The notes below the pieces were generated by a model, which was not told the origin of the DNA, did no database searches, and was given only the letters and a program-made list of their open reading frames with translations. The translations under genes and the position numbers were made by a program. From Myxococcales bacterium (GTDB lineage: Bacteria > Myxococcota > B64-G9), in assembly GCA_012798435.1 (NCBI GenBank), contig JAAZNF010000090.1, positions 1 through 35,842 of the forward strand: a stretch of DNA of 35,842 nucleotides. Direction: 5' to 3'. Position 1 is the first letter of the stretch, and each line of letters begins with the position of its first letter. Positions 1 to 35,842 of this stretch are shown piece after piece.

Positions 1-1
1 G

Positions 2-319
2 ACGATGAGGTACATCGACCTGAACCCGGTGCGTGCGGGGATGGTGGATGGTGCGCACAAGTACGCCTGGAGCTCGTACCGGCACTACGCGTTCGGGGAG
101 AAGGACGAGCTTCTGGACGAGGCGCCGGAGTACCTGGGGCTTTCGAAGAACGAGACGCTTCGGCGGGTGGCGTACCGAGAGATGGTGAGTGGGCTGGTGG
201 ATGGTGGGCGGGTACGGATGGGTGAGATGACGAGCTGGTACTACATCGGGGAGCGGTGGTGGGTGGAGGAGAAGATGGTGGCGGGAGGGTTCTGGCGGCG
301 GCGGGTAGCGCCGGGGTAG
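2..319 (+). CDS. REP-associated tyrosine transposase (Y1/IS200-like), 3' end only
   Basis: The gene enters from the left edge, so only about 105 C-terminal codons are present, ending at TAG 317-319. The visible part carries the C-terminal signature of IS200-like/REP-associated Y1 transposases: YIDLNPVRAGMV followed by a Y-x-WSSYR block (YAWSSYRHYAF). In this family the catalytic HUH pair and Tyr lie upstream of or at the start of this block, so the catalytic His residues are outside the window. Family members nick single-stranded hairpin DNA and are usually single-copy domesticated genes linked to REP palindromes. The last ~35 residues are Gly/Trp/Arg-rich and look unconserved. It could be intact or a remnant; the sequence to the left is needed to tell. 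Confidence 0.8.
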   Translation, partial: TMRYIDLNPVRAGMVDGAHKYAWSSYRHYAFGEKDELLDEAPEYLGLSKNETLRRVAYREMVSGLVDGGRVRMGEMTSWYYIGERWWVEEKMVAGGFWRRRVAPG

Positions 320-370
320 CGGGCGGGGCGAGGCACGAAAAAAACGAGCGGCGGGGCGGGGGCGAGGGGG

Positions 371-400
371 CAAAACAAAAGGGGCTGGCCCTATGCCCCT
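371..400 (-). terminator. Rho-independent terminator after the FadL-type gene
   Basis: On the minus strand a 6-bp stem, AGGGGC (400-395) with GCCCCT (385-380), encloses a 9-nt loop and is followed at once by TTTGTTTTG. It begins about 36 nt past the stop codon of the minus-strand FadL-type gene. A stem followed by a T-run fits an intrinsic terminator, although the stem is short. Confidence 0.55.
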
Positions 401-435
401 ATGCCCCATGCCCGTTGCGCCCGGTGCGAACCTGG

Positions 436-1791
436 CTAGTAGCGGAAAGTGCTGGCAAGGAAGAAATAGGCATACGATTGCACGAGGTTGACCTTGACGA
501 ACTGCTGGTTGTCCAGCGCCAATTGCTCGGGGGAGTTGACCGGGATGATGTCGGTACCGGACCCGCGTGAGTATTGAATCCCGAGTCTCGTGACCGTGTG
601 CTGAGAAAAAATGCCGGCGGCCAACGTGCCGCCCACCATATGTACCCGCGCCGGTGACGGTCGCGTGGGATCGCCGATCGAAGGAGCCGAGGAGAAATTA
701 CTGAACGCCCCGAGCCCCAAAGTGAACGTGTTGAGGATCTGCACCTCGGCACCGATGTTCCCATTGACGACCATGTTCCGTTCGATCTCGGGCGCGATCA
801 GCAGGGCGCGCCGGGCTTGCTCGTTGTCGATCTGGACCAGGGTGTATCGAGTGGGCAGGTGCACGCTGACATCGGCCGAGAGCGTGAGCAACTCAGGGAT
901 GACATAGGCGATGCCGGCCCTGCCTTCGCCCCAGATCTGGCTTTGTGACTTCACTTTTACTTCTTCTGGGGTGGGCAGGAAGCCGTTTTGGCTCCCGTCG
1001 GCGCGTGAGCGAGCGAAGCGCATGTTCCCGGTGGAGAACACGGTCACCGATGGACTGCGAACCATGGCACCGAAAAACAGCTGGGGCGCGATCTGAAGTT
1101 TTACCCCTGCGCATAACAGCAAGCTGTCATTGGAGAAGTTGAGATCCATCATCGAGGAGCGAAAGGTGTGGTATTCGCCGTCCTGTAGATCCGCGGCCAC
1201 GAACGAGGAGGCCGCATCCTGGACCGAGCGATGCACCAGCACCAGGCCTGCGCCGATGCTGAGCCGTCCGTGGAGCCGCATCGCGCCTCCCAGAGACACC
1301 CACAAGGTCTGGTCTTCGAAGGCCCGGTGGTAACCGTGCCGGTAGGGCCCCAGCACCGGATCCTGGCTGGTTCCCTCCTCGGAAGAAGAGAACTTCCGGT
1401 AGCTCGGCACCACCAGGCTCACACCGAAGGCGAATGGCCGCTTGCCGTCGGTTCCGGTTCGCCCCAGCGCCTGGACGAAACCCGCCGACGCCGGCACCAC
1501 CGAAAGCTTGGAGACCGGATCCTCGGGGATGATGGTCTCCTTCTTTCCCACGCTGGCGTCCTGAATGCCGTACAGGTTGGCCGACAGGCTGAGGGAGGTG
1601 TTGCTCACGTCCACGATGCCGGCCGGGTTGTACCAAAGGCCGGATGGGTCCGAGGAGATGGCGGTGAAGGCACCGCCCAGACCCACCGCTTGATCTCCCA
1701 CCACGAAATCCTGGTAATGTGTGTCGTCCGCCAGGCTGATCCGCGGCAACAATACTAGCAGCACTCCCAGCCCGAGTATTCCCTTGGTCAT
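436..1791 (-). CDS. FadL/OmpP1/TodX-type outer-membrane transport protein
   Basis: 451 aa. The N-terminus is a Sec signal peptide (MTKGILGLGVLLVLLP then cleavage near SLA-DD). It is followed by the family hallmark: GDQAVGLGGAFTAISSDPSG then LWYNPAGI, the conserved Ala-Gly-x-Ala-x-A / NPAG block of FadL-type barrels. The remainder alternates short polar and hydrophobic strands and ends in an aromatic residue (FRY), as expected for a beta-barrel recognised by the BAM complex. Family members move hydrophobic compounds such as long-chain fatty acids or aromatic hydrocarbons across the outer membrane; the substrate here is unknown. The ATG is chosen because GAGGTGA lies just upstream and a good promoter sits 20-50 nt further up. 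It is divergent from pheS and followed by a terminator. The length is typical for the family. Confidence 0.85.
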   Translation of the reverse strand: MTKGILGLGVLLVLLPRISLADDTHYQDFVVGDQAVGLGGAFTAISSDPSGLWYNPAGIVDVSNTSLSLSANLYGIQDASVGKKETIIPEDPVSKLSVVPASAGFVQALGRTGTDGKRPFAFGVSLVVPSYRKFSSSEEGTSQDPVLGPYRHGYHRAFEDQTLWVSLGGAMRLHGRLSIGAGLVLVHRSVQDAASSFVAADLQDGEYHTFRSSMMDLNFSNDSLLLCAGVKLQIAPQLFFGAMVRSPSVTVFSTGNMRFARSRADGSQNGFLPTPEEVKVKSQSQIWGEGRAGIAYVIPELLTLSADVSVHLPTRYTLVQIDNEQARRALLIAPEIERNMVVNGNIGAEVQILNTFTLGLGAFSNFSSAPSIGDPTRPSPARVHMVGGTLAAGIFSQHTVTRLGIQYSRGSGTDIIPVNSPEQLALDNQQFVKVNLVQSYAYFFLASTFRY

Positions 1792-1811
1792 GGCTCACCT
1801 CGTCGTCACCG

Positions 1812-1840
1812 ATCATATACGCCTGGGAATCTGGCGGCAA
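1812..1840 (-). promoter_or_regulatory. Sigma70-type promoter of the FadL-type gene
   Basis: Read on the minus strand: -35 TTGCCG (1840-1835), 17-bp spacer, -10 TATGAT (1817-1812). Transcription would start near 1805, leaving a leader of about 14 nt that holds the GAGGTGA ribosome-binding site. Confidence 0.6.
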
Positions 1841-1949
1841 CTGCTTATTATGTAAGGATATTATCCGGCCAGGCTCATCAGCCGGTGCCTCCGGTTGTGT
1901 CCACTCAAGGAGCGCATGAGGTGGGCCTGTCCCCATTTCCCTGGCCGCG

Positions 1950-1978
1950 TTGCGCCCCTGCGGATGATGTGTTAGAAC
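1950..1978 (+). promoter_or_regulatory. Putative extended -10 promoter of pheS
   Basis: TTGCGC (1950-1955), 17-bp spacer, TAGAAC (1973-1978) preceded by TGT, giving an extended -10 TGTTAGAAC. The predicted start is near 1985, about 40 nt before the pheS ATG. The TGnTAG form recurs upstream of the genes at 30315 and 33631. Confidence 0.45.
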
Positions 1979-2026
1979 GCCTGCGCCGCGCCGCTGGACC
2001 GCCGCGGCCGCCAGAGAGGACCGGAC

Positions 2027-3583
2027 ATGAAACCGGAAGAAATCGCCGCGACGTTGCACCCGCTGGAGGTACGCTTTCTGTCGGCCTTCGCCGCGCGGGA
2101 GGCCTTCAGCGACCGAGACGCGCCTCCCGAAGGGGTCACCGAGGCGCAACTGCGCACGGTGATCGAGTGGCAGCTCACCAAGGGGTGCGTCGAGGTCGTC
2201 GAGGTCGCCGAAGAGCGCTTCGTCGAACTCACCGAGCTGGGGCAGAGCCAGGTGGCGGGGACCCCGGAGCTGGCGGTGGCGCAGCGACTGGCAGAGCTGG
2301 GCCCCGTTCCCGTTTCGCGCCTGGTCCAGGAATTCGCCGGGCGCTTCGAAAGTAGCCAGATCGGCATGGCGGTCGGGGCGCTGAAGGAGGCCGGCGCGGT
2401 TCGGGCGGGGGAGGGCGGGACGCTGGAGCTCGTCCCGCAAGCCTCGCTGGCGCCGTTTCAGGCCGCGGCGCGCCTGCTCCAGCGCCTGCATCAGGCCGGC
2501 CGCGTTCCGCTGGCGGCGCTGTCAGCCGAGGACGCCGAGCGCGTGGAGGGCGGCAGCCGCAAGCGCGGCAAGTCTCGAGGGTTGTACCGAGTCACCAGCG
2601 AGACCACCCGTCGGCTCCGGCTCACGCCCCTGGGTCGCGAGGCCTGGGCACAGGCGCAACGGCTCGGCCGTAGCGGCGAGGAGATCAACCTGCTCACCCC
2701 GAAGATGCTGGCCGACGGCTCCTGGCGGGGCAAGACCTTCCGGCCCTTCAACCTGAAGCTGCGGCCGCCGCGCCGCGTGGCGGGGCGCGCCCACCCCTAC
2801 CGGGCCTTCCTGGACCTGGTGCGCAGGAAGCTCCTCGCCCTCGGCTTCGAGGAGATGCGCGGCGAGCTGGTCGAGACCGAGTTCTGGAACATGGACGCCC
2901 TGTTCATGCCCCAGTTCCACTCGGCGCGGGACATCCACGACGTGTACTTCGTCAAGAACCCCACGCACGCCGCCACCATCGAGGAACCGTTCGCCTCCCG
3001 CGTGGCCGAGGTGCACTCGCAGGGCGGCCCGACCGGAAGCCGCGGCTGGGGCTACACCTTCGATCACCAGCGCAGCCGGCGCCTGGTGCTGCGCAGTCAG
3101 GGCACGGTGCTCTCGGCACGCTGGCTGCACCAGGCTCGCTGTCCGGGCAAGTACTTCGGCATCGCCCGCTGTTTCCGCTACGATCAGGTCGACGCCACCC
3201 ACGCCCCCGACTTCTTCCAGTGCGAGGGAATCGTGCTGGGGCGGGACATCGACTTCGTCACCCTGCTCGGGTTGCTCAAGCTGTTCGCACTGGAGGTGGC
3301 CCGCGCACCCGAGATGCGTTTCGCGCCCGCGTACTTCCCCTTCACCGAGCCTTCGGTGGAAATCCACATTCGCCACCCGCAGGTGGGCTGGATGGAGCTG
3401 GGCGGCGCAGGGATCTTTCGCCCTGAGGTGACCGATCCCCAGGGCGTGCACGTGCCGGTGATCGCCTGGGGCCTGGGCCTGGATCGAATGGCCATGATGG
3501 CCCTGGGCCTGGACGACATCCGGGACCTGTTCGCCGCTGATCTCAACACGCTGCGGCGGGGCCGCCTGCCGCTCTCGGAGTGA
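2027..3583 (+). CDS. pheS: Phenylalanyl-tRNA synthetase alpha subunit, archaeal/eukaryal type
   Basis: 518 aa, far longer than the ~330-aa bacterial PheS. It catalyses ATP-dependent charging of tRNA-Phe as part of an alpha2beta2 enzyme. Residues ~1-250 form tandem winged-helix-like segments (LHPLEVRFLSAF, ELTELGQSQV, YRVTSETTRRLRLTPLG), as in archaeal and cytosolic PheRS. The class II catalytic core follows: the FEEMRGELVETEFWNMDALF and QFHSARDIHDVYFV blocks, motif 2 RCFRYDQVDATHAPDFFQ then CEG, and motif 3 GLGLDRMAMM. The block that reads RTHTT or RTQTS in most PheS is RSQGT here. The start is ATG with AGAGAGGA 6 nt upstream. It is followed 3 nt later by pheT, with GGAG before that start, so the two form one operon. 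The assignment of the archaeal class rests on domain layout and length in both subunits. Confidence 0.95.
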   Translation: MKPEEIAATLHPLEVRFLSAFAAREAFSDRDAPPEGVTEAQLRTVIEWQLTKGCVEVVEVAEERFVELTELGQSQVAGTPELAVAQRLAELGPVPVSRLVQEFAGRFESSQIGMAVGALKEAGAVRAGEGGTLELVPQASLAPFQAAARLLQRLHQAGRVPLAALSAEDAERVEGGSRKRGKSRGLYRVTSETTRRLRLTPLGREAWAQAQRLGRSGEEINLLTPKMLADGSWRGKTFRPFNLKLRPPRRVAGRAHPYRAFLDLVRRKLLALGFEEMRGELVETEFWNMDALFMPQFHSARDIHDVYFVKNPTHAATIEEPFASRVAEVHSQGGPTGSRGWGYTFDHQRSRRLVLRSQGTVLSARWLHQARCPGKYFGIARCFRYDQVDATHAPDFFQCEGIVLGRDIDFVTLLGLLKLFALEVARAPEMRFAPAYFPFTEPSVEIHIRHPQVGWMELGGAGIFRPEVTDPQGVHVPVIAWGLGLDRMAMMALGLDDIRDLFAADLNTLRRGRLPLSE

Positions 3584-3586
3584 TCC

Positions 3587-5257
3587 ATGCCCACCATCAC
3601 CATCGATCCCAATGACTTCGCCGAGCTCCTGGGCCAGCGCCTCGACGAGGCCGAGCTCGAGCGCCAGCTCGACCTGGTCAAGGGAGAATTCAAGGGGCGC
3701 GACGAAGCGGGGAACTTCCGCGTCGAGCTCAACGATACCAACCGGCCCGACCTGTGGTCCGCCGAGGGGATCGCGCGGCAGCTCCGCGCGGCCCGCGGCC
3801 GGCGCCGGGACTACTCGTTCTTCCAGGGTTCTCCCGTCGGGGAGATCCGGGTCGAGTCGGCCCTGGCAGACATCCGTCCGTTCGTGGGCGCCTTCGCCGC
3901 GCGCGGGTTGCGCGTCACCGAGAAATCCTTGATCGGACTCATCCAGACTCAGGAAAAGCTGGCGGAGAACTTCGGCCGGGCGCGACGCGACGTGGCCATC
4001 GGCGTCTACAACCTGGGACGCATCACCTTCCCGGTGCATTACCGCGCGGTGCGGCCGGTGGAGCATCGCTACACGCCGCTGGGCTGCGACGAGCCCATGT
4101 CCCTGGAGGCCATCCTGCAGCGGCACCCCAAGGGCGTGCAGTACGGCGGGATCCTGGCGGGGCGAGAGCGCGTGCCGCTGCTCGTCGACGCGGCCGGTCT
4201 CACCCTGTCCATGCCGCCCATCATCAACTCCCGCGAGCTGGGCGAGGTGGTGCCGGGGGACGCCAACCTGTTCGTGGAAGCCACGGCCACCAATCTCTTC
4301 TCGCTGGTGCTGGCCTTGAACATCCTGGCCTGCGACCTGGCCGACCGCGGCGCGCGCATCGAGCGCATCCGCACCGTCTATCCCTACGACACTCCGCTCG
4401 GGCGCGAGGTGGACCTGCCGCGCCAGCTAGACCGCGCCATCCAAATCCCGCTGGCCGAGTTCAGTCGGTTGCTGGGGGTGCCCGTGCAGGGCGTGGAGGC
4501 CGACCGGGTGCTGGAACACTATGGCTGCGAGGTGTCTTTCGACGGGGAGCGGTTGTTGGTGCAACCGCCGCCTACCCGGGCCGATTACCTCCATCCGGTG
4601 GACGTGGTGGAGGACTTCGCCATCGCCCGGGGGTACGAGACCTTCGAGCCGCGCCTGCCGCGCGACTTCACCATCGGCCGGCTGGACGTGCGCTCGGCGT
4701 ACGAGGACGCGGTGCGGCGGATCATGGTAGGGCTGGGCTTCGAGGAGCTGTTCTCCAACATCCTCACTTCCCGCTCCTCCCTCGCCGACGCCCTGCGGTG
4801 CCCCGAGCAGCCGCTGGTCGAGGTGGCCAACGTGATGAACGAGAACTACGCCGCCCTGCGCCACCTGATCCTCCCCTGCCTGCTGGCGGCGGAGGGGCAG
4901 AGCGCCACCGCCGCCTATCCCCACCGCCTCTTCGAGACCGGGGAGGTGGCGGTGTTCGACGACGCGGCTCCGCACGGTTCGCGCACCGAGGTCCACCTGT
5001 GCGCCTTGCTGGCTCACCCCCAGGCCACCCTGTCGGAGCTGCACGCCGATCTCGAGTTCTTGGCGCAGGAGCTGGGCCGGGAGTTCGAGCTTGTCGAGAC
5101 GATGCGCCCTGAGCTGATCGGCGGCCGGGCCGCGGCGGTGCGTCTCTCCGGCCGCGAGGTCGGCTTCTTCGGCGAGGTGCACCCCGAGGTGCTGGAGCGC
5201 TTCGCCATCGGCGTGCCGGCGGTGGCCTTCGAGCTCTTCCTCGACCGGATGATGTGA
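3587..5257 (+). CDS. pheT: Phenylalanyl-tRNA synthetase beta subunit, archaeal/eukaryal type
   Basis: 556 aa, compared with ~800 aa for bacterial PheT. It opens directly with the archaeal B1-type segment (MPTITIDPNDFAELLGQ and VELNDTNRPDLWSAEGIARQ). It lacks the N-terminal EMAP/OB tRNA-binding domain and the C-terminal FDX-ACB anticodon-binding domain of bacterial PheT. The middle (~90-260) corresponds to the B3/B4 editing domain, with PPIINSRELGEV. A B5 domain follows (~290-355; RADYLHPVDVVEDFAIARGY), and the C-terminal ~200 residues are the catalytic-like B6/B7 module (FTIGRLDVRSAYEDAVRRIM). It pairs with PheS, removes mischarged Tyr-tRNA-Phe in known homologues, and scaffolds the heterotetramer. 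The gene ends 4 nt before the next ATG, so the downstream gene is probably co-transcribed. Confidence 0.95.
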   Translation: MPTITIDPNDFAELLGQRLDEAELERQLDLVKGEFKGRDEAGNFRVELNDTNRPDLWSAEGIARQLRAARGRRRDYSFFQGSPVGEIRVESALADIRPFVGAFAARGLRVTEKSLIGLIQTQEKLAENFGRARRDVAIGVYNLGRITFPVHYRAVRPVEHRYTPLGCDEPMSLEAILQRHPKGVQYGGILAGRERVPLLVDAAGLTLSMPPIINSRELGEVVPGDANLFVEATATNLFSLVLALNILACDLADRGARIERIRTVYPYDTPLGREVDLPRQLDRAIQIPLAEFSRLLGVPVQGVEADRVLEHYGCEVSFDGERLLVQPPPTRADYLHPVDVVEDFAIARGYETFEPRLPRDFTIGRLDVRSAYEDAVRRIMVGLGFEELFSNILTSRSSLADALRCPEQPLVEVANVMNENYAALRHLILPCLLAAEGQSATAAYPHRLFETGEVAVFDDAAPHGSRTEVHLCALLAHPQATLSELHADLEFLAQELGREFELVETMRPELIGGRAAAVRLSGREVGFFGEVHPEVLERFAIGVPAVAFELFLDRMM

Positions 5258-5261
5258 GATC

Positions 5262-7778
5262 ATGAGCGACGGGACTTCCTGCGGAGAAGACAAAAGAGCC
5301 GCGGTCGGGGCGATGCAGGCGGCGGTGGAGGCCCACCACGCCGGAGCCGCGGTGATCTTCGAGGCCGCCTCGCTCGATCGCGAGCTCGGCTCGGCGCGGC
5401 CCGACTGGCCCGCGATACTCCGTGCCGGTACCACCTTCGCCCAGCACTACCCGGCGGTGCTGCTATACTCGCCCGACGCCTTGGTCTCCCTGGGGTCGGC
5501 CTACCTCACCGGCGCCTGTCGGGCCACCTCGCCCGACCTGCGCGAGCGTTTCGCCCTGGCCCTGTTCTCGTTGCTCGATGCCGTGCTGGAAGAGGCTCGG
5601 CGGGCGGAGCCCCGGCTCGTACCGCATCTGCCCGGTCTCTGCATCCGCTTGCTCCGGGAGCTCGGCTCCTGTCAAGAGAGCCTGCTCGACCCCGGACGGC
5701 TCATCGAGCCGCTCAACCTGCTGGGACGGCGCATCCTGCGCATGGCGGATGAGCGGCAACCCACCGAGGAATGGTTCGAGCTGCTGGGCCGGGTGACCGA
5801 TCTGCTCCTCGCCAACACCCGTGAGCGGCTGCGCGGCGAACCCGTCTACGACGGCCGTTGGGACGCCCTCCCGGAGCGGCTGCGCCTGCACGTGGGCCTG
5901 CTCGAGCCGGTGCGGCGGGAGCGGCTGGAGCAGGACCTGCGCTGGCTCGATGCGCTTTCCCGGGCCGGAACGCGCACCCCGGCGCGGACCGTGGAGATGT
6001 TTCTGGAGCTGTCCAGCTACCAGCGCCGCGGCCGCCGCGCGGGAGCGTGGGATCAATGGCTGCGCTCGGTCGCGGCCGAGGCGGCGGGCGCTGATTTCCC
6101 GGCGCGCCTTCTGCTGGAGCTGTGCCGGACCATCGCCGAGTGGCTCGAACGCGTTCGGGACCGCCATTTCCTGTCGCGCATCGCCGAGTCCCTGGGGGTG
6201 CTCGCCCCCGACATCCTGCGCCGCCAGGAGGCTGGAGGCTGGCAGGCGTTCTTCTCCACCGTGGGCCGCGCCATCGCCCGCCGGCTGGAGACCGAGGCCG
6301 GCCGCGGCGAGATCGACGAGGGGCTGCGCGGTCTATGCACGCTTCTTCACCGTGCCGTGCGACAAGCACCGATCGCGGACTCCCGCGTGCGCGCCGAGGT
6401 GGTGGATCTCTCGCTGCGCGCGCACCTGGGACCGGTGATCGGCCGGCCGCTGGCGTTCGAGGACCTGCTGGAGGTCCTCGCCTTCGGCCTGGCACACCCC
6501 GGCCACGCCGGCCCCATCCTGCGCCGGGCGGTGGTCGGTCTGCGCCTGGAGGAATGTCTGTTCGTCCAGGAAGAGGCACAGACCCGCCGGCGGGGCGAGC
6601 TCCTGTCCTCGCTGGCCGCGCTGCTGTCGACGCCATGGGAGCCCGGCCTGCGACACACCGTGCGCGCCCTGCTGCGCCTGGTGCCTCTCTCCCCGTACCA
6701 CCTGGGCGAACCCGGGGTCCGGGCCCAACTGCTGGCGCTCGAGCCGACGCTGCGTCCCGACTCGTTCCTGTCGGATCTGCGCCGGGCGGTGCTGGAGCGG
6801 CCGTTGCCGCAGGCCCGCCGGGCGGTGGAACAGGTGCTGCGCTTCTTGCAGAGCGCCGACGCCTCGGCGCTCGACGGCCTGGCCACGCCCGAGAGCGTGT
6901 TTGCGCTCCCCCGGCTGTCCGAGGAGCTGCGGCTCTCCGACGTGCGCAGCTTGCTTCGCTCGCTGTCCCGCATCGTCCCGGGTGGAAGCGAGACGTCGGT
7001 GACGTGGCTTGCGGAGCTTCCAGAGGTGTACGGGGACCCGCGGACCCTGAGCAAGCTGGCCGGTTTCGAGGGATGCGCGCCGATCGCGCTGGAGAAACTC
7101 TCGCGCCTCTTGGGGCTGTACCGGACGCTCCGGCCGCGCCACGCCGCCAACGCCAAGGTGGCGGCGGGCGCCCAGCCGGACCTGGCGCGCGCCGCCCGGC
7201 TCCTCGAGGCCCGCCGCGAGATCGGCCAGACGTTCTTCCAGGGCGCGCCTCCGCCCTCGACGCCGGCGCCCGAACGGCTCGACGCGCTGGCGCAGGACCT
7301 CGAACTCCAGCACGAGCTGCAGGATTGCCTGAGCGTGTGGCGCGGCCTGCCACTGTGCCGGGAGAACCTCGACCCGTTGCAGAAGGTGCTGGCGCTGTTG
7401 CTGGACTCCGCCCTCTTGTCCGGTCTCGGAAACGCGGAGACGCAGGCCGTCGCCGCGGCCTGGCCAGATGCGCCGCACGTCGATCGGCCGAAGCTCCTGC
7501 GCCGGATGCTGGGGGGCTTCACCGGCTTACGCAACCAGGCGGCGGCCGATTTTCTGCCCCACGTGGAGGACTCGCTCCACAGGCTGCGGACGAACCCGCT
7601 GGCGCGCCCCTCCGAGAGCTGGCGCGAGTTCTTCGTCAGCTTGGAGCGCGAGCCGCTCTCGGAGGCCGCCGCACGCCTCGGCGACGCGCTGTGCGAAGAC
7701 CTGTACGGCGCGGACGGCGCCTTGCCGGAGATCCTGGAGCTGGTCCAGCGCCTCTCTCACCTCTGGGACATGCTGTAG
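5262..7778 (+). CDS. Large helical protein of unknown function, downstream of pheT
   Basis: 838 aa; I do not recognise the family. No signal peptide or membrane segment is visible, so it is probably cytoplasmic. The sequence is rich in Leu, Arg, Glu and Ala, with evenly spaced amphipathic helices throughout (for example RLRLHVGLLEPVRRERLEQD and ARRAVEQVLRFLQSA). This looks like an all-alpha solenoid or scaffold, but no clean HEAT or TPR consensus is seen. The start at ATG 5262, 4 nt after the pheT stop, has only a weak GTGAGA ribosome-binding site, which suggests translational coupling. GC3 bias is as strong as in pheST, supporting a real gene. It converges with the lipoprotein gene across a 16-bp gap. 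The function cannot be inferred from context beyond likely co-transcription with PheRS. Confidence 0.8.
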   Translation: MSDGTSCGEDKRAAVGAMQAAVEAHHAGAAVIFEAASLDRELGSARPDWPAILRAGTTFAQHYPAVLLYSPDALVSLGSAYLTGACRATSPDLRERFALALFSLLDAVLEEARRAEPRLVPHLPGLCIRLLRELGSCQESLLDPGRLIEPLNLLGRRILRMADERQPTEEWFELLGRVTDLLLANTRERLRGEPVYDGRWDALPERLRLHVGLLEPVRRERLEQDLRWLDALSRAGTRTPARTVEMFLELSSYQRRGRRAGAWDQWLRSVAAEAAGADFPARLLLELCRTIAEWLERVRDRHFLSRIAESLGVLAPDILRRQEAGGWQAFFSTVGRAIARRLETEAGRGEIDEGLRGLCTLLHRAVRQAPIADSRVRAEVVDLSLRAHLGPVIGRPLAFEDLLEVLAFGLAHPGHAGPILRRAVVGLRLEECLFVQEEAQTRRRGELLSSLAALLSTPWEPGLRHTVRALLRLVPLSPYHLGEPGVRAQLLALEPTLRPDSFLSDLRRAVLERPLPQARRAVEQVLRFLQSADASALDGLATPESVFALPRLSEELRLSDVRSLLRSLSRIVPGGSETSVTWLAELPEVYGDPRTLSKLAGFEGCAPIALEKLSRLLGLYRTLRPRHAANAKVAAGAQPDLARAARLLEARREIGQTFFQGAPPPSTPAPERLDALAQDLELQHELQDCLSVWRGLPLCRENLDPLQKVLALLLDSALLSGLGNAETQAVAAAWPDAPHVDRPKLLRRMLGGFTGLRNQAAADFLPHVEDSLHRLRTNPLARPSESWREFFVSLEREPLSEAAARLGDALCEDLYGADGALPEILELVQRLSHLWDML

Positions 7779-7794
7779 TTTTGCGACCCGAGTT

Positions 7795-8460
7795 TCAGTC
7801 CAAGCCGCAGCTCAGCGCGCACACCGTCTGACAACAGCGGTACGGGGCCCGGCAGGCGTCCTGGGAAGGATCGCAATCGGCGTTGCACATGCCACGAGAC
7901 GCGTCGCAGGTGGCGCCGGGGAGGCAGTCCTCGGGAATGGTGCAAGTCGCCCCCTCCTGACACTCGAACCCCAGGCAAAAGCGGCTGCCGACGCAGTCGG
8001 ACTTCTTCGAGCAGGGCAGGCCGCAATCGCCCATGTGCAGCCCCACCGTGAGAGCGCGCTTCTCGCCCGGCGTGAGTTCGATGGCACCGATGGTACCGCA
8101 CACGTCCGTGTACAGCTGGTCGCCCGCGTCCCGGACGCGCGAGGCCACCTTGAGTAGGTAGGGGTCGCCCGCGCCGGCGTTGGGCTTCACCGAGAACAAG
8201 AGGTACCGGCTCTCGGGGCGGTTGGGGTTCTGGGGAAGCTCGGCCCAGGCCGCGTCGACCTCGGCCACCGGCTTCGAAAGCGGCGCGGAGCTCTTCCACA
8301 CCGCGACCTGCACCCGCTCCGGCTCGCCGTAGGGAGGGAAGTTCCGGAGCTGCGGGGCCTCCGTCGCCGGCGGCACGAGATGCAGCCCGATCCACGACTC
8401 CGAGTCCGCGCCGCAAGCGGCGGCGAGAAAGGCCGAGAGAATCCACGGCGCGCGACGCAT
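7795..8460 (-). CDS. Cysteine-rich lipoprotein, unknown function
   Basis: 221 aa from the ATG at 8460. The N-terminus MRRAPWILSAFLAAACGAD is a lipoprotein signal with a lipobox ending at Cys16, so the mature protein should be lipid-anchored. Residues ~20-140 form an unrecognised domain (ESWIGLHLVPPATEAP...). The C-terminal ~75 residues hold about 14 cysteines in a spaced array (CSKKSDC, CLGFEC, CTIPEDC, CDPSQDAC, YRCC), resembling the Cys-rich EGF-like/'Stigma' type tails common on myxobacterial surface lipoproteins. A longer in-frame reading to 8682 exists but would place the signal peptide internally, so it is rejected. No Shine-Dalgarno is visible, and the predicted transcription start falls on the ATG. 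It is divergent from the EamA gene. Confidence 0.8.
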   Translation of the reverse strand: MRRAPWILSAFLAAACGADSESWIGLHLVPPATEAPQLRNFPPYGEPERVQVAVWKSSAPLSKPVAEVDAAWAELPQNPNRPESRYLLFSVKPNAGAGDPYLLKVASRVRDAGDQLYTDVCGTIGAIELTPGEKRALTVGLHMGDCGLPCSKKSDCVGSRFCLGFECQEGATCTIPEDCLPGATCDASRGMCNADCDPSQDACRAPYRCCQTVCALSCGLD

Positions 8461-8466
8461 CCCTGC

Positions 8467-8496
8467 AGCGTAGCGCGCAGTACGGTCGAAACTCAA
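8467..8496 (-). promoter_or_regulatory. Putative promoter of the Cys-rich lipoprotein (leaderless)
   Basis: Minus strand: TTGAGT (8496-8491), 18-bp spacer, TACGCT (8472-8467). Seven bases downstream of the -10 is the A of the start codon (8460), so the mRNA may be leaderless. The hexamers match consensus only partly. Confidence 0.35.
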
Positions 8497-8514
8497 GCCC
8501 GCGCCCCACGCGCA

Positions 8515-8542
8515 TTGACAAACGCCCCGCGCCGGGTACAAA
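8515..8542 (+). promoter_or_regulatory. Putative promoter of the EamA transporter (leaderless)
   Basis: TTGACA (8515-8520, a perfect -35), 16-bp spacer, TACAAA (8537-8542). The predicted +1 is at about 8549, the first base of the GTG start codon. There is no properly spaced ribosome-binding site. Confidence 0.5.
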
Positions 8543-8548
8543 GGCGCC

Positions 8549-9418
8549 GTGAGCCGCTTCTCCACCTCCGCCTTCTGGCTGATGGCGCTGGCCATGTTGT
8601 GCTTCTCGCTCATGGCGGCGCTGGTGAAGGCCGCCTGCCACGAGCTGTCCTCGGCCCAGGTGGCCTTCTTTCGAAGCGTCATCTCGGCCGTGATCCTGCT
8701 GGTGATTCACTATCGGGATCCGCGCCGCGGCCCGTTGTGGGGCCGCCACCACGGGCCGCTGGTGGCCCGGGGACTGGTGGGCGCGGCGGCGCTGAACCTG
8801 TATTTCTTCGGCCTGTCCCGCCTCCCCGTGACCGACGCCATGCTGCTCAACCTCACCGCGCCACTGTTCGTGCTCCCCCTGGGCATCTGGTTCCTCGGCG
8901 AACGGCTGCGGCTGCTCCAGGCGCTGCTGCTGCCGGTCGCTTTTTTCGGCGTGGTGCTGGTGCTGCGGCCGGCGGGGGACTTCGCCAGCCTGCCCGCGTT
9001 GGCGGCGCTCGCCTCGGCCCTGTTCTCCGCCATCGCCTACGTCCTGGTGCGCCGCATGGCCGGCCAGGAGGCGCCGCACACGGTGGTGTTCTACTTCACG
9101 GTGTTCTCGGCGCTGGGCTCGCTGCCCCTGGCGGTGCAGGGGGCCCGTCCGCCGGACGCGCTGACCGGGCTCGCGCTCCTGGGCATCGGGGTGCTGGCCA
9201 CGGGGGGCCAGATGTTCATGACGCTGGCGCTGCAACACGACAGCGCCGGAAAGGTGTCGATCTTCGGCAACCTGGGGGTGGTGTTCGCGGTGGTCTGGGA
9301 CGGCTGGTTCTTCGGCATCGCACCGGACATCCAGACCATTCTGGGCGCGATCCTCATCGTGGGCGCGCTGGCCTGCATCCAGTGTCAAGGCCACCCCGGC
9401 CACGCGCACCACGGGTGA
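8549..9418 (+). CDS. EamA/DMT-family transporter (RhaT/YdcZ superfamily)
   Basis: 289 aa with about ten hydrophobic segments arranged as two five-helix EamA repeats. The first runs from FWLMALAMLCFSLMAALVKA and includes AALNLYFFGLSRLPVTDAML and NLTAPLFVLPLGIWFLGERL. The second starts near residue 150 (LAALASALFSAIAYVLVRRM) and ends with the family-typical GNLGVVFAVVWDGWFFG then ILGAILIVGAL. Such proteins are inner-membrane drug/metabolite exporters; the substrate is not predictable. The Pro-Val-Thr-Asp-Ala and Gly-Glu-Arg motifs are the usual repeat-1 signatures. A His-rich tail (CQGHPGHAHHG) could bind metal but is short. The start is GTG 8549 because the first helix begins immediately after it and a promoter ends 7 nt upstream. 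Confidence 0.9.
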   Translation: MSRFSTSAFWLMALAMLCFSLMAALVKAACHELSSAQVAFFRSVISAVILLVIHYRDPRRGPLWGRHHGPLVARGLVGAAALNLYFFGLSRLPVTDAMLLNLTAPLFVLPLGIWFLGERLRLLQALLLPVAFFGVVLVLRPAGDFASLPALAALASALFSAIAYVLVRRMAGQEAPHTVVFYFTVFSALGSLPLAVQGARPPDALTGLALLGIGVLATGGQMFMTLALQHDSAGKVSIFGNLGVVFAVVWDGWFFGIAPDIQTILGAILIVGALACIQCQGHPGHAHHG

Positions 9419-9440
9419 AGGGCACCGACGGCATTTTGTC

Positions 9441-9468
9441 TTGACAGAACGGGGCCATTCCCTATAAT
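9441..9468 (+). promoter_or_regulatory. Consensus sigma70 promoter of the rpsU-dnaG-rpoD operon
   Basis: TTGACA (9441-9446) and TATAAT (9463-9468), both perfect hexamers, with a 16-bp spacer. The predicted start is about 9475, giving a leader of ~64 nt before rpsU. It is unusually close to consensus for such a GC-rich genome and should be strong. Confidence 0.85.
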
Positions 9469-9538
9469 GGGGCGCTTTTTTCGCCGGCGCATTGTGCCGC
9501 CGGCGGCGGAAATTTCCTATCAGGGAGGCGGTCACCGC

Positions 9539-9730
9539 ATGCCGGGCGTCAGGGTTCGAGAAGGCGAGTCGTTCGAGAGCGCGCTGAAACGATTCAAGAA
9601 ACAATGCGAGAAGTCGGGCATTCTCTCCGAGATCCGCAAGCGCGAGCACTACGAGAAGCCCAGCGTCCGCAAGAAGAAGAAGGCGTTGGCGGCCCGAAAG
9701 CGCGCCCTCAAGAAGATGCGCCGGCGCTAG
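9539..9730 (+). CDS. rpsU: 30S ribosomal protein bS21
   Basis: 63 aa, normal length. The sequence [20 protein letters not shown] then [20 protein letters not shown] and a Lys/Arg-rich tail ([20 protein letters not shown]) is a clear S21. It binds the 30S platform near the 3' end of 16S rRNA and aids initiation. The ATG at 9539 follows GGGAGG (9523-9528) by 10 nt. An upstream in-frame ATG at 9467 overlaps the -10 box and cannot be used. It is the first gene of the macromolecular synthesis operon. A weak CGGCT/AGCCG inverted repeat with an A-run lies just after its stop (9732-9752). Confidence 0.96.
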
Positions 9731-9805
9731 GCGGCTCGCCAGAAAAAAGCCGAATTTCGGGTGCGTCCCCGGGAAGCCGGGGGGAGTCGATTGCCCGGAG
9801 GATTC

Positions 9806-11599
9806 GTGGCGCCTGGCTCCCGAGACGAAGCGGTCGAGGCCGTTCGCCAGCGCACGGACATCGTCGAGCTCATCGGTCGCTACGTGAAGCTCAAGAAGAC
9901 CGGCGGTAACTTCGTCGGCTTGTGCCCGTTCCACGCCGAGAAGACCCCCTCGTTCACGGTGAGCCCGCGCAAGGGGTTCTTCCATTGCTTCGGGTGCAAG
10001 GCATCGGGGGACGTCTTCAGCTTCCTCATGAAGATGGAGGGCAAGGACTTCGGCGAGGCGCTCGAGACCCTGGCCGAGCGGGCCGGAGTGGAGCTGCCGC
10101 GCCGCGGCCCCGGCGACTCGCGCCGGCGCGAGCTTCAGAGCCGCCTGTTCGAGATCAACGAATGGGCGGCGAAGTTCTATGAGGAAACCCTGTGGGGCCC
10201 GGCCGGTCAGCGCGGCCGGGAGGCGCTGGCCGAGCGCGGCGTTCCCGAGGCCACGGCGCGCGCCTTCCGGCTGGGGTACGCGCCCGGTGGCTGGCACGCC
10301 CTGGCGGATCGGCTGCGCCAGCACGGCGCGGCGCCGGAGGACGTGGACACGCTGGGGCTGGTGCTGCGGTCCGAACGCGGCCCGCGGGATCTCTTCCGCG
10401 AGCGGCTGGTGTTCCCCATCCTGGGCCTGGACGGGCGGGTGCGCGGCTTCGGGGCGCGGCGGCTGAACCCCGAGGACACCGGCCCCAAGTACATCAACTC
10501 GCGGCAGAGCCCGGTCTTCGACAAGGGCGAGCTCTTCTTCGGCTTGCCCCAGGCGCGCGCGGCCGTCCAGGACTCCGGGACGGTGGTGGTGGTGGAGGGA
10601 TACTTCGACGTGATCACCCCCGCCGGGGTGGGGGTGTCGAACCTCCTGGCCACCTGCGGCACCGCGCTCTCCGAGGGCCACGCCCGCCTGCTGCGGCGCC
10701 TCACCGACCGGGTGGTGACCCTGTACGACGCCGACCCGGCCGGGCTCAAGGGCTCGTTGCGGGCCGCCGAGGTGTTGATCGCCGGGGAGATGGCCCCGTA
10801 CATGGTGTACCTGCCGCAGGGGGAGGATCCCGACAGTTACGTGCGGAAGGCCGGCGGGCAGGCCTTCCGGGATCTGCTGGCGGCCGCTCGTCCGGCGGTG
10901 GAGGTCCTGGCCGAGGTGTTGCTCCAGGGCAGTGGCTCGGATCCAGAGAAGCGCTCGCAGGCCATGACGAAGCTGGTGCCGGTGCTGGCCGCGTGCCGCG
11001 ATCCCATCCGTCAGGGCAATTACTTTCGCTTCCTGGCCGACCGCTGCCAGGTGGATGAACGCTTCTGGCGGCAGGCGGTGGCGCAGGCCGGCGGGCAAAG
11101 CGGCGCAGGGCCTCGGACGTCTCCGGTCGCCGCGCCGGCTTCGCGCAGCGAGGCGAGCGCGCCCCACCCCGAGGAGGAGACGCTGGTGGCGCTGGTGGTT
11201 CGCTTTCCCCGCTTGCTCACGCTCCCCAACGCCGCGGAGGCGGTCCCGTTGCTCGCCCAGCCGGCGCTGGCCGATCTCATGCAGCGGCTCGGGCAGAAGG
11301 AGCAATCCCAGGGCGCGCTGCTCGCCTCGCTCCAGGACGAGGAGCTGCGCTCCCGGCTCGCTGCGCGGCTCATCGACGAGGCCTTCGTGGAGGACTCCGC
11401 CGAGGAGGCTTTTCTCGACTGCCTGCGAAAGCTCAAGGCGCGACGGCTCTCTCAGGAACTTTCGCGACTGGAACAAAGCCTGCGGGAAGCCCGCCAGGCC
11501 GGTGACAAGGAGGCCGAGCGGCGCCTGCTGTTGGAGAAACTCGAGCGTTCTCGGGAAAGAGATTCCCTGGGTGTGGCGCTGCCGCGGGGGAGGACATGA
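9806..11599 (+). CDS. dnaG: DNA primase
   Basis: About 597 aa from GTG 9806. It synthesises RNA primers for the replication fork. An N-terminal CHC2 zinc-binding domain is visible ([19 protein letters not shown] then FFHCFGC). The RNA-polymerase core includes the Toprim segment with the acidic residues of [11 protein letters not shown] and [20 protein letters not shown]. The C-terminal ~150 residues form the variable helicase-binding helical domain ([20 protein letters not shown] near the end). Start choice: GTG 9806 follows GGAGGA by 3 nt and gives the usual ~16 residues before RTDIV. TTG 9791 and GTG 9761 are in-frame alternatives with poorer sites. The stop overlaps an ATG at 11596 (ATGA), the most upstream possible rpoD start. 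Position between rpsU and rpoD is the classic operon order. Confidence 0.95.
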
Positions 11600-11703
11600 C
11601 ACCGCCATCCACGAGCACGACCCGGCGAGCCTCCTCACGGCGGGGCGGCTTGTTCCGGCGTTGGTTTTCGAACATTCAGGCGAGATTACTGGGAGAACGT
11701 CCC

Positions 11704-13779
<2,076 letters not shown>

Positions 13780-13784
13780 GCAGC

Positions 13785-13857
13785 GGGCCCATAGCTCAGC
13801 GGCGAGAGCTGCCGGCTCATAACCGGTCGGTCCCAGGTTCGAATCCTGGTGGGCCCA
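13785..13857 (+). tRNA. tRNA with CAU anticodon (elongator Met, or Ile2 read through lysidine)
   Basis: 73 nt. The acceptor stem is GGGCCCA (13785-13791) with TGGGCCC (13850-13856) and discriminator A at 13857. The D-stem is GCTC/GAGC, and the anticodon stem GCCGG/CCGGT encloses the loop CTCATAA (anticodon CAT). The T-stem CCAGG/CCTGG encloses TTCGAAT. No CCA is encoded. The first base pair G-C and the anticodon stem exclude an initiator tRNA. The G-rich acceptor and the GGCTCATAACC anticodon arm resemble tRNA-Ile2(CAU), whose C34 is modified to lysidine, more than typical elongator tRNA-Met, but bases alone do not settle it. It lies 5 nt after the rpoD stop, so it may be processed from the same transcript. 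Confidence 0.9.
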
Positions 13858-13863
13858 TTTCGC

Positions 13864-15972
13864 TCAGACGCCGGCGGGGTGTGCCTCGTGGTAGGCCGGC
13901 TCGATCACCGAGAGGAAAGCCTCCACCACGCTGGGATCGAACTGCCGGCCAGCGCCCGCCCGGATCTCGGCCATGGCCGCCGGAAGCGGCATGGCGTCGC
14001 GGTAGGGCCGATCGGAGGTCATGGCGTCGAAGGCATCCGCCACCGCGATGAGGCGGGCCTCCAGCGGAATGTCCTCACCCGCCATGTGGCCAGGGTAGCC
14101 CGTACCGTCGAAACGCTCGTGGTGGCACAGCACGATCTTCTGGGCCTCGTTGAGGAAACGGATCGGCTCCAGGATGGCGTCCCCGAACAGCGGGTGGTTG
14201 CGGATGGCCTGCCAGTCCTGTTCGGTCAGTTTCATGCGCTTGTGGAGGATGGAGTCGGAGATACCGATCTTGCCGATGTCGTGCAGCAGGCCGGCGTACT
14301 GGAGCAGGCGGCGGGTGGACTCCGGTAGTCCCATCCGCTCGGCGCAGCGCAAGGCGTACAGGGTCACCCGCTCCGAATGCCCCTTGGTGTAGGCGTCGCG
14401 GGCCTCCAGCGCCTGGGCCAGGGAGCGGATGGTCTCGAAATAGGTCTGCTGGGTGGTCTCGAACAGGCGGGCGTTCTCGATGGCGATGGCGGCCTGGGAG
14501 GCCAACACCTGCAGCACCCGGCGGTGCTCCTCGCCGAAGGCCGACTCCTCGAGCGAACCCAGCTCGAAGTAGCCGATGATGCGGTTGCCGATCTTCAAGG
14601 GCAGTCCCAGAAACGACTTGAGCGCGGCCGGACTCGGCGCCTGCCGCGGCTCGCCCGGCATGGGCTCGGCAGCCAGGGACCGCACCTCGCCCTGATCCTC
14701 GTCCAGCAGGCGGATGACGCAGCTGGAGGACTGCACGATGTCACGGGTCATGCGGATGATGGTGGCCAGGGTATCGTCCAGGTTGAGGCTGGCGGTGATG
14801 GCCCGGGAGGCGCTGTGCAGCGTCTCCAGGTCCCGCACCCGCCCCTCGAGCTCGCGGTTGGTGTTCTCGATGCGGACGGCGGTGTCGCGCAGCTCGCGGT
14901 TCATGCGCTCCATTTCCACCAGGTTGCGATCCAGCTCGGCCTTCTGCCGCTCCAGCCCGGAGTGGATCTCGGCGTTGTGGATGGCCAGCGCCGCCCAGGA
15001 GGCGAAGGTGGCGAACAGGCGCAGCGCCTCCTCGTCGAAGGCGTTGGGGGTGGATGACTCGGCGTCCAGCACCCCGATCACCCGGTCGCGCACGATGAGC
15101 GGCGCCACCATCTCGCAGCGCCCGCCGGCCATGCCCGGGATGTAACGGCCGTTGATGCGCACGTCGGGCACCAGGAGCGGCACGCCACTATCGAGCACCC
15201 GCCCGGTGATCCCCTGGCCGGGCGGGATGGCCAGGCCCGGGCGCACCTCCTCCCGGTATCCCAGCGCGGCGCGTACCACCAGGTGCTCTCCCCCCTCCGT
15301 GCTCTCGCGCAGCAGCACCGCGCAGGCGTCGAAGGAGAGCGCTTTCTGCGCCAAGTGCAGCACCTCCTGGAGCAGCAGATCGAGCGACAGGGTGGAGTTC
15401 ATCTGCCGGCCCAGCCGGTTCAGCAAGGCCAGCTCGTTGACGGTCTTCTCCAGCCGGCGGGTGTGCTGTTCGAGCTGGCGCACCAACCCCGCGTTGCGGA
15501 TGGCGGTGGCCGCCTGGCTGGCGAACACCATGAGCAGGTCGAGGTCCGATTCCAGAAAGGCCCCCGGTTTGCGGCTCTCCGCGTCCAGCACGCCGATGAC
15601 CTGGTCGTCGACGCACAGCGGCGCGGCCATCTCCGAACGTGCCCCGGCCACCCCTTCCACGTACTCGGGGTGCTGGCCCACGTCCTCCACCCGCAGCGCC
15701 TGGCCGCTCTCGAACACCCGACCGGTGATGCCCTGTCCCCGCACGGCGCGGAAGTTGGTCACCACGTCCGGGCGGTAGCCACGGGCCGCCCGGATGCGCA
15801 GCGCCTGTTCGCGCGGGTCGAACAGCAGCACCGCGCAGTTGTCCAGCTCGAAGACCTCCTGCAGCAGGGTGAGGATGGTGTCGAGCAGGCGGTCCGGATC
15901 GAGGACGGAGTTCATGGCCCGGGCGGCCTGGTTGAGGGCGGCGAGTTTTCGGACGATCTCGGACACGGACAT
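13864..15972 (-). CDS. Three-GAF HD-GYP cyclic-di-GMP phosphodiesterase
   Basis: 702 aa, no membrane segment. GAF1 spans ~20-165 and GAF2 ~185-335; the two share the GQGITGRV...SG and APL..D..VIGVLDAES motifs, so they look like an internal duplication. A coiled coil lies at ~335-395, a shorter GAF3 at ~395-505 and the HD-GYP domain at ~512-695. The HD-GYP module is complete: HD in GLLHDIGKIG (His564-Asp565) and GYP in CHHERFDGTGYPGHMAGEDI, with downstream RLIAVADAFDAMTSDRPYR. The family hydrolyses c-di-GMP to GMP, using GAFs as small-ligand sensors. Start ATG 15972 is chosen because the next upstream ATG (16014) overlaps the -10 box. It converges with the tRNA only 6 bp away. The large operon at 16135-22621 lies upstream on the same strand. 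Confidence 0.93.
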   Translation of the reverse strand: MSVSEIVRKLAALNQAARAMNSVLDPDRLLDTILTLLQEVFELDNCAVLLFDPREQALRIRAARGYRPDVVTNFRAVRGQGITGRVFESGQALRVEDVGQHPEYVEGVAGARSEMAAPLCVDDQVIGVLDAESRKPGAFLESDLDLLMVFASQAATAIRNAGLVRQLEQHTRRLEKTVNELALLNRLGRQMNSTLSLDLLLQEVLHLAQKALSFDACAVLLRESTEGGEHLVVRAALGYREEVRPGLAIPPGQGITGRVLDSGVPLLVPDVRINGRYIPGMAGGRCEMVAPLIVRDRVIGVLDAESSTPNAFDEEALRLFATFASWAALAIHNAEIHSGLERQKAELDRNLVEMERMNRELRDTAVRIENTNRELEGRVRDLETLHSASRAITASLNLDDTLATIIRMTRDIVQSSSCVIRLLDEDQGEVRSLAAEPMPGEPRQAPSPAALKSFLGLPLKIGNRIIGYFELGSLEESAFGEEHRRVLQVLASQAAIAIENARLFETTQQTYFETIRSLAQALEARDAYTKGHSERVTLYALRCAERMGLPESTRRLLQYAGLLHDIGKIGISDSILHKRMKLTEQDWQAIRNHPLFGDAILEPIRFLNEAQKIVLCHHERFDGTGYPGHMAGEDIPLEARLIAVADAFDAMTSDRPYRDAMPLPAAMAEIRAGAGRQFDPSVVEAFLSVIEPAYHEAHPAGV

Positions 15973-16013
15973 GGCTCCGCCCCCCGAGATCCGGCGCCGC
16001 AGCGCCGAATCCA

Positions 16014-16042
16014 TTGATAGTGAGGCCGGGGCAGAAAATCAA
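16014..16042 (-). promoter_or_regulatory. Putative promoter of the HD-GYP gene
   Basis: Minus strand: TTGATT (16042-16037), 17-bp spacer, TATCAA (16019-16014). The predicted start is near 16007, with a leader of ~35 nt. It gives the phosphodiesterase its own promoter, separate from the upstream operon. Confidence 0.5.
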
Positions 16043-16134
16043 GGGGATTTCATCATCCGGAAGCGGAGTTCACGGTCTCGCGCGCCATTCCCTCCCCCAC
16101 CTCGCTCTGGAGGTTCAGGCCCGCCGGGCGCGGC

Positions 16135-16752
16135 TCAACCGTACAGGATCACCAAAAACGACAACAGCACCGCCAGCGTGAGAAGCATGCGGGCGGGCAG
16201 GCTGCGACGACCGGTGCCGGGGAGCAGCGGCCAGATGATGGGCGCGGCGAAGAGGTTCATCAGGCAGGCGCCGCGCAGCACCGAGAACACCGCCACCGAA
16301 CCGGCGGCCAGCAGCGCCCCCAGGCCGGCCCCGGCCAGGGTCCAGCGCGTGGAGTGCGCCGTCAACGATCCGATCTCGACCGCCGCGCCCAGGATGGCTC
16401 CCAGCGGAAGCCCGGCCAGCACCTTGATGGCGATGGCCGGGAAGCCGTGCCAGGTGCTCGGCAGCGGCAACACCCCGGGCTGGACCGGCAGCACGGCCAG
16501 CGGCAGGAAGAACAAGAACAGCAGCGTGGGGAGCCGGCGCTCCGCCAGCGAGAGATCGAAGCGCGCCGCCAGCCAGCCCGCGCCCAACCCCAGCGGCAGG
16601 CCCAGGCCGATGCCCATCAGGCTAAGGGTCGCCGCCGGAGCGTAGGCCGCGGACTGGAGCATGCCGCCCACCAGCAGCACCAGCACGGAGGACGGCCCGA
16701 AACCGAAGAGCAGCGCCTGCAACCGGGCCGTGGTGCGTTCCGAGAAGGCCAC
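16135..16752 (-). CDS. Polytopic inner-membrane protein, unknown function
   Basis: 205 aa starting with GTG at 16752, with GGAGG 3 nt upstream. Five or six hydrophobic segments cover most of the chain (LFGFGPSSVLVLLVGGML; SLMGIGLGLPLGLGAGWLAA; LLFLFFLPLAVLPVQPGVLP; AIAIKVLAGLPLGAILGAAV; GAGLGALLAAGSVAVFSVLR; MLLTLAVLLSFLVILYG). A short Arg-rich loop before the last helix suggests a positive-inside orientation. I recognise no family. It is the last gene of a four-gene minus-strand operon, 15 nt after the exported 564-aa protein, so it is likely translated from the same mRNA. It might be an anchor or channel for its neighbours, but that is only context. Confidence 0.75.
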   Translation of the reverse strand: MAFSERTTARLQALLFGFGPSSVLVLLVGGMLQSAAYAPAATLSLMGIGLGLPLGLGAGWLAARFDLSLAERRLPTLLFLFFLPLAVLPVQPGVLPLPSTWHGFPAIAIKVLAGLPLGAILGAAVEIGSLTAHSTRWTLAGAGLGALLAAGSVAVFSVLRGACLMNLFAAPIIWPLLPGTGRRSLPARMLLTLAVLLSFLVILYG

Positions 16753-16767
16753 CCGCCTCCGCCTCCA

Positions 16768-18462
16768 TCACTTGCGCAGGTCGAGCGCAGCAGAGAACTG
16801 TACCCCGTTCGGAAGCATCTTCGCAGAGGAACTGACGGCGGTCATCTGACCCAGCACGGCCTGCACCAGCGGCCAGGCGGCCTTGAACTCGCCGGCCTGC
16901 TCGCCCAGGGGCCCGTTCAGCAGGCTGGTGGCCGCCTCGCCCAGGCTGGCGATGTCGAGTCGCGCCCCGGCGATGTCGGCGCCGGCCGTGCCGAAGTGGG
17001 GCTCGCCGAGGCCGTTCACGAACGTCTCGGCCACGCCCTGGCCCACGGCCACAAACAGCAGATCGTCCATCACACCCAGGGTGAGAGTGGTCCCCCCCGC
17101 GGGGAAGGTCAGCACGCTGGCCTTGCCGATGGTACCGGGGGTGGGGGCCGCCGCGCCGCCCGCTCCCTGGGCCAGCAGCGGCAGCAGCAGGGCGAAACGA
17201 GCGCCGTTCGACACCCGCACCGCCGCCACCAGGCGCAGCATCCGGGCCGCCACCTGGCCGGCCTCCTCGCCCTTCTCGGGCGTCACGGCGGCCGGCGGCA
17301 GCAGGTAGAAGGCCCAGGGGCCCTGGAAGGTGCCCAGGATGTCCTTGAACAGGTCCAGCTTGAGCGTGCTCTTCAGGTTTCGGTTGGCCTCGTCGAGCTG
17401 CTGCTGGAGGGTGCGACCGCCCTCGGCCGGCACGTTCCCCATCTGGCGCACGAAGCTCGAAAGGTCGAAGGAGAACCAGCCGCCCAGCACCGCGCTCTTC
17501 TGCAGCGTCTCGCCGAAGGTCGGCGCCGGCACGGAGGGGAAGATGGCCTTCATCACCGGCAGACCCGCCGGCGCGGCCGAGAGGTACCCCGAGAGATCGA
17601 CGCGGTTGGCGTCGACCGCCAGCGCGAAAGCCATGCCACCGATGAACTTCACCGCCGCCAGGATCTGGGCCTGCTCGCGCCGCATGTTGTCGATCTCGCT
17701 CTGCATCTCCTTGCGCTGGGCCGGGGTGATGCCCTTCATGCGGGCGATGTTGGCGCTCATCTGTTTCAGCGAAGCATCCAGCTCCGTGGCCAGGCGCTTC
17801 ATGTTCCACACGGTCCACAGCCGGCTTCCGTCTGGCAGAGCGCTGCGCGCGTCCTTGAAGTGGGCCTCCCCGGCGAGCTTGCGCCCTCTGCCGAAGAAGG
17901 CCTTGATGGGCGCGTCGGCGGCGGCCCCCTTGCGATCGCCCTTCTCCACCACCAGGCAGAAGGGGCCGCCGAACGCGATCAGGTTCTCGCCCGCGTCGAT
18001 GACCTCGCTCGTGCCGACGCGGCGCGGCTTGGGCAGCGGCGCACCACCGGAGAACTTCTCCATGAGGCCGGAAAGCTTCTCGCGGAAGAGCTTCGGATCC
18101 TTGAGGGGGATGACGGTGATCGCTTGCTGGTCGTTCTGCACGCCGGTGGCGTAGACCGCCAGGACGCCGTCCGCGTCCACACCGAAGGCTTCCAGCCCCG
18201 CGCGGGTGAGCAGGTTCTCGCCGACCTGTTCGCGGATCTTCTCGCCCTGGGCGGCCAGATCCAGCTCGGGGTTGAGGAACTTGAAACGGCTCAGAAGCGC
18301 GTCGGCGCCCTGGACGAGCTGGTCCGGCTGCGCGGCGAACACCACGAACACCGCCTCCGCCGGGATCTGCCGGGATACGGCCGGCTCCTCCACCGCCGCA
18401 CGCGCCGGGAGGCAGAGCCCCAACCCCGCCACCAACAACCACCGCGTCACGCTCTGGACCAT
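16768..18462 (-). CDS. Exported protein of unknown function (564 aa)
   Basis: The ATG at 18462 has a near-perfect AAAGGAGA ribosome-binding site 5 nt upstream. A Sec signal peptide is clear (MVQSVTRWLLVAGLGLCLPA, cleavage near ARA-AV), so the protein acts in the periplasm or at the cell surface. The mature part is globular alpha/beta with two similar-looking halves. Repeated phrases such as ITVIPLKDPKLFREKLSGLM and AFGGPFCLVVEKGD in the first half echo LTFPAGGTTLTLGVMDDLLF and VAVGQGVAETFVNGLG in the second. A central helical stretch has TPAQRKEMQSEIDNMRREQA. This resembles DUF3352-like exported proteins in overall style, but I cannot confirm a family. It lies 23 nt after the MshEN/HEAT gene and 15 nt before the membrane protein, so it is part of the same operon. 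Confidence 0.8.
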   Translation of the reverse strand: MVQSVTRWLLVAGLGLCLPARAAVEEPAVSRQIPAEAVFVVFAAQPDQLVQGADALLSRFKFLNPELDLAAQGEKIREQVGENLLTRAGLEAFGVDADGVLAVYATGVQNDQQAITVIPLKDPKLFREKLSGLMEKFSGGAPLPKPRRVGTSEVIDAGENLIAFGGPFCLVVEKGDRKGAAADAPIKAFFGRGRKLAGEAHFKDARSALPDGSRLWTVWNMKRLATELDASLKQMSANIARMKGITPAQRKEMQSEIDNMRREQAQILAAVKFIGGMAFALAVDANRVDLSGYLSAAPAGLPVMKAIFPSVPAPTFGETLQKSAVLGGWFSFDLSSFVRQMGNVPAEGGRTLQQQLDEANRNLKSTLKLDLFKDILGTFQGPWAFYLLPPAAVTPEKGEEAGQVAARMLRLVAAVRVSNGARFALLLPLLAQGAGGAAAPTPGTIGKASVLTFPAGGTTLTLGVMDDLLFVAVGQGVAETFVNGLGEPHFGTAGADIAGARLDIASLGEAATSLLNGPLGEQAGEFKAAWPLVQAVLGQMTAVSSSAKMLPNGVQFSAALDLRK

Positions 18463-18485
18463 GGTATCTCCTTTGCGCGGTCCGT

Positions 18486-21152
18486 TCAGTCGAACCGCAG
18501 AAAGCGACCCTTCTCCTGCCACCAGGCCTCGACCCGGCGCACCGCCCTCTCCCGCTCCGCCGGATCGGAATCGAAGAAGTATCCGAAGTACTCCTGGGTG
18601 AGCTGGCCGAACTCGCGCGCGGAGGAGAACCGGATGTCGCGATTCTTGGAGCGCAACCCTTCGATGAGCCACAGCACGCGGTTGTCGTCCTTGTGGGCCT
18701 TCCACCACTTGAGCCACTTGCGCTTGCTGGTCCCCAGGTCCTGCTTGGTGATGAAGGCCAGCGACTCCATCGCCGCGCGCGCCACGATGCGGGACGGATG
18801 GTCCAGCAGGGAGATCAGGCCGGGCAGCGCCAGCCGGTCCCGGAAGTTCCCCAGCAAGGCCGCGGCCACCGCCCGCCGGTCGGGGTCGGCATCCTGCAGG
18901 CGGGCACGGAGATCGGCGAGCAGCTGGGCGAACTGTGGGGTCTTGCGGCAGGCCTGGAGCGCGTCGATGGCCGCCAGACGCACGAACGGCTCACGATCGT
19001 AGAGCCGGCGCGACAAGCGGGGCACCAGCGGGCCGGCGGGCAACTCCTCGATCACCTTCACCGCGTAGAAGCGCACCCGCGGATCGGCGTCCTCCAGCCG
19101 CTGCCCCACCGCCTGGGCCGCCGGCGGGCCGAACTCGAGCAACAGCCGAAGCAGCTCCCCGTGCTCCGCCAGCGGGGGGATGCTGTCGTGGCAGCCGCGC
19201 ACGTCGAAGGTGAGCGGACCGGGGAAGCGCCGCACCAGGGCCGGCAGGGCCGCCTCGCCCAGGGCGCGCAGGCGCCCCTCGATCTCGCGCCGCTCGGCGC
19301 CGGCGGCGGCCAGCCACCGCTCCACCAGCATGTCGGGATCGGGTTCGGTCACTGCGGCCGCCGCGGTGGCGACGGCCGGGGCCGGGGCCTCGGTGCGCTC
19401 CGGCGGCGGTGCCGGAGGCGGCAGAACGGGAAGGGCCGGCGCCAGCGCCTTCGCCGAATCCAGCACCACCACTTCGGTCTCGCCGTCCAGCACGTTCACC
19501 GGACGCTCCAACTCGGCGGGAAGCTCGTCGATGCGCACCGGGGACTCGAGGGGGCGGGCGGGCGAGCGGGGCATGTCCAGGCTCGCGGCTTCCACGGCCG
19601 GCGCGGGCTCCGCCGGCGGCACGACTCCGTCCTCCTCCGCCGCCGCTGGCGCGGGAGGAGAAACCGCGGGCTCGGCCGGCGTCACGGGAGCTTCCGTGGG
19701 GGTGGGGGCCGGCGTCGGCGGGGACTCCGGTGGGGGCGCCTCGGGCAGCGCGGGCAGCACGCCCTCGGGGATGGATGGCTCAGCCTCCACCCGAGGGAAG
19801 GAGGGCTCCTCCTCCTGCGAGGGGGGGACGGCCTCGGCCTCCGGCGGCGGGAGCAGCTCGGGGGGGCCGAACGTTGGTGGCTGGGCCTCCGACAGGGCGA
19901 CCCAGTTGGAGGGCACCTCGCTGCCGGGCGGCTCCGGCGGCGCCGCCGCGGACGGGGCCGGCGGCGCGGCGGGCTCCGCCTTTGGCACCGGCGCCGGCGG
20001 CGGAGGAGGCTCGGCCATCGTGGTACTCTTCTGGCGCAGGATGAGGCGCTCGAAGGCCTCCGGGAGTCGGCCGGTGAACACCCACAGGTCGGTGAGCTTG
20101 CCGCCGCGGACGGCGCGCTCGCCCGCGTCGGCGTACAACAGGCCGATCAGGTGGTCGCGGACGGCGAGCGGGAGGATCAGCGCGTTGCGCGGCCGCGCGC
20201 GCCCCAGGCTGGCGAGCAGCTCGTCGTTGATGCCCGAGGGGGGCACCGGGCCCAGGAATCGGGCGCCGGTGCGAGCCACGGTCTGGAGCACCGAGGGGAC
20301 GGACAGGGGCAAGCGGACGCGCCGGATCCGCTCCCGCGCGCCCTCGGCCCCGACCGCGTCCCAGCCGAGGATGGTCTGGTTGTTGATGACGAACAGGCCC
20401 ACGAATTCGAAGTACTGGCGTGAAAAGCGCAGCAGCACGTTCACCAGGTCCTCGCGGCTGCGCGCCTCGAGCGCCTGACGCAGCGCGCCCGGCAGGTCCA
20501 GCCGACCCCGGCGGGCTTGCTCCCGCTCCTGCTCCTCGCGTCGCTCGGCCTCCTCGATGCGCCCCAGCGCGTCCCGCACACGGGCCTCATCGGGCTGCGG
20601 CTCCACCGGCTGTCTCCCCAACGCCTCGCGGGCGGCCAGGGCCTCGGGGCTCGGTCCGGCGGGGGGCGCCGGGGACTGCGGCCCCATCAACCGCTCGGCC
20701 AGGACCTGGAAGCGCGGCTCCAGCTCGACCCCCAGCCACTCGTGCATCAACCAGTGCAGGCGCGCCTCGCACACGATCTGGCAGCGCAGCGACAGGCTGA
20801 GCATGAAGCTCACCTCGTCCAGCACCAAGGGGTGGAGTCGGGCGGCGGTCAGCACGGTGAGGCTGCGCCCGGAGAGGGCCAGCGGCACGATGCCGTATTT
20901 CTGCGCCAGGCGAGGCGGGATCAGGCGCCCCACCCGCGCGTCGCGCGTCGCAAGATCGCCGAGGTTCGCCACGGGCAGGCGGTGGACTTCACCCAGCGCC
21001 TGGGCCAGCACGTCCTCGCCGCACAGGCCCATCTCCAGGAGGTTGGTGTCGAGCGCGCCGCCGAAGAGGGCCTGGCGTTGCAGGGCATCGTCCATGGCGG
21101 CGGGGGCCACCTTGCCCCGCTCCACCAGCAGGCGGGCCAGGGGAAGGCTCAT
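18486..21152 (-). CDS. MshEN-like / GAF-like / Pro-rich / HEAT-repeat protein
   Basis: 888 aa from ATG 21152, which overlaps the upstream stop as ATGA. Residues ~1-145 match the N-terminal domain of GspE/PilB/MshE secretion ATPases (two ~24-residue MshEN-style motifs, then IPPRLAQKYGIVPLALSGRS and a VLDEVSFMLS segment), but no ATPase domain follows. A charged linker comes next. Residues ~230-370 look GAF-like (FEFVGLFVINNQTILGWDAV; NALILPLAVRDHLIGLLYAD). Residues ~380-600 are Pro/Ala/Glu-rich and disordered. Residues ~610-888 are HEAT-type helical repeats (DADPRVRFYAVKVIEELPAG; YDREPFVRLAAIDALQAC; DADPDRRAVAAALLGNF), ending in a Trp/Lys-rich region. No signal peptide is visible. The canonical c-di-GMP-binding Arg-Leu-Gly of MshEN reads PLA and ALD in the two motifs. 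It is probably a cytoplasmic scaffold of its operon; its function is unknown. Confidence 0.85.
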   Translation of the reverse strand: MSLPLARLLVERGKVAPAAMDDALQRQALFGGALDTNLLEMGLCGEDVLAQALGEVHRLPVANLGDLATRDARVGRLIPPRLAQKYGIVPLALSGRSLTVLTAARLHPLVLDEVSFMLSLSLRCQIVCEARLHWLMHEWLGVELEPRFQVLAERLMGPQSPAPPAGPSPEALAAREALGRQPVEPQPDEARVRDALGRIEEAERREEQEREQARRGRLDLPGALRQALEARSREDLVNVLLRFSRQYFEFVGLFVINNQTILGWDAVGAEGARERIRRVRLPLSVPSVLQTVARTGARFLGPVPPSGINDELLASLGRARPRNALILPLAVRDHLIGLLYADAGERAVRGGKLTDLWVFTGRLPEAFERLILRQKSTTMAEPPPPPAPVPKAEPAAPPAPSAAAPPEPPGSEVPSNWVALSEAQPPTFGPPELLPPPEAEAVPPSQEEEPSFPRVEAEPSIPEGVLPALPEAPPPESPPTPAPTPTEAPVTPAEPAVSPPAPAAAEEDGVVPPAEPAPAVEAASLDMPRSPARPLESPVRIDELPAELERPVNVLDGETEVVVLDSAKALAPALPVLPPPAPPPERTEAPAPAVATAAAAVTEPDPDMLVERWLAAAGAERREIEGRLRALGEAALPALVRRFPGPLTFDVRGCHDSIPPLAEHGELLRLLLEFGPPAAQAVGQRLEDADPRVRFYAVKVIEELPAGPLVPRLSRRLYDREPFVRLAAIDALQACRKTPQFAQLLADLRARLQDADPDRRAVAAALLGNFRDRLALPGLISLLDHPSRIVARAAMESLAFITKQDLGTSKRKWLKWWKAHKDDNRVLWLIEGLRSKNRDIRFSSAREFGQLTQEYFGYFFDSDPAERERAVRRVEAWWQEKGRFLRFD

Positions 21153-22621
21153 GGCGTCCCCCGCGGCGGGCGCAGCCTGACCACCAGCGTGCCACTCACG
21201 TAGTCGTGCCAGCCACGGCGCTCGCGATCGAAGGCCGCCCACAGGAACCCGGCCAGGCCGGGGAGGGAGGCCAAGAACATACCGAAGAGACGCAGCAGCG
21301 CCCGAACCGCTCCCAGCGAATGGCCCGCCCGGGTCACCACCCGCAGGCCCAGGATCATCTTGCCCAGGGTCTGTCCCCCGATGGCGGCGAACAGGGTCAG
21401 ATACGCCAGCGAGGACAGCACGAACAACACGGCCAGGGCCGCCAGGGTGCCGGACTGCTCGGGCAGGGTCTTCAGGATGCCCCCGGCGCCCAGGCCCAGG
21501 ACCAGCGAGCTCAATATCAGCACCACGGTCAGGATGGCGCCGATCAGCATCTCGTCGAGAAGCAGCGCCAGCGCGCGCATCCAGAACCCGGCCGCGAAAC
21601 ACGCCCGGCCGTCGAGGGACACCTCCGGCCGGACCGGGCGCTCGATCGCGGGGGCCACGACCGCGCGCGCCTGCGCCTCGGGTCCTGGCGGGGGCGGCGC
21701 GCTGCTGGCTTCGGGCGTTTTCGGCTCTGGGGGCGGGGGTGGCGCGGGAGCGATCTCGATGGGGGGCGGAAGATCGAACCCGACGGGTGGATTCGCCTCT
21801 GGTTTCGGCTCAACCGGGGCCGGAGGGGGCAAGGGTTCGGGCGTGGCGACGACCGCAGGCGGTGGCGTGGGAGGAACAGGCGCCGGTTCGGAAAGCGGCT
21901 GCGCGGGAGTCTCCTTGGAGCTGTCGGCCGCCAAGGCGACCGCCGCCGAGAGCGGCAGCGGCGGGGGCGCGCCCGCGCTTTTCTTGGGGATCGTCGAGGC
22001 CACGGAAGGTTTCGATGGTGGCTCGGGTTCCGGTGATGCGGATGCCGCGGACGTCTCCTTCGGGGCCGCCGCAGGAACGGCGGGTGCGGCCTTCGCGCTG
22101 ACGGCTGTCTTGGGTGCGTCAGGTTGGGGCACGGGAGCCGGACGGGCGGGTGTCGCCGGCGCGGCGGGGGGGTGGGGCACCGGCGCCGTCTTCGCAGCGG
22201 GGGCCGGCGGGCCGATCTTGGCTACGAGGCGCGCGATCTCGGGGTCCTGCGGCCGCAGGGCGCGCGCCCGCTGGAGGTACTTGTCGGCCCGCTCGTTCTT
22301 TCCGAGGCCCAGGCTCACCCGGGCCATGAAGACGTATGCGCGGGCGAGCACCTCGGGCTCGAGATCACCGTGGTGCTCGATGAGCAGATCCTGCCCCAGC
22401 AAGAAGGCGGAGCGCAGATCGCCGGCCTTCTCCTTCTCCAGCGCGGGCCCCAGCGGATCCGTCTCGCCAGGCGTGGCCGGCGGGGGGGGAGGAGGCGAGG
22501 CCGCCGGGGCCTTCATCCAATCAGGCTTCACCCCGCCGGCATTCGCGGCCAGGGGGCGCCGGCACTTGGCGCAGGTCGCGGCCCCGGGCAAATTGGGGAA
22601 GGCGCAGTGTGGGCATACCAT
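21149..22621 (-). CDS. Zinc-ribbon, TPR-like, Pro-rich, RDD-domain membrane protein
   Basis: 490 aa from ATG 22621 (AAGGAA 7 nt upstream; an in-frame ATG 19 codons earlier is less likely). The first residues form a zinc ribbon with Cys3, Cys6, Cys17 and Cys20 (CPHC...CAKC). Residues ~60-135 are a TPR-like helical pair (EVLARAYVFMARVSLGLGKN then ERADKYLQRARALRPQDPE). Residues ~135-330 are a Pro/Ala-rich disordered linker. The C-terminal ~150 residues are an RDD domain: FWMRALALLLDEMLIGAILT, the GGQTLGKMILGLRVVTRAG loop and RERRGWHDYVSGTLVV. RDD proteins are inner-membrane proteins of mostly unknown, sometimes transport-related, role. The zinc ribbon and TPR would face the cytoplasm. It is the first gene of the four-gene operon. 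Confidence 0.87.
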   Translation of the reverse strand: MVCPHCAFPNLPGAATCAKCRRPLAANAGGVKPDWMKAPAASPPPPPPATPGETDPLGPALEKEKAGDLRSAFLLGQDLLIEHHGDLEPEVLARAYVFMARVSLGLGKNERADKYLQRARALRPQDPEIARLVAKIGPPAPAAKTAPVPHPPAAPATPARPAPVPQPDAPKTAVSAKAAPAVPAAAPKETSAASASPEPEPPSKPSVASTIPKKSAGAPPPLPLSAAVALAADSSKETPAQPLSEPAPVPPTPPPAVVATPEPLPPPAPVEPKPEANPPVGFDLPPPIEIAPAPPPPPEPKTPEASSAPPPPGPEAQARAVVAPAIERPVRPEVSLDGRACFAAGFWMRALALLLDEMLIGAILTVVLILSSLVLGLGAGGILKTLPEQSGTLAALAVLFVLSSLAYLTLFAAIGGQTLGKMILGLRVVTRAGHSLGAVRALLRLFGMFLASLPGLAGFLWAAFDRERRGWHDYVSGTLVVRLRPPRGTP

Positions 22622-22649
22622 CCGTTGTTCCTTGGTTCGCGGCCCTCTT

Positions 22650-22678
22650 GGATTACTCGACCCCCCGGCGGAAGTCAA
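22650..22678 (-). promoter_or_regulatory. Putative promoter of the zinc-ribbon/RDD operon
   Basis: Minus strand: TTGACT (22678-22673), 17-bp spacer, weak -10 TAATCC (22655-22650). The predicted start is near 22643, with a short leader carrying AAGGAA. The -35 is good and the -10 poor. Confidence 0.4.
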
Positions 22679-22712
22679 GGCAATGAGCCGAAATGACGGG
22701 GAAAAGCGCCGG

Positions 22713-23657
22713 CTACATCCACCCGCCCTGGCGCAGGATCAGAATGGCGATCCAGGTCATCAAGAAGGCCACGGTGGGGGTAGAGACCCAGGCCAGCAAG
22801 ATGGAGCGCAGCGTCTTGCGGTTCACGGTACGGATGCCCTTGACCAGACCGATGCCCAGCACCGCCCCCACCACCGCCTGGCTGGTGGACACCGGGACGC
22901 CCAGCACGGCGTAGATGTGAACGGTGATCCCCTCCGCCACCACCACCACCAGCGCCGAGAAGGCGTCGAGCTTCACCAGGCCCCCGCCGACGGTCATCAT
23001 CACCCCGCGAGAGAAGGTGAGCACGCCCAGCGCGATGCTGGCGCCGCCCAGCAGGCAGGCCGTCTGGACGTCGAGCATGCCCGGCCCCACGAACGGCCCG
23101 GTGGCGTTGGCCACGTTGTTGGCCCCCAGGGCGTACGAGCCGTACCCGCCGGCCAAGAGCAGCAGCAAGCGCATGCCGAAGTCGTACTGGAACATGTTCA
23201 AGTGGAGCCGGTTGAGGAGCTGGCCCAGCACGAAGAAGACGGCCACCGCGATGAGCATGGCGCCGAGCGGCGTGCCCACCCAGCAGGCGGCCACCTTGCC
23301 CAGCACCGAGAACTGGATGTTCCCGGTCCAGGCGCCCACGCCCAGGAGGCCGCCCACCACCGCCTGGGTGGCCGACACCGGGAGCCGCAGCCAGGTCATG
23401 CCGGTCACCGTGATGGCGGCGACGAGGCACACCAGAAAGGCGGTGTGGAGCGAGCCCTGGCCCGAGGAGAGCGCGGCGTAGGTCTCTATGCCGGCGGCAC
23501 CCTCCAGCCAGGCGCCCAGGATGAGGCCCAGCGAGCAGATCACCGCCGCAGTCCAGAAGCGGACCATGCGTGAGGCCACCGCGGTGCCGAAGACGTTGGC
23601 CGCGTCGTTGGTGCCGAGCGACCAGCCGAAGAACACGCCCGAGGCGAGCTGCCACAT
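22713..23657 (-). CDS. PiT-family inorganic phosphate transporter
   Basis: 314 aa, nine to ten transmembrane helices. PiT proteins import metal-phosphate complexes with H+ or Na+ at low affinity. Both signature repeats are present: WSLGTNDAANVFGTAVASRM near residue 12 and YALGANNVANATGPFVGP near residue 170. Each is followed by a matching helix with PVSATQAVVGGLLGVG or PVSTSQAVVGAVLGIG, the two halves of the inverted PiT fold. The start ATG 23657 opens directly onto helix 1. A 666-nt upstream extension in the same frame only reads through the neighbouring gene and is not used. It lies 14 nt after the DUF47 gene, the usual regulator-transporter pair, under a PHO-box-like site. Confidence 0.94.
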   Translation of the reverse strand: MWQLASGVFFGWSLGTNDAANVFGTAVASRMVRFWTAAVICSLGLILGAWLEGAAGIETYAALSSGQGSLHTAFLVCLVAAITVTGMTWLRLPVSATQAVVGGLLGVGAWTGNIQFSVLGKVAACWVGTPLGAMLIAVAVFFVLGQLLNRLHLNMFQYDFGMRLLLLLAGGYGSYALGANNVANATGPFVGPGMLDVQTACLLGGASIALGVLTFSRGVMMTVGGGLVKLDAFSALVVVVAEGITVHIYAVLGVPVSTSQAVVGAVLGIGLVKGIRTVNRKTLRSILLAWVSTPTVAFLMTWIAILILRQGGWM

Positions 23658-23671
23658 GCCCGCGACCCCCG

Positions 23672-24319
23672 CTAGATGCGCTTCTTGAGGGACAGGATGT
23701 CGAGCCGGCGGGCCAGCTTCTCGGCCGTGTCCGAGATGTCGCCCATGCGCTGGATCACGTCCCGCAGTTGGATGCAGTCGGCCCGCGGCAGGTCCGAGCG
23801 GAAGATCTCGATGATGAGGTCGCGCTCCAGGCCGTCCGAGGCGCTCTCGAACTGGTCCACCGGCTGGACTTCCTCCTCGACCCGACCCGGATCGTTGAGC
23901 AAGAGCTCCACCGCCCGGCACACGTGCCGGTAGGCCTGGATGTTCGCCTCCATGAGTCTCTTGAACCGTTCGCGGTAGGCGGCCGGGATCTCGATGCGCT
24001 GGGTGTCGAGCATGAAGGTGATGTTCTCGGCCAGGTTGGGCAAATGATCGTAGTTCTCGAGCAGCGAGAGCAAATCGTCGCGCGACTCGGGCAGCAGCGC
24101 CCGGCGGTAGAGCATCTGCTCGATCTCCCAGCGCAGGTCGTCGGCGCGGGACTCGTTCTTGTGGGTGGTCTTGTCCAGCGCGCGGAACTCCTCGCAGCCG
24201 CCTTTTTCCAGAAAACACAGGATGGCCTTCTCGAACTCGCCCATGGAGGCGTCCACGGCCGCGATGTAGGCCTCGAGCAGCCTCCGGACCTCCTTCTCCT
24301 GCTTCCAGAACAAGCCCAT
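23672..24319 (-). CDS. DUF47 (PhoU-like) phosphate-transport accessory protein
   Basis: 215 aa, all-helical, cytoplasmic. The chain matches the DUF47/TIGR00153 family: MGLFWKQEKEVRRLLEAYIA, then EYEN-like LLENYDHLPNLAENITFML and the C-terminal IQLRDVIQRMGDISDTAEKL. Acidic clusters of the PhoU type (DKTTHKNESRADDLRWEIE) probably bind metal. Family members are encoded next to PiT transporters (pit accessory protein, Pap) and modulate their activity. ATG 24319 has an excellent GGAGG 6 nt upstream. It is first in the two-gene operon. Its promoter coincides with the three-heptamer repeat at 24350-24378. Confidence 0.93.
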   Translation of the reverse strand: MGLFWKQEKEVRRLLEAYIAAVDASMGEFEKAILCFLEKGGCEEFRALDKTTHKNESRADDLRWEIEQMLYRRALLPESRDDLLSLLENYDHLPNLAENITFMLDTQRIEIPAAYRERFKRLMEANIQAYRHVCRAVELLLNDPGRVEEEVQPVDQFESASDGLERDLIIEIFRSDLPRADCIQLRDVIQRMGDISDTAEKLARRLDILSLKKRI

Positions 24320-24349
24320 GCACGACCTCCGCGCGGATCCGCCATGGAG

Positions 24350-24378
24350 TTGTTACACGATTGTTGCCGGATTGTCAC
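24350..24378 (+). promoter_or_regulatory. PHO-box-like operator: three heptamers at 11-bp period
   Basis: TTGTTAC (24350-24356), TTGTTGC (24361-24367) and TTGTCAC (24372-24378) are direct repeats separated by exactly 4 bp each. This is the geometry of a PhoB-binding PHO box (7-bp units, 11-bp period; consensus CTGTCAT/C). It sits upstream of the DUF47-pit operon, a known Pho-regulated gene pair in other bacteria. The units read toward the plus-strand gene, i.e. opposite to the pit operon, and overlap the pit promoter. Confidence 0.75.
24350..24378 (-). promoter_or_regulatory. Putative promoter of the DUF47-pit operon
   Basis: Minus strand: -35 GTGACA (24378-24373), 17-bp spacer, -10 TAACAA (24355-24350). 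The predicted start near 24343 leaves a ~24-nt leader with GGAGG. Both hexamers lie inside the outer PHO-box heptamers, so a bound PhoB-type regulator would block polymerase. Confidence 0.5.
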
Positions 24379-24433
24379 GAAAAGGACGGTCGGGTTCGAG
24401 TCCGGGTTCGAATCCACGGCCAAAGACCCGAGC

Positions 24434-24463
24434 TTGATCGGGATCGGGATCGTCCCATATCCT
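24434..24463 (+). promoter_or_regulatory. Putative promoter of the zinc-ribbon gene at 24491
   Basis: TTGATC (24434-24439), 18-bp spacer containing a short GATCGG tandem, TATCCT (24458-24463). The predicted start is about 24470, with GGGGAGG (24481-24487) in the leader. Confidence 0.4.
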
Positions 24464-24490
24464 GGAGCCCGCCGCGAGGCGGGGAGGTTC

Positions 24491-25522
24491 ATGGAGCCAC
24501 CGCTACATCTCGCGCTGGAGCCGGGCCTGGCCGCGGGGGAAGAGCTCACCACGCGCTGCACCTGCGGCGTCGAGCACCCGCTGGCCGCGCGCCGCTGCCC
24601 GAAGTGCCGTGCGCGCAAGCCCTACCCGAAGCTGCTCGCGCGAAGACGGCACCTGGAGCGCTGGCTGGATGGAGAAGTCCAGAAGCGGATCCTCCCGGAC
24701 CTGCGGCGGGCCAACCTGCTGCTCGGCGCGGCGCGCCAGTACCTGGTGGACTTTCGCGAGGCGGTGCAAAAGCCGTTCCCGGAACGCGGCAAGCAGGAGT
24801 TGGACGGGTTTTTGCGCCGGCTCGGCCCGCACTTCTCGGCTCTGCTCAAGGCCACCTCGCCGCGCGCGCAGGCCTTGAAGATCGCGGAGCTCCTGGAACG
24901 GTCCGGGGCGGCCATGGCGGGGGCGGTCTTTGCGGGCGGGCGCGCCGTGTTGAGTTCGGCGGCCGGCGGCGCCGAGGGGCTGCTCCCGGCCGACGGCCAG
25001 GGACCGCATGCCGAGCGCATCGCCCGCGACCTCGCCGAGGTGGCCTCGGCCTGGGCCGAGTCCCTGCGCACCCTCCAGCTCACCCACACCCGCCTGGCCG
25101 GCGCCTACGAGCAGGCGCGCCCGGTCTTCGAGCGCGGCTATCAGGTGTCGCTGGGGAAGGCGGTGTGGAACCGCGCCCGCTCGCTGCTCCACCCGGTGGG
25201 CACGTGGGTACGCTTCGAGACCGCGGTGTGGCAAAACGACGCCGAGCTCTCCGCGCTGAAGCGCCTCGACCAGGAGCTGACGCGCCTTACGCGCCAGGGG
25301 GACTGGCTGGAGGAGCAGATCGAGCGCCTGGAACGGCGCGTCGAGGTCCTGCTGGCCGGCTACCGCATCGCGCTGCGCCGCTTCCTGTTGTGGTGCCTGG
25401 CGCGGCGGGCGGCAAAGCTTCCGGACGCGGAGCGGCACCGCTTGGTGCACCGGCTGCGTTCGCTGCCCGGGGTGGGCGGGTGGTGGTTCCGGCTCTTCGG
25501 TAAACCCGCAAAGATCGTCTGA
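24491..25522 (+). CDS. Zinc-ribbon helical protein, unknown function
   Basis: 343 aa from ATG 24491 (GGGGAGG 3 nt upstream). A much longer reading upstream in the same frame is only the antisense of the DUF47 gene. A short N-terminal zinc ribbon has Cys pairs CTC and CPKC around residues 23-39 (TRCTCGVEHPLAARRCPKC). The rest is helical and Arg/Leu/Ala-rich. A long amphipathic or coiled segment occurs near the end (LKRLDQELTRLTRQGDWLEE, QIERLERRVEVLLAGYRIAL), and the C-terminus is basic with Trp (VGGWWFRLFGKPAK). One or two weakly hydrophobic stretches (AMAGAVFAGGRAVLSSAAGG) could touch a membrane. No family is recognised. It converges with the epimerase gene 9 bp away, and its promoter region is shared with the PHO-box array. 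Confidence 0.75.
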   Translation: MEPPLHLALEPGLAAGEELTTRCTCGVEHPLAARRCPKCRARKPYPKLLARRRHLERWLDGEVQKRILPDLRRANLLLGAARQYLVDFREAVQKPFPERGKQELDGFLRRLGPHFSALLKATSPRAQALKIAELLERSGAAMAGAVFAGGRAVLSSAAGGAEGLLPADGQGPHAERIARDLAEVASAWAESLRTLQLTHTRLAGAYEQARPVFERGYQVSLGKAVWNRARSLLHPVGTWVRFETAVWQNDAELSALKRLDQELTRLTRQGDWLEEQIERLERRVEVLLAGYRIALRRFLLWCLARRAAKLPDAERHRLVHRLRSLPGVGGWWFRLFGKPAKIV

Positions 25523-25531
25523 CACAGCGGC

Positions 25532-26527
25532 TCAGGAAGGCGGCTCGAGCAAGGAGCGGATGGTCTCGCGCAGGGTGTGCTGGGGGCGGAAGCCCAACAC
25601 CTCACGGGCGCGCCGGCCGTCCACCATGCACTGGTAGCGCAGGTGCGGGAGTTCCCCCGGCGGGAAATTCACCAGGCCGAGCTTCCACAAACGAGAGAGC
25701 AGCGGCCGGGCCAGGAAGTGGGGGATGGGCACCGGTCGCCGGCCCAGCTCGGCCAGGATGCGCGACAGGGGCGCCTCGCCCGGGCCGACCACGTTGAACA
25801 CCCCGCGCCGGCCCGGCTCCAGGGAGAGCAGCACCGCCTGGATGAGGTCGTCCTGGTGCAGCAGCTGCACCATGGGATCGAAGCCGAGCAGCACCGGCGG
25901 GTTGGTCAGGCGCAGGTAGTTGGAGGGCGCGTTGCGCACGTGCGGGCCGATGACGTGCACCGGGCGCAGGATGACGCACTCGATCTCCGGGTGACGCCAC
26001 AAGAAGTTCTGGGCGTAGATGTCCCACTCGATCAGCGCGCGCTCCTCGGGGTACTCCTCGCCGCCGCGCAGGGGGGCCTCCTCGGTGAGGAAGTTGCTGT
26101 TGTCCGGCCGGGCGCCGTAAGCGTAGGCCGAGGACAGCAGCACCACCTTGGGCACCTGGTACTTGGCGCAGTATTCGAGGAGCTTGACCGTGCCCTCCAC
26201 GTTGAAGTCGCGGTGCAGGTTGCCCGAGCGGGTGGGGCGGTGCAGCAGGCCCAGGTGGATCAGCGCGCGCACCTGGTGGTGGCGGAAGATGTCCTCGGCC
26301 TTGCGGCGGCGCGCGTCGATGGCGTAGTGCAGGATGTCCTTGGGCCGCCCCTCGAAGGGCCGCTGGTCGATGCCGACGATGGGGAAGCGGGTGTGCAGGC
26401 GGCGGGCCAGCAGCCGGCCCAGGTTGCCGCTGATGCCGGTGATCACCAGCGGACGCATATCGGCCGGCCGCTCGCGGCGGCGCGCGGCGGTCCGGGCGGG
26501 GCGGGGATGGGTGTCACCAGAAGACAT
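25532..26527 (-). CDS. NAD-dependent epimerase/dehydratase-like protein (extended SDR)
   Basis: 331 aa from ATG 26527, which overlaps the acyltransferase stop by 14 nt (GAAGG ~9 nt upstream). ATG 26458 would start exactly at the Rossmann fold but has no ribosome-binding site. The NAD-binding glycine motif is ITGISGNLGRLLARRL, followed by an acidic strand end (GIDQRPFEG) and HLGLLHRP. SSAYAYGA marks the catalytic Ser region. The expected Tyr-x-x-x-Lys reads Tyr-Pro-Glu-Glu-Arg (EEYPEERALIEWDIY), so the catalytic Lys seems replaced. The NAD-site end is ECVILRPVHVIGPHVRN, and LLHQDDLIQAVLLSLE and VFNVVGPGEAPLSRIL are typical of UDP-sugar epimerase relatives. Substrate unknown; it may be a non-catalytic or altered member. 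Co-transcription with an LPLAT acyltransferase suggests envelope lipid or glycolipid metabolism. Confidence 0.85.
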   Translation of the reverse strand: MSSGDTHPRPARTAARRRERPADMRPLVITGISGNLGRLLARRLHTRFPIVGIDQRPFEGRPKDILHYAIDARRRKAEDIFRHHQVRALIHLGLLHRPTRSGNLHRDFNVEGTVKLLEYCAKYQVPKVVLLSSAYAYGARPDNSNFLTEEAPLRGGEEYPEERALIEWDIYAQNFLWRHPEIECVILRPVHVIGPHVRNAPSNYLRLTNPPVLLGFDPMVQLLHQDDLIQAVLLSLEPGRRGVFNVVGPGEAPLSRILAELGRRPVPIPHFLARPLLSRLWKLGLVNFPPGELPHLRYQCMVDGRRAREVLGFRPQHTLRETIRSLLEPPS

Positions 26528-27374
26528 GTCTTCGCGCCTTCAGCCCGTCGCGCAGCATGCGCTGGATGGTGCCCTTGACCTGTTTCACCTTCTCCTCGAC
26601 CACGGCGTCCTCGTCGTCCGGATCGCCCTCGAACGTCATGGGCTTGCCGAAATAGATGGTGTACTTGCTGGGGGCGGGCAGCATGGAGAGCGGCCCCAGC
26701 AGGGGCATGCTGAGCGGGATGGGCAGGTTGGGAAAGCCGAGCAGGCGTGCCCCGGCGCGGAAGTTCGCCACCGCGATGGTCTGCTCCTCGGCCCCGACCA
26801 CCGCCACCGGCACGATCGGCGCGCGGGCCTCCAGCGCCAGGCGCATGAACCCCAGCCCGAACTCCTGGAGCTGGTAGCGCTGCGAGTAGAGCTTGTTGAT
26901 GCCGCGCACGCCCTCGGGGAAGGCCAGGATGGCCTCCTCGCGCTCCAGCAGCAGGCGGCAGTTCTCGCGGGTGCCCACGATCTGGCCGTTGCGCGGGAAG
27001 AACCAGGACACCACCGGCAGCGAGGGCACCCACGATTCGACCATGCTGCGCACCATGCGCGGCGGCTCCCGTTCCAGCATGCAGGAGGCGATGATCATCA
27101 TGCCGTCGAAGGGGAGCTGTCCCGAGTGGTTGGCGATGAGCAGCACCCGGCCGTCGGGGACGTTCTGAATCCCGACAGCGCGCACCCGGAAGTAGTGCCG
27201 GTAGAGCGCGCACACGAAGGGCACGGTGTACTTGACGAACTCGGGGTTGAAGCCGAAGGGATCGACGCCGAACTCGTTCACCCGGGTAGGCAGGCGCTGG
27301 ATCTTCTCCAGCACCTTGGGATCGGCCAGGCGCTCCAGGGCGGTCTTCAGTTTGTCGACGATCGGCTCGAACAA
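26514..27374 (-). CDS. Lysophospholipid acyltransferase-family protein (PlsC/MGAT-like)
   Basis: About 286 aa from TTG 27374, which has GGGAGG 4 nt upstream and a promoter whose predicted start is near 27395. The TTG at 27413 lies upstream of that start and is rejected. The acyl-acceptor His motif is NHSGQLPFDGMMI (His and Asp separated by six residues, the form used in LPLAT/MGAT-like members, rather than HX4D). The phosphate-binding motif FPEGVRGINK (EGxR type) follows, and then PIVPVAVVGAEEQ. There is a hydrophobic segment near VLLIANHSG but no signal peptide. The enzyme would transfer an acyl chain to a lysolipid or glycerol derivative at the inner membrane; the acceptor is not predictable. 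It is the first gene of a two-gene operon with the epimerase-like gene. Confidence 0.87.
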   Translation of the reverse strand: MFEPIVDKLKTALERLADPKVLEKIQRLPTRVNEFGVDPFGFNPEFVKYTVPFVCALYRHYFRVRAVGIQNVPDGRVLLIANHSGQLPFDGMMIIASCMLEREPPRMVRSMVESWVPSLPVVSWFFPRNGQIVGTRENCRLLLEREEAILAFPEGVRGINKLYSQRYQLQEFGLGFMRLALEARAPIVPVAVVGAEEQTIAVANFRAGARLLGFPNLPIPLSMPLLGPLSMLPAPSKYTIYFGKPMTFEGDPDDEDAVVEEKVKQVKGTIQRMLRDGLKARRHVFW

Positions 27375-27401
27375 GACCCCTCCCGGCCCGCAAGCGGATG
27401 C

Positions 27402-27430
27402 AAGGTACCACAATCACGAGGCTCTGTCAC
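27402..27430 (-). promoter_or_regulatory. Extended -10 promoter of the acyltransferase operon
   Basis: Minus strand: GTGACA (27430-27425), 17-bp spacer, TACCTT (27407-27402) preceded by TGG, i.e. an extended TGnTA -10. The predicted start is ~27395, 21 nt before the TTG start codon at 27374. Confidence 0.55.
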
Positions 27431-27511
27431 ATCAAAACCGAGAACACGGGCGCGGCGCTGCCTCCTTGCGCCCTCGGAGAACGCGAGGCGGAAATTCCCC
27501 TGATTAAACGC

Positions 27512-27541
27512 CAAGGCTCCGTCCTTGCGAACGGAGCCTTG
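27512..27541. repeat. Perfect 11-bp inverted repeat
   Basis: CAAGGCTCCGT (27512-27522), an 8-nt loop, then ACGGAGCCTTG (27531-27541). It would form a stable hairpin in either strand. No T-run follows on either side, so it is not a textbook terminator; it could be an RNA hairpin or an operator. Confidence 0.65.
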
Positions 27542-27852
27542 ACCTACTACAGGAGCGAGAAAAAGGAGGTTGGTCGCGCCCCACACGGGGCTCTATATGT
27601 GATCGGGAGCCTTGCCCCCGTTGCGGCCCAGCGGCCGCGAAGGCCGCTGAGGACACCAGACCTGCCGTACCGGACGCCATCCTGGATTCAAAGAGCTGGC
27701 TTGCCGATCGGGTCCGATGCCCTGGTCACTGAATAACTAAAGATAATCTTAGCAAGCTCCATGCCACACCTGGACTCGGTTGCTGCCCCGCCAACTGTTT
27801 GAAAAACAAAGTGCTTGGAACCCGCTTTCCGGGCCGCTCTCGCCGGCTATCT

Positions 27853-27895
27853 TGCGGACCGTGACAGCGATGTCAGACGATGCGGCCGGTCCGCA
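27853..27895. repeat. Hairpin 1 of the array, with nested GNRA hairpin
   Basis: Outer arms TGCGGACCG (27853-27861) and CGGTCCGCA (27887-27895) are perfectly complementary. Directly inside is TGACA-GCGA-TGTCA (27862-27875), a 5-bp stem capped by a GNRA tetraloop sequence. It is followed by CGCCGCGAA, the same box that follows hairpins 2 and 3, so it looks like a diverged first unit. Confidence 0.55.
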
Positions 27896-27940
27896 CAACT
27901 TTCACGCCGCGAACGGGTGGCCGGAGGCGCGGCTGCTGGC

Positions 27941-27997
27941 GATGAGTCCTCCCAACTGCTCGGCGCAAAGCCGCCTGCGCTGCGTGGAGGACTCATC
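27941..27997. repeat. Hairpin 2 of the array
   Basis: Arms GATGAGTCCTCC (27941-27952) and GGAGGACTCATC (27986-27997) form a perfect 12-bp stem around a 33-nt interior, which itself can pair as CGGC/GCCG. Confidence 0.75.
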
Positions 27998-28039
27998 TGG
28001 CGCGCCGCGAACAGGTGGCCGGAGGCGCGGCTGCTTGAC

Positions 28040-28096
28040 GGCGAGTCCTCTTAGTTGCTCGCCGCCGAGCCGGCTCCGCTACATAGAGGACTCGCC
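28040..28096. repeat. Hairpin 3 of the array
   Basis: Arms GGCGAGTCCTCT (28040-28051) and AGAGGACTCGCC (28085-28096) form a perfect 12-bp stem around a 33-nt interior (with GCTCG/CGAGC inside). Compared with hairpin 2, three stem positions differ, and each change is matched on the other arm. Confidence 0.75.
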
Positions 28097-28142
28097 TGGC
28101 GCGCCGCGAATGTGGCCAACACGGTGCGGCTGCTCTCGGCGC

Positions 28143-31175
<3,033 letters not shown>

Positions 31176-31191
31176 GCGCCGCGGGGCGAAC

Positions 31192-31383
31192 GTGCCCGGA
31201 TTCGCCGACCTGGTCCTGATCCTGTTCGTGGTGGCGGTGGTGCTGGTCACCAACCAGTTGCCGCGCCTGGCGACCCTCGCCGGCCAGGCCCTGCAGCGCC
31301 TGCGGGGGAAGAAGGAAGACGGTGCCGCCGCCCCGCAGGAAGGCCAAGACGCGCGATCCGACCCGCCCGCGGACAACCCATAG
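31192..31383 (+). CDS. TatA/TatE-like single-helix membrane protein
   Basis: 63 aa from GTG 31192. Residues ~5-20 form one hydrophobic helix (FADLVLILFVVAVVLVTN). They are followed by an amphipathic stretch QLPRLATLAGQALQRLRGKK and an acidic/polar Pro-Ala tail. This is the TatA layout (membrane helix, hinge, LPxL...amphipathic helix, charged tail), and the LP-xL-xxLAG-xALxRLRG spacing fits. The usual Phe-Gly hinge is replaced by Val-Thr-Asn. TatA/E subunits polymerise to form the twin-arginine translocation pore. Neither tatC nor tatB is seen nearby, so it may be an orphan TatA/E or an unrelated small protein. The ribosome-binding site is weak. Confidence 0.6.
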   Translation: MPGFADLVLILFVVAVVLVTNQLPRLATLAGQALQRLRGKKEDGAAAPQEGQDARSDPPADNP

Positions 31384-31422
31384 ATCGACTGAAACCCGCG
31401 TTTGCGCAGGCCCGCATTCCGG

Positions 31423-32520
31423 TCAGAACACCCGTACGCCGATGTCGATGGTGAGCGCCGCCCGCGCCAGATCGGCGGCGTCCAGCAGCGGGATGCGCAC
31501 GGCCAGCCCGCCCGACCACCTCCCCCGTTGCAGGCGCAGCGCCGGCACCACGAACAGGAAGTTCGTGTTCCCCGCCTTGGCCGTGGCCACCCCGCCGTGG
31601 AGTTCCAGGGCCGGCTCGAGCCAGGGCAGCAGGCGCCACTGCCAGCCCAGCTCGAAGCGCAGCACGCTCGACACCAGGGGCGAGTCGGGGTCCTTGAAGG
31701 CCGGATCGGTCTGGACCAGGAAGTGGTACACGATCGACAGCAGCAAGAAGTGATCGCCGAGGCCGATCTCCGCCTCGAGGTGGGGCGAGTAGTCGGTCTG
31801 GCCGTAGCGGAAGAACCCGTAGTCCTCGATCATGGCGTAGGCGCCGGCGTCGAGCATGCGCTGGCGAGAATCGGAGAACCACCCCGAGGATCCCGGGGCC
31901 CAGGACAGCCCGCCGGCCAGCACCAGCGGCACCTCGCCCAGCCAGGTCCCCCACAGCCCCTGCAAGCCGAGCAGGAAGTTCCCCGCCGCGAAGCCGAAAC
32001 CGCTGCCTTCCTGGCGCCCGGCCAGGAAGGGGAATTCCAGCGAGAAGGCCAGGTGGTTCGCCGGCGCCACGTCCAGGCGCAACACCTGGGCCCACAAGGG
32101 GCCCTGCGCCTTGGAGTGGAACTCGAGATCGGGCGTGAGGAAAGAGAGCGATGTCTGCAAGCGCAGCCGGTTGCGCGGGGCGGGGTCGGTGGCGCCGATC
32201 CAGGCCGGGAACACCTCCAGGTCGGGCTCGATCACGCCGCCACGCGCCTCCTGGCGCCAGCGCGCCGCGGTGTCCTGTTCCTCCTTGTGTACGCGGCTGC
32301 CCTCCAGGCGTTCGACCTCGGCGCGGGCCTGCTCGGCGCAACTGTTGCGCGGGTAGATCTGCAAGAATTCGCGCCACAGGCGTAGCTTCTCCTCGACCGA
32401 GGGCCGGTCCGCGGCGCGGGCCTCGGTCTCCCGAAACAGCGGGTCTTGGCAGGGGACATCCTCGGCGCGGGCCGGCGAGGCGAGCCATAGCGCAAAGAGC
32501 ACTGCGGCGCAGGATCTCAT
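31423..32520 (-). CDS. Outer-membrane barrel protein with N-terminal helical segment
   Basis: 365 aa from ATG 32520 (GGAGG 4 nt upstream), which overlaps the nagZ stop as ATGA, so it is translationally coupled. The signal peptide is MRSCAAVLFALWLASPARA. Residues ~25-85 are a short helical TPR-like segment (SVEEKLRLWREFLQIYPRNS). From ~100 onward there are beta-strand patterns rich in aromatic and Gly residues (RLRLQTSLSFLTPDLEFHSK, NHLAFSLEFPFLAGRQ, GDHFLLLSIVYHFLVQTDPA, VLRFELGWQWRLLPWLEPAL). It ends in VRVF, a classic terminal Phe. Function unknown. Its position in the nagZ operon hints at an envelope role but no more. An earlier ATG (22 codons upstream) would bury the signal peptide and is rejected. 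Confidence 0.8.
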   Translation of the reverse strand: MRSCAAVLFALWLASPARAEDVPCQDPLFRETEARAADRPSVEEKLRLWREFLQIYPRNSCAEQARAEVERLEGSRVHKEEQDTAARWRQEARGGVIEPDLEVFPAWIGATDPAPRNRLRLQTSLSFLTPDLEFHSKAQGPLWAQVLRLDVAPANHLAFSLEFPFLAGRQEGSGFGFAAGNFLLGLQGLWGTWLGEVPLVLAGGLSWAPGSSGWFSDSRQRMLDAGAYAMIEDYGFFRYGQTDYSPHLEAEIGLGDHFLLLSIVYHFLVQTDPAFKDPDSPLVSSVLRFELGWQWRLLPWLEPALELHGGVATAKAGNTNFLFVVPALRLQRGRWSGGLAVRIPLLDAADLARAALTIDIGVRVF

Positions 32521-33581
32521 TCGACCTCCGAAAGACTGGCCAGGGCGCGCTCCAGGTCGCGGCGCCGGTGGCTTCGGCTGAACCACAAGAAGCGTTCCTT
32601 GTCCGGCTTCGCCACGGACCCCAGCGCGGCCAGGCGCCGGGCGGCCGCGGAGAAGGCCCTTTCGGACACGGTTTTCTCCACGAGTTCACGCGTGGCGCGC
32701 TCGATGGCCTCCTCGACCAGCTCGGGGTGGTGGCAGATCAAAGCGCCGTCGGCGCCACCGCGCAAGGCCGCGAGGGCGGCCGGCACCACGCCGGGAGAGC
32801 GGGCCACCGCCCCCATCTCCAGGTCGTCGGTGAGCAGCGCGCCGAGGTGCCCCATCCGGCGCGCCAGCCGGTAGGCGGCGGGAGACAGCGAGGTGGGCCG
32901 CTCCGGGTCCAGCGCGGGCACCAACAGATGGCCGAGCATGAGCGAGGGAAAGCGCGCCCGGATGGCCGCGGCGAAGGGTACCAGCTCCACCGCTTCCAAG
33001 CGCCGGTGGTCCGCCACGAGCGTCGGCAACTCGTGGTGGCTGTCTTGGCGGGTGTCGCCGTGACCCGGGAAATGCTTGCCGCAACAGGCGACGCCGCCCA
33101 GCAGGAGCCCTCGGCCGAAGGCCACCGCCCGCCGCGCCGCCTCTCGTGGATCGCGGGCGAACGAGCGGTCGCCGATGACGGGGTTTTGGGGGTTGGTGTC
33201 CACGTCCAGCACGGGCGCCAGGTTCAGGCTGAACCCGAGGGCGCCAAGCTCGCGCCCCAGCTGCCGCCCGGCCGCCCGCAGCAGCTCGCGGTCGCCCGTT
33301 GCGCCCAGGATGCGCGCCGACGGAAGCTGGAGCAGCGGCGGTCCCAGTCTCTTCACCCGCCCGCCCTCCTGATCCAGGCACACCACCAGCGGTCGCCGGC
33401 CGGCGGCGGCCCGCGCGGAACGGATCAAATCGGCGGCCGACTCGATGTCCGGCAGGTTCCGGGCAAAGAGGATGATCCCGCCCAGGCCGGCGGGCAGCAG
33501 CCGGGCTACCTCGGCCGGCAGGACGGTTCCGTCGAACCCGCACACGAACCGGCTTGCGGCCAGCGCCCGCAGCCGTCGCAT
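32517..33581 (-). CDS. nagZ: Beta-N-acetylglucosaminidase, glycoside hydrolase family 3
   Basis: 354 aa from ATG 33581. NagZ removes N-acetylglucosamine from anhydro-muropeptides in peptidoglycan recycling, in the cytoplasm. The TIM-barrel motifs are GGIILFARNLPDIESAADLI, LVVCLDQEGGRVKRLGPP and DVDTNPQNPVIGDRSFARDP. The catalytic loop with the acid/base His is KHFPGHGDTRQDSHHELP. The nucleophile Asp lies in LLTDDLEMGAVA. A C-terminal tail of ~70 residues is Arg/Glu-rich. Starts at 33626 and 33632 are also in frame, but they lie in the dacB start region. None of the three has a clear ribosome-binding site; 33581 gives the normal distance to the first barrel strand. It is divergent from dacB, so two cell-wall-turnover genes share one control region. 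Confidence 0.92.
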   Translation of the reverse strand: MRRLRALAASRFVCGFDGTVLPAEVARLLPAGLGGIILFARNLPDIESAADLIRSARAAAGRRPLVVCLDQEGGRVKRLGPPLLQLPSARILGATGDRELLRAAGRQLGRELGALGFSLNLAPVLDVDTNPQNPVIGDRSFARDPREAARRAVAFGRGLLLGGVACCGKHFPGHGDTRQDSHHELPTLVADHRRLEAVELVPFAAAIRARFPSLMLGHLLVPALDPERPTSLSPAAYRLARRMGHLGALLTDDLEMGAVARSPGVVPAALAALRGGADGALICHHPELVEEAIERATRELVEKTVSERAFSAAARRLAALGSVAKPDKERFLWFSRSHRRRDLERALASLSEVE

Positions 33582-33592
33582 GCGGCGCGAGG

Positions 33593-33620
33593 TTGACTGG
33601 CGATGGTGTTGTGTTAGCGT
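33593..33620 (+). promoter_or_regulatory. Putative extended -10 promoter of dacB (near-leaderless)
   Basis: TTGACT (33593-33598), 16-bp spacer, TAGCGT (33615-33620) preceded by TGT. The predicted start is about 33627, only ~4 nt before the dacB ATG. No ribosome-binding site is visible before that ATG. Confidence 0.45.
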
Positions 33621-33630
33621 GGCCATCGTC

Positions 33631-35199
33631 ATGCGCGAGCTTATCTCCAGTCCGCACCGCCATCAACTGGGCCTGGCGATGGCCGGGTGGCTGTTTCTTT
33701 CGGCGAACCTGGTCTTGGCGGGCGAGGCTGCCCCGGAGGCGTTGGGCCTTGTGGAGGTGCCGCTCGAGCAGGAGCTCGGCGCCCTGCTCGATGACCCGGC
33801 GCTCGAGGGCGCGGTGGTGAGCGCGCGGGTGGAGAGCCTCGCCAGTGGGCGCACCCTGTTTGAGCGCAACCCCGACCAGCTGGTCAACCCGGCCTCGGTG
33901 ACCAAGATGTTCACCACCGCGGCGGCGCTGTGCCTGCTGCACCCGGAGTACCGCTTTCGCACCGAGGTGCTGTCGCGGCAGCGCATCGAGCGTGGCGTGC
34001 TCAAGGGGCCGCTGTGGGTGCGCGGCGGAGGAGACCCCTCGCTGGTCAGCGAGCGGATGACGTACCTGGTGCAGGAGCTGTACGCGCTCGGGTTGCGCAA
34101 GGTGGAAGGATCGATCATCCTGGACGACAGCGCCATCCTGGAGGAGCGGCCGCCCGGCTTCAGTCAGGATCCGAGCTCGGATCCCTACCAGGCCCCGCCG
34201 GGGGCGCTGGGCTTCAACTTCAACTCCGTGAGCGTGCTGGTGTACCCGGGCGAGCGGGTCGGCGAGAAGCCGCGCCTCGAGCTGCTGCCGCCGTCCGAGG
34301 CCTTCGAGATCGACTCCAGCGTCCAGACGGTGCGGCGCGGGACGCGGGTGCGGGCGCGGGTGTCGCCTGCGGCGCGCAAGACCAAGATCACCATCAAGGG
34401 GAAGATCGGGGAGGCCCACCCCGGCCTGCGCCTGATGGTCCGGGTCGAGAATCCGACCTTCTACTTCGGGCAGACGCTGCTTTCCGAGATGAAGCTGCGC
34501 GGCATCCAGGTGCGGGGCGACGTCCGGCGCGGCAAGGCGCCCGAAGACCTCGAACCGCTGCTGGTGTTCACCTCGCCGGAGTTGGCCGAGCTGATCCGCA
34601 CCATCAACAAGCGCTCGCAGAACTTCATGGCGGAGCAGCTCTACCTGGCCATCGGCGCAGAGGTGCTGGGCGCGCCCGCCAGCTACGGCCGCGGCGAGCG
34701 GGTGATGCGGGCGTTCCTGGAGGAGGAGGTCGGGCTCGCCCCCGGGAGCTACGTCTTGCACAACGGCTCCGGGCTCAACGACACCAACCGGGTGACCGCG
34801 ACCCAGGTCGTCCAGTTGCTGCGCTACATGGCCAGCCGGGTGGACCTGCGCCCCGACTTCGAGGCCTCGCTGGCCATCGGCGGCGCCGACGGCACGGTGG
34901 CGGGGCGATTCACCGATCCCGCCGTGGCCCGCACCCTGCGGGTGAAGACCGGCTCGCTCCAGAACGTGCGCTCCCTGGCCGGGTACGCGGTGACCCGCAG
35001 CGGCGAGACGTTGGCCTTCGCCCTTCTCATCTCGCGTTTCGGATGCTCGTCGGCGGAGGTGCTGTCGATCCTGGATCGCTTCGGCGCCGCGCTCTCGCTC
35101 TCCAACGCCGGCGGCTGCGTGGTGCGCTCGGCGCGCATCCCGGTCGGGTCTGACCCCGGCGAGGATGCCGCCGTGGACGAGCGGTCGGCGCGGCCATAG
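33631..35199 (+). CDS. dacB: D-alanyl-D-alanine carboxypeptidase/endopeptidase (PBP4, S13 family)
   Basis: 522 aa. It trims or hydrolyses peptidoglycan cross-links in the periplasm. A signal peptide or anchor occupies residues ~10-31 (HQLGLAMAGWLFLSANLVLA). The three serine-acyltransferase motifs are intact: SxxK is SVTK (Ser89, Lys92), SxN is SQN (Ser329-Asn331), and KTG is KTGS (Lys439). Between SxxK and SxN lies the ~230-residue insertion typical of PBP4/DacB (GGGDPSLVSERMTYLVQEL; EGSIILDDSAILEE). The tail after residue 500 is acidic and unconserved. ATG 33631 is chosen because the frame upstream only mirrors nagZ. With the divergent nagZ it forms a peptidoglycan-turnover locus. A 128-bp gap follows before the MopE-type lipoprotein gene; no clear terminator is seen there. 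Confidence 0.94.
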   Translation: MRELISSPHRHQLGLAMAGWLFLSANLVLAGEAAPEALGLVEVPLEQELGALLDDPALEGAVVSARVESLASGRTLFERNPDQLVNPASVTKMFTTAAALCLLHPEYRFRTEVLSRQRIERGVLKGPLWVRGGGDPSLVSERMTYLVQELYALGLRKVEGSIILDDSAILEERPPGFSQDPSSDPYQAPPGALGFNFNSVSVLVYPGERVGEKPRLELLPPSEAFEIDSSVQTVRRGTRVRARVSPAARKTKITIKGKIGEAHPGLRLMVRVENPTFYFGQTLLSEMKLRGIQVRGDVRRGKAPEDLEPLLVFTSPELAELIRTINKRSQNFMAEQLYLAIGAEVLGAPASYGRGERVMRAFLEEEVGLAPGSYVLHNGSGLNDTNRVTATQVVQLLRYMASRVDLRPDFEASLAIGGADGTVAGRFTDPAVARTLRVKTGSLQNVRSLAGYAVTRSGETLAFALLISRFGCSSAEVLSILDRFGAALSLSNAGGCVVRSARIPVGSDPGEDAAVDERSARP

Positions 35200-35327
35200 C
35201 CGGCGCGAGCGGTTTTCTGCTTGCGTTGCTTGCCGAATCGTAAAATGTGACAGCGGTTGTATTGGCCCAGCGCCTCTCTGGTCGTCGGCGGTCTTTCGAT
35301 CTAATATGCCTGTATGCGGGGTGAGCC

Positions 35328-35842
35328 ATGAGAAAAGACGATCTGGCGTTCCGGGTGATTTTTCTTGCGCTTCTCGGGATCCTCGTCGCCTGCTCCAGCG
35401 CGGTGCCTCCGTGCGAGCCGCGAGAGGAAGTGTGCAACGGGCGGGACGACGACTGCGACGGCCGCATCGACGAGGACCCGAGCGACGTGGGCACGGAGCC
35501 CTGCGGCAACGATACGGGCGAGTGCCAGCCGGGGACTCCCGCTTGCGAAGGCGGACGGATCATATGCCGCGGCGAGATCCCGCCCGGCGACGAGATCTGC
35601 GACAATCGCGACAACGATTGTGACGGCGCAAGCGACGAGGATCTCGCGGCCTGCGCCTGCACAGGGGGAAATGCGCCGGCGACGGAGAGCTGCAACGGCA
35701 TCGACGACGACTGCGACGGGCAGATCGACGACGTTTTGGCCTGCGCCTGCACAGGGGGAAATGCGCCGGGGACGGAGAGCTGCAACGGCATCGACGACGA
35801 CTGCGACGGGCAGATCGACGACGTTTTGGCCTGCGCCTGCAC
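35328..35842 (+). CDS. Lipoprotein with MopE-type Asp/Cys repeats, cut by the window edge
   Basis: 171 codons are visible and the frame is still open at the edge. ATG 35328 starts a lipoprotein signal (FRVIFLALLGILVACSS; lipobox Cys22), so the protein is probably anchored at the outer membrane or cell surface. The body is built from the 'putative metal-binding' module seen in MopE-type proteins: CNGRDDDCDGRIDED, CDNRDNDCDGASDED, then CNGIDDDCDGQIDDV twice. The D-x-D-C-D-G core resembles calcium-binding DxDxDG loops; in MopE itself, copper binding is known. The first two modules are diverged and joined by a spacer with paired Cys. From 35648 on the unit becomes a near-identical 30-residue repeat. 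The ribosome-binding site is weak. The repeats probably continue beyond the window, and the total length is unknown. Confidence 0.85.
   Translation, partial: MRKDDLAFRVIFLALLGILVACSSAVPPCEPREEVCNGRDDDCDGRIDEDPSDVGTEPCGNDTGECQPGTPACEGGRIICRGEIPPGDEICDNRDNDCDGASDEDLAACACTGGNAPATESCNGIDDDCDGQIDDVLACACTGGNAPGTESCNGIDDDCDGQIDDVLACAC
35648..35842 (+). repeat. 90-bp in-frame tandem repeat in the MopE-type lipoprotein
   Basis: Copies start at 35648, 35738 and 35828 (the third is cut by the edge). The two full copies share long identical stretches at nucleotide level; one visible change is C35690 to G35780 (Ala to Gly). The exceptions are at the joins, where the first copy is preceded by diverged sequence. 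Each unit encodes ACACTGGNAPxTESCNG plus IDDDCDGQIDDVL. Confidence 0.9.

Follow-up and report, generated by a model that had tools for sequence, protein, structure and literature searches.

The stretch of DNA analysed here, called the window (35,842 nucleotides, contig C15 of a 5.05-Mb assembly of 129 contigs, from a genome with no congener in the genome collection compared), contains two tandem hairpins that differ from each other in ways that preserve their base pairing, and this raises the question of what has kept the pairing intact: the locus in which they now lie, or the history of the repeat itself. The hairpins form an array on the 3' side of ligA (NAD-dependent DNA ligase, 28143–30158, minus strand), whose product is 46–56% identical to LigA of named records, many of them deltaproteobacterial or myxobacterial MAGs, and whose 3' end points toward the array. 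The next minus-strand gene (26514–27413), probably encoding an acyltransferase on the basis of its translation only, starts ~0.5 kb from the array; upstream of it is a strong, separate inverted repeat, CAAGGCTCCGTCCTTGCGAACGGAGCCTTG, at 27511–27540, which occurred once in the 1.16 Mb examined.

The array behind ligA

Two kinds of part alternate on the plus strand: 33-bp boxes with the consensus GCGCCGCG-N15-GCGCGGCTGC, and longer hairpin modules, which we call A. Box 1 (ACGCCGCG-AACGGGTGGCCGGAG-GCGCGGCTGC, 27904–27936) was found by a whole-genome pattern search with one mismatch to the consensus, and is followed by a hairpin module of subfamily c (GATGAG type, 27927–28009) with the inverted end arms GCGCGGC and GCCGCG. 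These 83 nt are also present on contigs C124 and C9, are near-identical on C101 (twice), and have a related counterpart on C32. Box 2 (GCGCCGCG-AACAGGTGGCCGGAG-GCGCGGCTGC, 28002–28034) is exact to the consensus and leads into a module of subfamily b (GGCGAG...CTCTTAGTTGC type, 28025–28108), and a degenerate box 3 (GCGCCGCG-AATGTGGCCAACACG-GTGCGGCTGC, 28101–28133) ends 9 bp short of the stop codon of ligA at 28143, so that the array does abut ligA, as a sequence-only reading of the locus had stated. The main 12-bp stems, both supported by covariation, span 27941–27997 in hairpin 1 (GATGAGTCCTCC at 27941–27952 with GGAGGACTCATC at 27986–27997) and 28040–28096 in hairpin 2 (GGCGAGTCCTCT at 28040–28051 with AGAGGACTCGCC at 28085–28096).

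That reading had described two 12-bp stems, offset by 99 bp and with loops of 33 nt each, that differ at three pairs with every difference matched on the opposite arm, and our analysis bears this out. It had also held that the interior varies freely at constant length; the lengths are indeed equal, but two of the 10 interior differences are matched (C/G to T/A at hairpin pair 31–57, and G/C to C/G at pair 38–49) and the interior is itself folded. On each strand the region folded more strongly than all 100 of its dinucleotide-shuffled controls (z of about -3.7 to -4.0). The third, diverged hairpin that it had placed at 27853–27895 is a real inverted repeat (9-bp arms at 27853–27861 and 27887–27895, plus strand) near the box at 27904, but it lacks homology to hairpins 1 and 2, lies outside the family, and is not repeated as they are within 1.16 Mb of the genome examined.

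A genome-wide family of hairpins and boxes

A covariance-model search identified 49 matches to hairpin A in the window's own genome (43–55 by BLAST), and the region 27896–28142 gave 55 BLAST match places there, so the further copies with paired changes that the sequence-only reading had predicted as support were obtained. A ligA-specific element is thereby ruled out, with ~49 copies elsewhere in the genome: the excess of paired changes over chance stands, but its assignment to a ligA 3' UTR element gives way to a repeat dispersed over ~40 unrelated loci, of which the window hairpins represent two subfamilies (c and b). Throughout the genome, hairpin A is bounded by the inverted arms seen at the window, and the box joins neighbouring modules. 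The box pattern matched 53 times at up to one mismatch, as against once for a reversed control pattern, and 79 times at up to two mismatches (20 for the control), which puts the number of box copies at ~50–60. Its interior is a fixed 15 nt, of about three sequence types by eye.

Other cassettes are also found between boxes, namely module B (CCGACCGGGGGC...GGTGGTCGG) and module C. A GTTAAAC-like motif in module B had us consider an integron attC site, which was rejected because inspection by eye revealed no left box complementary to it. Module C hairpins, e.g., GCCGTCAAGGG...CCCTTGACGGC and AGCATGMAGGCATGCTC, were observed at L222 (G000:C49:14289-14587) and also at L049, L055 and L221, sometimes between the terminal repeats CTGACCGYACCTCAC described below.

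Gene context was assessed in ~1.2 Mb of sampled sequence, the loci of which were partly picked for holding copies, using a simple codon-usage gene caller, uncalibrated against curated annotation, that gave 954 genes and 90% coding sequence. In this sample 57 of 59 loci were intergenic, though intergenic sequence makes up only ~10% of it. Of 42 box and hairpin A loci, 27 had a stop codon no more than 60 nt away (9.6 expected; 0 of 1000 randomisations as high), some of them being solo boxes 3–22 nt past stop codons and mostly in gene orientation. Arrays faced either way with respect to the gene, and some lay between divergent genes.

Shared and private changes in the pairing

Among 32 distinct copies of hairpin A, 95.3% of cells were paired and seven pairs showed two-sided changes, with 48 two-sided cells as compared to 15.9 in shuffles (0 of 500 as high). 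The covariation score was 0.185 versus 0.104 in shuffles (0 of 500), and fell to 0.062 or less when the partner was slid by 1–3 columns. As for strand preference, unique wobble states numbered 13 for G-T and seven for A-C.

When the variant pair states of 43 near-full copies were sorted by their number of carriers, two classes behaved very differently. All six states present in at least three copies were two-sided and Watson-Crick, although these fall on few subfamily branches and so are not fully independent, while only two of the 22 single-copy states were two-sided Watson-Crick and the remaining 20 were one-sided or broken (one-sided Fisher ~7e-5, calculated by hand). Because shared states are all paired and private ones mostly broken, pairing was preserved in the spreading lineage or its founders, and individual copies drift without upkeep at each locus. 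The split is therefore compatible with selection acting on the unit as it spreads, or with copying of one arm at a founder stage, and not with selection for structure at the ligA locus.

Arm-copying is the main mutational rival. Template switching during replication, which has been proposed as a source of hairpins and as a means of creating and maintaining them through compensatory changes (PMC8794818), would copy one arm of the imperfect palindrome onto the other, so that the repeat could be mobile or amplified and its pairing need no function. Some paired changes do separate the subfamilies together (27–61 and 31–57), as a single such event would produce; however, the 20 one-sided or broken private states have been left unrepaired, subfamilies a, b and c and the single copies C72_2159 and C58_8242 each combine the paired changes differently, and conserved non-paired stem positions persist instead of being homogenised. 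We regard this explanation as possible but unlikely.

Less probable still is a host role in regulation or 3'-end processing, in which hairpins behind ligA and other genes would stabilise or terminate transcripts and pairing would be selected locus by locus. The clustering near stop codons of copies outside the terminal-repeat element, and the orientation of the solo boxes behind genes, are what this would predict, and REP-like repeats have been found behind genes, where they may function within the RNA (PMC3733652). Against it, private mutations mainly break pairs, arrays stand in both orientations and between divergent genes, the hairpins have no Rfam match, and neither window hairpin is followed by a T-run on either strand as an intrinsic terminator would be; proximity to stop codons may instead reflect where insertions are tolerated. 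We therefore consider such a role doubtful.

Tandem growth, carriers and relatives

A fraction of the copies is carried by a second kind of element. At ~17 loci, most of them with hairpin A, we identified non-coding elements, mostly of ~180 bp, with 15-bp terminal inverted repeats (CTGACCGYACCTCAC), and ~15 of the 49 hairpin A copies lie in them. Their 9-bp target duplications are exact at C91, C92 and C72, and match at 8 of 9 positions at C10, C96, C118 and C59; five of the 17 have a stop codon at 60 nt or less (3.8 expected), and no parent transposase was found for them. A motif similar to the palindrome GGGGACAGGCCCC, to which we return below, was seen beside one of them at C38:20809-20829.

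One of these elements accounts for the tandem spacing. The first unit of the window is identical to sequence on C9 over 135 nt and on C124 over 87 nt, and the C124 unit sits inside a transposon-like terminal-repeat element whose sister copies (C10, C72 and C91) lack it; removal of exactly 98 bp, i.e., one hairpin and one box, from the C124 copy restores the structure of its sisters. Because C124 thus shows the insertion of a 98-bp hairpin-and-box unit, we take the 98–99 bp tandem spacing to be the length of the added unit. The left and right 15-nt segments of each locus were alike at 10.3 of 15 positions, as compared to 8.8 in shuffled pairs (p 0.004), and five were exact, and because they match above expectation the neighbouring box is probably duplicated or copied when a unit is added. 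That the hairpins are mere passengers of the ~180-bp element, with the free copies as its debris, is very unlikely: it would account for the ~15 copies within such elements, but the majority of A copies, the two window hairpins among them, have boxes instead of terminal repeats at their sides, boxes and module B also occur without these repeats, the 98-bp unit was inserted into the element on C124, and the window locus has no CTGACCGYACCTCAC ends.

The sequence-only reading had recognised no known element here. This holds for Rfam, where no family matched even at a permissive threshold, but not for the kind of element, as REPIN-, BIME- and BOX-like repeats are known. As in REPINs and BIMEs, a ~100-bp hairpin lies within short conserved ends of alternating orientation, is extragenic and forms arrays, and its changes are compensatory, as has been described for the spacer of Pseudomonas REPINs (PMC3116915). 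The palindromic units are repeated and extragenic, and the inverted ends enclose a folding spacer that contains the seven pairs with two-sided changes. There are differences, however: ~50 copies instead of hundreds, several different hairpin cassettes, and a hairpin foot (TTGAC|GGCGGG...CCCGCC|TTGC) without GTAG or a variant of it. Nor was a RAYT (Y1) gene flanked by the same repeat found: the genome has two Y1-transposase fragments, both at contig ends with one flank each out of view, and neither has boxes or A hairpins on the flank seen, on which ground a RAYT-driven REP was rejected. Because both the RAYT association and the GTAG tag were tested and neither was found, the repeat is not a proven REPIN, and it belongs with the REPIN/BIME/BOX kind in its apparent workings. 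A short palindromic repeat, GGGGACAGGCCCC, adjoins a Y1 (RAYT-like) fragment at a contig end (L120, G000:C75:66664-68416, about 1290–1400) and is possibly this genome's RAYT-linked REP family.

The BOX elements of Streptococcus pneumoniae are also composite: between their end modules they hold tandem stem-loop units in varying numbers (PMC3049150). Here, by contrast, a hairpin and a 33-bp box make up the tandem unit and the boxes serve as the ends, and no sequence relation is expected. Part of the copies resemble MITEs, being in a non-coding element of ~180 bp with terminal inverted repeats and target duplications, but those in the window lie outside it. CGTC-tagged REPs, too, are small palindromes that follow genes and lack a dedicated transposase (PMC3733652), though their stems are of 8–9 bp with loops of 4–5 nt, as opposed to a 12-bp stem and a structured 33-nt interior.

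Searches of 195 genomes of the phylum found hairpin A in no other genome at BLAST sensitivity (three matches of 26–27 nt, with E-values of 1e-4 to 7e-4, were taken as chance), and none was found in plasmids, viral contigs or GTDB contigs. A homolog of module B is dispersed in one sister genus, G005, and by eye the base of its stem shows matched changes; this genus has a dispersed mosaic of its own, consisting of the module-B hairpin and repeated CGCGACTC...GCGAATAAAGCA tracts (L061, L067, L070, L073, L076 and L078). In the sister genus G008 the hairpin A model gave one weak match (35 bits, E 0.001), at L230 (G008:C158, 3423–3915), which has a box-like junction and may be distantly related to the mosaic; the same region holds short tandem repeats (ctatcggcgtccgcg). 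The A-start motif was absent from the 217 kb of G008 sampled, in which only ~2 would be expected at the density of the source genome.

Based on these results, the ligA-side locus is very probably one locus in a mosaic of short, palindromic, non-coding repeats of a REPIN/BIME/BOX-like kind that extends across the genome. The mosaic has two kinds of module, short end arms of alternating orientation (GCGCGGCTGC and GCGCGCCGCG) around a fixed 15-nt segment, i.e., the box, and hairpin cassettes between boxes (A at the window, B and C elsewhere), with one hairpin plus one box as the tandem unit of 98–99 bp. We infer that the hairpin has been retained since the unit must fold in order to propagate or persist, be it in RNA or in single-stranded DNA during replication or excision, a requirement also proposed for REPINs; copies that landed behind stop codons would be tolerated as 3' UTR hairpins and later decay. 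At the window, a young subfamily-c unit would have joined a pre-existing hairpin of subfamily b. No transposase gene was found adjoining the elements, and gene conversion or unequal recombination, instead of transposition, could also account for the spread of the box-hairpin unit. For mosaic hairpin repeats as a family-wide class we speculate, with little confidence, that they spread as folded single-stranded units by means of a non-RAYT enzyme, insert precisely at their own 10-bp ends, grow into arrays by cassettes of 98–99 bp, and swap A, B and C between boxes.

With this finding, a poorly sampled bacterial lineage gains a family of mosaic hairpin repeats for which no mobilising enzyme is obvious. 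The family is also a clear example of base-pair covariation that stems from the lineage in which a repeat spread, where such covariation is usually taken as proof of RNA function at a locus, and the split between shared and private states, which tells the two readings apart, is reusable.
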